A DNA stretch of 53,208 nucleotides from Desulfobacterales bacterium (GTDB lineage: Bacteria > Desulfobacterota > Desulfobacteria > Desulfobacterales > JAAELO01), in assembly GCA_024226555.1 (NCBI GenBank), contig JAAELO010000666.1, positions 1 through 53,208 on the forward strand, given 5' to 3'. Of this stretch, positions 1 through 53,208 are shown in pieces. The notes below the pieces were generated by a model. The model saw only the letters and a list, made by a program, of their open reading frames with translations. It did not search any database and was not told the DNA's origin. The position numbers and the translations under genes were made by a program. Position 1 is the stretch's first letter. Every line of letters starts with the position of its first letter.

Positions 1-129
1 GGGAACCTCTAATAATTAGAATTTTGGATGAAATAGAAGGCATTTCCAAAAATAACGAGCCGATTTTATTACAGTTTATTTTGGAAATAACAAAGGATTT
101 CGCCAAAAGAGCAGTTATTAGAGGTTCCC
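1..129 (+). repeat. MITE-like repeat, copy 1
   Basis: Complete core copy starting at the window edge. Ends are GGGAACCTCTAATAA and TTATTAGAGGTTCCC. Inside, a second inverted pair (TTTCCAAAAATAA near 44-56, TTATTTTGGAAA near 78-89) would fold the element into a nested hairpin. The right flank is TAAA; the left flank is outside the window. Confidence 0.85.
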
Positions 130-130
130 T

Positions 131-154
131 AAAACTAAAGTTTTTATAAACGTT
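131..154 (-). repeat. Copy of a short AT-rich inner repeat
   Basis: Read on the minus strand this begins CAACGTTTATAAAAACTTTA. It resembles the block found inside the longer MITE copies and at 26805-26904. It lies directly after copy 1, so it may be a remnant of a longer copy. Confidence 0.4.
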
Positions 155-203
155 GAATTTCAATAAAAATTATAATCATTAGAGGTCTCGTAGGTAATAA
201 AAA

Positions 204-231
204 AACCACCCTAATAGAAGGTGGTTTTTTT
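204..231 (-). terminator. Rho-independent terminator after the TPR gene
   Basis: AACCACC (204-210) pairs with GGTGGTT (220-226) around a 9-nt loop. A- and T-tracts flank it on both sides, so it could work in either direction. It lies 26 bp beyond the stop of the minus-strand TPR gene. Confidence 0.75.
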
Positions 232-256
232 AGTCTTTTACATACTAAAGATGATA

Positions 257-817
257 TTAATGTCCTTCTTTGTAATGTTTAATAAGCTCTTTTAAGGGCT
301 TTCCATCTGGAGATGTGAAATTTGGATTCATCTTTAAAAGTTCTTCCCAAACCTTAACAGTTCCTTTTAAATCCTCAAAATCATTCGCAAGTATTATGCC
401 TTTGTTGAAGCGTGAAGGTTGATGAGTCGGATATTTTTTCATCACATCAGTGAGTATTTCAATCGCTTTGTTTTTATCTTTTGCTCTTCTATACATAATT
501 GCAAGATCTGTCATTACATTTGGTTGATTGGCATTTATTGATAATGCTTTTTCATAAGCTGTGATAGCTTTTTTATGGAAACTGTTATCGAAGTAAAAGT
601 GTCCGAGCTGAACCAAAAGTTCAACATTTTCAGGGTTATCATTCAATTTTGCAAGTATAGCATTCTCCATACCTTCTATTTTATCATTTTTCTGAGCACT
701 TAAATCTTTAGTGCTTATATATGCGGACAACAAAATTCCTGAGAGAATTCCAATTCCAAATGTTAAAATCAGAGACAGAACAAAAGTTGGTTTTTTTATT
801 GATATAGTATTTTTCAT
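257..817 (-). CDS. Membrane-anchored TPR protein
   Basis: A 186-aa protein with one N-terminal membrane segment (about residues 12-34) and then TPR-type helical repeats (about 50-180). Recognisable TPR signatures include the stretch around ALSINANQPN. The layout resembles the C-terminal part of CcmH/NrfG-type cytochrome c assembly factors, but no other ccm gene is nearby, so a general scaffold or assembly role is all that can be inferred. The start is supported by AGAAGG about 8 bp upstream. It is transcribed as a single gene between two hairpin terminators, away from the cyclic-nucleotide gene on its right. Confidence 0.8.
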   Translation of the reverse strand: MKNTISIKKPTFVLSLILTFGIGILSGILLSAYISTKDLSAQKNDKIEGMENAILAKLNDNPENVELLVQLGHFYFDNSFHKKAITAYEKALSINANQPNVMTDLAIMYRRAKDKNKAIEILTDVMKKYPTHQPSRFNKGIILANDFEDLKGTVKVWEELLKMNPNFTSPDGKPLKELIKHYKEGH

Positions 818-841
818 TTTTCAAACCTTCTAAATATAGAA

Positions 842-877
842 TAAAAAAAGATTTGCTTGATAAATATGCAAATCTTT
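842..877 (-). terminator. Rho-independent terminator after the cNMP-binding gene
   Basis: AAAGATTTGC (847-856) pairs with GCAAATCTTT (868-877). On the minus strand the stem is followed by a T-run at 848-842. It separates the cyclic-nucleotide-binding gene from the TPR gene. Confidence 0.75.
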
Positions 878-905
878 AAGTAGTAAATTATTAAATTTTA
901 ATAAT

Positions 906-1436
906 TTAAGTATATCTTTTCTTTAATTCATCAGCACATGTTTGTTCAATCGTTTTCAATAAACTTCTAATATCTTCAGAGATACTAGGATTTGATTTGA
1001 CATGTTCAGTTGCTGTGAAAATTATAACATCAAGAGCATTTTCCAAAGATTTAATTCTTTTTGATTGATCACTTACTTCATCATGCTTTTGATTCACACT
1101 TCTAAAGCGGTCTATTAATTGTTTAACCAATGCTTTAATAAAAGGTAGAGTTCCATCCAAAGCATTATGGAGAGTGTCTTCATTAACAACAAAGAGCTCA
1201 GAGTCTTCTGCTGCTATTGCATAAGCAGTTCTGGGTTCTCCTGTTATAACAGCCATTTCACCAATAATATCGCCGGATTTTAATGTGCTAAGAACTACCT
1301 TCTCACCATCAATTATTCGATAAATGACAACAACGCCTTTTTTAATTAAAAAAGCACATTTTCCTTCCTGATGTTCTTCGAATATTATATCACCTCTTGA
1401 AAACTCAATAGATGAAAGAACATTTTTGTTTGACAT
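906..1436 (-). CDS. Cyclic-nucleotide-binding domain protein without DNA-binding domain
   Basis: A 176-aa protein. Residues about 5-115 form a CRP-type cyclic-nucleotide-binding beta-roll. The phosphate-binding cassette is well kept: GEMAVITGEPRTA carries the Glu and the Arg-Thr-Ala that bind cyclic phosphate and ribose. After a helical linker the C-terminus (about 120-176) is helical and lacks a winged helix, so it is not a CRP/FNR transcription factor. It probably senses a cyclic nucleotide and passes this on by protein contact. It is a single gene with its own terminator. The start at 1436 has a GGGG element about 8 bp upstream. Confidence 0.85.
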   Translation of the reverse strand: MSNKNVLSSIEFSRGDIIFEEHQEGKCAFLIKKGVVVIYRIIDGEKVVLSTLKSGDIIGEMAVITGEPRTAYAIAAEDSELFVVNEDTLHNALDGTLPFIKALVKQLIDRFRSVNQKHDEVSDQSKRIKSLENALDVIIFTATEHVKSNPSISEDIRSLLKTIEQTCADELKKRYT

Positions 1437-1613
1437 TTACATACCCCGTTTTAAAATTTTTCTGCAAATTATTGTTTCTATTTCACCAGAATCTACAACA
1501 AAAGACAAGAAATTTAAGTTATAATATTGTATTAGGATTTGTTAAAGGCTTTAATGGAAGGGTCTTGATTAAATGAAAAAAATGAAATTATGAAACGAAA
1601 GAATAATGGAATT

Positions 1614-1655
1614 AAAAAAAAAGCGCTAAGAACAAAAATGTTCATTAGCGCTTTT
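1614..1655 (-). terminator. Rho-independent terminator after HU
   Basis: AGCGCTAAGAACA pairs, with a one-base bulge, with TGTTCATTAGCGCT. On the minus strand the stem runs into a long T-tract. It is 21 bp past the HU stop codon. Confidence 0.85.
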
Positions 1656-1675
1656 GTAGTACTTAGATATTCAGA

Positions 1676-1948
1676 TTAAACAGCTTCTCTTAACTGCTTA
1701 CCAGGTCTGAATTTTACAACATTACGTGCTTTAATCTGGATTGGTTTACCAGTTTGAGGATTGCGTCCTTTACGAGCACTTCTTCTCACTTTTACAAAAC
1801 TTCCAAATCCAACTAACGTAACTTTACCATCTTTTTTCTTAAGTGCTTTAGTAACTCCATCAATAAATGAATTAAGAGCTTTAGCAGCAGCTACTTTAGT
1901 AATTCCGGCATCTTTTGCCATTTTATCTACTAATTCTGCCTTTGTCAT
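1676..1948 (-). CDS. hup: HU-family nucleoid DNA-binding protein
   Basis: A 90-aa protein of exactly the usual HU length. It starts MTKAELVDKMAKDAG, has the HU signature GFGSFVKVRRSARKGRNPQT (about 47-66), and keeps the Pro of the DNA-intercalating arm in NPQTGKP. As a homodimer it would bend and compact DNA. The start is firm, with a perfect AGGAGG Shine-Dalgarno sequence a few bases upstream. It is monocistronic with a strong terminator. The neighbouring cyclic-nucleotide gene is on the same strand but separately terminated. Confidence 0.97.
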   Translation of the reverse strand: MTKAELVDKMAKDAGITKVAAAKALNSFIDGVTKALKKKDGKVTLVGFGSFVKVRRSARKGRNPQTGKPIQIKARNVVKFRPGKQLREAV

Positions 1949-1963
1949 AGAAAGATCTCCTCC

Positions 1964-2365
1964 TTTTTTAAATTTATTACAACAATACAGGCTAATCTTA
2001 TGATAACAACAGGTTGAGAGCTTATGTCAACATAAATATACCCACATCGCAGCTTTTGGAGGTAGAAATTTCTAAATTGGGGCTGCTTAATGCTTTAAAA
2101 ACAACAATGGGTTGGTAAGGTTGTACACGAATTAGGTTTTGTATCGGTAATTAAAACAGTATGTTATATACAGTAGTATTGTTGTGTTCTCCGAAATAAA
2201 TATGAAATACCAATCTTATTGGAAGTAAAAAAAAAAAAACATCATTTGGAAAATAAATTAGTATTTAAGGTGCTCATGACAGCTTTTGGACAGTCTTTTT
2301 TACATCAAGAAATCATAATAGAGGAAAATTTGATTAACCATTTATACCTTTTATAAAGGTTATAC
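1964..2365. other. Intergenic region, no gene seen
   Basis: AT-rich spacer between the divergent HU and PEP-binding genes. It holds the HU leader and several homopolymer A-runs. No ORF with a ribosome site, no repeat copy and no RNA motif was found here. Confidence 0.5.
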
Positions 2366-2395
2366 TTGAAATAATCGATCTTACAATATTATAAT
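2366..2395 (+). promoter_or_regulatory. Sigma-70-type promoter candidate
   Basis: TTGAAA (2366-2371) and TATAAT (2390-2395) are separated by 18 bp. They lie about 55 bp before the start of the receiver/PEP-binding gene and match the sigma-70 consensus well. Confidence 0.55.
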
Positions 2396-2449
2396 GATCC
2401 TAATTATAAGGTAATATTAATAACATCATATCTGCCGAAAGGTTACACC

Positions 2450-5398
2450 ATGACCAAACCATCAATAGAAGAAGCACAAAATTCTGTAAAAAAAGATTTC
2501 TCTTTTAAGATTTATTATGAACTTATGAAAGAGAGAGTTGGTGAAATACTTCTCATTTCAAGCCCCTACGATGCTTTTATTGTTGAAGAAGATGGCGGTG
2601 TTGCTGAAAGAATTATCCATGAATATAAAGGACTTAATCTTTCAAGGCCACCAAAAATCACGTGTGTCTCATCGGGAAGGGAAGCACTTGATACTCTGGA
2701 AGAAAGAATGTGTGATCTTGTTATCATAATGCCAAGATTAGATGATATTGATCCTTATTTATTATGCCGTACAATAAAGAGAATGAATCCAGATCTTCCG
2801 ATAATATTTCTATCCCATGATTCAGGGAAACATTTAATAGATGAAAAGCAGGATGGTATTGATAAAAATTATATCTGGAGAGGAAATTCTGACCTTTTAC
2901 TTGCTCTTATAAAAAGTGCTGAAGATAGAATGAATGTTGCAAAAGATACAGAAAAAGCAAAAGTAAGGGTCATAATATTTGTTGAGGATTCACCTTTATA
3001 TAGCTCAACTCTTCTACCTTATTTATATAAAGAACTTGTTAGTCAGACAAGAGCTGTGATGGATGACTCTCTAAATGAAGAGGACAGAATAGTTAGGATG
3101 AGAGCAAGGCCAAAACTTTTACATGCAGAAAATTATGAAGAAGCTATGGAGTTGTTCGATAAATACAGACCATATGTTTCATGCATAATTACAGATGTCA
3201 GGTTTCCTTGCAAAGGTAAAGAGAACGAAAAAGCCGGAATTACACTTACTAAGAAAATTCTAAAAAAAGTTCCGGAACTCCCTGTTCTTATACTAAGTAC
3301 TGAGGAGCAGAACAGAAAAAAAGCTGAGGAGATGTCAGCTGTTTTTATAAATAAAAATTCAACAGCCCTCCATGCAAGAATTAGACACTTCTTTGTAAGC
3401 CATCTAGGATTTGGAGAATTCCTATTCAGGCTTAGCAATGGAAAAATAGTTGGTAGAGCATCAAACTTAAGAGCGCTTGGAAAAATTCTTAGTTCAATAC
3501 CCGAAGAATCTATAACCTACCATGCGAATAGAAATGATTTTTCAACTTGGTTAACAGCAAGGTTTGAAATGAAACTCGCTTCATTACTAAAAAAAGTAAC
3601 AATGGAAGATTTTCCAACAGCAATAGAAGCTAAAGAGTTTCTAACAAACACAATAAAAAATAAACTTATTGAAAGACATAAGGGAGTAGTTGCTGAATTT
3701 GATCAGCATGGTTTTGATACTCATGCTGATTTTATTAAAATAGGTAAAGGTTCATTGGGGGGGAAGGCAAGAGGCCTTGCTTTTATGGCATCGGTTTTAG
3801 AAGAGAATGAAAAAATCCATGAAAAATTTCCTGATGTTCACATAAGAATACCAACTATGATTGTAATAACAACAGAGGGTTTTGATTCATTTGTTGATGA
3901 GAATGGTCTGAAAGATTATAACCCTGAAGGTATGACAGATGAGGAGATAGAAAAGTATTTTTCAGGTTTAAATTTTCCTGACTGGCTCAGAAGTGACCTT
4001 GCAATGTTTCTTGCACAGATTAACTACCCTCTTGCAGTACGATCATCAAGCCTTCTTGAAGATGCACATTTCAGACCCTGTGCGGGAGTATATAAAACAT
4101 ATATGATCCCGAACAGTCATTTTGATCTTAAGATTAGATTATCTCAATTGATTCATGCTGTTAAAATGGTTTATGCCTCTTTGTTTTTAGAAATACCAAG
4201 AGAGCTTGAAAAAAATACTATTTACAGAACAGAAGAAGATAAAATGGCTGTTATTATTCAGCAGTTATCAGGTACGCAGAACAGCGATTTTTTTTACCCT
4301 TCAATTTCAGGTGTTGCACAATCCTATAACTTCTACCCTATATCATATATGAAAGCTGAAGAGGGTATCGCTCATATTGCACTTGGACTTGGACAAACAG
4401 TTGTTGAAGGTGGCACAGCAATACGTTTCTCTCCCAAGTATCCTCAGTTTATACCTCAGTTTTCAAAGGTGGAAGATATTTTAAATAATTCCCAGAAGAA
4501 ATTCTATGCTCTGAAGATGTCAAAATATTCTATGAGTAATGACCCTGAGAAATCCCTTGCAGTACAGAAATTAGATATTGATGATGCACTCGACCATGAA
4601 GCAATTAAACCAATTCTGAGCTCGTACATCCCGCAGGACAATAAGATTAGGGACTCAGTAGTCAAAGGGGGATTTCCAATTATAACATTTGCAAATGTCC
4701 TGAAATACAATAATGTTCCTATACCTGAAATTATTGAAAACATGCTTGAAGTTGGTAGAAAAGGTATGGGTTGCCCTGTTGAAATAGAGTTCGCAGCAAA
4801 TATTAATGAGCAGGTTCCAGAGTTTACACTTCTTCAAATCAGACCTATGGTTGTTTCACAACAAAAAATAGCAATAGATATTACAGATGAGGAGAAAGAA
4901 AATGGCCTTTGCTATTCTGGAAATACAATGGGTAGAGGACAGGTCCAGGAAATACATGATATTGTATATGTTAAATTGTCCGATTTTGATAATGCTCAAA
5001 CAGTTACAATTGCAAAAGAAGTTGGTGAAATAAATAAGAAAATCGATAGTAAATATCTTTTAATTGGTCCAGGAAGATGGGGTACTGCTGACAGGTGGCT
5101 CGGAATTCCTGTGTCATGGGGGAATATATCAAATGTGGGGACAATCGTTGAAACCGCTACCATGGAGTTAAGAGCTGATCCATCTCAGGGCTCTCATTTT
5201 TTTCATAATATTACTTCGCTTGATATTAATTATATGACTGTGTCTCTATCTGGAGATGATTTTATTGACTGGAACTATTTAAATCAATTTGAAGCCACCA
5301 ACGAAAGTAAATATGTTAAACACATACACTTTGATAAACCAGTGATACTAAAAATTGATGGTAAAGATTCTATCGCAGTGATATTGAAACCTGATTGA
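2450..5398 (+). CDS. Receiver-like / PEP-pyruvate-binding fusion protein
   Basis: A 982-aa protein. Residues about 30-160 and 170-320 look like two response-regulator-type domains; the second has an acidic VEDSP and a later TDVRFP. From about residue 425 comes the ATP-grasp PEP/pyruvate-binding domain of PEP synthases and pyruvate phosphate dikinases: KGSLGGKARGLAFMA (about 432-446), LAVRSSSLLEDA (about 528-539), and LLQIRPMV (about 794-801). A distinctive tail has GPGRWGTADRWLGIPVSW (about 873-890). The phosphohistidine swivel domain and the C-terminal TIM barrel of true PEP synthase are absent, so complete PEP synthase chemistry is not expected. A phosphotransfer or regulatory role controlled by receivers is an inference. 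It is monocistronic. Confidence 0.8.
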   Translation: MTKPSIEEAQNSVKKDFSFKIYYELMKERVGEILLISSPYDAFIVEEDGGVAERIIHEYKGLNLSRPPKITCVSSGREALDTLEERMCDLVIIMPRLDDIDPYLLCRTIKRMNPDLPIIFLSHDSGKHLIDEKQDGIDKNYIWRGNSDLLLALIKSAEDRMNVAKDTEKAKVRVIIFVEDSPLYSSTLLPYLYKELVSQTRAVMDDSLNEEDRIVRMRARPKLLHAENYEEAMELFDKYRPYVSCIITDVRFPCKGKENEKAGITLTKKILKKVPELPVLILSTEEQNRKKAEEMSAVFINKNSTALHARIRHFFVSHLGFGEFLFRLSNGKIVGRASNLRALGKILSSIPEESITYHANRNDFSTWLTARFEMKLASLLKKVTMEDFPTAIEAKEFLTNTIKNKLIERHKGVVAEFDQHGFDTHADFIKIGKGSLGGKARGLAFMASVLEENEKIHEKFPDVHIRIPTMIVITTEGFDSFVDENGLKDYNPEGMTDEEIEKYFSGLNFPDWLRSDLAMFLAQINYPLAVRSSSLLEDAHFRPCAGVYKTYMIPNSHFDLKIRLSQLIHAVKMVYASLFLEIPRELEKNTIYRTEEDKMAVIIQQLSGTQNSDFFYPSISGVAQSYNFYPISYMKAEEGIAHIALGLGQTVVEGGTAIRFSPKYPQFIPQFSKVEDILNNSQKKFYALKMSKYSMSNDPEKSLAVQKLDIDDALDHEAIKPILSSYIPQDNKIRDSVVKGGFPIITFANVLKYNNVPIPEIIENMLEVGRKGMGCPVEIEFAANINEQVPEFTLLQIRPMVVSQQKIAIDITDEEKENGLCYSGNTMGRGQVQEIHDIVYVKLSDFDNAQTVTIAKEVGEINKKIDSKYLLIGPGRWGTADRWLGIPVSWGNISNVGTIVETATMELRADPSQGSHFFHNITSLDINYMTVSLSGDDFIDWNYLNQFEATNESKYVKHIHFDKPVILKIDGKDSIAVILKPD

Positions 5399-5550
5399 TT
5401 AGACGTTCTTTATTATTGAAATATAGTTTTTTATATCTCCTTGAAATAAACTACAGGTTCCAAATGTAAATGAATACTCATTCTTTTAATGGAATCCCTG
5501 TATTGTTTTTTACAATTTTCCATACTAACAGCATAATTATATTTTATTAT

Positions 5551-5679
5551 AGGAACCTATAATAATTAAAATTTTGGATGAAATACAAGGCATTTCAAAA
5601 AATAACGAGCCGATTTTATTACAGTTTTTTTTGGAAATAACAAAGTATTTCGCCAAAAGAGAGGTTATTAGAGATTCCC
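5551..5679 (+). repeat. MITE-like repeat, copy 2
   Basis: Complete core copy (AGGAACCTATAATAA to GATTCCC) flanked on both sides by the 4-bp duplication TTAT (5547-5550 and 5680-5683). It sits in the gap between the PEP-binding gene and gdhA. Confidence 0.9.
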
Positions 5680-5683
5680 TTAT

Positions 5684-6003
5684 TATATTTCACTGAAATA
5701 ATTTGATTTTTTTTATTGAATAATTAGCTATTGATATAAATATAAGGTAAAATGTAATCAACTATATCAGAAATAAATCTATAAATAGTTCTATAAAAAA
5801 TTATTATCAAATCATAAAAAGATTAAAATATTGAAAGTCCTTCTGATTCGGTTTCTGTGCTTGTATTCGTTATTTAAGATGCCCTCATATATATTATTTG
5901 TATCATGAAAAATCATGAAAAATATTTGATGTAAAAAAAAAATATTTGGGGGGGAGTAAAATAAAAAAATAAGAATTGATGATTTTTTTTTATTATAAAT
6001 GAC
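5684..6003. other. Intergenic region, no gene seen
   Basis: Very AT-rich upstream region of gdhA with poly-A and a run of seven G (about 5949-5955). No ORF, RNA motif or further repeat was recognised. Confidence 0.45.
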
Positions 6004-6034
6004 TTTACATAACAGTAGTTTATACTGATGTAAA
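6004..6034. promoter_or_regulatory. Hairpin or operator-like palindrome upstream of gdhA
   Basis: TTTACAT (6004-6010) and ATGTAAA (6028-6034) enclose CAGTA (6013-6017) and TACTG (6023-6027). This gives a 12-bp dyad with a 2-nt bulge, about 120 bp before gdhA. It could be an operator for a dimeric regulator or a leader hairpin. There is no T-run to make it a terminator. Confidence 0.35.
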
Positions 6035-6155
6035 AATTTATATTAAAATTTTATGACTACTTTTTTAAATAATTCTTGAATTTCCTGTGAAAAGGAGTAT
6101 CGCTCATATTCAGGGAGATGAAAAATGATTTTTTTAAATCGGAGGCCAAAAAATA

Positions 6156-7508
6156 ATGAGTAAAGAAATGGAAGCTGTCATCCAAAAAGACCCAAATGAA
6201 AGAGAGTTTCATCAGGCAGTCAGTGAGGTGTTAGAGTCTGTTAAGCCGGTTCTTGATAAGAATCAGGAATATAGACATGCGAACATCATCAGTAGAATTA
6301 CTGAACCTGAGAGAGTCATTATGTTCAGGGTACCTTGGGCTGATGACAGAGGAGAAATTCATGTAAACAGAGGATTTCGAATTGAGATGAATAGTGCTAT
6401 AGGTCCTTACAAAGGAGGGCTTCGTTTTCATCCATCTGTAAATCTTTCTATCCTTAAATTTCTCGCCTTTGAACAGGTATTTAAAAATGCTCTTACCACA
6501 CTTCCAATGGGTGGTGGTAAAGGTGGTTCAGATTTCGATCCAAAAGGTAAATCAGATTTGGAAGTAATGCGTTTTTGCCAGAGTTTTATGGCGGAACTAT
6601 TCAGACACATTGGGCACAACACAGATATTCCAGCTGGAGATATTGGTGTTGGTGCAAGAGAGATAGGTTATCTGTTTGGAATGTACAAAAAACTTAAGAA
6701 TGAGTTTACTGGTGTTCTGACTGGAAAGAGTCTTAACTGGGGTGGTAGCCTTATTCGTCCTGAGGCAACAGGCTATGGAGCTGTTTATTTTGCTCAGGAG
6801 ATGTTAAGTACAAGAAAAGAATCTCTTGATGGAAAAACATGTATCGTCTCTGGAAGTGGTAATGTAGCTCAATATGCAACAGAAAAAATAATGGAACTTG
6901 GTGGTAAAGTTGTTACTTTCTCAGATTCATCTGGTTATGTATACGATGAAAAAGGTGTTGATCGGGACAAGCTAAACTACGTTATGCAGCTTAAAAATAT
7001 TAAAAGGGGTAGAATACAAGAGTATGCTGAAAAATATCCCGAAGCTGTTTACACTCCAGTGGATCCAAACCAGGATTTTAATCCACTTTGGAACCACAAA
7101 GCAGATTGTGCTTTTCCAAGTGCAACACAGAACGAAATTAATGAAAATGATGCAGCAAATCTTCTCAAGAATGGTGTGTATGTTGTTAGTGAAGGTGCAA
7201 ATATGCCAACTGTTCCTGAAGGAGTGAATCTGTTTCTTGATAATAAGAATATGCTTTATGCTCCTGGTAAAGCAGCCAACGCAGGTGGTGTTGCTGTTTC
7301 TGGCCTGGAAATGGCGCAGAATAGCATGAGAATCAAATGGTCCAGAGAAGAAGTAGATATGCGACTTAAAGAGATCATGAGAAGCATTCACACATCATGT
7401 GTTGATGCTGCTGAAGAGTACGGAACTCCTGGAAATTACGTAAACGGTGCAAATATTGCTGGTTTCGTAAAAGTTGTTGAGGCTATGATAGATCAGGGAG
7501 TTGTTTAA
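6156..7508 (+). CDS. gdhA: Glutamate dehydrogenase, hexameric type
   Basis: A 450-aa enzyme, the usual length of the small hexameric family. It interconverts glutamate with 2-oxoglutarate and ammonia. Visible motifs are the substrate-binding GPYKGGLRFHPSVN (about 88-101), the catalytic-Lys region LPMGGGKGGSDFDPKG (about 114-129), and the dinucleotide fold around SGSGNVAQYATEK (about 232-244). The family context favours NADP(H), but specificity was not proven from sequence. GGAGG at 6141-6145 supports the start. It has its own terminator just before korDABC, whose product uses 2-oxoglutarate, so the two units are metabolically linked. Confidence 0.95.
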   Translation: MSKEMEAVIQKDPNEREFHQAVSEVLESVKPVLDKNQEYRHANIISRITEPERVIMFRVPWADDRGEIHVNRGFRIEMNSAIGPYKGGLRFHPSVNLSILKFLAFEQVFKNALTTLPMGGGKGGSDFDPKGKSDLEVMRFCQSFMAELFRHIGHNTDIPAGDIGVGAREIGYLFGMYKKLKNEFTGVLTGKSLNWGGSLIRPEATGYGAVYFAQEMLSTRKESLDGKTCIVSGSGNVAQYATEKIMELGGKVVTFSDSSGYVYDEKGVDRDKLNYVMQLKNIKRGRIQEYAEKYPEAVYTPVDPNQDFNPLWNHKADCAFPSATQNEINENDAANLLKNGVYVVSEGANMPTVPEGVNLFLDNKNMLYAPGKAANAGGVAVSGLEMAQNSMRIKWSREEVDMRLKEIMRSIHTSCVDAAEEYGTPGNYVNGANIAGFVKVVEAMIDQGVV

Positions 7509-7517
7509 AATTTTTAT

Positions 7518-7548
7518 CGGAAGCCAGAAATCTGGCTTCCGGTTTATT
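7518..7548 (+). terminator. Terminator after gdhA
   Basis: CGGAAGCCAGA (7518-7528) pairs with TCTGGCTTCCG (7531-7541), followed by GTTTATTT. It is a strong GC-rich stem 10 bp past the stop. Confidence 0.8.
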
Positions 7549-7578
7549 TGAATAATTTAATTGAAAGGTTTTATTTCA

Positions 7579-7845
7579 ATGCCAGCTAAATCAGCTTCAA
7601 AGAAAGTAACAACAAAAAAAGAGATAAAGAAAAAAGAGACAAAGATAAAGACCAAATACGATATATACGTATATAATGATTGGTGTAAAAAGTGTGGAAT
7701 TTGCGAAGCGTTTTGCCCTGTTAAGTGTTTAGGGCATGATGAGATTGGTCAGGTTATTGTTTTGGATGCGGATGCTTGTATCGGTTGTGCACAGTGCGAA
7801 ATAAGGTGTCCCGATTTTGCTATAGAAATTAAAGTCAGGGAGTAA
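7579..7845 (+). CDS. korD: 2-oxoacid:ferredoxin oxidoreductase, delta (ferredoxin) subunit
   Basis: An 88-aa protein with a Lys-rich N-terminus and then two [4Fe-4S] motifs, CKKCGICEAFCPVKC and CIGCAQCEIRCP. These are the C-x2-C-x2-C-x3-C pattern of bacterial ferredoxins. It carries electrons away from the thiamine active site of the complex. The frame also opens with a TTG at 7561, but the ATG at 7579 fits better with an AAAGG element about 11 bp upstream. It is the first gene of a tight korDABC operon. Confidence 0.9.
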   Translation: MPAKSASKKVTTKKEIKKKETKIKTKYDIYVYNDWCKKCGICEAFCPVKCLGHDEIGQVIVLDADACIGCAQCEIRCPDFAIEIKVRE

Positions 7846-7850
7846 AGGAA

Positions 7851-8993
7851 TTGGCTAATAAAGATAAAAAATCAGTGCTTATTCAGGGGAATCAGGCAAT
7901 TGTTGAAGGTGCTATTGCCGCTGGCTGTAATTTTTATGCAGGTTATCCAATAACACCTGCTACAGAAATTGCTGAGATGATGGCTAATAGATTACCTAGA
8001 ATAGGTGGTACTTTCATTCAGATGGAAGATGAAATAGCCAGTATGGGTGCGACTGTTGGTGCTGCACTCAGTGGAGCAAAGGCTCTTACTGCTACAAGTG
8101 GACCAGGTTTTTCACTTAAGCAGGAAATAATTGGTTATGCATGTATAACTGAAGTTCCTTGTGTAATTGTTAATGTGATGAGAGGCGGGCCAAGTACTGG
8201 TCTTCCAACGTGTCCCTCCCAGGGAGATGTTATGCAGGCTAGATGGGGAACCCATGGGGACCACCCAATTATTGTTCTTGCGGTTTCATCTGTTGAAGAT
8301 TCTTTCGATATAACAGTAACAGCTTTTAATATGTCAGAGAAATTCAGAACTCCAGTAATTCTTCTTTCAGATGAAGTTGTCGCACACACAAGAGAAAAAT
8401 TTGAAATCCCGGATCCTGAAGATGTTCAGGTATATAACAGAGTGAAGCCTACTGTTCCACCGGAATGGTATATCCCCTACGAAAACACAGCAAGGGGTGT
8501 TCCTCCAATGGCAAGTTTTGGCGATGGTTATAGATATCATGTAACTGGCTTGGTTCATGACATTCATGGCTTCCCAACTGAAAGAAGAGAAGAAGTAAAA
8601 GCATTTACAGAAAGAATTCACAGAAAAATTTCACATTTTTACAAAGAGATACAGATTGTAAAAAAATATATGACTGAAGATGCCGATGTTAATATCATAG
8701 CATATGGTTCAGTTGCAAGATCAGCAATTCATGCTGCTAAGGAAGCCCGTAAACAAGGTTTTAAAGTAGGCGTGTTGCAACTTGTTACTCTGTTTCCTTT
8801 TCCAAGAAAAGATGTGGAAGAAGTTCTGCGTAGCTCTAAAAGGGTTATTGTTCCGGAAATGAATATGGGGCAAATAGCTCGTGAGGTAAAAAGAGTTAAT
8901 AAGAACTACACCAGAGTAGTTAAGTTAAACAGGTATGATGGCAGCCTAATCAATCCTGACGAGATTTTAAGATTAATACGGGAGGCACTATAA
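7851..8993 (+). CDS. korA: 2-oxoacid:ferredoxin oxidoreductase, alpha subunit
   Basis: A 380-aa alpha subunit with the family pyrimidine-domain signature YAGYPITPATEIAEMMA (about 29-45) and the strand-turn around TSGPGFSLKQE. It pairs with KorB to oxidise a 2-oxoacid, most likely 2-oxoglutarate given gdhA next door, to the acyl-CoA, CO2 and reduced ferredoxin. The start is a TTG at 7851, with GGGAG inside the end of korD at good spacing. KorA versus the branched-chain VorB homologue cannot be decided firmly without alignment. Confidence 0.9.
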   Translation: MANKDKKSVLIQGNQAIVEGAIAAGCNFYAGYPITPATEIAEMMANRLPRIGGTFIQMEDEIASMGATVGAALSGAKALTATSGPGFSLKQEIIGYACITEVPCVIVNVMRGGPSTGLPTCPSQGDVMQARWGTHGDHPIIVLAVSSVEDSFDITVTAFNMSEKFRTPVILLSDEVVAHTREKFEIPDPEDVQVYNRVKPTVPPEWYIPYENTARGVPPMASFGDGYRYHVTGLVHDIHGFPTERREEVKAFTERIHRKISHFYKEIQIVKKYMTEDADVNIIAYGSVARSAIHAAKEARKQGFKVGVLQLVTLFPFPRKDVEEVLRSSKRVIVPEMNMGQIAREVKRVNKNYTRVVKLNRYDGSLINPDEILRLIREAL

Positions 8994-9827
8994 ATGGTAA
9001 AGCATAGAGACAGCACACATTTGGTGCATCAGTATTTAAGGCATAATAAAAAATTCCCCCATGTCTGGTGTCCTGGATGTGGGAATGGAATTGTTCTTGG
9101 AGCATTGATCAGAGCAATTCATCAACATCAATATGAAAGAGATGACATAGTTCTTGTTTCAGGTATCGGTTGCTCAAGCAGAATGCCGGTTTATGTTGAT
9201 TTTAATACTATACACACTTTACATGGCAGAGCGCTTACTTTCGCAACAGGTATTAAACTTGCGAATCCAAAATTAAAAGTTATAGTTGTAACAGGTGATG
9301 GTGATTCCATGGCAATTGGTGGAAATCACTTCATCCATGCAGCAAGAAGAAACATTGATATAACTACTATTATCCTTAATAATAATATTTATGGAATGAC
9401 AGGGGGACAATCTTCTCCAACAACAAATTATGGTGATAAATCAACAACTGCTCCCTATACACATATTGAACATGCATTCAAAATATCTGAGCTTGCTGTA
9501 ACAGCTGGAGCTAGTTTTGTTGCAAGGGGAACAGTATATCATGCCGATAAACTTCAGAAACTTATTGAAGCTGCTCTGACAAAAGATGGTTTTTCAGTTG
9601 TTGAAGCTGTGACACACTGTCATGTTCAATACGGAAAACTGAATAAATTAGGCTCAAATGTTGATATGATGAAATGGCAGAAAGATAATTCCATTACTGT
9701 TCAAAAAGCAGCCAAGATGAAAGAAGAAGATGTAGAAGATAAAATTACCATGGGAGTTCTTATGGATAAGCCATTACCTAATTTCACTAAAGAGATGGCT
9801 AAGTTAAAAGATAGAGCAAAGGAATAG
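8994..9827 (+). CDS. korB: 2-oxoacid:ferredoxin oxidoreductase, beta (TPP-binding) subunit
   Basis: A 277-aa beta subunit. HVWCPGCGNG (about 23-32) carries the conserved Cys pair. The thiamine diphosphate motif runs from GDGDSMAIGG (about 102-111) to NNNIYGMTGGQ (about 131-141). It starts immediately after the korA stop with GGGAGG just upstream, which implies translational coupling. Confidence 0.93.
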   Translation: MVKHRDSTHLVHQYLRHNKKFPHVWCPGCGNGIVLGALIRAIHQHQYERDDIVLVSGIGCSSRMPVYVDFNTIHTLHGRALTFATGIKLANPKLKVIVVTGDGDSMAIGGNHFIHAARRNIDITTIILNNNIYGMTGGQSSPTTNYGDKSTTAPYTHIEHAFKISELAVTAGASFVARGTVYHADKLQKLIEAALTKDGFSVVEAVTHCHVQYGKLNKLGSNVDMMKWQKDNSITVQKAAKMKEEDVEDKITMGVLMDKPLPNFTKEMAKLKDRAKE

Positions 9828-9869
9828 TTTTTGCTTTCATTTCAAAAATAAAGAGCAAGGAGAATTATC

Positions 9870-10409
9870 ATGGCAGATCGCTATGAACTATGCCTTTCTG
9901 GTTTTGGAGGGCAGGGACTTATTTTAGCTGGTATTATTTTAGCTGAGGCTATTGGAATACATGAAGGTAAATATGTTTCTCAAACACAGAGCTATGGACC
10001 TGAAGCACGTGGTGGAAAAAGTAAAGCAGAGGTGGTTGTGAGTGATACACCAATTGATTACCCAAAGCCAACTGATATTGATCTTTTACTTGCAATGAGC
10101 CAGGATGCCTGTGATACGTATTACATCGATTTAAAAGCTGAAGGAATACTTGTTGTTGATTCTACATATGTTAGTGAAGTACCAAGCAATCAGGCAATTC
10201 AGGTTCCCTGTACTAAAATAGCAACGGATTTAGGTTTGAAAATGGTTGCAAATATTGTTTCTTTAGGAGCTATTTCAGAAGTGAGTGATTGTGTATCTTA
10301 CGCTTCACTCAAAAAAGCTATTCTCACTAGAGCGCCAAAAGGAACTGAAAAGTTAAATCTTGCAGCTTTAAGTGAAGGTGCTAAAGCAGCAAAAAAAGCT
10401 ATGTCTTAA
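9870..10409 (+). CDS. korC: 2-oxoacid:ferredoxin oxidoreductase, gamma subunit
   Basis: A 179-aa gamma subunit. It begins with the typical LSGFGGQGLILAG (about 8-20) and has YGPEARGGKSKAEVV (about 42-56). It completes the heterotetrameric complex. It is separated from korB by 42 bp, with AAGGAGAA ahead of the ATG. A hairpin terminator closes the operon. Confidence 0.93.
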   Translation: MADRYELCLSGFGGQGLILAGIILAEAIGIHEGKYVSQTQSYGPEARGGKSKAEVVVSDTPIDYPKPTDIDLLLAMSQDACDTYYIDLKAEGILVVDSTYVSEVPSNQAIQVPCTKIATDLGLKMVANIVSLGAISEVSDCVSYASLKKAILTRAPKGTEKLNLAALSEGAKAAKKAMS

Positions 10410-10413
10410 TTTT

Positions 10414-10444
10414 AAAGTCGCTATTTTTAAAATAGCGACTTTTC
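10414..10444 (+). terminator. Terminator of the korDABC operon
   Basis: AAAGTCGCTATTTT pairs with AAAATAGCGACTTT, ending in TTTT. It begins about 5 bp after the korC stop codon. Confidence 0.85.
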
Positions 10445-10464
10445 ATATAACCAGTTTTACATCA

Positions 10465-10652
10465 AGGAACCTCTAATGATTAGAAAATTTTTGATGAAAT
10501 ACAGATTATAAAAACTTTTAGTTTTATAAAATCTCTGCATGACAAAAAATAACGAATCGATTCGTTTGTAAAAGCTTTTATTTTATAAAGTTTACAGTTT
10601 TTTTTGGATATAACGAAGTATTTCGGAAAAAGAGCAATTATTAGAGATTCCC
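10465..10652 (+). repeat. MITE-like repeat, long copy 3
   Basis: A 188-bp copy flanked by the duplication ATCA (10461-10464, 10653-10656). Compared with the core it carries two AT-rich blocks related to TTTATAAAAGCTTTTAG. It ends 16 bp before the next start codon, so it forms the whole upstream region of that gene. Confidence 0.88.
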
Positions 10653-10668
10653 ATCATGGAGTTTATTG

Positions 10669-11433
10669 ATGAGAATCAGTGTATTCATATTGGCAGTTCT
10701 TCTTTTTCTTTCTCAATATTCCTTAGCTGAAACCAAAGAAACAATTAACTTCGCTTGTGCCGAATGGAAACCCATTTTATTCATTGAGGACGCAGAAATA
10801 AAAGGGCTTTATGCTGAGTTTTTAGAAGAGATATTTGGTAAAAATATGAATATGAAAATAAAGTATTCCTTTCTTCCATGGAAAAGAGCTCAAAAATCTG
10901 TGGAGAAAGGTGATGCTGATTTTACCCTGACAGTTCCCACAAAAAAAAGACTTACTTATTCTATAAAAAATGAAAAACCTATTTATCAGATGTACCTTCA
11001 CATATACACATACAAAAACCATGAGAAAATTGATCAAATAAGAGAGATAAAATCTGCTAAAGATATATTAAATATCGGATTAATTCCTGTTACAAATCTG
11101 GGAAATGGTTGGCATAAGCAAAATATAGATTCCCTTGGAATAGATACATACTATGTAACAAAGGAGGATGATATTGTAAAATTTCTCGCCTCGAAAAGGG
11201 GGGATATAATGATTGAGGCAGTTATACCAATGAACTACAAAATAAAACAATATGGACTGGTTTCAAAGATAGAGCTTACCAATGCAAGGTTTGGTCCTTT
11301 AAATTTTAATATTTTACTAAGTAAAAAATCCAAATATGTATATTTGATGCCTGAAATAAACAGCGTTGTAAACAGGTTAATTAAAGATGGAACCATGGGA
11401 AAATTAACCAGTAAATATATGAAGCTTGAGTAA
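10669..11433 (+). CDS. Periplasmic solute-binding protein (SBP_bac_3-like)
   Basis: About 254 aa with a signal peptide (hydrophobic to about residue 20, cleavage after SLAE or nearby). The mature part looks like a family 3 solute-binding domain, with FACAEWKPILFIEDAEIKG near the N-terminus and FLPWKRAQKSVEKGDADF around the ligand cleft. No permease or ATPase gene is adjacent, so the ligand and partner are unknown; many such stand-alone proteins act in sensing. The ATG at 10669 is preferred over the TTG at 10666 because GGAG (10658-10661) is correctly spaced. The gene is tightly bracketed by repeat copies 3 and 4. Confidence 0.8.
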   Translation: MRISVFILAVLLFLSQYSLAETKETINFACAEWKPILFIEDAEIKGLYAEFLEEIFGKNMNMKIKYSFLPWKRAQKSVEKGDADFTLTVPTKKRLTYSIKNEKPIYQMYLHIYTYKNHEKIDQIREIKSAKDILNIGLIPVTNLGNGWHKQNIDSLGIDTYYVTKEDDIVKFLASKRGDIMIEAVIPMNYKIKQYGLVSKIELTNARFGPLNFNILLSKKSKYVYLMPEINSVVNRLIKDGTMGKLTSKYMKLE

Positions 11434-11434
11434 T

Positions 11435-11647
11435 GGGAATCTCTAACAACTGCCTTTTGATAGAGTTACAATGGTTTTCGCTGACCAGTTTGTAGCACTG
11501 TGAATGCTTCGCATTAGACCTAGTCATTACGAAAAAAGAATTAGTTTTATAAAATCTGCGTAAGACAAAATAACGAGCCGATTTTATTACAGTATTTTTG
11601 GGAAATAACAAAGGATTTCGCCAAAAGAGCAGTTATTAGAGATTCCC
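11435..11647 (+). repeat. MITE-like repeat, chimeric copy 4
   Basis: The right half is a normal right end (core from about 11570 to GATTCCC). The left terminus, GGGAATCTCTAACAACTGCC, is itself an inverted right end rather than a left end. The middle (about 11465-11530) is unrelated sequence. The flanks (TAAT, TTAA) do not match, consistent with rearrangement. Confidence 0.75.
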
Positions 11648-11665
11648 TTAAGTAGTTCGCATATA

Positions 11666-13111
11666 TTACGAACTATACAACTCATCAAGTTTTTCAAAAA
11701 GGATTCTTCGACATTTCTCAAAACCATCCAGATTTTGTTCAGCTCCTTTTAAATTGCCTTCCTCTTTTAAATGAATAATTTTAAAAATTAAATCGTGGAC
11801 CTCTTTATGGACAACCCCTAACTCTTCAAATATTTTATTATCTTTAAAATCTTTAATAGAGCTGTCATACCATTTACCTAAGGCACAATTGTGATGATCT
11901 ACCAATTGACTGGATTTAAGATCGCTATAACCTTTTAATGCAGCTTCAAGTTTAATTCTCCACTGGAGATGTGCTTTCTTAACCTCCCCTATGGAAAATT
12001 TTCTATCTTTAGTGTTATATTTATCCGCAAGTTCGACCATCTTCAGGGCCATACCTGCTGTTTCCTGTGAAACAAGATTCTGTTCAAGAGCCTGTAGTAA
12101 AACTTCTTTGTTATTACTATTCAATTCACTTATTTGATTTTCTATTGAAGCGATTGCACCTGAGCCTGAAGCTAAGCTAGCATTAATATCGTTAACTCCC
12201 TGGGATGCCTGTGATATGTTTTTAGAAATTTCATTTGTTGTTGATGTTTGCTCCTCCACTGCAACCGCAATCATCGATACAATCTCACTAATATCCTTAA
12301 TTACATTAATTATACTTCCCACATCTGCAACGGTTACTGATGTTGTTTTTTGAATGCCTTCAATCTTACTTTTTATCTCTAAAGTAGCTTCTGCTGTTTG
12401 TTTTGATAGCTCTTTAATTTCATTGGCAACTACAGCGAAACCTTTTCCGTATTCACCTGCTCTGGCAGCTTCAATTGTTGCATTAAGAGCAAGTAAGTTA
12501 GTTTGCTCCGATATTTCTGTAATAGCTTCAGTAACATCTCCAATTCCTTCAACCTCAAGATCTAACTGCTTCATGTTTGCCGATGCTCTCTCAACATTAG
12601 AGAATGCATTATCTGTCATCGACTTCGCATTTCCGGTATTAATTGATATTTCATTTATTGTTGATGACATCTCTTCAACAGCAGATGCTATAACACTTAC
12701 ATTTGTAGATGATTGTTCCATAGTCACTGAAATAGATGAGATAGATTGACTGATATCAGAAGCTTTTCCGGCTATGACCTCTGTTTTTTTCGATGATTGT
12801 TCAGTTTTATTCAGGACTTCATTTGATGATGATACCAGAACGTCAAATGAAGAGTTAAAAGTAGATGCATTGTTATCTATTGCATCTACAAGTATATCGA
12901 AATCAATAGCTTGATTTGAATCTGATTCATCATCTTTACTTTGAGTATCAAATTTTCTAAATATTATTAATGATATTAAAGAAGATGCAATTACAGCAAT
13001 AGCTGTTATTAAGAAAGCCACCAAACCAGATACAGAAGAAGTAAGATATGTACATAAAATTATTAGAAAAGGATTTAATACTGTAAAATATTTTAAATTC
13101 TGGTTTTGCAT
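11666..13111 (-). CDS. Methyl-accepting chemotaxis protein with C-terminal CZB domain
   Basis: A 481-aa protein. Two membrane segments lie at about residues 10-26 and 30-50 with almost no periplasmic loop, so it cannot sense through an external domain. The signalling hairpin is canonical: [20 protein letters not shown] followed by [18 protein letters not shown], contacting CheW and CheA. The C-terminal 110 residues form a CZB zinc-binding domain, with [12 protein letters not shown], the [10 protein letters not shown] motif and a later HKEVH. CZB receptors are known to sense zinc or hypochlorite from inside the cell. GGAG sits 6-7 bp before the start. It is a single gene ending beside repeat copy 4. 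Confidence 0.93.
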
Positions 13112-13187
13112 AAAAATCTCCAGCTAATTTATTGTATAACTAATTACTGATTGCTGTTTTTTTAAACCAATAACGTAATTAACTATA

Positions 13188-13408
13188 GGGAACTTCTAAT
13201 AGTTCTGTTTTTTTAAATTGATTAATTTAGTAAAAAATTATTAAAGGTTGGATATAATCATATACAATAAATGTTTTGTCGTCAATATCTCATAGATATG
13301 TTTTGTTAGGACTGGTTTTAAACATGCTTTTTTTAAAGGAACATCCAACAACCTATCTTTTAACAGAACTTCAGTATTTTTGCAAAAGAGGAGTTATTAG
13401 AGATTCCC
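13188..13408 (+). repeat. MITE-like repeat, degenerate copy 5
   Basis: The ends are recognisable (GGGAACTTCTAATAG and TTATTAGAGATTCCC, with the subterminal GCAAAAGAGGAG). The interior is replaced by unrelated AT-rich sequence, and the flanks (TATA, TTAA) do not match. A 60-codon plus-strand frame here is an artefact of the repeat. Confidence 0.65.
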
Positions 13409-13420
13409 TTAAGATGCAAC

Positions 13421-13451
13421 AAAAAAAGGCTCTTTTGCAAAGAACCTTTTT
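13421..13451 (-). terminator. Terminator after the lipoprotein gene
   Basis: AAAAAGGCTCTT pairs with AAGAACCTTTTT, with one mismatch, around a short loop. On the minus strand the stem ends in a T-run. It is about 20 bp past the stop at 13473. Confidence 0.75.
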
Positions 13452-13472
13452 AAATTAATTAATTATTACTAT

Positions 13473-14132
13473 CTATTTCACTTTTGGATATGGATTGCCA
13501 TTGAAAGAACCACCCCATGAAGCTGACATATTATTCTTTTTTGCTACAAATTCAATTTTTACAACAAATACTTTTCCAGTTGCATCAACTATATCCGCTT
13601 CAACCTTATAAACATACCAAAACTTCTCTTTATAGGTTTTAAATTGTGATTGAACTGCATTTACCTCTGTAATTTTTGCAGGGGCTTTTACTGGTTTAAA
13701 GCGTGATTTACCAAAAGTATTTTTCTTAAGCAGGGTTTCTTTAAAAAGTTTTACTACTTCATCTTTAGATGGTGGTTCCTGACCTTTTAAAGCTTCTGTT
13801 ACACTCTCTCCAACAGATAGATTTTTATAATTACAGTTTTCTCCATCTTTATCACAGATATAAAGAACATTCATACTATATGTCTTTGTCTTTTTTCCCT
13901 GCTTAACCTTAACCTTAAATGGAACTCTGAAATCAGTCATCTTTACATTTTTGACAACAATATCTCTTTTATAAGGCTTCCCACTTTCTACAACATCAAG
14001 TATTTTGTCGTTAGGATATCTTTTTTTATAGTTCTCTGTAAGGTCATCCTTTGCATCGTCAGTCGCTGAACCACCACAAGAAACAAGAGTTATCATTAAG
14101 AAACACAGGGTACTTATAATTATTTTTCTCAT
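13473..14132 (-). CDS. Predicted lipoprotein, family not recognised
   Basis: A 219-aa protein with a signal peptide ending in the lipobox LVSC-GG (Cys at about residue 19), so it should be lipidated and membrane-attached. The mature part is Lys-rich and hydrophilic. It has a predicted beta-rich middle with two cysteines (ICDKDGENC) and a stretch late in the protein, YVYKVEADIVDATGKVFVVK, like a carbohydrate- or ligand-binding beta sheet. No named family was recognised. GGGAGAG precedes the start. It is monocistronic with a terminator. Confidence 0.75.
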   Translation of the reverse strand: MRKIIISTLCFLMITLVSCGGSATDDAKDDLTENYKKRYPNDKILDVVESGKPYKRDIVVKNVKMTDFRVPFKVKVKQGKKTKTYSMNVLYICDKDGENCNYKNLSVGESVTEALKGQEPPSKDEVVKLFKETLLKKNTFGKSRFKPVKAPAKITEVNAVQSQFKTYKEKFWYVYKVEADIVDATGKVFVVKIEFVAKKNNMSASWGGSFNGNPYPKVK

Positions 14133-14298
14133 TTACTTTTCTCTCCCTTTAAATTATTTTTTTAAAACTTGAAATACCTTATATTTTAATATTCATAATT
14201 TTTAATATGAAGTATATCACATCTATTTGTATATTATATATTATGTAATGATTACAGAATTTTAAAGTTTAGTAATAAAGATTCCTTTATAAATATAA

Positions 14299-14380
14299 GG
14301 AAATCTCTAATTTCCCTTTCAATTGTTGGAGTTCCCTATAATGTTTTACAGAAGCTGTAGATTCCCTTTAGAGATTCCTT
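14299..14380. repeat. Degraded repeat remnants
   Basis: Several short pieces related to the MITE ends occur together: AGGAAATCTCTAAT, GAGTTCCCT, GTAGATTCCC and TAGAGATTCC. No complete element can be assembled. They lie directly downstream of the crotonase gene. Confidence 0.45.
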
Positions 14381-14388
14381 AAGTCATA

Positions 14389-15150
14389 TCAAAATTTACC
14401 GTGTTTACCTCTACCTTTTGTAAAATCGGAACTACCGGAAAGAAACTCCCCTGACTCAAGAGTCTGATAACCGCGGTCGAACTCATTTTTAAGTGCATCA
14501 TCAAGACCCATTCCAAACTGCTCATATGAAGAAAGGCGATCATTTCTCATGCAGGTTTCAGGAAATTTAGATATCTCAAGGGCAAGTTTTTCAGCCTCAT
14601 CCCGAGCGTTCCCTTCATCTACCAACCGATTTGCAAGACCAAAAAGATAAGCTTCCTTTGCTTCAACAGGGCGCCCTGTTAAAACCATATCCATAGCTCT
14701 GCTCATCCCTATCAACCTTGGGAGCCTTATAGTCCCACCATCAATCAAAGGAACACCAAACCTTCTGCAAAACACTCCAAATACAGCAGATTCTTCAACA
14801 ACTCTAAGATCGCACCATAACGCAAGTTCTAAACCTCCGGCAACTGCATATCCGGAGATTGCTCCAATAACAGGTTTTGAGAGAAGCATGCGGGTGCAAC
14901 CCAAAGGGCCCGGACCATCTTTCTCAACTCTTGGGTGGGTTCCATCCTGCATGGATTTCAGGTTTGCCCCTGCACAAAAATTCCCTCCTGAACCATATAG
15001 AACAGCAACTTTTGCCTCATCATCCTGTTCAAAATTATGAAAAGCTTCATAAAGGGCATCTGCCATTTTCCGGTTAACAGCATTCCTGATCTCAGGCTGA
15101 TCCATTATAACAGTATAAACAGGTCCGTTCTTTTCAATTTTAACAGTCAT
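14389..15150 (-). CDS. Enoyl-CoA hydratase/isomerase (crotonase) family protein
   Basis: A 253-aa crotonase-fold protein acting on an acyl-CoA thioester. Oxyanion-hole segments are GGNFCAGANLKSM (about 53-65) and SGYAVAGGLELALWCD (about 98-113). The first catalytic Glu of hydratases is present (GGLELAL). The second, normally in a GxPE context, is replaced in FGVFCRRFGVPLIDGG, so a plain enoyl-CoA hydratase reaction is uncertain and an isomerase or other crotonase activity is possible. The start at 15150 is preferred over 15183 because GGAGA sits 6-7 bp upstream. Single gene, not near other beta-oxidation genes. Confidence 0.88.
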   Translation of the reverse strand: MTVKIEKNGPVYTVIMDQPEIRNAVNRKMADALYEAFHNFEQDDEAKVAVLYGSGGNFCAGANLKSMQDGTHPRVEKDGPGPLGCTRMLLSKPVIGAISGYAVAGGLELALWCDLRVVEESAVFGVFCRRFGVPLIDGGTIRLPRLIGMSRAMDMVLTGRPVEAKEAYLFGLANRLVDEGNARDEAEKLALEISKFPETCMRNDRLSSYEQFGMGLDDALKNEFDRGYQTLESGEFLSGSSDFTKGRGKHGKF

Positions 15151-15351
15151 CGCAGTTCTCCGTTTAAAATACTTTATAAGCAAACATGAATAAAAAGTTT
15201 GAGTTGATAATTTTTAATTTTATAAATTTGATTTTATGGTATTTGAATTTAAAATACAACGAATTACAGTTTATTTCACATTGAAAACATGTTCTGATGT
15301 TTAAAACTGATCTTTAATGAAAATATGATTTAAAAAAACATGGTGATCAAA

Positions 15352-15906
15352 ATGGAAAATATTAAGCAATGGCTTGAAAAAACAGAAGAGAATAACTTTA
15401 AATCCTGGTTAGTTGGGATTTTACTTTTTATACTGGGAATAGTTGGTATTTTTCTATTGAACAGATTCATATACTCAGGTAGTGGCCCTAAAATAAATTA
15501 TTTATTAAGTATTTTAATTATAGCCAGTGGTTATAAATTGTGGATGGCATCTGCAGCAGCATCTGTTTCTTTTGATTTTTTTAAAGGAATATTTAAAACA
15601 CTTTTTAGTATCATATGGTCAAGAAAGATGGGTAAAGAGGAAGTTGAGGAATCTATTCCAGAAGAACTGTTTGAGAAAAAATTACTTGAAATGGCAGCTA
15701 CCATGAGAAAAGGCTCAAGAAAATTTGTATGGGTTGGGATTTTCCTGGGTTTTATTTTCGGAGCTATCAACCATCTGTTTATAATGGCGGGTTCAGAAGT
15801 TAACGGAATCCTTGCATTCACAATATTTGGTGGAATATACGGATTTGTATGGTATCGCCTTGCATGGGCTGCTTTGGTACCTGTTTCAGTGGAATTGTAT
15901 CAATAG
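15352..15906 (+). CDS. Integral membrane protein of unknown function
   Basis: About 184 aa with roughly four membrane segments (residues about 20-40, 47-70, 125-145 and 155-175). A charged cytoplasmic-type loop in the middle contains GKEEVEESIPEELFEKK. No family was recognised. The ATG at 15352 is preferred because GGTGA lies 5-6 bp upstream; an in-frame ATG at 15340 is the alternative. It ends 51 bp before the patatin gene on the same strand without a terminator, so it may be the first gene of the lipid operon. Confidence 0.65.
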   Translation: MENIKQWLEKTEENNFKSWLVGILLFILGIVGIFLLNRFIYSGSGPKINYLLSILIIASGYKLWMASAAASVSFDFFKGIFKTLFSIIWSRKMGKEEVEESIPEELFEKKLLEMAATMRKGSRKFVWVGIFLGFIFGAINHLFIMAGSEVNGILAFTIFGGIYGFVWYRLAWAALVPVSVELYQ

Positions 15907-15957
15907 ATAAAAAAACTATTAATTAGAACTGTAAAAGGATAGGAACTTAAATATCCT

Positions 15958-17091
15958 GTGAATGCTATAAAAAAGTATAAAAATACCATTGTTTTTTCCG
16001 GTGGTGGTTTCAGAGTTGGAATGTATTTAGGCATGTTTGCAGCGGCAAATGATGCTGGAATTAAACCCGATCTGATTATAGCTTCATGCGGAGGTTCACT
16101 TTCAACCGCAATAATAAACTCATTCAAAACAGATACAGAACGAAAAAATTTCCTTTTGTCTGAAAAGGTATACACTTTTTTTAAATCAATGTCTCTTACA
16201 AAAGAGAAGATGCTGTATCGAATAGGAATTGACAGTTTAATACGGCAATTGCGTAAGAAAAATGCTTCCCACATAATTGACCTTTTTACTAAATATATCG
16301 TTGATATTCCTGATTTTAATAATTTTTTTCCTGAAATCAGCAATAGTTTCAACAACTCAATAAATGTTATGATTATCGGTTCTAAAATACTCTATTCAAA
16401 AGATGATGTTGGTTTGAAAAGGGGAAACAGAAAACTGTTTAAAGAAATTATTATTACTGATCCACAAACCAAAAAACTTTTAGAAGGTATAGATTCTAAG
16501 ATCGGTGTTAATCACAGGGATAGCGCGATTCATAAAGAGATCGGAATTTATACAGATATCCCTGTGAAAAAAGCCGTTAGAATATCAATTGCAGATATGT
16601 TTTACTTCTCTCCTTACCAGTTGAACAGTGAATATTATATGGGTGGGGCTGTAAACCTTATGCCCATTGAAATAGCTAACAGGGTTTCAAATTCTGTGAT
16701 TTTTGAATTCAAGCAGGAATACAAACCTAAAATTGAAGAATCAGCATTACGAAATGTTTTTGGTTATAGTGGAATCGATAGAATGAAAGCTATCCACGAT
16801 ATGCACAGTGACCACTGGATAGACACAACAGATGCACCTGTAAAACTGAAAAACCGTTATATATCAACAAAAATAAATTATAAAAAACTCTGTGTGGATT
16901 TGACATTACCGGAAAGCTATGAAAAATTCAGATCTGACATGCTGTTCCAATGGGACTATGGTTACAAAAGAGCTACGGAGTCATTTTCATTTAAAGAAAA
17001 AAATTATAAAAATCACATTAGAAATGTAAACAGATATAATACTTCAGAAGGGTTGATCTATAAAATTAACAAAACAAGAGAATCTATATGA
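15958..17091 (+). CDS. Patatin-like phospholipase family protein
   Basis: A 377-aa protein. The glycine-rich oxyanion loop SGGGFRVGMYLG (about 14-25) and the nucleophile elbow ASCGGSLSTA (about 42-51, Ser47) identify the patatin fold. The elbow reads G-G-S-L-S rather than G-x-S-x-G. The dyad Asp, expected in a DGG motif, is replaced in YYMGGAVNLMP (about 225-235). Catalysis is therefore doubtful; it may bind lipid or use another acid. The start is a GTG at 15958 with only a distant AGGA. The stop overlaps the SDR start by 4 bp, so the two are co-translated. Confidence 0.8.
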   Translation: MNAIKKYKNTIVFSGGGFRVGMYLGMFAAANDAGIKPDLIIASCGGSLSTAIINSFKTDTERKNFLLSEKVYTFFKSMSLTKEKMLYRIGIDSLIRQLRKKNASHIIDLFTKYIVDIPDFNNFFPEISNSFNNSINVMIIGSKILYSKDDVGLKRGNRKLFKEIIITDPQTKKLLEGIDSKIGVNHRDSAIHKEIGIYTDIPVKKAVRISIADMFYFSPYQLNSEYYMGGAVNLMPIEIANRVSNSVIFEFKQEYKPKIEESALRNVFGYSGIDRMKAIHDMHSDHWIDTTDAPVKLKNRYISTKINYKKLCVDLTLPESYEKFRSDMLFQWDYGYKRATESFSFKEKNYKNHIRNVNRYNTSEGLIYKINKTRESI

Positions 17092-17831
17092 ATATTTTTA
17101 TAACCGGAGGAACCTCAGGAATCGGACTTGGTTTAGCAATTCACTATCTGGAGAAAGGTCATAGAGTTGGTATCTGTGGAAGAGATATTAGCAAAGTTGA
17201 TGATGAACTGGTTAAAAAAAACAGTAAATTAGAACTATTTCAGTTAGATGTCTATAACAAGAACTCTCTTGTAAATGCTGTGAATACTTTTTCCGGTGGT
17301 AATCTGGATCTTATGATTGCTTGTGCTGGTAGCTATGCCAATTCTAGAACTGCCCTCCTTACCAGAATTGAGGCAACTGATATGTTGAAGATAAATGTTG
17401 TCGGAACTTTAAATGCGATTGAAGCAGCAAGTGAAATTATGGTTGAAAAGGGATCAGGGCATATCATAGCAATTGCATCAGTAGCCGGTTTAATGAACTA
17501 TCCAGGAGCATCTGTATATAGCTCTACAAAAGGTGCTGTGATCAAAATTTGTAAAACATATAATACTGCCCTCTCAGAATTTGGTGTTTCTGTTTCTGTT
17601 ATAGCACCAGGATATATTGACACAGAAAAATTAAGAGAACTTAACAACAATGATATTAGCAAAAAACCATTTGTTGTACCTTTAGATTATGCAGTAAAAA
17701 AAATAACAGAAAGCATAGAGAACAAAAAGATTATAACCGTTTTTCCATTACGTATGAAGATATTGGTATCCATATTAAATATTTTACCTGAAAAGCTTTT
17801 AGCATTAATTTTGATAAGAAAAAAAAGATGA
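17088..17831 (+). CDS. Short-chain dehydrogenase/reductase
   Basis: A 247-aa classical SDR. The nucleotide-binding motif TGGTSGIG is at residues 6-13, the active-site Ser in IASVAG (about 130), and the catalytic YSSTK (about 144-148). It reduces or oxidises a carbonyl/alcohol with NAD(P)H; the substrate is unknown. The C-terminus is hydrophobic and basic (ILNILPEKLLALILIRKKR), suggesting membrane association, which fits a lipid substrate. It overlaps the patatin gene and the phosphatase gene by 4 bp on each side. Confidence 0.92.
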   Translation: MNIFITGGTSGIGLGLAIHYLEKGHRVGICGRDISKVDDELVKKNSKLELFQLDVYNKNSLVNAVNTFSGGNLDLMIACAGSYANSRTALLTRIEATDMLKINVVGTLNAIEAASEIMVEKGSGHIIAIASVAGLMNYPGASVYSSTKGAVIKICKTYNTALSEFGVSVSVIAPGYIDTEKLRELNNNDISKKPFVVPLDYAVKKITESIENKKIITVFPLRMKILVSILNILPEKLLALILIRKKR

Positions 17832-19093
17832 ACTTAAAATCTAAACATAATTACATCTGGATGGTTATAAGCTATCTGACATTCATGATACTTTATAATT
17901 TGTCAAATTATTATGCTTCGCGCCTTGGTTCTGTGCCATCGATCTATTTTGAATGGGAGAATCAAATTCCATTCATACCCATAATGATCATTCCATATTT
18001 CTCGTCAGGGATTTTTTTTGCGATGATCTTTCTAATGTGTGAAAAAAACGATGAAACACATCTATTGGCAAAAAGAGTAATTTTTATAACAATTATCTCA
18101 GTCATCTGTTTTTTTATATATCCTTTGTCATTTTCATTTGAAAAACCTCCTGTTTCAAATGGGTTTTTAAATTTTTTCTTTGATTCACTTTCAACCTTCG
18201 ATAAAAAATATAATCAATGCCCTTCCCTTCATATTTCCTATTGTTTTGTATACTGGTCTGTTTTTCAGAATAAAGTTAAGGGCGTTTTAAAGTATTTAAC
18301 CGGATTCTGGTTACTTTTACTGGCTGTTTCAACATTAACTGTGTATCAGCATCATTACATAGATATTTTAGGTGGTACTTTTGTTACTATAGTGGCTTTT
18401 TGTTTATTCCCGGAGAGGGAAAATAAGAGAAGGAAACAGAACATATCTGTTGCATCTATATATTATATATTAAGTTTTATCTTATTTTCATTGGCTACTA
18501 CTGTTTCCGGCTTATCATTAATACTTCTCTATCCGGCTTTAAGCTGTTTTTTTGTGGGAGTTGCATATTTCCATAACAACCCTTTTTTTGTAAATAAGAG
18601 AAATGGTAAAATCCCTCTTATTTCCTGGATAATATACGGACCATATCTTTTTGCATATTTCATAATTCTCAAATTTTTTAACAAAAATAAAAAATCATGT
18701 ACAGAGATTATTCCAGGTTTATATACCGGAAACAGGTTGAATACGGAAGATGCAAAAAAAATAATTACAAAAGATATGGCAGTAATTGACCTTACACCTG
18801 AAGTTACAGAAAACAGATTATGCTACCAGTCTGAATATTACTATTTTCCATTTTTAGATATTTGTACACCCCGGCAGGAGATTTATAATGATGCACTCGG
18901 TACTCTCGCAAACTTACTGGATTCAGGTAAAAAAGTTTATGTACATTGTACCATGGGGTATTCGAGAAGTTTAATATTGATTATTGCTTATTTAATAAAG
19001 TACAAAAATACAGGGAAAGAGATAGCAATTTCTCAGGTAAAAGAGAAAAGACCTGAATTGGTGTTGAAACAATACCTGTATGATATTCTGTAA
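17828..19093 (+). CDS. ynbD: YnbD-like PAP2 / dual-specificity phosphatase fusion
   Basis: A 421-aa protein with an N-terminal multi-pass PAP2-type domain. CPSLHISY (about 133-140) and HHYIDILGG (about 177-185) are the histidine motifs of lipid phosphate phosphatases. After membrane segments comes a C-terminal dual-specificity phosphatase domain with the signature VYVHCTMGYSRS (about 373-384). This domain order is that of E. coli YnbD, and the downstream genes match the other ynb products. It would dephosphorylate a lipid phosphate intermediate at the inner membrane. The start overlaps the SDR gene by 4 bp. Confidence 0.88.
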   Translation: MNLKSKHNYIWMVISYLTFMILYNLSNYYASRLGSVPSIYFEWENQIPFIPIMIIPYFSSGIFFAMIFLMCEKNDETHLLAKRVIFITIISVICFFIYPLSFSFEKPPVSNGFLNFFFDSLSTFDKKYNQCPSLHISYCFVYWSVFQNKVKGVLKYLTGFWLLLLAVSTLTVYQHHYIDILGGTFVTIVAFCLFPERENKRRKQNISVASIYYILSFILFSLATTVSGLSLILLYPALSCFFVGVAYFHNNPFFVNKRNGKIPLISWIIYGPYLFAYFIILKFFNKNKKSCTEIIPGLYTGNRLNTEDAKKIITKDMAVIDLTPEVTENRLCYQSEYYYFPFLDICTPRQEIYNDALGTLANLLDSGKKVYVHCTMGYSRSLILIIAYLIKYKNTGKEIAISQVKEKRPELVLKQYLYDIL

Positions 19094-19165
19094 TTTCTTC
19101 TGTATTTATTAAGTAAACTGATGTATGTCTTCATTTATTTACTAATGAGAACCTTAAGGAGTTAA

Positions 19166-20104
19166 ATGTTTTCAGTTAAAATACCTCAAAACTCTTTTTA
19201 TGCTATGGCAGGGATTCTATTATTTTTATCCTCTGCAACACTATTCGTTTTATTAATTAAAAAGTTCAACAAATCAAAAGATCATTCAGAGCTTTTTCTT
19301 CGTATAAGATCATGGTGGTTTATTCTGATCCCCCTTTTTGTGGTTCTTTCAATAAATGATACTGTTTTTATAATAACTTTTTGTATAATGAGCCTTTTTG
19401 CCTTCAAAGAGTTTATCGGAATTATGCCTACCAGAAAAAAAGACAGGTTAATCAGATATCTTGTTTATTTATCAATTCCTATTCAGTATTACTGGGTTTC
19501 TATTGGCTGGTATGGAATGTTTATCATATTTATTCCCATATATATTTTTCTTTTTTTACCGGCTGTCATGGTTTTACTTGGAGAGACAAAAGGTTTTATA
19601 AAATCTGTTGGTAATTTCCACTGGGTTGTTATGTTAACAGTTTTTTCAATAAGTCATGTGGCTTATTTAATAAAACTTCCTGAAAAAAACCCGGATGCCG
19701 GCTCAATTGGTTTAATTTTATATCTTCTGCTCCTAACTGAGTTCAATGATGTATCACAATTCATATGGGGCAAGTGTTTTGGAAAACATAAAATAGTTCC
19801 AAAAGTCAGTCCTAATAAAACCTGGGAAGGCTTTTTGGGAGGATTGATAACAATAACATTGATTGCTGGATTCATAGCACCTTACCTTACACCAATGAAC
19901 AGATTGTATGGATTTTATGCAGGGATTGTTATCAGTGTAAGTGGATTTATAGGTGATACAGTTATCTCTTCAGTAAAGAGAGATCTTAACATAAAAGACA
20001 GTGGTTCAATAATTCCTGGGCACGGTGGTATTTTAGACAGAATTGACAGCTTACTATATACATCACCACTATTTTTTCACTTCATGCATTACTTTTACTA
20101 TTAA
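19166..20104 (+). CDS. ynbB: YnbB-like CDP-diglyceride synthetase (CdsA family)
   Basis: A 312-aa, multi-pass protein. The C-terminal CdsA signature is complete: SSVKRDLNIKDSG (about 272-284) followed by PGHGGILDRIDS. It also has SPNKTWEGFLGG in the preceding loop. CdsA enzymes make CDP-diacylglycerol from phosphatidate and CTP. As I recall, E. coli YnbB has been reported as a CdsA paralogue linked to a glycolipid pathway. Position next to ynbD-, ynbC- and ynbA-like genes argues for the paralogue rather than housekeeping CdsA. AAGGAG precedes the start. Confidence 0.9.
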   Translation: MFSVKIPQNSFYAMAGILLFLSSATLFVLLIKKFNKSKDHSELFLRIRSWWFILIPLFVVLSINDTVFIITFCIMSLFAFKEFIGIMPTRKKDRLIRYLVYLSIPIQYYWVSIGWYGMFIIFIPIYIFLFLPAVMVLLGETKGFIKSVGNFHWVVMLTVFSISHVAYLIKLPEKNPDAGSIGLILYLLLLTEFNDVSQFIWGKCFGKHKIVPKVSPNKTWEGFLGGLITITLIAGFIAPYLTPMNRLYGFYAGIVISVSGFIGDTVISSVKRDLNIKDSGSIIPGHGGILDRIDSLLYTSPLFFHFMHYFYY

Positions 20105-20114
20105 AGGATCATAA

Positions 20115-21863
20115 ATGAATCAGGAAAGATCAGTATCAGAAAATTTTTTTCAAACAAGTGACGGCACAGAACTTTTTTACAGAAAGTGGGAGCCTGTCTC
20201 TGAGAGTTCAAAAAAAAATGCAATGATAGTTTTACATAGAGGCCATGAACATTCAGGAAGGCTTCATGATATGATTGAAAAGCTCGATCTTCCTGAATTT
20301 TATGCTTTTGGTTATGATAGCAGAGGTCATGGTAAATCACCAGGCATACGAGGACATGCAAAAGATTTCAGCACTCTTGTTGATGACCTTGATCAATTTT
20401 GTAAGCATGTTTCAAAAGAGTATGACATTCCGGTTCAAAATATAGTTATTGTTGCAAACAGTGTTGCAGCGGTTTTGACAAGTGCCTGGGTACATGATTA
20501 TGCTCCGCAGATAAGAGGTATGGTTTTAGTTGCACCAGCTCTTAGAATAAAACTATATGTTCCATTCGCTCTTTTTTTCATTCGTATATTAAATCTAATA
20601 AAAGATAAGAGTTTTATCTCAAGCTATATTAAGGGACGATTATTAACCCACGACAAGAATCTTGCTGTGGATTATGATACTGATCAGCTTATAACCAAAA
20701 AAATCGCAGTTAATATTTTAATTGATCTGCATGACACTGCCACAAGAATTTTAGATGATGCAGAGGCTATTACAGTTCCAACATGCATTTTATCATCTGG
20801 CTCGGACATGGTTGTAAGAAACACCCCGCAACATGAACTATTTAAGAAAATTTCTGCTGTTGATAAAGAGATCCACATATTTCCTGGTTTTTTTCATGGC
20901 CTTTTCTTTGAAAAGGATAGAGAAAAACCAATAGGTGTGGCAAGAAATTTTATAAATAAAATATATAATAGTGATGAAGAACCGGTAAATCTTCTGAATT
21001 CTGATAAAGAGGGTTTCACAAAATATGAATATAACCTTCTCCAATCAAAAATCTCTTTTTTAAAGAAAATGCTCTATGGTGTAACAAGGCTTTCTATGTC
21101 AACTATAGGTTCTTTAAGCAAAGGTATTCACATTGGAAACAGATACGGCTTTGACTCAGGAGTATCCCTTGATCATGTTTATAAAAACAAACCTTCAGGA
21201 AAAACATTTATTGGTAAAATAATTGATTACTTCTACTTAAACTCAGTGGGTTGGAAAGGTATCAGATTAAGAAAAATTAACTTAATAGGCTCAATTGAAG
21301 ATGCTATTCAAAAACTAAAAGAGAGTGATTCTCCGGTTAGAATTATGGATATTGCAGCAGGGCCTGGTAGATACCTGATTGAAATAGCAGAAAAACACAA
21401 CAACATCGAAATTTTGTCCTGTGATAATAAAAAAGAAAATATAGAAGAGGGAAAAAAGATAGCAAATGACAAAGGGGTCAGTAATATTGAATTTAAAATT
21501 TCCGATGCTTTTAGTGAAAGTTCTTTTAAAAATCATGATTTTAAGCCAAACATTGTCATAGTCTCTGGCTTATTTGAGTTATTCCCTTCAAATGATGATA
21601 TAAACAGGTCTCTTTCTGCAGCTACAAAGATAATGGATGAAAATTCATATATAATCTATACGGGCCAACCCTGGCATCCGCAAATTGAGTTTATTGCGCA
21701 AACTCTTTTTAACAGAGATAAGGAGATGTGGATAATGAGGAGAAGAACTCAATTGGAGCTGGATCAATTGTTTGGACAATACGGATTTATAAAAACTGAT
21801 ATGAAAATAGGTAAATACGGGATTTTTACTGTTTCAACGGCTAAAAAAGAGAAAATAAGATGA
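20115..21863 (+). CDS. ynbC: YnbC-like alpha/beta hydrolase / SAM methyltransferase fusion
   Basis: A 582-aa protein, close to the length of E. coli YnbC. Residues about 1-290 form an alpha/beta hydrolase of the monoacylglycerol-lipase type, with LHRGHEHSGRL (about 39-49), YDSRGHGKSPGIRGH and a nucleophile-like VANSVAAV. This last is A-x-S-x-A instead of G-x-S-x-G. Residues about 390-580 form a class I methyltransferase with motif I MDIAAGPGRYLIEIAE. It begins 10 bp after the ynbB-like gene and overlaps the ynbA-like gene by 4 bp. Substrate unknown; a lipid headgroup or acyl ester is likely from context. Confidence 0.9.
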   Translation: MNQERSVSENFFQTSDGTELFYRKWEPVSESSKKNAMIVLHRGHEHSGRLHDMIEKLDLPEFYAFGYDSRGHGKSPGIRGHAKDFSTLVDDLDQFCKHVSKEYDIPVQNIVIVANSVAAVLTSAWVHDYAPQIRGMVLVAPALRIKLYVPFALFFIRILNLIKDKSFISSYIKGRLLTHDKNLAVDYDTDQLITKKIAVNILIDLHDTATRILDDAEAITVPTCILSSGSDMVVRNTPQHELFKKISAVDKEIHIFPGFFHGLFFEKDREKPIGVARNFINKIYNSDEEPVNLLNSDKEGFTKYEYNLLQSKISFLKKMLYGVTRLSMSTIGSLSKGIHIGNRYGFDSGVSLDHVYKNKPSGKTFIGKIIDYFYLNSVGWKGIRLRKINLIGSIEDAIQKLKESDSPVRIMDIAAGPGRYLIEIAEKHNNIEILSCDNKKENIEEGKKIANDKGVSNIEFKISDAFSESSFKNHDFKPNIVIVSGLFELFPSNDDINRSLSAATKIMDENSYIIYTGQPWHPQIEFIAQTLFNRDKEMWIMRRRTQLELDQLFGQYGFIKTDMKIGKYGIFTVSTAKKEKIR

Positions 21864-22456
21864 TTAGTATTTATAAATTAAAACCATGGTTTCAGAACCT
21901 TCTTAGACCTATTTGTTTCAGGATTGTAGAGAGAGGCATAACTGCAAATAATGTAACAATTGCTTCAGCAATCCTTTCTGTAATCACAGGACTTTTACTG
22001 ATATTTCTAAATTCTTACAGAGCTCTTTTTTTTATACTACCTTTTTTCATGCTGCTTCGAATGGCACTTAATGCGATTGATGGAATAATCGCAAAAGATT
22101 TTAACATGAAAACCAATGAAGGTGCCATTTACAATGAGCTTTGCGATGTTGTTTCAGATACATTTCTATATCTGCCCTTTGCATTTCTTCCGGAATATAA
22201 TTCAACAATAGTTTTCATAGTAATAATTCTTTCAGTAATTACTGAGATGTCAGGAGTTCTCGCATTTTCAATAGGTGCTGAAAGAAGTTATGTTGGCCCC
22301 ATGGGTAAAAGTGACAGAGCTTTTGTATTCAGCATCCTTGCAATTGTTGTTGGTTATGGAATAGATCCTGATATTTATTCTACACCCTTCTTTTTAATTA
22401 TAATTTTATTGCTTATATATACGATTTATAATCGCATTAAAAGTGCTCTCGGATAA
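21860..22456 (+). CDS. ynbA: YnbA-like CDP-alcohol phosphatidyltransferase
   Basis: A 198-aa membrane enzyme. The CDP-alcohol signature is present in variant form, IDGIIAKDF (about 73-81) then GAIYNELCDVVSD. The first Asp of the usual second D-x3-D is replaced by the Asn of NELCD. From memory E. coli YnbA shows the same Asn, which supports the assignment. It would transfer a phosphatidyl group from CDP-diacylglycerol to an alcohol acceptor, consuming the product of the YnbB-like enzyme. It is the last gene of the operon. Confidence 0.9.
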   Translation: MISIYKLKPWFQNLLRPICFRIVERGITANNVTIASAILSVITGLLLIFLNSYRALFFILPFFMLLRMALNAIDGIIAKDFNMKTNEGAIYNELCDVVSDTFLYLPFAFLPEYNSTIVFIVIILSVITEMSGVLAFSIGAERSYVGPMGKSDRAFVFSILAIVVGYGIDPDIYSTPFFLIIILLLIYTIYNRIKSALG

Positions 22457-22526
22457 TTCACATATTACTTTTTGGCACCTTTACTTTTTTTCATTTGTAC
22501 CTGACCAGAAGAGAGTACTACCTATA

Positions 22527-22654
22527 AGGAACCTCTGATAATTAGAATTTTTGATGAAATACAAGGCATGACAAAAAATAACGAACTGACTTTACAACAG
22601 TTTTTTTGGTAAAAACGAAGCATTTCGCAAAAAGAGCAGTTATTTGAGATTCCT
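22527..22654 (+). repeat. MITE-like repeat, copy 7
   Basis: Core-length copy (AGGAACCTCTGATAA to GATTCCT). The flanks are TATA and TCTA, a duplication with one difference. It lies 70 bp after the ynb-like operon. Confidence 0.85.
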
Positions 22655-22655
22655 T

Positions 22656-23299
22656 CTATTGCTTTTAATATAGAGATCAGTTCCTTTTCTATCAAATTAA
22701 TTTGATCACATCCATGCATAGATTGAAAAAAACTAAATGAAGACTAAAACATGTTTTAAAATAGAATAATATATTTTACGGATATATTTAAGTTGAAATT
22801 TAATTTTTACCCCTGTATAAAACTTAAAAACTATCATTACCCACCTGTATGTTATGTGTTTTTTATAAAAAAAATCTTAATTTTATTAAAAAAACTATAA
22901 AATATATAATTCTTATATTTAAATATACGTTACATTAATTGATATAAAGTTTATCTTTGCAAAAGCCCTATATACATATATCATAAAGAATTATCATTTG
23001 AATTAATATAATAATTAATGAGTTAAATAAAGACAGACTAATTTAATCACACCATTATTATCCCTTAATTTATTGACGTCAGTATTATTTTAGTGTTTAA
23101 TTATTGGTAAATTATTGATTCTATGATCTTATCAAATTGTATTAAAAGAAAATTACAGTTCTTTTGATTCTGTCTTCACTTGAGTTATTTATTATCGATC
23201 GAAATTGAATTCTTCAAAACCTTTATTAATTATAGTTTTCTAAACCTTAGGTAGACTAAGATAGCAGTTTTTAATAAACTTATAATGATGAGGTAAAAA
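22656..23299. other. Long intergenic region, no gene seen
   Basis: About 640 bp of extremely AT-rich sequence between repeat copy 7 and the PAS gene. No ORF with a ribosome site, no MITE end and no structured RNA were recognised. It probably includes the PAS gene promoter. Confidence 0.5.
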
Positions 23300-23881
23300 A
23301 TGATCCCATTTATAAATTCGGGTAATATGGCCACAGCCATACTTGATGCGATGCCGCATCCTGTTTTCCTTGTTGATTATGACATTACTATTTTGAGTAT
23401 CAATAAAGCCTCACAAAAGATGATAGGGCAAAAACCGGAAGTTATTATAAAAAGAAGCGCTGGAGAGATCTTGAATTGTATTCATTCTGAAGAGACAGAA
23501 GGGTGTGGAAGGTCGATTTTTTGTTCAGAGTGTATGTTTCGAAATTCTGTGAATAATGCTTTTAAAAAGGGTATTACTACAAAGGAAAAAACGAATTTGA
23601 ATTTAACAACAAAAAACGGCGTTGAGAAGGTTTATTTTGCATTTATTGCATCTCCTTTTGAGCATAATAATAAAAAATATGTCTATCTTCAAATTGAAAA
23701 TTTTACTGAAATAATGAATTCAAGTAAAATAATACCAATCTGTTGCTATTGCGCTATGATAAAAAATGAAAAGGAAGAGTGGAATAAACCAGAAGTACAT
23801 CTTAATAAAAAACATGGGTTAAGATTCAGTCATTCGATATGTCCGGACTGTTTCACAACTAACTATGGTGAATATGAATAG
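23300..23881 (+). CDS. Small PAS-domain protein with two Cys clusters
   Basis: A 193-aa protein. Residues about 10-130 form a PAS domain, with AMPHPVFLVDYDITILSINKA at its start. Inserted in it is a Cys cluster, CIHSEETEGCGRSIFCSEC (about 54-72), of a type seen in redox or metal-sensing PAS domains. The C-terminus holds a second cluster (ICCYCAMIKN at about 147-156, CPDC near 183), a zinc-ribbon-like module often found at the end of signalling proteins. There is no kinase or output domain, so it must signal by contact. GAGG lies a few bases before the ATG. No operon partner. Confidence 0.75.
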   Translation: MIPFINSGNMATAILDAMPHPVFLVDYDITILSINKASQKMIGQKPEVIIKRSAGEILNCIHSEETEGCGRSIFCSECMFRNSVNNAFKKGITTKEKTNLNLTTKNGVEKVYFAFIASPFEHNNKKYVYLQIENFTEIMNSSKIIPICCYCAMIKNEKEEWNKPEVHLNKKHGLRFSHSICPDCFTTNYGEYE

Positions 23882-23946
23882 GTACAATTACTATCTGACT
23901 GTTAAATCAACAAAAAAGGATAAAATCTTATTGATGTGATGTTTTT

Positions 23947-24533
23947 TCAATATCTTTTTCCATTCCAAGTATAATATACAGGCCCGGTTGTTTTTATAAC
24001 CTTAAAGCCATTAGTTTTTTTTGTTGATACCCCAATAGTGCTTTCATGACTATAGGTATCCAAAACTTCTTTATAATCATTATTCTTTATACCAACTAAA
24101 ACCTTAAACGAACAACCTCTTGGAGCACAAGTTACAGGACTCAAAAAGAATATTAAGATATCATTGATTCCATCTGAATTTAAGTCATTTAAATGTATAA
24201 GAGGTGAGAATTGTTTAAAGGGAACCTCTAATAATTAATATTTTGGATGAAATGCAAGGCATTTCCCAAAAGTAACGAGCCGATTTTATTACAGTTATTT
24301 TTGGAAATAACAAAGTATTAGGCCAAAAGAGGAGTTATTAGAGATTCCCTAAAATCATCTTTTTCAATGAACTGACCTACATAGAACTTCTTAACAATTT
24401 CCCTTTCTTTTTTATGTTTTTGATCAGAGAAAATGGGGTTCAAATGATGATCAGGAAAAATAAACTCAAAATTAGAAAAAGTATTCAGTGAAATAAGTAA
24501 AAGTATAAATATTAGATATATTTTTAGTTTCAT
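23947..24533 (-). pseudogene. Secreted-protein gene split by MITE copy 8
   Basis: The N-terminal part (24533 down to 24351) encodes a signal peptide and FSNFEFIFPDHHLNP. The C-terminal part (24219 down to 23947) encodes LNDLNSDGINDILIFFL and ends TGPVYYTWNGKRY. Deleting the element (24220-24349) and one TAAA joins the frame exactly as DDF-KQF, giving a 150-aa protein. The segment DLNSDGIND resembles VCBS/FG-GAP-type calcium-binding loops. The current gene is interrupted, because the repeat adds a stop. Function not recognised. Confidence 0.8.
24220..24349 (+). repeat. MITE-like repeat, copy 8, inside a gene
   Basis: Complete 130-bp copy with perfect duplication TAAA (24216-24219, 24350-24353). 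It is inserted in the secreted-protein gene on the opposite strand. Confidence 0.93.
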
Positions 24534-24552
24534 AATAAGTATTACCGGAATA

Positions 24553-25425
24553 CTATTTATTCATTTTTAAGAAAATTTCATTATAACCTTTTCTGATTCG
24601 TATAAGATCTTTTTTACTATTCCACCTTTCAACAAATTCACGATATTCAGGAGTTGGTCTTGATTTTAGTAGTATTTGGTTGATTCTTTTTATAACCTTA
24701 CTGCCCCATCTGTTTTTAGGACAGGCAACCATTCCAAAAGAAAAAGGTTTAGTTTCTTCAATAGCAATACTGGTTGTTATTTCCTTTTTACCTAAGATTT
24801 TTTCTAAAAAAACAGTTACCCATGGATATTCGATTATGTAATCTATACGATCGGCCAGGAGCATTTTTAAGAGATTTTCTGCCATTCTACTCGATGACTG
24901 AACATAAAGATTTGGTTGTCCTGTATATTTATTCAAAATCTGATCAATAACCGGAGTATAGGAACGTTTTTTTATAATTCCCCCTCTCAGTTTCTTATTT
25001 TTAAGGAGCTTTTCCAACGAAATTTTTTCTACGTTTTTAAAAGATGATAATCTGTTTTTTTTAACAATGATTGCATTTGGAAGTGTTATGCCAATTGGAA
25101 TAGCATAATATAAGAACCTCTCTCTCTCAGGGGTTTTGAGAGTACCCACCATGCATACCTTCTCGCCATCTTTCATTAACTTGATAGCTCTGGCAGGATT
25201 GACCTGTATAGTAATGTGATCATATTCATATAGTTGTTCCTGAAAAAATTTCAGGATAGCATCAGCATTTCCCTGTCCTTTATAGAACCCTTTACTAATA
25301 TAGACAGGCGGCCAATCATACTTCATCCAGGTAATCCTATCCTTTGCAAATAAAAAGGATGGAACAATGAAGATGCATATTCCAACAAGAACTATTTTTG
25401 TAATAAAAGTTCTATTAGTAACCAT
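24553..25425 (-). CDS. Periplasmic solute-binding-like protein
   Basis: About 290 aa with a signal peptide (hydrophobic about 10-27, ending LFAKD). The mature part looks like a family 3 solute-binding fold: ITWMKYDWPPVYISKGFYKG near the start, GEKVCMVGTLKTPERE in the cleft region, and RIDYIIEYPWV in the second lobe. It may belong to the group catalogued as TIGR02285; that is from memory. The upstream in-frame ATG at 25500 is less likely than the ATG at 25425, which has GGGAG nearby. No transporter genes adjoin. It starts 20 bp after the split gene, on the same strand. Confidence 0.78.
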   Translation of the reverse strand: MVTNRTFITKIVLVGICIFIVPSFLFAKDRITWMKYDWPPVYISKGFYKGQGNADAILKFFQEQLYEYDHITIQVNPARAIKLMKDGEKVCMVGTLKTPERERFLYYAIPIGITLPNAIIVKKNRLSSFKNVEKISLEKLLKNKKLRGGIIKKRSYTPVIDQILNKYTGQPNLYVQSSSRMAENLLKMLLADRIDYIIEYPWVTVFLEKILGKKEITTSIAIEETKPFSFGMVACPKNRWGSKVIKRINQILLKSRPTPEYREFVERWNSKKDLIRIRKGYNEIFLKMNK

Positions 25426-25715
25426 CTCTCTTCTCCCTGTCTTTTTGATACATTTAATAGTGTGAGATAGTATTAATGAGATCTTAATAGTCGAGTACAT
25501 AAAAAAATCATATAAAAGTAATATTTCAATTCTGGTTCATAAAATTCTGTAATAATCTTACTATATTAAAATAGAAGGCTCAATATTTAAAAAAATAATA
25601 AATATATGATTCTGTCATGGTTATTTTCTGTGTAGTCGTTTATGGGCTTAGCCAATATAAAACAGATAAGAAGGTTGAAAAATGATGGTTAAATAGTTTC
25701 TAACACTTGTTTTAA
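25426..25715. other. Intergenic region, no gene seen
   Basis: AT-rich spacer between the solute-binding gene and the broken beta-barrel gene. It presumably contains the solute-binding gene's promoter. No further ORF, RNA or repeat was recognised. Confidence 0.4.
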
Positions 25716-25719
25716 TATA

Positions 25720-25754
25720 GGGAACCTCTAATAAATAAGTTATTAGAGGTATCC
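25720..25754. repeat. Minimal MITE derivative: only the two terminal repeats
   Basis: A 35-bp palindrome, GGGAACCTCTAATAA directly followed by a short spacer and TTATTAGAGGTATCC. It is the two element ends with no interior. The flanks (TATA, TGAT) do not form a duplication. It supplies the present stop codon of the broken beta-barrel gene. Confidence 0.8.
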
Positions 25755-26477
25755 TGATATTCTGTAACTAATCTATAGAAAAAAAGAGCCTTCACACTAA
25801 AACTATAAATCATATATTCATGTTCACTTCCTCTGTCAGTAAAGTAATATTTAGCTGAAAGAAGGAATTGAAAACGTTTATTTAAATTATACATCAAACC
25901 AACTTCAGGACAAACAGCAACTATTGAATCATGGGAACCTCTAATAATTAGAATTTTGGATAAAATACAAGGCATTTTAAAAAATAACGAGCCGATTTTA
26001 TTACAGTTTTTTCTGGAAATAACAAAGTATTTTGCCAAAAGAACAGTTATTAGAGATTCCCTCATAAGAATCATAATGTTCCTCATCCTCTTCATCCACA
26101 GTTCCATCATTATCATTATCTTCCCCATCTTTTGTTGCATCAAATTCCTTATCACTAATCCCAGCAAAAACATGAACACCAACAAACGGACTAATCATAG
26201 AAGGAAACTGAGCTCTTACCCCTGCAGTAACTCCGGAATAATAACCAGTCTCATCAAGAATTTCAAAACCGATCATTGAGGTATACCAACCATTGTTTCC
26301 AATAAGTCCAAACCTTATTGTGGCAACATCAGGATCAGGGTTTCCACCGCCTTCAAGAAAAAAACCGACACTATACTTACCAGCAGAAAATGATTTAAAT
26401 ATAGTTGTGAAATCGGCAAAACAAACGGATGGTAAGAGAATAAGAACTATTGATAATTTTGTTAATCTACAATAGAA
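25755..26477 (-). pseudogene. Beta-barrel-like outer-membrane protein gene, broken
   Basis: Reading leftwards from 26477 the frame encodes a signal peptide (LSIVLILLPSVCFAD) and alternating-hydrophobicity strands such as SVGFFLEGGGNPDPDVATI. An acidic loop follows (DGEDNDNDGTVDEEDE), then MITE copy 10. Beyond it come VCPEVGLMYNLNKRFQFLLS and SVKALFFYRLVTEYQ. Removing the MITE and one TCAT restores the frame as DSY-DSIVAV. Upstream of the signal peptide no ATG, GTG or TTG exists in frame before a stop, so the start codon also seems lost. The 3' end runs into the minimal repeat. An outer-membrane porin-like role is inferred only from these patterns. Confidence 0.75.
25933..26061 (+). repeat. 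MITE-like repeat, copy 10, inside a gene
   Basis: Complete 129-bp copy with perfect duplication TCAT (25929-25932, 26062-26065). It interrupts the beta-barrel-like gene in its acidic loop. Confidence 0.93.
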
Positions 26478-26612
26478 TTAAAAGGTTATATTACGAACAA
26501 AAAGTCTCCATAAGTCTCCATAAAAAAGGTGTTGACCCGAGGCAAAAATGTTTTTCTTTTGTCTGCTCGCAAGAGGTTTTGTTTTTTTCAGAAGTTGTCA
26601 CATTTTCATGAG

Positions 26613-26659
26613 ATTCCTGACTCAGGTTTGGAAAAACCCCTCCAAACCTTCTCAGGAAT
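26613..26659. repeat. REP-like hairpin
   Basis: ATTCCTGA (26613-26620) with AGGTTTGGA (26624-26632) pairs with TCCAAACCT (26641-26649) and TCAGGAAT (26652-26659), an asymmetric 3/2-nt internal loop separating the two stems. There is no T-run. The ATTCCTGA...TCAGGAATGACA pattern recalls dispersed intergenic hairpins of other bacteria. Confidence 0.6.
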
Positions 26660-26804
26660 GACACGATATTTTTTAGGTTTTATTAGTGTAAAAGAGGCAT
26701 ATTTCTATACTATTTTTTGTGGTCATGACTTTAAGCGCAATGTTTTAGTTGAACGAGTCAACTTAAAATATGCTATTTATGATTCGGAATTTTGTTTTAA
26801 TTTC

Positions 26805-26904
26805 AACGTTTATAAAATCTCTGTTTTCGAAAATTATATATCGCAGTAATATGGTTTTATATTTCGAGACGTAAATAAAAGCTTTAGTTTTATTTAATCT
26901 CTAT
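26805..26904 (+). repeat. Two free copies of the AT-rich block of long MITEs
   Basis: AACGTTTATAAAATCTCTG (26805-26823) and a second copy at 26869-26904 with GACGTAAATAAAAGCTTTAG then TTTTATTTAATCTCT. They correspond to the block inside repeat copies 3, 11, 12 and 15 but here have no MITE ends around them. Confidence 0.5.
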
Positions 26905-26962
26905 ATAATTTGAAGAAAAACGAAGAAATTAATCAAAAGAACAATCATATAAATGAATAGAG

Positions 26963-26995
26963 TTGACAAAGTAGGGAATGTAAGTTAGCACTTAC
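26963..26995 (+). promoter_or_regulatory. tetR promoter region and operator
   Basis: TTGACA (26963-26968) is a consensus -35 box. The palindrome GTAAGT-TAGC-ACTTAC (26980-26995) covers the -10 position. The same arms recur before the acyl-CoA dehydrogenase gene at 27757-27772. Autoregulation by the TetR product is the natural reading. Confidence 0.65.
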
Positions 26996-27022
26996 TTATT
27001 AATTTAAGTTTTAACAGGATGG

Positions 27023-27631
27023 ATGATTGTGACACAGAAAAAGAAAAGAGTACCCGCTGAGGAACGTAAAATACAGATACTTAAAAGTGCTGTTACAGTA
27101 TTTGCAAGATCAAACTATCGTACAGCAAGGATGTCTGATATTGCATCTGAAGTTGGAATTTCAGAAGCTATGATTTATAAGTACTTTCCTTCAAAAAAAG
27201 TAATTTACCTGAAAATATTACAATTTATGTCTGACAGGATAATATCTTTCTGGCAGCAGGAATTTGATAAAAACGATGACGCCTGGGCTGTTTTGAAAAC
27301 AATAAGTGTTGCCTATTATAATAGAATGATCCTCCACCCTGAAGAACTTAAGGTTCATTTCCAGGCTTTTTCTGAGGTTGATGATGAAGATGTAGCAGGC
27401 TGTTTACGTGAAGGACATATAAAATATATAGATTTCATTAAACGCATAATAGAAAAAGGTATAGAGCAAAGTGGAAGCGAATCAGAATTTAAGCCGGAAG
27501 TACTTGCTTTGATATATGATGGTGGTGGAATTGCCGTAAACATGATGAAACTACTATCTATCAACGACAAATTAGCAGAAAAAGATATAGAAAAAATAGT
27601 TGATACTTTTATAAGTTTAATTAAAGGATAA
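27023..27631 (+). CDS. TetR-family transcriptional regulator
   Basis: A 202-aa repressor. The N-terminal helix-turn-helix is typical: MSDIASEVGISEAMIYKYFP (about 37-56). The C-terminal helical domain would bind a ligand, plausibly an acyl-CoA given the target. The start could be the ATG at 27023 or the GTG at 27029, the latter better spaced from AGGATGG. A 16-bp palindrome lies before this gene and again before the acyl-CoA dehydrogenase gene downstream, so the two form a small regulon. Confidence 0.92.
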   Translation: MIVTQKKKRVPAEERKIQILKSAVTVFARSNYRTARMSDIASEVGISEAMIYKYFPSKKVIYLKILQFMSDRIISFWQQEFDKNDDAWAVLKTISVAYYNRMILHPEELKVHFQAFSEVDDEDVAGCLREGHIKYIDFIKRIIEKGIEQSGSESEFKPEVLALIYDGGGIAVNMMKLLSINDKLAEKDIEKIVDTFISLIKG

Positions 27632-27720
27632 ATAGCATACAAATTTAAAGAATTTCGATTTGTATAGAGTTTTCTCTGTTAGAAAGTATTACAAAAAAAA
27701 TGCTTTTATTTTTATAAATC

Positions 27721-27745
27721 AGGAAATTGGATTTTCCTTTTTTTT
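27721..27745 (+). terminator. Weak terminator candidate after tetR
   Basis: AGGAAA (27721-27726) and TTTCCT (27733-27738) form a 6-bp stem followed by a run of T. It overlaps a possible TTGGAT -35 box (27728-27733) for the next gene, so only one reading may be right. Confidence 0.35.
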
Positions 27746-27772
27746 GCCTTTTATATGTAAGTGAGGACTTAC
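27728..27772 (+). promoter_or_regulatory. Promoter and TetR operator of the acyl-CoA dehydrogenase gene
   Basis: Possible -35 TTGGAT (27728) and -10 TTATAT (27751) are 17 bp apart. Immediately after comes GTAAGT-GAGG-ACTTAC (27757-27772), whose arms are identical to those of the tetR operator. Repeat copy 11 separates this site from the gene start. Confidence 0.6.
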
Positions 27773-27777
27773 TAAAA

Positions 27778-27967
27778 GGGGGGCTTTAATTATTAGAATT
27801 TTTGATGAAAAACAGCGTTTATAAAAGCTTTCAGTTTTATAAAATCTCTGCATAACAAAAAAACAACGGGTTGATTCGTTTATAAAAAAGGTTTTATTTT
27901 ATAAAGTTTACAGTTTTATTTTTGTTATATCTGTGTTTCGCAAAAAGATCAGTTATTAGAGATTCCC
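27778..27967 (+). repeat. MITE-like repeat, long copy 11
   Basis: A long copy of about 190 bp with a damaged left end (GGGGGGCTTTAATTATTAGA) and an intact right end. It contains both AT-rich blocks. It lies in the leader between the TetR operator and the acyl-CoA dehydrogenase start. Confidence 0.8.
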
Positions 27968-28001
27968 TACATTAATATTTTTAACTTTCAAGGAGGATTT
28001 T

Positions 28002-29279
28002 ATGTCATTTTCAGATTTCTTATTAGATTCAAGAGCAAAAGAGATTACAGCTGAAGTACGAAGTATAGTGAAGAATAATATAGATTCAGAATACCTGAAA
28101 GCAATGGATAGAGATGAAGTTAAATTTCCGAGAGAGATTTATGAAACGTATGGAAAACATAATATTTTAGGCCTCAGATTTCCGAAAGAATATGGAGGGC
28201 GTGGTCTGGACTGGGTTAGTGCAGTTTCAGCAATCGCAGAAATTGGAGTATTAGGTTGTGCATGTGGTTGCGCTTATGTGATGCCGGATATTGTAGGAGA
28301 AGCTTTAACGAGATTCGGAACAGAAGAACAAAAAGAGAAATATTTAAAACCAATGTTGAGAGGAGAACTTGTAAGTGCTGAAGCATTAACAGAACCCCGT
28401 GGTGGATCAGACTTTTTTGGTGCAACAAGTAAAGCTGAAGATAAGGGTGACTACTTTCTGGTAAATGGTCAAAAGAGATTTGTTGTTGGCGCTGAAGGTG
28501 CAGATTTTTTTCTTGTTTATGTGAGAACAAATCCCGATAAAAATGCTGATCCTTATAAAAGAATCAGCACTCTTTTAATAGAGCGTTCACCAGGTGTTGA
28601 AGTTAGTTATCTCTATGGACTTATGGGTTCCAGAGGAGGTGGAACAGGAAGGCTCACTTTTCGAAATGTGAAAGTTCCGAAGGAAAACCTTGTTGGAGGG
28701 CTTCATGATGGAGCGATGGTTTTTTATGACATGATGGTTCCTGAAAGATTAACGAGTGCTGCAGCTTCCATTGGTGGAATGCGTTCAATGCTTGAAATCG
28801 CAGCCCGTTATTCAGATAAAAGATTTGCATTTGGTAAAAAAATTCGTAAATTCCAGGCAGTTAATACTATGCTTGCAAAAGGAGTAACTTTGATGGATGC
28901 AAGTGCTGGTATTGTATATCAGGCTGCTATTGCAGCAAATATCAATGACCCAAAAATGCGAAGAATGGTAAGTGAAGCAAAAAGATTTTCAACCGATAGC
29001 TTATGGGAAGTTGCTAATCTTGCAATGCAAATTCTTGGAGGAATTGGATATACAGATGTTTATCCCATTGAAAAAGCTTTGCGCGATGCAAGGCTACCTC
29101 AAATCTGGACCGGAACAAATCAGATAATGGATCAGCTTATCCAGCATGAATATTATAATGAGGTGTTAAATATGCCGGAAAGTGAGCAAATCAGAAATAT
29201 TGAGGGAGATGCGATGAATGCAAATGAACAGGATGAAAAAATATTTGATGATGAAGGTATGTGGGAAGTACATGAGTAA
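28002..29279 (+). CDS. Acyl-CoA dehydrogenase
   Basis: A 425-aa FAD-dependent dehydrogenase that introduces the 2,3-double bond into an acyl-CoA. Seen are the signature SAEALTEPRGGSDFFG (about 126-141), the FAD/substrate region RFAFGKKIRKFQ and the C-terminal QILGGIGYTDVYPIEK. The usual catalytic Glu of the YEGT motif is replaced by Thr in IWTGTNQI. A Glu is present in VPERL (about residue 248), where isovaleryl- and long-chain enzymes carry their base, so a branched or long-chain substrate is plausible. AGGAGG precedes the start. A TetR-type operator lies upstream. Confidence 0.93.
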   Translation: MSFSDFLLDSRAKEITAEVRSIVKNNIDSEYLKAMDRDEVKFPREIYETYGKHNILGLRFPKEYGGRGLDWVSAVSAIAEIGVLGCACGCAYVMPDIVGEALTRFGTEEQKEKYLKPMLRGELVSAEALTEPRGGSDFFGATSKAEDKGDYFLVNGQKRFVVGAEGADFFLVYVRTNPDKNADPYKRISTLLIERSPGVEVSYLYGLMGSRGGGTGRLTFRNVKVPKENLVGGLHDGAMVFYDMMVPERLTSAAASIGGMRSMLEIAARYSDKRFAFGKKIRKFQAVNTMLAKGVTLMDASAGIVYQAAIAANINDPKMRRMVSEAKRFSTDSLWEVANLAMQILGGIGYTDVYPIEKALRDARLPQIWTGTNQIMDQLIQHEYYNEVLNMPESEQIRNIEGDAMNANEQDEKIFDDEGMWEVHE

Positions 29280-29291
29280 GAAACAAATCAA

Positions 29292-29453
29292 GGGAACCTC
29301 TAGTAATTAGAATTTTTGATGAAAAACAGCGTTTATAAAAGCTTTCAGTTTTATAAAATCTCTGCATGATCAAAAATAACGAGCTGATTTTATGACAGTT
29401 TTTTTTGGTAATAACGAAGTATTTCGCAAAAAGAGCAGTTATTAGAGATTCCC
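29292..29453 (+). repeat. MITE-like repeat, copy 12
   Basis: A 162-bp copy carrying one of the two AT-rich blocks. It has perfect duplication TCAA (29288-29291, 29454-29457). It starts 12 bp after the acyl-CoA dehydrogenase stop. Confidence 0.9.
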
Positions 29454-29489
29454 TCAAATAATAGAACTAAATAAAAAGGACAGAAAGTG

Positions 29490-29651
29490 AAGGAGTTACC
29501 GCTCTCACCATTGCTACTTCAAAGGTCATATTGAAATTGTTAGTCTTATTTTAAAAGCAGGTGCAGGCAAAACTATAAAGCTCACAAAGGTACTGCTTAT
29601 GAAATTGCAAAAAATAATGGTAGAAAAGATATAGCAGAGTTAATACAATAA
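29490..29651 (+). pseudogene. Ankyrin-repeat gene fragment with frameshifts
   Basis: Three adjoining pieces in different frames give an ankyrin-like order. GVTAL is followed by CYFKGHIEIVSLILKAGA (about 29509-29565), then KAHKGTAYEIAKNNGRKDIA and ELIQ-stop. The consensus features G-x-TAL, GH-x-EIV-x-L-(I/L)L, and A-x-x-NGR-x-DIAELI are clear. At least two frameshifts and no upstream start make it a relic. Confidence 0.7.
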
Positions 29652-29660
29652 TAAAAAATT

Positions 29661-29734
29661 TAACTCGGTGCATAAAGCTTATTCGTTTTGACTAAACGGC
29701 AGTTAAGGTGGTAAGTATAACGTGCACCCGGTTA
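29661..29734. other. Imperfect inverted repeat, possible attC-like site
   Basis: TAACTCGGTGCA (29661-29672) and TGCACCCGGTTA (29723-29734) are inverted partners with two mismatches. They lie just after the ankyrin relic's stop. GTTGTGC at 29743-29749 resembles an integron core site. The pairing is too imperfect to call attC with confidence. Confidence 0.3.
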
Positions 29735-29782
29735 TTTTCGACGTTGTGCGATTTTGGCTTAGAACTATAATAGGAATAAACA

Positions 29783-30832
29783 ATGGATTCTGTTGAACAG
29801 TACAAGAATATCCGACCGTTGTACGAGAGCTTTACTTCTAAATTACATCAACTCCTTGAAGAGCTTATAGCTTCAAGTGATATTGAGATTGTTATAATGG
29901 AGTCCAGGGCGAAGAGCATTGAGAGCTTTCAGGGAAAGATTGAAAGAGCTGATAAAAATTACGAAGACCCAATAAATGATATTACAGATTTATCTGGTAT
30001 TCGGGTTATCACATACTACAACGAAGACGTTGACTCAATTTGTAAGCTTATCGCAAAAGAATTCGATGTCGATGAGGCTAATTCAGTAGACAAGCGTAAA
30101 ATAACTGAGGAAGACCGATTCGGTTATCTATCATCTCATCTTGTTGTCAGACTTAGTTCTATTCGTTCGCAGCTTTCTGAATGGTCATACTATTCTTCGT
30201 TCCGAACTGAAATACAAGTACGATCTGTATTACAACATTCCTGGGCTGCCATCGACCAAAAGCTTCGGTATAAAACAGAAGAGTCGATACCTGTTTATCT
30301 CAAAAGAAAATTATATCGACTATCAGCACTTCTCGAATTAGCTGACGAAGAGTTTGAAGCAATAAGAGAGATCAGTGGCAAGAAGGTGGAAAAAATAAAG
30401 AGTGATTTACAACTTTCAAAACTGGATATTGCAATTGATAGAGATTCCTTTCAGTCATATATTGATAATTCTGAAACCTTCCATAAGTTCATTGCAAATA
30501 TTGAAAGTATAGGCTTTTCAATCAAGGAGCTTTATACAGACGCTGACCTTGCTATATCAATTCGAATCGTTAGATCAGTAAATTTTGAAACACTTGAAGA
30601 TATCGAGAAGATAATAAAACAGGAAATGTCGAATGGTGAGTTTTACCAATCACTGATAGATGACTTATCTGGAGGATCTCCAAAGCAAATGAGCATGTCC
30701 AGGGCCGCATTGATACGCTTAGCTATTATCGGTAGTGCTTCATCTCAAAAGGCAAAAAAAATATTGAAAGGTATACAATTCAAACAGAAATTACATGAGC
30801 TATTGCTTGTGAAAAAGACAAATAACAAATAA
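29783..30832 (+). CDS. RelA/SpoT-type alarmone synthetase, single-domain
   Basis: A 349-aa protein with a stand-alone RelA/SpoT nucleotidyltransferase domain (about 1-200) and a helical C-terminal extension. There is no HD hydrolase, TGS or ACT domain. Motifs include RAKSIESFQGK (ATP-binding Arg/Lys), DITDLSGIRVITYY, FGYLSSHLVV and EIQVRSVLQHSWAAIDQKL. The last one has Gln where many relatives have His. It would make (p)ppGpp or a related alarmone. No antitoxin-like gene adjoins, so a toxSAS or CapRel-type defence role is only a possibility. AGGA precedes the start. The gene sits between hairpins that could mark a mobile cassette. Confidence 0.85.
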   Translation: MDSVEQYKNIRPLYESFTSKLHQLLEELIASSDIEIVIMESRAKSIESFQGKIERADKNYEDPINDITDLSGIRVITYYNEDVDSICKLIAKEFDVDEANSVDKRKITEEDRFGYLSSHLVVRLSSIRSQLSEWSYYSSFRTEIQVRSVLQHSWAAIDQKLRYKTEESIPVYLKRKLYRLSALLELADEEFEAIREISGKKVEKIKSDLQLSKLDIAIDRDSFQSYIDNSETFHKFIANIESIGFSIKELYTDADLAISIRIVRSVNFETLEDIEKIIKQEMSNGEFYQSLIDDLSGGSPKQMSMSRAALIRLAIIGSASSQKAKKILKGIQFKQKLHELLLVKKTNNK

Positions 30833-30887
30833 CCATTTGCTGCTTTCGGAAAAATCGTTATGTACTGTTGATGTTTTTAACCAAAAT

Positions 30888-30906
30888 ATTAATTATTAGA
30901 GATTCC
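30888..30906 (+). repeat. Solitary right end of the MITE
   Basis: AATTATTAGAGATTCCC without a left partner nearby. It lies 55 bp after the alarmone synthetase gene. Confidence 0.6.
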
Positions 30907-30907
30907 C

Positions 30908-31199
30908 ATATATGAAACAATTGATAACTTCAAAAAGTTTTTTATATTTCATCTATTTCATCTAATAAATTCACGACTTGTCGTAAGTCACGGGAAAATT
31001 TGGATTGTTTTTTTTAAAAATCTGAGTCAGTATATCTATCTTCATAAGTTGAAGCAGATTTATGAGCTATAAAGTCCTCGACAAATGAAGTTAAAAAGAA
31101 AAAGATTACGAGTAAACGAACACGGATCGAATAAAACCAATCATATCGACTGATCAGCATTTAAACATACTACAGCTTATTAAAGACGTGTTATAAATT
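30908..31199. other. Intergenic region, no gene seen
   Basis: Spacer before the SpoU-type methyltransferase gene. No ORF with a ribosome site or recognisable element was found. The following gene itself lacks a clear Shine-Dalgarno sequence. Confidence 0.4.
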
Positions 31200-31667
31200 A
31201 TGGCAAGACTTAAACAACAATATGAGGGAAATGGTTTCTATGGAATTGGTATCCTTAACAATGCCAATGAATTTAACGTTGGTACTTTGTGGAGAACTGC
31301 CTATATTCTTGGAGCGGCTTTCATTTTTACGGTAACAAAAAAATATAAGCCTCAAAGTAGTGATGTAACCAAAGCATGGACAAAGATCCCTTTATTCCAT
31401 TACAGGACTATTGATGAATTAAAGTGGAATTTACCCCATTCAACAAAATTAATTGGTGTTGAAATGACAAAGGAGTCTATCCCCTTAATTCAATTTAAAC
31501 ATCCAATTAGGGGTGTTTATTTACTTGGAAATGAAAAAATTGGCTTATCAGAGAATATCCTGGATGAATGTGAATCGGTAGTAAGTTTGCCTGGCGATTC
31601 CAGTTTGAATGTCGCTGTAGCAGGTAGCATATTAATGTATGACAGGGTGTCTAAAATTGAAATTTGA
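31200..31667 (+). CDS. SpoU/TrmH-family RNA 2'-O-methyltransferase
   Basis: A 155-aa minimal SPOUT methyltransferase. Motif 1 is NEFNVGTLWRTAYILG (about 23-38), motif 2 YLLGNEKIGLS (about 104-114), and motif 3 VSLPGDSSLNVAVAGSIL (about 123-140), the trefoil-knot SAM site. It would 2'-O-methylate a ribose in tRNA or rRNA. The family is close to TrmL/TrmH but the target base cannot be told. No good ribosome site precedes the ATG at 31200. Confidence 0.9.
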   Translation: MARLKQQYEGNGFYGIGILNNANEFNVGTLWRTAYILGAAFIFTVTKKYKPQSSDVTKAWTKIPLFHYRTIDELKWNLPHSTKLIGVEMTKESIPLIQFKHPIRGVYLLGNEKIGLSENILDECESVVSLPGDSSLNVAVAGSILMYDRVSKIEI

Positions 31668-31715
31668 GGGAATCATCTCTTCTAAGTAACACTTTTTATA
31701 TATTATGTGTTATTA

Positions 31716-31765
31716 GGCAGTTAGGTTCCAGAATATCTATTCTGGAGGAGTCGCTAATAACTGCC
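31716..31765. other. Nested inverted repeat downstream of the SpoU gene
   Basis: GGCAGTTA (31716-31723) pairs with TAACTGCC (31758-31765). Inside is the perfect CCAGAATA-TC-TATTCTGG. There is no T-run. It may be a hairpin element or an end of a mobile unit. Confidence 0.5.
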
Positions 31766-31947
31766 TTTATGAATGTAATTTTTCACGAATTGCATTGCTA
31801 TAATATCAACGTACATTTACAGATTGTATTAATAAAAAAATTAATCTAAAACCTCGGTTGCTTTTCAATAGTTATTGATTCTGATTTACTCCTATTTTTA
31901 TCTCAAAAATGATTATCTGTGTGTTTTTCTAAAAAACTTAGTATTTA

Positions 31948-32135
31948 GGGAACCTCTAATAATTAGAATTTTTGATGGAAAATAGCGTTTATAAAAGCTT
32001 TTAGTTTTATAAATCTCTGTATAATAAAAAATAACGGGTTGATTCGTTTATAAAAAAGGTTTTATTTTATAATGTTTACAGTTTTATTTTTGTTGTATCT
32101 GTGTTTCGCAAAAAGATCAGTTATTAGAGATTCCC
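31948..32135 (+). repeat. MITE-like repeat, long copy 15
   Basis: A 188-bp copy with both AT-rich blocks and perfect duplication TTTA (31944-31947, 32136-32139). Confidence 0.93.
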
Positions 32136-32139
32136 TTTA

Positions 32140-32545
32140 TAAGTGTGGAAGGATATAAACCAGGCGGACCTGATTTACTAACTCATGAATCCAGTTTTAA
32201 TTTTAATGATCTAATCCATTTACAAGTCCTCAGGACTTCAGCTTCTTATAGTATTTAGCCTTATCATGACTTTCAGTTAAAACGTAATTAACAGACAGAG
32301 GTTTATGTATTATTTAATACACTGTTCATATAACTATATCCTGGTAATCAGGATAATCGTTAATCAGTAACATGTTTATCGTAATGTATAAATTATGTAT
32401 TGATTAAAAAAAATAAATGTATTAGTTGGTTTGTGAAAATTACCTTCCATGATGTCATAAAAATGCCTGGATCTCTATAAATGGATTTCCGAATTACATT
32501 GGTATGATAATTTCGAGGTATTGTAATTTATAATTATATAATATT
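32140..32545. other. Intergenic region, no gene called
   Basis: The first part (to about 32260) has an open frame containing VEGYKPGGPDLLTHESSFNF, which is protein-like but has no start, ribosome site or recognised homology; it may be a gene fragment. The small inverted repeat ATCCTG-CAGGAT lies at about 32338-32353. The rest is leader of the tandem secreted-protein genes. Confidence 0.4.
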
Positions 32546-32557
32546 AGGAGTAAACAA

Positions 32558-33703
32558 TTGAAAGAAAGAATATCCACGTTTCTGTTTGGTGTTGTGTTCT
32601 TTATATTAGCAACAACCGTTTCAGTAGCAAATGATGTTGAACTATCACCTGCACAACTCGTTGCAGAAAAATTTAAGAGTGTATTAAGTGGTAATGATGC
32701 CTCCGATGTAAAAGCCATGATGGCAAAGAAGTACAAAGTGCTTCGTTTAATGAATGGAGATGGTACCTGGAAAGATCCAGCACTTACTGACATATCAGGT
32801 TACCTTTTGCCGTATGATATTGATAATGCAAAGCTTGAAGCATTTATTGATAAGATTGCTGAAACTGCTGAGGAAAACCCATATCTTATGAATTTTCTGA
32901 ATCAGACTAAAGGAAAAACTTTTGAAAACCTGTTTAATAAAGTTGAGAAAGAAGGGGATCGTGTTCTTCCTGATGTTATTTCCTATGCACTTGTTCTTGA
33001 TCGTCTAACATTTGCAATGAGTGATGATTGGAAAATCCTGGAAACCTGTAAGAATATATGGATTAGTGAAAAGGAAAAAGTTGATTTAAAAAAATATCTT
33101 AACCTTTTTGAAATTGCCAAAATAACAACTATTGAGTACAGAATTGGTTCATATATTGATTATCATAAAACCAGAGAGATTCCTTCCTACTCTTCAAAAG
33201 TTATGCTTCCTGTAAATATCATGGAGGCGGTTATAACTGATAAGGTTAATGGTTTTAATAACAATGCCATTGCAGGTCTTGTACTTACAAAGAATCCCAG
33301 CGGTAATTTAATTAACGACCCAAAAACAGGCTCAGGCCCAACTACATGGTCTGAAGATGGAAAGACAATAGAATACCGACCACCTCTACCTTTACAGTGG
33401 TCAAATCTGTATGCAACCTGGAATATGGCTTTCGTTTCACAGTATGAAAACTTCCCATACTTCTTCTGTAAACTTTTGGTTCCACAGGTTAATGCATTTC
33501 AGGAACATCCTGAGGGCTACCTGTATAACAGAGTACTATCTCTTAATACTCACATCTACTTCACACTTTTCGAACGAATCGATAACGAAATTGCTGGTAT
33601 CGAAGGGATAAAATGGAATGACGATGATCTGACAGCTCAATGGGGAGAGGTTAACAAGAAAAGTTCATTTGACTATCAGATATCAGTTTGGGAAGCAAAA
33701 TAA
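32558..33703 (+). CDS. Secreted protein of unknown family, tandem copy 1
   Basis: A 381-aa protein with a clear signal peptide (to about VSVAN, residue 25). The mature part is mostly helical, then a Pro/aromatic-rich C-terminal half with GSGPTTWSEDGKTIEYRPPL and NLYATWNMAF. No known domain was recognised. The start is a TTG at 32558, chosen because AGGAG is exactly 7 bp upstream. The next gene encodes a clear paralogue of nearly identical length, so this is a tandem duplication. Location (periplasm or outside) follows from the signal peptide only. Confidence 0.78.
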   Translation: MKERISTFLFGVVFFILATTVSVANDVELSPAQLVAEKFKSVLSGNDASDVKAMMAKKYKVLRLMNGDGTWKDPALTDISGYLLPYDIDNAKLEAFIDKIAETAEENPYLMNFLNQTKGKTFENLFNKVEKEGDRVLPDVISYALVLDRLTFAMSDDWKILETCKNIWISEKEKVDLKKYLNLFEIAKITTIEYRIGSYIDYHKTREIPSYSSKVMLPVNIMEAVITDKVNGFNNNAIAGLVLTKNPSGNLINDPKTGSGPTTWSEDGKTIEYRPPLPLQWSNLYATWNMAFVSQYENFPYFFCKLLVPQVNAFQEHPEGYLYNRVLSLNTHIYFTLFERIDNEIAGIEGIKWNDDDLTAQWGEVNKKSSFDYQISVWEAK

Positions 33704-33735
33704 ATTTCATATCTTATTTAAGGAGTAATTATTTC

Positions 33736-34878
33736 ATGAAAAAATATTTATTGTTCACATTTTTTATTGGATCATTGTTTGTATTATTTACAAATACCAG
33801 TATTGCATCAACTATAGAGAATACTACTATTCCCAGGGAAGTTGCTGAAGTAATCAAAACAAAACTGGATGGTGTGGACGCAGATGATATCAGATCATTA
33901 CTGAAGCAAAAATATATTATATTCCACTTACTGGACAATGAAGGCAATTGGAAATCACCTGAATTAGCAGCTATTTCTGACTCTCTTTTGCCAGCTAAGC
34001 TTGATATGAAAGATATAAAATCGTTTGTTGACAGGGCAGCAATAGCTGCTGAAGCAAATCAATATCTAATGGATTTTTTAAATCAGGCCAGCAATAAAAA
34101 CTTTGATAATCTGTTCAGTAAAGTTGAGTCTGAAGGTCAGAAGATATTGCCGGATGTTGTTTCACTTGCAATGGCTCTTGAGCGGTTAACTATCGCAATG
34201 AGAAACGACTGGAAAGTTTTGGAAGCATGCAGCTTAATTTGGAAAGAAGCTAAAGAGTCAATTGATCTTAAAAAATATCTGAGTCTGTTTGGTCGTGCTA
34301 AGCTTGTTTCTGTAGAAGTGGTAATTGGTCAGTATATTGACTCACACAAGAGTGGTAAGATAAAAGGATATGCAGGAAGAGTCTCCCTGCCTGTGAATAT
34401 TATGGAGGCAGTTATTGCAGATTTCAAAAAAGGTAATAAAGAGAACGCTGCTGCTGGTATTGTTCTGGCCAAAAGTAACCCGGGGTCTATTATTGAAGAT
34501 CCTGTAACTGGTGCAGGTCCTACCCGCTGGTCTGATGATGGCAAAGCTATCGATTACTATCCTCCACTTCCCAAAAAATATGCGGATATATATGCCACAT
34601 GGAATATGGCTTATCTTTCAACTTATCAGGATTTTCCATATTTTTTGACTAAGCTTTTTATTCCTCAGGTAAACGATTATCAGGAGAATCCTGAAGGGTA
34701 TCTTTATAATCGAGCCTTAGCTTTGTATTCTTTTGTATATTATGTAACTTTTCAGCGTATTTATTATGAAGATAACGGTATTGAAACAATTGACTGGCAA
34801 GATCAATCTCTAACATCCCTATGGGGTGTTGTAAACAAGGAAAGTGCTCTTAAGTATGAACTTGACCAAAAAAAATGA
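33736..34878 (+). CDS. Secreted protein of unknown family, tandem copy 2
   Basis: A 380-aa paralogue of the preceding gene, aligned along its length. Shared stretches include LPVNIMEAVI, GAGPTRWSDDGKAIDYYPPL, ATWNMA, PEGYLYNRAL and the DLKKYL motif. It has its own signal peptide (to about SIAST). AGGAG at 33721-33725 fixes the ATG at 33736, 32 bp after the first copy's stop, so the pair is probably one transcript. The conserved Trp/Tyr/Pro-rich C-terminal half may be the functional core. Function unknown. Confidence 0.8.
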   Translation: MKKYLLFTFFIGSLFVLFTNTSIASTIENTTIPREVAEVIKTKLDGVDADDIRSLLKQKYIIFHLLDNEGNWKSPELAAISDSLLPAKLDMKDIKSFVDRAAIAAEANQYLMDFLNQASNKNFDNLFSKVESEGQKILPDVVSLAMALERLTIAMRNDWKVLEACSLIWKEAKESIDLKKYLSLFGRAKLVSVEVVIGQYIDSHKSGKIKGYAGRVSLPVNIMEAVIADFKKGNKENAAAGIVLAKSNPGSIIEDPVTGAGPTRWSDDGKAIDYYPPLPKKYADIYATWNMAYLSTYQDFPYFLTKLFIPQVNDYQENPEGYLYNRALALYSFVYYVTFQRIYYEDNGIETIDWQDQSLTSLWGVVNKESALKYELDQKK

Positions 34879-34882
34879 AATT

Positions 34883-34936
34883 AGGAAATCTCTATTAACT
34901 CCTCTTTTGCAAAATACTGTGTTATTAGAGATTCCC
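34883..34936. repeat. Short palindromic MITE derivative
   Basis: AGGAAATCTCTATTAACTCC at the left is an inverted right end. TTATTAGAGATTCCC at the right is a normal right end. About 20 bp lie between them. It is an internally deleted, right-end/right-end form. Confidence 0.65.
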
Positions 34937-34949
34937 TAAAGTTATTAAT

Positions 34950-34977
34950 GGGATTCTCAAATTATTAGAGGGTCCCC
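34950..34977. repeat. Minimal terminal-repeat palindrome
   Basis: GGGATTCTCAAATT followed by ATTAGAGGGTCCCC. Only the ends remain. It lies just before the stop of the convergent glycosyltransferase gene and may serve as a hairpin between the two transcripts. Confidence 0.55.
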
Positions 34978-34987
34978 TTTTTTAAAA

Positions 34988-36301
34988 TCAGAAACGTTGT
35001 TTTTTTACTACTTTTGATACTTTCCATGGGTTCCATTTATCTTCGAATGAAGATCTGTGTATTATCTCCATAATATGGGCATAGGTTCTTATTAAACGTA
35101 AAAATATTCCATGATACAAAGGCATAAGAGGTAAAAATATAATTAACATATATTCCTGAAATCGCATTGTTTTCCCATATAATTTTGTTGCCAGAATAAA
35201 CTCAATTACATTTGTGGAAAAGTACAATAAATAGTTAATAACAAAGATGATTGCAATGAATTTTGGATTTAAAAATATAATGTAAAATATATATATCCAC
35301 CACTTAAAATTCATTACCATATTAAAAAGCAGATTATCTACTACAGTTAGGAAATTGAAAATATTGAAATTTCTGTTTTTAAAAGATAGAAGATCTGAAT
35401 GTTTTCTTAATCTGAAACGAACCAAAGATCTGTCCCATCTATACCTTTGTTTGATTAACTTTATAAAGCTATCAGGGACGCTTGTGTAACAAACAGCCTC
35501 AGGTTCATGCTTAACTTTTAATCCAAGTTTCCTTATTTTTAATGTCAAATCTCCATCAAGACCAGGACCAACATCCCAGCCTTTTATCTGGTCCAGAACA
35601 TCTTTTCTGAAGGCACCAAAGGCTCCTGAAATAATACGTAAAATCCCCAATTGAGAATTAACAACCCGACCTGTTGATATTGACTTCATATAGTCAATTG
35701 ACTGAAGAGAGGTTGCTAAATTGGCATAAATGTTTTTAACGCGTAAATCACCTCCAACAGCACCTATTGAGGAATCCATGTAAAATGGAATAATTATCTG
35801 TTCTACAGAATCTTCCTTAAGATGAGTATCAGCATCCAGATGAACAACATATTTCCCATTTGAATACATCAGTGCAAGGTTAGCCGCAGATGCTTTTCCA
35901 CCGCGCACATCATTACGAAAAATGGAATCAATTTTACCTTCATTTTTAAGTTTTCTTAAAATTTTGAAAGTATTATCATCTGATCCATCATCCACTATTA
36001 TGGTCTCAATATTTTTATATGTCTGTCTATTCAGCGATTTTGCGAGTTCAGGGATATATCTTCCTTCATTTTTTCCAGGTACTATAATTGAAATCAACGG
36101 ATTTTCCTTAAAAAGTCTCAACCGTGCATCAACCCGAACCGGCCTGTTTTTCTTTTTTTTAAAGAAATATACCATTAGAAAAAATGTATCAGCCAGTACA
36201 TATCTTGAAAAATCAAAAACCAGGAAAAACCAGAAATAATAAAACAGGTCTACAGCATCCTGACTATTGATAAAATCCAGTGCATTAGTTAGCAGTTGCA
36301 T
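34988..36301 (-). CDS. Processive family 2 glycosyltransferase (polysaccharide synthase)
   Basis: A 437-aa membrane protein with an N-terminal membrane segment and about four near the C-terminus. The cytoplasmic GT-A domain shows ISIIVPGKNEGRYIPELA, the UDP-binding HLDADTH, the acceptor-site GDLTLKIRKLG and the processive-synthase motif QRYRWDRS. These are the D, DxD, (E/D)D and QxxRW features of cellulose, PNAG and hyaluronan-type synthases. GDL stands where TED or GED is usual, with Asp as acid. Start at 36301: GGAG about 9 bp upstream. It overlaps the TackOD1 gene by 17 bp. It is the last gene of the operon. Confidence 0.9.
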   Translation of the reverse strand: MQLLTNALDFINSQDAVDLFYYFWFFLVFDFSRYVLADTFFLMVYFFKKKKNRPVRVDARLRLFKENPLISIIVPGKNEGRYIPELAKSLNRQTYKNIETIIVDDGSDDNTFKILRKLKNEGKIDSIFRNDVRGGKASAANLALMYSNGKYVVHLDADTHLKEDSVEQIIIPFYMDSSIGAVGGDLRVKNIYANLATSLQSIDYMKSISTGRVVNSQLGILRIISGAFGAFRKDVLDQIKGWDVGPGLDGDLTLKIRKLGLKVKHEPEAVCYTSVPDSFIKLIKQRYRWDRSLVRFRLRKHSDLLSFKNRNFNIFNFLTVVDNLLFNMVMNFKWWIYIFYIIFLNPKFIAIIFVINYLLYFSTNVIEFILATKLYGKTMRFQEYMLIIFLPLMPLYHGIFLRLIRTYAHIMEIIHRSSFEDKWNPWKVSKVVKKQRF

Positions 36302-37691
36302 TTTCAATTACTCCTGTTAGTACACTTTCAACATCCTGATCCTTATTTAATGAAATTGAGCTAGTGTTAATTTCTATCTGTTTCTCAAAATTGCTTTCTA
36401 TTAAAACAGAAAATTTCTCCTTCAGTCTTCTGAGAGCAACATCAGCTCCTGTACTATCAGTTTCAGGAAGAAGAGATATAAAGGTTACTTCATTGATCGT
36501 TGTGGTTATGTCACAGGTCCTTAAAACAGAATTTAAAATATCACCTATTTCGCTGAAGATCTGCCTGGTTCTTTTTCCCAATTGAGCATAAAACTGTTCA
36601 GATTGAGTAATTTGAAAAAGTATAACACTTGATTTTGATATGTCATATCTTCTTATACGTTCAATTTCTGAGCTAAGGAGTATTTTAAAAGCCTGGTAGG
36701 GCAGAATTTTAATCTTTTCATCAAGAATCTGGATAAACATTTGATCTATACCATGTATCGCAGCATTTTCTCCAAGAGCAGTAATGCTGTATTTTTTGAT
36801 CTTTCTTTTTTGTAAATCTTCAGGCTCCGTAACTGTACTACAATGAAAACATGTAGTTGAAATGTCAGGGTTCTGACTTGTATGCCTGCAACTGTTGCAA
36901 CGAAAAACTGTTGCAGGTTTATCATAATCAACACCAAGGCCTTTAAGCTCCTTGTCACATTTGGGACATATGAGAGAGCCGTTTTGCTTGAAATTTTTAG
37001 CAGGAGCAACATGGGCGCAATCAAAATGGTGCACCAGATCATCATCTTCAAGATCTGCTGATCCACAGTGGGGACAAACTTCCATAAAGTTTAAAAATGA
37101 ACTGTTGCAATGAATGCAAAGATGAACTTTTTCATAAAACTCCTGACTCAAAAGATTTTGATCTTCCAGAAAATCAAGAGTGTTATAAATAGTTTCATCT
37201 TTACTTCTCATAAAAATATCAATGTTTGGATAATATAGCCCAAATCGATTTCCTGACCCACGAAACGGAGTTAATGACATTTTTCTGGTCATGATATACC
37301 TTAATACTTTTAGTGCAATATTTGTATCTTTTACTCCTTTAAAACCTTGTATTTCTTCAATTCTCTGATTGATACTCCCATATGAAGCCGGAAAAAATGA
37401 GTTATTAAGTGCATCAGTCTGTTCAATAGTGAAATACCCATCTGCTATATTATTAATAGTAAAATTTTCATTTGAATTTATTAGTATAATTGGCTTCAAA
37501 TATATAGCAGGATTTGTATCCCTTCTAATTGCTTCACATGCAGCTTTTGCATATTTTTTATTTTCACAGTTTACTATAAATATCTCACTTTCAAGTGGAG
37601 GGTTATCTTTTATTTCCTTTAAAGAAATCGAAACCACAGAAAGTTCTCCAATTTGCGTTATCTTTTTTTCATCTATTATAAATATATTCAT
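36285..37691 (-). CDS. TackOD1 / degenerate GGDEF protein
   Basis: A 468-aa protein. The N-terminal 100 residues look like a decayed receiver domain. Residues about 191-284 are Cys-rich (C192, C195, C206, C209, C225, C242, C245, C265, C268, C281, C284) in the pattern of the thaumarchaeal output domain 1 (TackOD1). Motifs include EVCPHCGSADLEDDDLVHHF and KGLGVDYDKPATVFRCNSC. Residues about 340-455 resemble GGDEF, but the signature is replaced by INEVT, so diguanylate cyclase activity is unlikely; it may bind c-di-GMP or a partner. The ATGA overlap with the HlyD gene shows co-translation. Confidence 0.78.
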   Translation of the reverse strand: MNIFIIDEKKITQIGELSVVSISLKEIKDNPPLESEIFIVNCENKKYAKAACEAIRRDTNPAIYLKPIILINSNENFTINNIADGYFTIEQTDALNNSFFPASYGSINQRIEEIQGFKGVKDTNIALKVLRYIMTRKMSLTPFRGSGNRFGLYYPNIDIFMRSKDETIYNTLDFLEDQNLLSQEFYEKVHLCIHCNSSFLNFMEVCPHCGSADLEDDDLVHHFDCAHVAPAKNFKQNGSLICPKCDKELKGLGVDYDKPATVFRCNSCRHTSQNPDISTTCFHCSTVTEPEDLQKRKIKKYSITALGENAAIHGIDQMFIQILDEKIKILPYQAFKILLSSEIERIRRYDISKSSVILFQITQSEQFYAQLGKRTRQIFSEIGDILNSVLRTCDITTTINEVTFISLLPETDSTGADVALRRLKEKFSVLIESNFEKQIEINTSSISLNKDQDVESVLTGVIENATAN

Positions 37692-38842
37692 TTTTTTATC
37701 CTTATTCTGACATCCATCCTGTCAAATTTACGCCATATCTTTTTTTCATCACTATTAGCAGGGACCAGCTCCACAAGAATCTTGGATTTTATAGGAATAT
37801 AATCTTCACGTAATTTTTCCCGAAAATATGACGCTGTTGAATATTTACTTTTGATAATACCAACACTTTTTGTATTATCCGGGAAAGTAATTTCAACTCT
37901 CTTTCCAATACCTAAATGTGTAAAATACTTAATTTTGAAAAAACTGTGTATGGTCACCTTCGCATCAATTGATCTTATTAAAAGTATTGATTCCTTAGGA
38001 AGAAACTGACCGCCCAAAGATTTGAAAATAACCTGTACATATCCACTAATTGGTGATTTTAAGACTCTTATACCCGGGTTTCTCTCTCTTCGGATTAGTT
38101 CAATTGAATTAATTTCTGATTTTTTTTCAATTATTTTTATTTTTAATTCATCTATTTCTTTATTTATTAAAGCTCTTTTATATTTTTTAAGAGATTTTAT
38201 TTCATTTTTTTTATTATTAATCATTATAGTTGATTGGATTTTCTCCTGTTTATAAGTGGTATAATCATTTAAAGAATTATGTGATAATTCCAGCAGCCTG
38301 TTCTTAGATAAAATATCAACGCTGTTATTCCAAAGCCTTGATTTTAGATCTTTTTTTTCTGAAATTGAAATCAGTTCAATATTTTTTAATCGTATATCAT
38401 TATTTATTTTGATTATTTTATCTGAAACAGCAGGATTCTTATCTGATCTCAACCTATGCATTTTATTTTTAAGATTTTTTATTATCATCTTATTAATTTG
38501 AATACTCTTTTCAAAATTCATATTTTTGTTTTTCATAAATACTGAATTTGAAAGGGGTTGGATTTTAACCAGAGGCTGTGACTTCTCAATATAATCACCT
38601 TTTCCTACTAACATCTCCTGTATAGTACCTTCAAAATCACTATTTATTAGATATCCACCAATTTCTACCTGTCCTCTGCCTTCAATGAAAATGAATTTTT
38701 CAGATACATAATAAACAAAGTAAATTCCAATCGATACAATAATTAGTGTGTAAATAAATGATGATACTTTTTTGGATTTATTTACAGGCGCTTTACCTTC
38801 CGGCAATGATGAGAAGTAACTTTTTCTGTTTCTGATTCTCAT
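37688..38842 (-). CDS. HlyD-family membrane-fusion (adaptor) protein
   Basis: A 384-aa inner-membrane-anchored adaptor. One membrane segment lies at about residues 27-46. It is followed by a lipoyl-like half (GYLINSDFEGTIQEMLVGKG at about 63-82) and a long coiled coil (about 100-250). The second lipoyl half is VLKSPISGYVQVIFKSLGGQ, and a beta-barrel region follows. It would bridge an inner-membrane machine to an outer-membrane channel. It starts 2 bp after the preceding stop and overlaps the TackOD1 gene. Confidence 0.88.
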   Translation of the reverse strand: MRIRNRKSYFSSLPEGKAPVNKSKKVSSFIYTLIIVSIGIYFVYYVSEKFIFIEGRGQVEIGGYLINSDFEGTIQEMLVGKGDYIEKSQPLVKIQPLSNSVFMKNKNMNFEKSIQINKMIIKNLKNKMHRLRSDKNPAVSDKIIKINNDIRLKNIELISISEKKDLKSRLWNNSVDILSKNRLLELSHNSLNDYTTYKQEKIQSTIMINNKKNEIKSLKKYKRALINKEIDELKIKIIEKKSEINSIELIRRERNPGIRVLKSPISGYVQVIFKSLGGQFLPKESILLIRSIDAKVTIHSFFKIKYFTHLGIGKRVEITFPDNTKSVGIIKSKYSTASYFREKLREDYIPIKSKILVELVPANSDEKKIWRKFDRMDVRIRIKK

Positions 38843-38844
38843 AA

Positions 38845-40908
38845 CTATTTCCCTAATAACTTGTAAAACTGATTAAATTCATGGAATGCAAAAGAAGAAA
38901 AACCATTATTTTCTGTGATATTGTCAATAAACATCTCTATTTCCAACTCACTTGAGAAATCACCTGGTCTTAAAGCAAATACAAGTTTTTCTTTTGGAAC
39001 TTCTTTAAAAGATGAAATCCTGATTGAGATCGTCTTACTCTTCTTTGTTCCATAGGCCATTATGTATATTCCATCCACACTGTTATTTATTATGTTTATA
39101 AATTCTGATCTATAGATTGCTGGTAAAGAGATATATAATTTCCCATCACCACCCATGCGTTTACTGATTTTACAGATCAGATTCAGAAAATATTTTTTAT
39201 ACTTCTCTCTGTTTTTTTTAAAATCATGTAGAACATGAGGTTCGATATCCAAATGAATGTTGTTGCTGAAGCCAAGAAGAAAAGTTAATTTCCTTTTAAC
39301 TCTTTCCCATTTTTCAGGCCGAACCCAACTATTAACACTGATCATTAGCTCAACAGATATTTTATTTTCTTTGGCTGTTCTGATAAATTTCTTTAGTTTT
39401 CTGTAATTCAGATTTTTGGAACCCGAAATGATAACCCGCTTAATCTCTTTTGCAATAAAAGCCCTTGTTAAAAATTCATTACTGTATTTATTAAAATCCT
39501 TTGACCATATGTAAACTGCTCTTTTCCCTTTACGACCTCTTTTAAAATCAAGTTCAGGATCTACTACTTTAAGGAGTTTCGCATTCCATTTAAGCCCTGA
39601 TAAAGTGAAAATTTTTAAAAGTCTTCGGTACATATTTTCCTGAACATCTATAAAAGCACATTTTTCATCCATCAATTCCTGTAATAACTTTTTTACATTT
39701 AAATATTTATCAAACCCATAAAAACCGGTTTGTATTTTGCCTTCCTCTAATTTTATAATAGCTCTTCTGAGCTTTTCAGAATGGGTACGAATTTGATGAT
39801 ATAGTTCAATAGCTTCGGAAAATTTTCTTTTGTAATTATTACTTAGAATAATAATGTTATTAATTGTATTTTCTCTTTCTATACGTAATTTAGCCCTTTC
39901 TTTTGCAATTTTTAATGATAGGATTTTTTTGTTATCACTAAAAATAGGGGTTTTAAAGTAAACTCCAACTTTTAAATTACCGGAGTCATATTCTCCATCA
40001 GTTTCACTGATACCTGTGTGAATATAAAATTTTAATCTTTTCTCATTCCAGTTATTGTACTTCTCATTTTCGATTTTCTCCGAAAGTTCGCTTAACTCAG
40101 TATATAAAGGGTCTTTATCAATTGTTTTCACAACACTGTTTAAATCAAATGAGATTAATTTTTTAAATCCCCTGTTTTTTAAATTCACTGTTTTCTCATC
40201 GTATCTATGTAAATTATAATTTCTGAGTTCACTTCTGACTTTAATTATTTGAGATTCCACTTTAAAAAGTTCATTAGCATATATTTCCCCTAAAAAATAA
40301 GCCACACGGATATGCTTGTAATAATCTACTAATAATTGAATTCTTCTCTTTAATAAATTATATTTTAACTCATTAAAATAGCTGATTATGTAGTGATCAC
40401 GATAATTAAACTGATTAAAATTATATTCTTTTAATTCTCTCTTTATATTAATTTTTTTTTGATACAGTTTTTGTTTTATTTTACTTCTATTTTCAAAAAA
40501 ACCTTCCTCTAACAGCTCCCATGATACTCCACCATACAGTTTTTGTTTTGTTGTACCAAAATCGTTATTTGTAAGGTAATAGCCGGATTCGAATCTAATA
40601 CCATTATCATTTGTGTTGCTCTCTGCAATTAATATTTTCTTATCAATTTTATGTATACTTACTGCACTTTTTTCAATTTTCATTACCGAATCCATAAATT
40701 CAACAGGATTATTACCTCCAACTCCTTTAATCTCATTTTCAGCAATAGTAAGAAAATTTTTAACCGATTTCACAGAGATCCTGTTCTCTTTTGAATAAGT
40801 TATCTCTTTTGATAGATATAGGATAATAATAATCATGACTGGAATCTGAATGATTAAATAGGGCAACTTATTATTTATATGATCAAAATATTTATTTTTT
40901 AGATCCAT
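38845..40908 (-). CDS. TolC-like coiled-coil protein fused to a GH18-like barrel
   Basis: A 687-aa protein, first in its operon. An N-terminal membrane segment (about 14-36) is followed by a long helical, coiled-coil-rich part (about 60-460) resembling outer-membrane efflux proteins, including a repeated pattern of SKIKQKLYQKKINIKRELKE and later helices. The last 220 residues look like a glycoside-hydrolase TIM barrel: IHLDIEPHVLHDF (D554, E556) recalls the GH18 DxxDxDxE strand, and GIYIMAYG the following one. The TolC-like assignment is tentative because the N-terminus is a membrane anchor, not a signal peptide. GGAAAG precedes the ATG. Confidence 0.6.
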   Translation of the reverse strand: MDLKNKYFDHINNKLPYLIIQIPVMIIIILYLSKEITYSKENRISVKSVKNFLTIAENEIKGVGGNNPVEFMDSVMKIEKSAVSIHKIDKKILIAESNTNDNGIRFESGYYLTNNDFGTTKQKLYGGVSWELLEEGFFENRSKIKQKLYQKKINIKRELKEYNFNQFNYRDHYIISYFNELKYNLLKRRIQLLVDYYKHIRVAYFLGEIYANELFKVESQIIKVRSELRNYNLHRYDEKTVNLKNRGFKKLISFDLNSVVKTIDKDPLYTELSELSEKIENEKYNNWNEKRLKFYIHTGISETDGEYDSGNLKVGVYFKTPIFSDNKKILSLKIAKERAKLRIERENTINNIIILSNNYKRKFSEAIELYHQIRTHSEKLRRAIIKLEEGKIQTGFYGFDKYLNVKKLLQELMDEKCAFIDVQENMYRRLLKIFTLSGLKWNAKLLKVVDPELDFKRGRKGKRAVYIWSKDFNKYSNEFLTRAFIAKEIKRVIISGSKNLNYRKLKKFIRTAKENKISVELMISVNSWVRPEKWERVKRKLTFLLGFSNNIHLDIEPHVLHDFKKNREKYKKYFLNLICKISKRMGGDGKLYISLPAIYRSEFINIINNSVDGIYIMAYGTKKSKTISIRISSFKEVPKEKLVFALRPGDFSSELEIEMFIDNITENNGFSSFAFHEFNQFYKLLGK

Positions 40909-40926
40909 TTTGCTTTCCTATATGTT

Positions 40927-40958
40927 TTCATGAAAAATTCTAATTATTAGAGGTTCCC
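40927..40958 (-). repeat. Inverted MITE left end in the export operon leader
   Basis: Read on the minus strand this begins GGGAACCTCTAATAATTAGA, the left end in reverse orientation, without a partner. It lies between the sigma-54-type promoter and the first gene of the operon. Confidence 0.65.
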
Positions 40959-40977
40959 ATAACTGTTTAATATATTA

Positions 40978-40992
40978 GCAATTGCTGTGCCC
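40978..40992 (-). promoter_or_regulatory. Sigma-54-type promoter of the polysaccharide export operon
   Basis: On the minus strand: GGGCAC-AGCAA-TTGC. The GG (-24) and GC (-12) pairs have the exact 12-bp offset of the sigma-54 consensus TGGCAC-N5-TTGC; only the first T is replaced by G. It lies about 70 bp before the TolC-like gene. An NtrC-type activator is encoded nearby. Confidence 0.65.
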
Positions 40993-41192
40993 TCTTAATT
41001 AATCAGTGGAAACATGCAGTAATTATATGTTTAAGAATTAAAAATGTTTTTATTAGGGGAAATAAGGATAATTAATTTCAATCAAAATGAAAGTATCGAT
41101 CTAATTATTGATATGAATTTTTAGACTTGGTTAAGTACGCAGAAGGCAACACTATATTCTTTTGTTACGAAATTAAAAAGCTTTAATTTTAA

Positions 41193-41203
41193 GGGAACCT
41201 CTC
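41193..41203 (+). repeat. Solitary MITE left end
   Basis: GGGAACCTCTC with no recognisable interior or right end. It is just downstream of the histidine kinase stop. Confidence 0.4.
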
Positions 41204-41225
41204 TATTTGATGAATTTGTATCGTT

Positions 41226-42617
41226 TTAATGCATGTCTACAGGTATTTTGATTGTAAATTCAGATCCAACCCCAGGTTCACTTGCAACTGTTATTGATCC
41301 ACCATGGGCTATGATAATATCATAAGTAATGCTTAATCCAAGACCCGTACCTTTTCCAACAGGTTTAGTTGTATAAAAAGGATCAAACAGTTGAGAAATA
41401 TTTTCTTCTGGAATCCCGTTTCCTGTATCTTTTATTATAATTTCAACAACATTATCATTCCTTCTTCTTCCTTCAATATGCTTTGTTGAGATTGTAATAG
41501 TTCCTTTTTCATCTATTGCCTGGATAGAATTTAAAATGATATTCATAAATGCCTGGCTGATTTTTTGTGACAGACATTTTATTTCAGGAAGTTTCCCATA
41601 ATTTTTTACAATTTCTATTTTATATTTTGTTTCATTCCTCAGAATGTTAAGAGTAACTTCGATGGATTCATTAATATCTGTATCCATGAATTCACTTTTA
41701 TCAACTCTGGAGAAGGTTTTTAAATCTTTAACAATATTTTCCACTCTGATTGCCCCATCAAGAGATTCTTCTCCTAAGGAAATAATGTCTTCAAAAATGA
41801 AATCAATTTTTTTTGTCCTTTTATAATCTGCTATATCATTTATAAAATCTGTAATACTTTTACTATCTTTGTTATTTATCGAATCCTCAAGGTCTCCATA
41901 CATTTGAAACAGATTCATAAGTCTTTCGTTATATTTTTTAATTGCTGACAGGTTTCCCTTTATGAAAGCTATCGGATTGTTAATCTCATGAGCAACACCA
42001 GCTGCTAAAATTCCTATGGATGTCATTTTTTCATTTTGAGCAAGAATTTTAGCTTGTTTATTAATTTTTTCCTGAAGGTTTTTATTAATATCCTCCAGTT
42101 GTTCGTTTGTGGATTTTAAATTTTCAGATAATAATTTTTTTTCTTTTTCAAGATTCCATTTTTTTACCAGAACACGGGCAAATTGTTTAATTTCTTCAGG
42201 ATTGAATGGTTTTCTAAGATAGAATATTTCATCATTTCCGATTACGCGAATTATATCATCGGGAGTATATTCACTGTAAGCAGTCACAATTACGATTTTT
42301 ATATCAGGATCAAGTTCCCATATTTTCTTTGATGTTTCAGCTCCGTCAATACCAGGCATTTTCATATCTATAAAAGCTGCTGCAAATGGTTCATCATTCT
42401 CCAAAGATGTTCTGACTTTATCTATTCCATCTTCACCACTTGTTGACATGGAAAGTTTGAAGTCAATCTGTTTTTGTTTTATGTGATTTGTCTTCTTATT
42501 AAAGAGATTCGCTCCCTTTGATAATATCTCTTTTTTAACTTTAAGAGTTAGGATATTGTGATATGTCTCGCGAATGCCCGGATCATCATCAATAATGAGA
42601 ATTCTTCTATTCTTCAT
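41226..42617 (-). CDS. Receiver-histidine kinase hybrid
   Basis: A 463-aa soluble kinase. The N-terminal receiver has RILIIDDDPGIRETY and the phospho-acceptor in FIDMKMPGIDG. A coiled coil leads to the dimerisation helix with GVAHEINNPIAFIKGNL (the His) and then the ATPase domain with FMNIILNSIQAI (N box), IKDTGNGIPEE (G1) and GKGTGLGLSI (G2). There are no membrane segments, so the input comes through the receiver. The receiver-first layout places it downstream of another kinase. It overlaps the HD-GYP gene by 4 bp (ATGA). Confidence 0.93.
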   Translation of the reverse strand: MKNRRILIIDDDPGIRETYHNILTLKVKKEILSKGANLFNKKTNHIKQKQIDFKLSMSTSGEDGIDKVRTSLENDEPFAAAFIDMKMPGIDGAETSKKIWELDPDIKIVIVTAYSEYTPDDIIRVIGNDEIFYLRKPFNPEEIKQFARVLVKKWNLEKEKKLLSENLKSTNEQLEDINKNLQEKINKQAKILAQNEKMTSIGILAAGVAHEINNPIAFIKGNLSAIKKYNERLMNLFQMYGDLEDSINNKDSKSITDFINDIADYKRTKKIDFIFEDIISLGEESLDGAIRVENIVKDLKTFSRVDKSEFMDTDINESIEVTLNILRNETKYKIEIVKNYGKLPEIKCLSQKISQAFMNIILNSIQAIDEKGTITISTKHIEGRRRNDNVVEIIIKDTGNGIPEENISQLFDPFYTTKPVGKGTGLGLSITYDIIIAHGGSITVASEPGVGSEFTIKIPVDMH

Positions 42618-43870
42618 TTTGATCCTGTTCTTATATAGACATGGCTTGTTATTGGTTCTATCCTGTGAAAATTCTTCAGTTTTTCAAGAACAATCTCATT
42701 TATCTTTATATTTTCCGGTATTAACAGCCTATCACTGTTTGTCTTTAAGTTTCTCGAAAGAACCATACCAACCCGAAGTTGATCAAACTGAATTGCAGTC
42801 TCCCTTTCAAACAATAAAGGCATTGTCTGAAAAACATCAATTGCAGCATCAACAACTTCAGGATCAAATTCTACTCCCCGTCCTTTTATAAGTAACTCAA
42901 GTGCCTTTTCAGGCTGCAATTTCTTCTTTATAACCATATTATCATATGAATCTGCTATACGTAATATAGCTGCTCCAATTGGAATATCTTTACCTTTAAT
43001 ATTCTCAGGATATCCTGTTCCATTATAATTTTCGTGATGCAGATAAATTATGGAAATAATTTCATCAAAACTTTCAATTGAACTAAAGAGCGTGTAACCA
43101 AAAGAAGGGTGCTGTTTTATTAGTGCAAGTTCCTGTTTTTTAAGTTTACTTTCCTCCTTTTTCAGAATTTCAGAAGGGATACCAATCAGACCTATATCAT
43201 GTAATAATGCAGAAATTATTACATTCTCCAGATCACGGCCTTCTATTTTTAATTTTTCTCCAATTAATTTTGAATATTTCGCAACACGTTTTGAGTGACT
43301 TCCAATTTCAGGATTAAATATTTCAGAAAAGTTACTGAAGACATCTACTAACTGGAACATACTTTTTTCTATTCTTGTTAAAAGAGATGATATTTTTTCA
43401 GTTCTTAATTTAACTTTCTTCTCAAGGTTTTTATTATGTTCTACCAGTTCCATATTTTGTTTTTCCACAAGTTTCTGTAATCTAATATTTTCTTTAAATA
43501 TATTGAAATGCTGCAGCGCTTTTTTGACAGTATGAGTAAGTTCTTTTTCGTTCCAGGGCTTACTTATAAACCGATATACATCTGCATCGTTAATAGCAGA
43601 AACAGCTGCATCATAATCTGAATATCCTGTTAGAATTATTCTTACAGTATCCGGCAGATACTTAATTGTTTCTTTTAAAAAATCTGTTCCTTCCATTTCC
43701 GGCATTCTCTGATCAGAGATTATTAAAGCTGGATCGATCTCTGCAATTTTTTTAAGAGCATTCTTCGGATCATTAAATGTAAATATTTCGTAATTATCAT
43801 CAATGAATAAACGTTTTAATGATTTTAGAATGTGTACTTCATCATCCACAATAACTATTTTATTATTCAT
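42614..43870 (-). CDS. Receiver-HD-GYP cyclic-di-GMP phosphodiesterase
   Basis: About 418 aa. Receiver domain: KIVIVDDEVHILKSLKRLF, with the phospho-acceptor in IISDQRMPEMEG. A coiled coil (about 120-160) leads to an HD-GYP domain with LLHDIGLIGIP and HHENYNGTGYP, the metal-binding HD and GYP motifs intact, so it should hydrolyse c-di-GMP. The ATG at 43870 is preferred over a TTG at 43900 that lacks a ribosome site; even so the site before 43870 is weak. It lies 13 bp after the NtrC-type gene, in one operon with it and the kinase. Confidence 0.93.
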   Translation of the reverse strand: MNNKIVIVDDEVHILKSLKRLFIDDNYEIFTFNDPKNALKKIAEIDPALIISDQRMPEMEGTDFLKETIKYLPDTVRIILTGYSDYDAAVSAINDADVYRFISKPWNEKELTHTVKKALQHFNIFKENIRLQKLVEKQNMELVEHNKNLEKKVKLRTEKISSLLTRIEKSMFQLVDVFSNFSEIFNPEIGSHSKRVAKYSKLIGEKLKIEGRDLENVIISALLHDIGLIGIPSEILKKEESKLKKQELALIKQHPSFGYTLFSSIESFDEIISIIYLHHENYNGTGYPENIKGKDIPIGAAILRIADSYDNMVIKKKLQPEKALELLIKGRGVEFDPEVVDAAIDVFQTMPLLFERETAIQFDQLRVGMVLSRNLKTNSDRLLIPENIKINEIVLEKLKNFHRIEPITSHVYIRTGSK

Positions 43871-43883
43871 ATTATTTTCTTTT

Positions 43884-45254
43884 TCATTTGAGGGAATCAA
43901 GATCGTATTTTTTTATTTTTCTATATAAAGTAGCTTCACCAATTCGCAGAAGTACAGAAGCTTTTCTTCTGTTATTTTTACATATTTCAAGCGCTTTCTG
44001 TATAGCTTCTTTTTCATAGGATGCAAGACTGTGTTCTGAAACTATCTCTCCATCTTCATAACTGTTTTTCTCTTCATTTCCAGTTACATGTTCAGGAAGA
44101 TCTTCAGGATAAATCATTTTTTGAGAAGATACCGCAATACCCCTTCTGATAATATTTTCAAGTTCTCTTATGTTACCAGGCCAATTATATCTTTCTAAAT
44201 ATTGCATAGCCTCTTCGGAAATCTCTGATACTTTTGTAAAACCGGTTTTCAAACGATCAAGAAAATAGTTGGATAACAGGGAGATATCAGAAATTCTTTC
44301 GCTAAGAGGTGGTACTTCTAAAAGTAAAACATTCAAACGATAGTAGAGATCTTCCCTGAATCTCTTTTTTTCCACCTCTTTTTTAAGATCTCTGTTCGTT
44401 GCAGCAACTATCCTTACGTCAACAGAGTAACTCTTACTGCTTCCAACAGGTCTAACCTCTCTTTCCTGGATAGAACGCAACAGTTTAGCCTGTGTTGTTA
44501 AAGGCAGTTCGCCAATTTCATCAAAAAAAAGTGTTCCTTTATCAGCAGATCTAATTAATCCATCCGTTGAACTTATGGCACCGGTAAAAGCACCTTTTAT
44601 ATGTCCAAACAGTTCATTTTCAAAAACACTCTCATTAATTGAGGCACAGTCAACCGGAACAAAATTGTTTGTGTTCCTGATACTGTGGTGGTGAATTGCT
44701 CTTGCAACAAGCTCTTTACCTGTGCCGGTTTCTCCCTGAATCAGTATTGAGGTATCTGTTGGCCCAACTTTGCTTATCAACTCCTTAAGTTTTAAAACAG
44801 AAGTTGAGTTTCCAATAAGTCTATCAAATTCGAAATTTGTATCTGTTTTTTCTCTCAATCTGATGTTTTCGTTTTTAAGTGACCATATTTTGTAGATCTG
44901 TTTAACTCTGACAAGTAAACCTTCCACGGAAAAGGGCTTTTCAATAAAATCCATAGCTCCCTTTTTTATTGCTTTCACAGCATCAGAAATACCACCATGC
45001 CCGGTCAGCATAACAACCATAGTATTCGGATGACTTTCCATGATATTATCAAGAAGTTCCATGCCATTCATTAAAGGCATTTTCAGGTCAACAAGTGCCG
45101 CATCAATTCGCATGCTTTTAACAATTTTCAGGGCCTCCATACCATTAGATGCAGATTTAATATCATAATCTTCATCTATAAACGTTCTCTTGAGTGAAGA
45201 GACTACAGATTCTTCATCATCCACAATGAGTAATGTAAATTTTTTATCTATCAT
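43884..45254 (-). CDS. NtrC-family sigma-54 response regulator
   Basis: A 456-aa activator. Receiver domain with LLIVDDEESVVSSLKR and the acceptor Asp in ALVDLKMPLMNG. AAA+ domain: Walker A GETGTGKELVARA (about 169-181), the sigma-54 contact loop GAFTGA, Walker B GTLFFDEIGELP and the sensor region. C-terminal Fis-type helix-turn-helix: ICKNNRRKASVLLRIGEATL (about 427-446). It should open sigma-54 promoters when phosphorylated. Two -24/-12 sites flank its operon, one before the export operon and one before the divergent LruC gene. It is first in its three-gene operon. Confidence 0.96.
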   Translation of the reverse strand: MIDKKFTLLIVDDEESVVSSLKRTFIDEDYDIKSASNGMEALKIVKSMRIDAALVDLKMPLMNGMELLDNIMESHPNTMVVMLTGHGGISDAVKAIKKGAMDFIEKPFSVEGLLVRVKQIYKIWSLKNENIRLREKTDTNFEFDRLIGNSTSVLKLKELISKVGPTDTSILIQGETGTGKELVARAIHHHSIRNTNNFVPVDCASINESVFENELFGHIKGAFTGAISSTDGLIRSADKGTLFFDEIGELPLTTQAKLLRSIQEREVRPVGSSKSYSVDVRIVAATNRDLKKEVEKKRFREDLYYRLNVLLLEVPPLSERISDISLLSNYFLDRLKTGFTKVSEISEEAMQYLERYNWPGNIRELENIIRRGIAVSSQKMIYPEDLPEHVTGNEEKNSYEDGEIVSEHSLASYEKEAIQKALEICKNNRRKASVLLRIGEATLYRKIKKYDLDSLK

Positions 45255-45368
45255 AACGATTTGATTTACCTGTTTGATTTTAACAAAAAGTATAAATGTG
45301 CAAAATATCTCTCAAACGCTATCTGTTTATACTGTTTCTATGGAATTTGTTTTTTTTAAGACATATGC

Positions 45369-45385
45369 ATTATTAGAGATTGCCC
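45369..45385 (+). repeat. Solitary decayed MITE right end
   Basis: ATTATTAGAGATTGCCC, one base off the normal right end, with no left end nearby. It lies in the intergenic region between the activator and LruC genes. Confidence 0.5.
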
Positions 45386-45491
45386 AATGCATTATGTTTT
45401 TAATATTAGAAGCAATGGAACGATATGTCAATGTTTTAGAGCTGTTATAACTTTCCATTTCAAAATTAAATACTATATATATTTTTTTATC

Positions 45492-45507
45492 AGGCACACC
45501 CTTTGCA
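45492..45507 (+). promoter_or_regulatory. Sigma-54-type promoter of the LruC lipoprotein gene
   Basis: AGGCAC-ACCCT-TTGCA matches TGGCAC-N5-TTGCA except for the first base. GG (45493-45494) and GC (45505-45506) have the exact sigma-54 spacing. It is 38 bp before the ATG, in the intergenic region shared with the divergent NtrC-type gene. Confidence 0.7.
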
Positions 45508-45544
45508 ATCTGTAAGAAATAAAACTTTTTTAAAGGATAATTAA

Positions 45545-47608
45545 ATGAAACGTAAATGTATATTCCTGTTAATTATAATATTTCTATCAGGTTGTTCCGG
45601 CGGGGAGAATCCAGGTAACAATTCTAATAACAATATACCCGGATCAAATCCCGAAACTCTGGACCAGATCACAGTTCCGGATGGATTTGACTATACGATG
45701 ACAAAGATAATTAATATTGATTTAAGATTTACACTTAAAAATGGTGATTCACCTTCTAATACTAAAGTAAAGATATATACAAACAAACCTTCAAATGGAG
45801 GTGACCTTATTAAATCTGTATTAACTGATTCCAGCGGCGTTTATCGAACAAAGATTGAGATAGGAATACATTTGGAAAAGCTTTTTGTAGTATATGACTA
45901 TGTTGGATCAGTTGATGGTGAATGGTTAATTATTGATGGCGATACTGCATATTATGAAAGAAATGATCTTGCTTTCAGAGGATTAAATTTTCTGAATAAA
46001 ATATTAAGAAATACATCTCAAAAAGTCTATGCCTATTACACTCATCTTGGTTCAGACTATGAGTATCTGGGAAGTTTTGATGATGAAGGCGTTCCTGATT
46101 ATCTACAGTCTGTGGATGATGTTTTGACATTATCTTTTCTCGATGATGTAAATGCTTCTCTTCCTGAAAAAAAACCAGTTCCCGATTACCATCCCGACTA
46201 TATTGCTGATGGAGTTAATGCAAATACAATTCTGACTGAGGAAGCTGAAGTATGGATAACTTTTGTACATGAAGGTGCGGGTTATAAAAATGTTCTTGGA
46301 TACTATACTTACGACAAAAATGATCCTCCAAAAAAAAAATCTGATCTGAAAAATCTAAAAATAATATTTCCAAATACATCCTATAAAAATAGTGGTGGAG
46401 GTTTAGAGTCCGGAAATAAAGTTTATCTGGGGATATTTCCAAAAGACACAGTTATAGGATATTTTATTATTGCAGATGGCTGGGATAAGTATAACAAAAC
46501 CAATACAGATGGTCAGCAGATATTCTACTCAAACTCAGATTTCAATCCGGAAAAAAAAGCAGCTGACAAACGTCATAATGTCATGCTCTGGGACTCTGAA
46601 AGAGATATACTTCTTCTTGGGTTTGAAGATCTCAACAGAGCCAGAGGAAGTGATGATGATTTTAATGATGCCGTCTTTTTTCTTACAGTTAATCCCCCTA
46701 AGGCAGTTGATAAAACGAATCTCCAGGAAATTGATAAACCAAAAGACACAGATAGTGATGGTGTAAATGATATTTACGATGAATACCCAAATGATCCTTT
46801 ACGTGCCTTTAATAACTATTATCCATCCCAAAACAGCACTGGAACACTGGCATTTGAAGATCTGTGGCCATCAAAGGGAGATTATGATTTTAATGATCTG
46901 GTAATAGCATATAATTATCAATATGTAACAAATGCTTCAACAGAGATAGTCGAAATATTTGCAGATTTCACTATAAAAGCTGTTGGAGCAGGTTTTAGAA
47001 ATGGCTTTGGGTTTGAAATCCCAGTTCCATATACCACTGTTTCATCGGTTACCGGAAATTCCATTAAACAGAACTACATCAAACTTAATACCAACGGAAC
47101 TGAACAGAACAATGAAAATACAGTTATTATAGTCAGTGATAATATAAACAGAATGATAACCAAACCAAACGGACATTTTATAAATACTGAAAAAAATGCA
47201 CCTTATGTTGATCCTGTCTCTTTTAATGTTACTATTAGCTTTAGTACACCTGTTAAACTGACAGATGCAGGGCCACCCCCGTTTAATCCATTTATAATTG
47301 TTAATCAGGATAGAAGTAAAGAGGTCCATCTGCCAGGAAAAAATAACACAGATCTTGCAGATACACAGCTTTTTGGACAATTCGATGACAAAACTGTTCT
47401 AAATGAGAAGTACTACATCACAGAAAATAATCTTCCCTGGGCCCTGAATATTCCCTATGAGTTCAAACACCTTAGAGAAAGGGTATCAATAGACAGGGGT
47501 TACCTTAAATTCACCGAGTGGGCAAAAAGCGGTGGATCTGTGTATAGCGACTGGTATTTAGATGGCACAGGTAAAAGAGATCATAAAAATATTTATGAGA
47601 TTCCTTAG
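45545..47608 (+). CDS. LruC-domain lipoprotein with DUF4114-like domain
   Basis: A 687-aa surface-type lipoprotein. The signal peptide ends in the lipobox FLSGC-SGG (Cys at about residue 17), followed by an Asn-rich spacer. The middle contains a DUF4114-like pattern ending LGFEDLNRARGSDDDFNDAV (about 360-379). The C-terminal half has DTDSDGVNDIYDEYPNDP (a calcium-loop-like repeat) and the LruC pattern TLAFEDLWPSKGDYDFNDLV. Many Asp-rich loops suggest calcium binding. An adhesion or matrix role is inferred. The last codons and stop derive from a MITE end. A sigma-54-type promoter precedes it. Confidence 0.85.
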   Translation: MKRKCIFLLIIIFLSGCSGGENPGNNSNNNIPGSNPETLDQITVPDGFDYTMTKIINIDLRFTLKNGDSPSNTKVKIYTNKPSNGGDLIKSVLTDSSGVYRTKIEIGIHLEKLFVVYDYVGSVDGEWLIIDGDTAYYERNDLAFRGLNFLNKILRNTSQKVYAYYTHLGSDYEYLGSFDDEGVPDYLQSVDDVLTLSFLDDVNASLPEKKPVPDYHPDYIADGVNANTILTEEAEVWITFVHEGAGYKNVLGYYTYDKNDPPKKKSDLKNLKIIFPNTSYKNSGGGLESGNKVYLGIFPKDTVIGYFIIADGWDKYNKTNTDGQQIFYSNSDFNPEKKAADKRHNVMLWDSERDILLLGFEDLNRARGSDDDFNDAVFFLTVNPPKAVDKTNLQEIDKPKDTDSDGVNDIYDEYPNDPLRAFNNYYPSQNSTGTLAFEDLWPSKGDYDFNDLVIAYNYQYVTNASTEIVEIFADFTIKAVGAGFRNGFGFEIPVPYTTVSSVTGNSIKQNYIKLNTNGTEQNNENTVIIVSDNINRMITKPNGHFINTEKNAPYVDPVSFNVTISFSTPVKLTDAGPPPFNPFIIVNQDRSKEVHLPGKNNTDLADTQLFGQFDDKTVLNEKYYITENNLPWALNIPYEFKHLRERVSIDRGYLKFTEWAKSGGSVYSDWYLDGTGKRDHKNIYEIP

Positions 47609-47633
47609 TCTCATAGAGGGAACCTCTAATAAT
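47600..47633. repeat. Fused MITE ends at the lipoprotein-galE junction
   Basis: GAGATTCC-TTAG (a decayed right end, supplying the lipoprotein stop) is followed 8 bp later by GGGAACCTCTAATAAT, a left end. No interior remains. The galE ribosome site follows directly. Confidence 0.55.
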
Positions 47634-47648
47634 AAAGGAGTAATGAAA

Positions 47649-48698
47649 ATGAAAATACTTGTAACAGGCGGGGCCGGATATATTGGATCTCACATGGTTA
47701 GGATGCTTCTTGAACAAGGAGTAGACGTTGTGGTTATAGATAACTTTTCAACGGGAAACTGGAATGAAGAGGGTAGAATTATTGAGGGAAATTTTGGAGA
47801 TATGGAACTTCTTGAAAAAATCTTCTCAACTGAAAAATTTGATGGAGTGATTCACCTTGCAGCATCGTCCAGTGTAGAAGAATCTGTATTACATCCTGTG
47901 GAATATTATAAAAACAATGTACTAAATACACTGAATCTTCTTGATGTTATGATAAAATATGGTGTCTCTAAATTTATCTTTTCATCAACAGCAGCTGTAT
48001 ACGGTGAACCGGATTACTTCCCAATAGATGAAAAACACAAGGTTCATCCAGTAAACCCTTATGGTCAAACAAAACTATTCATTGAAGAAACACTTAAGTT
48101 CTATGAAGAGGCATATGGATTAAGTTCAGTAAGTTTAAGGTTTTTTAATGCCGCCGGAGCATCACCCTGTGGCAGTATTGGCGAGAACAGAGCTGTGGAA
48201 ACTCATCTCATTCCGATTATTCTTAAGGTAGCAAAAGGAATCCGCAAAAATCTCTCAATTTTTGGAACAAATTACAATACAAAAGATGGCACATGTAAAA
48301 GGGACTATGTCCATGTGTCAGATCTTTGTAACGCTCACACACTTGCTCTGAAATATATTGATGAAAAACCAGGAAGTCACATCTTTAATCTTGGTACAGG
48401 AAGCGGATATTCAGTTAAAGAGGTGATAGATACAGTAGAAAAAGTCACTGGAAAAGAGATAACAGTTGAAAGTAAAACAAGAAGAGCAGGTGATCCCGAA
48501 AAACTTGTGGCTAATTATGAGAAAGCCTTTAAACATCTGGGGTGGAAACCACTGTTTGGGTTAAAAGAGATAATTCAACATTCATGGAACTGGGAACAAA
48601 ATTTACAAGCTCAAAAACAAAGAATGAAAATGAAAAAAAATGCCCCGGCGAGGAGCCAAACATTTGATAAACAGGCATTAACATTTTCAGCAATCTAA
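47649..48698 (+). CDS. galE: UDP-glucose 4-epimerase
   Basis: A 349-aa extended SDR that interconverts UDP-glucose and UDP-galactose, or the GlcNAc/GalNAc pair. It has the NAD motif VTGGAGYIGSH (about 5-15), VIHLAASSSVEESV, the catalytic YGQTK (Tyr-x3-Lys) and the substrate loop RFFNAAGASPCG. The start at 47649 is preferred over 47643 or a longer frame because AGGAG (47636-47640) is 8 bp upstream. The last 35 residues are a Lys/Arg-rich tail not typical of the family. It would supply sugar nucleotide for the nearby synthase; 29 bp separate it from the next gene. Confidence 0.93.
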   Translation: MKILVTGGAGYIGSHMVRMLLEQGVDVVVIDNFSTGNWNEEGRIIEGNFGDMELLEKIFSTEKFDGVIHLAASSSVEESVLHPVEYYKNNVLNTLNLLDVMIKYGVSKFIFSSTAAVYGEPDYFPIDEKHKVHPVNPYGQTKLFIEETLKFYEEAYGLSSVSLRFFNAAGASPCGSIGENRAVETHLIPIILKVAKGIRKNLSIFGTNYNTKDGTCKRDYVHVSDLCNAHTLALKYIDEKPGSHIFNLGTGSGYSVKEVIDTVEKVTGKEITVESKTRRAGDPEKLVANYEKAFKHLGWKPLFGLKEIIQHSWNWEQNLQAQKQRMKMKKNAPARSQTFDKQALTFSAI

Positions 48699-48727
48699 AA
48701 AAAGACCTACTAACAGGAGATTTAAAT

Positions 48728-49870
48728 ATGAAAACTACAATAACAGCAATAAAAGCAGACATCGGAAGTATTGGTGGTCATATCTGTCCAAGTAAAAAAT
48801 TACTGACATCTGTTGAAAATTATATAAAAGAGTATAAAAAAGACCTGATAGTTGACTATAGAATCAGCTACACAGGTGATGATATCGCTTTTCTTTTCAC
48901 ACATTTTCTTGGAAAAGATAATAAAGATGTTCATAAACTTGCATGGGATACTTTTAAATACGGTTCAGAGGTTGCCGAATCACAAGGACTTTATGGTGCA
49001 GGCCAGGATCTGTTAAAAGATTCCTTTTCCGGAAATGTTAAAGGAATGGGACCGGCAGTTGCAGAACTATCATTTAAAGAACGACCAAATGAACCTTTTC
49101 TCTTTTTTGCAGCAGATAAAACAGATCCCGGAGCATATAATCTTCCCATGTATCTCTCATTTTCAGATCCAATGTACAACTCTGGTTTGATATTATCATC
49201 TCCCATGTCAAAGGGTTTCAGATTCAAAATTATGGATGTGTCACACACCGAAAACGACAGATTGATAGAACTTAATACACCCGAAGATCTATATGATATT
49301 GCATCTCTTCTGAGAGACCCTGAGAGGTTTGTTGTAGAGAGCATAGATTCAGTTGATTCCGGTGAACAGGCAGTATCAGTCAGTACCACAAGATTACGTA
49401 ACATCGCAGGTAAATACACAGGTAAAGATGACCCAATAGCACTTGTACGTGTGCAGGGATCCTTTCCAGCTACTGGTGAGGTCCTTGCACCGTACAACAT
49501 CGGGCCATATGTTGCCGGTTTTATGCGTGGAAGTCATACAGGTCCTCTCATGCCGGTAAAACAGAACACTTCAGTTTCATTTTTTGACGGACCTCCCGTT
49601 GTTTCATGCGCAGCATACTGCGTAAGGGATGGAATCCTGACTGAACCAGTAGACGCATTTGATCATCCATACTGGGATCAGGTCCGAACCCGCATTTCAG
49701 AAAAAGCCACAGAGATAAGAAAACAGGGTTTTTTTGGAAATGCCATGCTTCCATACAGCGAACTTGAATATGGTGGAATTGTTGAAAAGTTAGATAAACT
49801 CGAACAGCAGTTTTATAACAGAGATAAAGATGTTTTGTCTGAAGTTGAAGAAACAGATATGGTGTCTTGA
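48728..49870 (+). CDS. fbp: Fructose-1,6-bisphosphate aldolase/phosphatase, archaeal type
   Basis: A 380-aa enzyme of the bifunctional class V family. It makes fructose 6-phosphate from triose phosphates in one active site. Seen are the invariant start TTITAIKADIGSIGGHICPS, SYTGDDIAFLFTH, GPAVAELSF, FFAADKTDPGAYNLP and APYNIGPYVAGFMRGSHTGP, which includes the Schiff-base/metal region. The length matches archaeal and thermophile enzymes. Here it lies inside a sugar-nucleotide/polysaccharide gene set, where it could direct gluconeogenic carbon to hexose phosphate. AGGAGA precedes the ATG. Confidence 0.95.
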   Translation: MKTTITAIKADIGSIGGHICPSKKLLTSVENYIKEYKKDLIVDYRISYTGDDIAFLFTHFLGKDNKDVHKLAWDTFKYGSEVAESQGLYGAGQDLLKDSFSGNVKGMGPAVAELSFKERPNEPFLFFAADKTDPGAYNLPMYLSFSDPMYNSGLILSSPMSKGFRFKIMDVSHTENDRLIELNTPEDLYDIASLLRDPERFVVESIDSVDSGEQAVSVSTTRLRNIAGKYTGKDDPIALVRVQGSFPATGEVLAPYNIGPYVAGFMRGSHTGPLMPVKQNTSVSFFDGPPVVSCAAYCVRDGILTEPVDAFDHPYWDQVRTRISEKATEIRKQGFFGNAMLPYSELEYGGIVEKLDKLEQQFYNRDKDVLSEVEETDMVS

Positions 49871-49886
49871 TAGTTCGACTGTTTAA

Positions 49887-49916
49887 GGCCCCCAACCGGA
49901 AGGTTTTAAGGGGGCC
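49887..49916 (+). other. GC-rich hairpin between fbp and the glycosyltransferase gene
   Basis: GGCCCCC (49887-49893) pairs with GGGGGCC (49910-49916), with AACC/GGTT continuing the stem. No T-run follows, so it is not a classical terminator. It may stabilise or attenuate the transcript between the two genes. Confidence 0.55.
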
Positions 49917-49993
49917 AGACAGAATAAAAAAAATCTCATAAATAATAAACTATTATCAACCGGTAGAGATTTTTATGACAGGAGGAAAAGCTA

Positions 49994-51508
49994 ATGATAA
50001 CAAATTATGCATCTATATTAGGAGTTCCAATTGATAATATTACAACAGAGGATATAACAGAGAAAATATTCGGATATATGGATTCATATAAAGAAAATCC
50101 TGTACCCAAATATATCGCAACTGTTAATACCGATTTTATAATAAACACAATGTCATTAATGTTTAACCGAGTTCGCCACCCAGAGCTTCTTAATATCTTA
50201 AGAAAGTCAGATATTGTTACAGCCGACGGAATGCCTCTTTTATGGGCTTCAAAACTTTTAAACAGTCCATTAAAGGAGCGAATCACAGGGTCAGATCTTC
50301 TGCCTCTGTTAACTGAAAAATGTTCACATAAAAAAAGATCAGTCTACTTTCTTGGTGGTGCAAAAGATTCAGCCAGAAGAGCTTCTGAAATACTTGAGAA
50401 AAAATATCCGGATCTAAAAATTGCCGGTTATACATCTCCTTTTATTACTATTTCAGGAGATGCCCTGGAGGATTCCCTTGAATCTGACAAAAAGCTTGTT
50501 GAAAAGATAAATAAAACGCGCCCTGATATTCTATTTATAGGCTTAGGTAATCCCAAACAGGAGATATGGTTTCAAAGGAACAAGCACCTCTTAAAGGTTC
50601 CCGTTTCCATTGGCATAGGTGGAAGTTATGACTTTATAACAGGTGATACTAAAAGAGCCCCCAAATGGATGCAAAAATCCGGATTGGAGTGGTTATATCG
50701 TCTTAAAGAGGACCCATTTCGGCTCTGGAAAAGATATCTTAATGACTTTGTAAGATTTGGTATTCAGATAACACCAGCAATAGTTCAGAATCTAATAAAT
50801 CGAATAAAATATAAAGTATACGGAAAGCATTATCATGTGAAAATTACAAGAAGATATGATGCTGTAACCAATGTCATTAATGTATATATTAAACTTCCAA
50901 ACCCTTTTTATGCAGATGATCTTATTAAGATAGAAAAAGAGTTAAAAGAAAAGAAAGGAAAAAAAATAAATTTTATATTTAGCTTTATAAATGTGGATTT
51001 CATCAACTCCTATGCTATCGGATTTTTAATGAATGCATTCCGCAAAATAGAGAAATCCGGGAATAAAATCTTTATCGTTGATATTTCAAAGAGAATCAAA
51101 AACGTGATGGTGGTAAATCATGCCTGGGATTACTTCACAGAATATGTCTGCAAGGATTACCCCGAAGTCCAAAGCAGAAGTAGAAATGGTAAAAGTACAA
51201 AAAGTTTTAAATACTCCTTTGATTCAAAAAAAGACACAGTGAATGTTAATATGCATGGTGAGCTTGATGCCAAAGAGATGTCTAAACTAAAAATTGATGA
51301 GATAGCAAATAACATAGGTGATAAAAAGTGTAATTTTAACCTTAAGAAACTACGGTTTATCGATAGTTCAGGTGTCATACTCTTTATTAAATTACGTAAA
51401 ATTCTTTCAGAAAAGAACAGGAACTTTACAATAAGCGATATGAACAGAAACGTAAAACAAACCTTTCATACCACAAAATTATTCAGCTTATTCAATGTTG
51501 TGGGGTGA
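49994..51508 (+). CDS. WecG/TagA glycosyltransferase fused to two STAS domains
   Basis: A 504-aa fusion. Residues about 1-245 are a WecG/TagA/CpsF-type GT26 enzyme: IVTADGMPLLWASKLL (about 75-90), ITGSDLLPLL, GLGNPKQEIWFQRN, and RAPKWMQKSGLEWLYRLKED. Such enzymes add a ManNAc(A)-type sugar to a lipid-linked acceptor. After a linker come two STAS-like domains (about 285-380 and 395-504). The second has LRFIDSSGVILFIKLRKIL, with the Ser position that anti-sigma kinases phosphorylate; the first has INSYAIG in its place. GGAGG is 8 bp before the ATG. This domain combination is unusual. Confidence 0.9.
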   Translation: MITNYASILGVPIDNITTEDITEKIFGYMDSYKENPVPKYIATVNTDFIINTMSLMFNRVRHPELLNILRKSDIVTADGMPLLWASKLLNSPLKERITGSDLLPLLTEKCSHKKRSVYFLGGAKDSARRASEILEKKYPDLKIAGYTSPFITISGDALEDSLESDKKLVEKINKTRPDILFIGLGNPKQEIWFQRNKHLLKVPVSIGIGGSYDFITGDTKRAPKWMQKSGLEWLYRLKEDPFRLWKRYLNDFVRFGIQITPAIVQNLINRIKYKVYGKHYHVKITRRYDAVTNVINVYIKLPNPFYADDLIKIEKELKEKKGKKINFIFSFINVDFINSYAIGFLMNAFRKIEKSGNKIFIVDISKRIKNVMVVNHAWDYFTEYVCKDYPEVQSRSRNGKSTKSFKYSFDSKKDTVNVNMHGELDAKEMSKLKIDEIANNIGDKKCNFNLKKLRFIDSSGVILFIKLRKILSEKNRNFTISDMNRNVKQTFHTTKLFSLFNVVG

Positions 51509-51787
51509 AAAAGCTTAATATGGTTATTTTTTTATTTTAGTCATTTACAGCTAATTAACGATTGGTCGTCATTACACAGAATCCAATATCAGAACCCAGA
51601 TGTTTTTATTTGAATTTTCTATCCATTGTCCTTGTTTGATTTTATATTTGCTACACAGTCTAAGGCACAATTCTCTATTTTTTTGAATAAATCAAAAAAA
51701 TTCTGTGAATGAAAAATGAAATTTAAAATAAAATTTTCAAAAATGATTAAAAAAAGTGAAGGGTTTAAAAAATAATTAATTATTTCC
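51509..51787. other. Intergenic region, no gene seen
   Basis: AT-rich spacer after the WecG-STAS gene. A 98-codon minus-strand frame here has no ribosome site and runs through low-complexity sequence, so it is not called. Confidence 0.4.
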
Positions 51788-51816
51788 TTGAAATTGTTAA
51801 ACCTAACGGATAATGT
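51788..51816 (+). promoter_or_regulatory. Promoter of the small Cys-rich gene
   Basis: TTGAAA (51788-51793), a 17-bp spacer, then TAATGT (51811-51816). Spacing is ideal for sigma-70. A leader with a long hairpin follows. Confidence 0.5.
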
Positions 51817-51856
51817 TTTAACTGGTTGTATCAAAATTTGTATTAATTGTACCCGC

Positions 51857-51892
51857 GAGTCAACATGGAAGTGCAACCTTCCACATTGACTC
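51857..51892 (+). promoter_or_regulatory. Leader hairpin before the small Cys-rich gene
   Basis: GAGTCAACATGGAAG (51857-51871) and CTTCCACATTGACTC (51878-51892) form a 15-bp stem with one 2-nt mismatch and a 6-nt loop. It lies between the promoter and the ribosome site. It is not followed by T, so a regulatory or stabilising structure is more likely than a terminator. Confidence 0.6.
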
Positions 51893-51926
51893 TGAACAGA
51901 AATCTTCTCAACCAAGGAGAAAATTA

Positions 51927-52118
51927 ATGCCTGTAATCTTTTTTACAGAAAGTCCACCATTCCGTCAACGCCTCTTTCACACGCCGGGGCAGTTTTTTCA
52001 CTCAAACACTATAAAAACAGGACAAAAAACACACATGGAAACTGTTACAAATGCACCTCCGGTTTGTAAGTCTTGCGCTTTTTCTGAACTGTGTATACCT
52101 GATTGTTGGGTGAATTGA
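51927..52118 (+). CDS. Small Cys-rich protein, FNR-like cysteine motif
   Basis: A 63-aa ORF with no recognised family. AAGGAG lies 7 bp before the ATG, and a plausible promoter and leader hairpin lie upstream, which favours a real gene. The last 17 residues are VCKSCAFSELCIPDCWV plus Asn, with C47, C50, C56 and C60. The C-x2-C-x5-C spacing and the CIP following it match the iron-sulfur motif at the start of FNR regulators. The rest of FNR is absent. It could be an iron-sulfur or zinc micro-protein, or a truncated regulator relic. Its N-terminus is aromatic and basic. Confidence 0.5.
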   Translation: MPVIFFTESPPFRQRLFHTPGQFFHSNTIKTGQKTHMETVTNAPPVCKSCAFSELCIPDCWVN

Positions 52119-52288
52119 ACTGGGTCGACATAAAAATACTTAGTTTTTTTGCTCTGGAAAAACAATAGATTTTTTTATGTCATAAAGAATTATTTCCAGT
52201 ATTTTTTGAGGAATAAACAGTAACTGAAGTATTTCTCAATCATCAAGTATAAAATATAAATATTACTGACATACCTTAGATCGATTAT
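52119..52288. other. Convergent intergenic region
   Basis: Spacer between the small Cys-rich gene and the convergent endonuclease gene. No clear terminator hairpin or repeat was found. Confidence 0.35.
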
Positions 52289-53017
52289 CTAATATTTCCA
52301 CATGCTACGGATTTTATTTTTTTCTTTATCAATTTCAGGGCCTGTAAGATTATCCCAGAGTAGCATACCAACTCTTTGTTCAATATATGATGTTGAAACT
52401 CTGTATTTTTTAAGATCACCATCAAGAGAAGTATTCATCATCTCAAAAGCCCACATTTTTAATTTACCTTTTATCTCTTCAGTCAATATACATTTATAAA
52501 AATGGCTTGGAACCGGTATTTTTTTTCCATTAATATCATTTTTACCGATCATCTTAATTGGATTATTAAAGTCGAATATTGGGCCTGTTATAACGTATGT
52601 TTCCAGTATTTTTTTATTATTGTCTAACTTTCTTACTGAAGATTCGAGCTCTCTCATTTTCTGCCTGTTAAAATCCGGTGTTTGCGGTGACATATTAGAA
52701 AGAAGGAATGTTTCACTATTTTGAATATCCTCATCATCCTGATTAGCACTCGCTACTAAATGTCCTCTATCATATCCACTTCCTGAATAATCACTAAGAT
52801 CTGCCCTGAACCTTTTTGGAATTCTAAAGTCAGGTCTGAAATTATCCAGCCTTTCAACTTCTTCAAGATCTTTTTTATCCGGATCAATAATTTCAAGAGC
52901 CCATTTTGCCTGCCTGAAATAGTATGAATAACCAACTGTAAAAAATCTGTTATAAAGTATTTGATCTGCTTCAGGACAACCATACCTTGTTTCTGGCTTA
53001 AGAGATGATGAATTCAA
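52289..53017 (-). CDS. DNA/RNA non-specific endonuclease
   Basis: A 242-aa nuclease of the beta-beta-alpha-metal NUC family (NucA/EndA-like). It has the catalytic DRGH motif in GYDRGHLVAS (His86) and the metal-binding region LLSNMSPQTPDFNRQ (Asn about 117). It cleaves DNA and RNA without sequence preference. The start is a TTG at 53017 with AGGAG 7 bp upstream. No signal peptide is visible, although relatives are usually secreted. Export by another route, or a protein held inactive in the cell, are possible. No immunity gene is seen next to it within the window. Confidence 0.92.
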   Translation of the reverse strand: MNSSSLKPETRYGCPEADQILYNRFFTVGYSYYFRQAKWALEIIDPDKKDLEEVERLDNFRPDFRIPKRFRADLSDYSGSGYDRGHLVASANQDDEDIQNSETFLLSNMSPQTPDFNRQKMRELESSVRKLDNNKKILETYVITGPIFDFNNPIKMIGKNDINGKKIPVPSHFYKCILTEEIKGKLKMWAFEMMNTSLDGDLKKYRVSTSYIEQRVGMLLWDNLTGPEIDKEKNKIRSMWKY

Positions 53018-53136
53018 TATTTACTCCTTTTCTGATAGTTGTAGAGTAAAACTCTAAAGTAAAATAAATACAATATCAAAGTTCGTTTATAGACGTACCA
53101 ACCCTTTAATAAACGGATTAATGTATAATAATTAAT

Positions 53137-53208
53137 GGGAACCTCTAATAATTAGAATTTTTGATGAAAAACAAGGCATAACAAAAAATAACGGGTTGAT
53201 TTTACTAC
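53137..53208 (+). repeat. MITE-like repeat, copy 21, cut by the window edge
   Basis: The left half of a copy (GGGAACCTCTAATAATTAGA onward) runs off the end of the window. The left flank is TAAT. Confidence 0.85.

Follow-up and report, generated by a model that had tools for sequence, protein, structure and literature searches.

The closest described system is the ynbABCD operon of Escherichia coli K-12 (b1408-b1411), which is already known as an operon without a characterised product; among the top-ranked matches in the open-licence literature no product of ynbABCD was found. YnbB is reported to make CDP-diacylglycerol (CDP-DAG) in vitro (PMC7018664), and YnbD is reported to complement neither a PGP phosphatase mutant nor bacA-type mutants (PMC7413402). 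For the CDP-alcohol phosphotransferases the signature DxxDGxxAR...GxxxDxxxD is described as absolutely conserved (PMC4634129), with four Asp residues of which the first three bind metal (PMC4634129; PMC6506517), and the residue following the fourth (D4) is stated to be always Lys or Arg (PMC6506517).

On the + strand of the window (the whole stretch of DNA analysed, 53,208 nucleotides from a Desulfobacterales bacterium), positions 15958-22456 hold six co-directional open reading frames, namely those of a patatin-like protein (PAT) and a short-chain reductase (SDR), followed by homologues of YnbD, YnbB, YnbC and YnbA (D, B, C and A below):

15340..15906, + strand: small hydrophobic protein with no family match (open reading frame), ending 51 bases before PAT and a possible first member of the operon
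15958..17091, + strand: PAT, patatin-like protein (open reading frame; Pfam Patatin 47.3 bits, cut-off 27.7; residue alignments)
17088..17831, + strand: SDR, classical short-chain reductase (adh_short 135 bits; Ser131-Tyr144-Lys148 intact)
17828..19093, + strand: D, YnbD homologue, PAP2-like helical half plus dual-specificity phosphatase (DSP) domain (Pfam DSPc 58 bits, PAP2_3 24 and PAP2 22 bits, the latter two under their own cut-offs; blastp; motifs; model)
19166..20104, + strand: B, YnbB homologue, cytidylyltransferase of the CDP-diacylglycerol synthase type (CTP_transf_1 216 bits; blastp)
20115..21863, + strand: C, YnbC homologue, alpha/beta hydrolase fused to a SAM methyltransferase (Pfam Hydrolase_4 199 bits and Methyltransf_20 337 bits; blastp; alignment)
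21860..22456, + strand: A, YnbA homologue, CDP-alcohol phosphotransferase whose signature has Asn at D1 and D3 (Pfam CDP-OH_P_transf 26.5 bits, cut-off 22; blastp; alignment)

Open reading frames, Pfam and blastp agree on this six-gene set and on the match of four of its members to YnbD, YnbB, YnbC and YnbA in domain make-up, as the first-pass annotation had claimed. Against E. coli K-12, blastp gave 31% (1e-62) for D, 43% (6e-78) for B, 40% (1e-166) for C and 43% (4e-49) for A. The likeness to ynbABCD comprises all four proteins standing together, the two fusions that had been pointed out at first (PAP2 with DSP, and hydrolase with methyltransferase, both of which Pfam finds) and the two Asn of YnbA. 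The differences lie in the gene order, which is A-B-C-D in E. coli and D-B-C-A in the window, and in the two extra upstream genes of the window; the E. coli locus has neither PAT and SDR nor the acyltransferase PlsC. PAT and SDR indeed precede the ynb genes with overlapping codons: four-base ATGA overlaps occur at the PAT/SDR, SDR/D and C/A junctions, while 72 bases lie between D and B and 10 bases between B and C. The source genome (7.7 Mb in 904 contigs, 98% complete) had no relative of the same family among the other 95 genomes searched. The GC level across the window is 28-38% per 2-kb step, from which the operon is not distinct, and promoter-like sites (53 versus 43.9 after shuffling, sd 7.1) and terminator-like sites (4 versus 3.5, sd 2.1) are both near expectation.

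For the YnbA family, 68 open reading frames scored above 100 bits, and the 63 under 260 aa were aligned together with the window's A and E. coli YnbA, giving 65 sequences. All 65 carry the signature N..DG..A...G...N...D, in which D1 and D3 are Asn (N71 and N92 in the window) and D2, D4 and both Gly are kept. The variant Asn noted earlier in the YnbA motif is real, but there are two such residues and not one. In addition, the Arg of the signature is Lys in the window's A, and the residue after D4 is Val, Ile or Leu in 65/65 homologues. The YnbA family thus departs from the published CDP-alcohol phosphotransferase signature, while the window's A is recognised by the Pfam domain. Its best match among solved structures is phosphatidylinositol-phosphate synthase (6h53, 39 bits) and its best match in NCBIfam is archaetidylinositol phosphate synthase (71 bits, under the cut-off of 180), from which A differs by Asn at D1 and D3 and by Val, Ile or Leu after D4. 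Inositol as the head group added by A is disfavoured, since inositol-1-phosphate synthase (Inos-1-P_synth) had no match in the 98% complete genome of the window and none in seven of the eight further genomes with ynbA that were tested, though inositol phosphate could still be scavenged. The residue after D4 argues against a phosphorylated acceptor and, through this, against D acting on the product of A; judged from this position, the acceptor of A may be non-phosphorylated.

C and D retain their motifs throughout. In C, the hydrolase triad (Ser116-Asp231-His261) and the core of the SAM motif are kept in 32/32 rows. In D, the motifs PS.H (with Leu in between in 32), QHH..D and Cys374 are found in 33/33 rows; the PAP2 half falls under the Pfam cut-off and yet keeps PSLH and QHH..D. 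In the model of D (mean pLDDT 85), the N-terminal half is helical, and we take it for the portion in the membrane; approximately residues 289-421 form the DSP domain at the C-terminal end. With a sequence profile, the top solved relative of the DSP half is PTPMT1 (3rgo, 62.5 bits; the next one 57.6 bits), which is reported to be a PGP phosphatase (PMC4485230). A structure search with D did not separate the DSPs from each other (Z of about 17-19), the rows listed being DSP domains or DSP-containing proteins.

PAT departs from its family at the active site. In the window, Cys44 replaces the serine of GxSxG and Met228 stands at the would-be 'DGG' aspartate. The PAT alignment holds 85 rows, of which 83 are readable at Cys44 because two split open frames (L271 and L289) are gapped there; the PAT copy of L179, missed by blastp, is in no alignment, and those of L185 and L179 are absent from alignment A4. 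The nucleophile position is Cys in 83/83 readable rows, and the column of the DGG aspartate has no Asp in 85/85 rows (Leu, Phe, Met, Val, Ile, Ser or Trp instead). Of the oxyanion-motif glycines, the first (Gly15) is present in 83/83 readable rows, the second in 79 and the third in 78, and two polar residues are conserved, Arg208 (85/85) and Asp213 (84/85). Among solved structures, the best match to a 21-member PAT profile is the patatin PlpD (5fqu, 42.6 bits), where the PAT Cys aligns with the Ser of GTSMG and the Asp of PlpD falls opposite a gap. Pfam Patatin matches 20/21 of these members. PAT therefore has the Pfam domain of a patatin-like phospholipase, and it differs from PlpD and from patatins generally by the Cys at the Ser position of GxSxG, by the missing Asp of DGG and, additionally, by an invariant Arg and a near-invariant Asp. 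From these alignments PAT appears to be a patatin-type family with a different active site, and 'acyl removal' can consequently not be deduced from the name patatin. The acyl removal that the first-pass annotation had assigned to PAT is unsupported, because neither the catalytic Ser nor the catalytic Asp is retained in the aligned relatives. No reading is based on the single-sequence AlphaFold model of PAT (pLDDT 31.6). The SDR has its active site (Ser131, Tyr144 and Lys148) in 68/68 aligned rows, as in classical SDRs, and among solved structures it comes closest to generic bacterial SDRs (ElxO, FabG-like). To our knowledge, no enzyme activity is known for PAT or for its SDR.

Near ynbA in the best 80 of at least 491 YnbA relatives, no such PAT or SDR was found. 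A plasmid search with PAT gave one match, on pNP7-2 of Moraxella osloensis (26% identity over 89%), and the cluster on this plasmid contains all six families, in the order A-C, PAT, SDR, with B and an insertion-split D on the opposite strand; A and C begin in one frame, which is broken inside C. Over the aligned parts, the M. osloensis proteins are 26-37% identical to those of the window. With a three-row PAT profile, 42/293 genomes from the order that includes a named Pseudomonas gave matches, 3 of them strong (213-218 bits) and the others generic (31 bits at most). A 21-row profile found PAT in 66/348 genomes of a single gammaproteobacterial family (E up to 1e-15). This family is probably Moraxellaceae, since the M. 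osloensis PAT falls within the clade of its PATs. All 66 PAT neighbourhoods of the family (14-19 kb each) were examined, and they contain A and C in 66, SDR in 64, B in 63, D in 9 and PlsC in 0 cases, i.e. two lack SDR and three lack B. A, C and PAT are consecutive in 66/66 of these genomes, and A and C share a single open frame in 58/66 clusters, which argues for a shared function. Complete six-family sets occur in 8/66 family clusters; counting the window and the plasmid copy, which is partly broken, there are ten. D, linked in 9/66 clusters and without a match in two of the three PAT-cluster genomes searched for it, is dispensable in PAT clusters.

Compared with the window, these [A-C]-PAT-SDR><B clusters (pNP7-2 and the 66 genomes) have the same PAT, A and C families and nearly always SDR and B, PAT likewise adjoins SDR, and PlsC is likewise missing; they are unlike the window in that A and C are usually one frame, B is convergent and D is rarely linked. 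The first-pass annotation had named beforehand, as the result that would refute it, a lack of co-occurrence of the six families in other genomes; co-occurrence was found, on the M. osloensis plasmid and in the gammaproteobacterial family. Since all six families thus stand together in a lineage far removed from the window's, this outcome favours the proposal, and it is supported that the six genes belong together, with a dedicated lipid pathway as the simplest reading.

The association of PAT and SDR with ynb genes was found in two lineages only. Among the samples of the window's class and phylum (389 and 395 genomes, partly overlapping), a strong PAT occurs only in the window's own genome, all others staying below 30 bits; phages searched with the Moraxella PAT and viral contigs searched with a two-row PAT alignment gave no match. 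In the trees, the Moraxella-type C and PAT form clades of their own on long branches, and the nearest relatives of the window's PAT, SDR and C are not the Moraxella-type copies. In Bdellovibrionota, a strong PAT is present in 16/290 genomes (18 copies, at least 131 bits; one of these genomes had supplied a profile row), with 0/18 loci linked to A, B, C or D, so that PAT stands alone there and also works outside ynb clusters. SDR-like neighbours occur at four of these loci, at 42-63 bits only. An association of PAT with ynbA at the level of the genome was not upheld in this phylum: a strong YnbA is found in 1/16 PAT genomes versus 0/20 PAT-lacking genomes tested (best 63 bits), and this one genome (G811, YnbA 291 bits) was reached through its YnbA. 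When 50 genomes from the best 80 of at least 491 YnbA loci were searched whole, G811 was the only one with a strong PAT.

The relation between PAT and PlsC was assessed in 90 ynbA loci, made up of the best 80 of at least 491 relatives and ten chosen loci (E. coli K-12, four plasmid-record loci, the Moraxella plasmid, three PAT genome loci and the window), with PlsC scored as present above 100 bits within 8.5 kb. B is present in 81/90 of these loci. PlsC accompanies A and B in 68/77 loci without PAT versus 0/4 with PAT (Fisher p 0.0004, related loci not being independent). Lowering the threshold to 40 bits gave no PlsC in any of the 66 neighbourhoods of the family (which include two of the four A+B loci with PAT), and overall PAT and PlsC were never found in one cluster (0/68, i.e. 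66 family clusters, plasmid and window, counts that are not phylogenetically independent). Of the nine A+B loci with neither PAT nor PlsC, five are cut off at B by the end of the contig (L009, L020, L027, L040 and L075), and the true cases are E. coli K-12, Fusobacterium and two Gilliamella. PlsC is thus missing from some PAT-free ynb clusters as well, and its absence alone is no proof of replacement.

In the same 90 loci (best 80 of at least 491 plus the ten chosen), D occurs only together with C (in 41/46 loci with C, in 0 without), and A-B-PlsC without C or D is a frequent unit, which we read as making phosphatidic acid, activating it and transferring it. The A-B-PlsC clusters and the A-C-D-C5-PlsC-B clusters (Methylococcales, Pseudomonas and others) have A and B in common with the PAT type, and the second of them also C and D, whereas they carry PlsC where the PAT type carries PAT and SDR; C5, a small protein, is an additional member of the second type. 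The description of PAT and SDR as an extension of the ynb operon is too simple, as the arrangement looks more like a replacement of the PlsC gene present in most of the A+B clusters examined.

Following these comparisons, we estimate at roughly 45% the probability that the PAT-type ynb operon is a dedicated phospholipid pathway in which a patatin with a Cys nucleophile and an SDR replace the usual PlsC acyltransferase step. Gene order, domains, the patterns of catalytic residues, the recurrence of the cluster and the lack of PlsC beside PAT are observations, whereas all substrates and products in the following steps are inferred. An acyl group would be taken onto Cys44 of PAT and handed to a lipid precursor, with the SDR reducing a carbonyl on the precursor or on the product; the most economical guess, on chemistry only, would be the route from acyl-dihydroxyacetone phosphate to lysophosphatidate. 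Phosphatidic acid would then be activated by B as CDP-diacylglycerol, after which A, as an atypical CDP-alcohol phosphotransferase, would swap CMP for some small alcohol. D, where present, would remove a phosphate, while the hydrolase half of C would take off an acyl group and its other half would methylate the head group. The product of the operon is probably a membrane lipid, and may be an undescribed one. A more far-reaching version is tentative, and we would sooner doubt than accept it: that the Cys-nucleophile patatins are an unrecognised subfamily of acyltransferases which, with the SDR, replace PlsC on the way to an undescribed class of bacterial phospholipids; the two Asn of YnbA would then mark a CDP-alcohol phosphotransferase whose metal chemistry is changed and whose head group is new.

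Alternatively, PAT could be an ordinary lipid hydrolase that merely uses Cys as its nucleophile, in an operon that trims and remodels lipid. The Pfam patatin domain (20/21 members) and the largely kept oxyanion-hole glycines fit this, and the intact triad of C implies deacylation somewhere in the gene set; however, every readable row has other residues in place of both the Ser and the Asp of the patatin dyad, and C already supplies a hydrolase, which makes this explanation unlikely. Somewhat less likely still is a role of PAT without catalysis, in which it would bind lipid and scaffold A-C, its conserved Cys being structural or a thiol switch. Such a role would agree with the lack of Asp at the DGG position (85/85 rows) and with PAT lying directly behind A-C in 66/66 family clusters, but the nucleophile position, where Cys alone is selected for, and the retention of the oxyanion glycines, of Arg208 and of Asp213 point to an active site that works.

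A role of the operon, through B, in making an MPIase-type glycolipid (GlcNAc-PP-diacylglycerol), or as a backup for one, is in turn improbable. Overproduction of E. coli YnbB is reported to raise MPIase, and YnbB to restore it under CdsA depletion (PMC6362211, PMC7018664), but deletion of ynbB is reported to be without significant change in the MPIase level (PMC6362211), and A, C, D, PAT and SDR would be left unexplained. That PAT and SDR are chance neighbours, unrelated to the ynb genes, can practically be dismissed, since the linkage counts (PAT 66/66 and SDR 64/66 in one family, plus plasmid and window) and the overlapping codons of the window contradict it, despite the absence of both near ynbA in the best 80 of at least 491 loci and the standalone PAT elsewhere.

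As far as searched, the PAT/SDR cluster type and the Cys-patatin family appear to be new, as neither was found among the top-ranked matches in the open-licence literature. Returning to the reading in which PAT and SDR stand in for PlsC, the PAT-type clusters offer a comparative handle on ynbABCD, because PAT and SDR may do what PlsC does in the other cluster type, and this comparison narrows one missing ynb step to the supply of acyl groups. If true, a large lipase fold would gain a new catalytic variant, a family of Cys-patatins in which one Arg is invariant and one Asp nearly so.

Besides its ynb-type operon, the window carries the following genes, of which the row on the reverse strand may constitute a regulated polysaccharide secretion locus:

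2450-5398 (+): pyruvate phosphate dikinase nucleotide-binding domain fused with two response-regulator receiver stretches (Pfam)
32558-34878 (+): two paralogues side by side, of 381 and 396 aa
34988-40908 (-): consecutive genes for a glycosyltransferase-like protein, a TackOD1 and GGDEF protein, a membrane-fusion-like protein and a large protein
49994-51508 (+): WecG/TagA-type glycosyltransferase and two STAS stretches in one fused protein (Pfam)

In the putative secretion locus, Pfam places TackOD1 together with a borderline GGDEF in a single protein and assigns the large protein to no family, while the glycosyltransferase-like and membrane-fusion-like labels were given from the sequence and not by Pfam. 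No Pfam match at 0.001 was found for either paralogue, and the glycosyltransferase/STAS fusion looks like an unusual domain pairing.

Two proteins from the loci compared with the window operon are listed below:

L018, 13725-14177, plus related ORFs: C5, a small protein of ~150 aa
L123, 1414-2559: standalone Cys-patatin (Cys at the serine position of GxSxG)

C5, for which a Pfam search gave no match, usually comes after the YnbD homologue in clusters with the order A-C-D (homologues of YnbA, YnbC and YnbD). A further ynb-type cluster, A-B-PlsC-C (PlsC being an acyltransferase) with a D-like stretch, is located on the conjugative E. coli plasmid pFHI_NMBU_11_02 (L122). In genome G000, open frames of 2,609-4,315 aa (contigs C493, C313 and C453) match the short-chain reductase (SDR) profile; these very long frames are perhaps polyketide synthases.

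The Cys-patatins of the Bdellovibrionota loci (L172-L188) are likewise standalone. Since the L123 copy starts with what resembles a lipoprotein leader, some standalone Cys-patatins may be exported.
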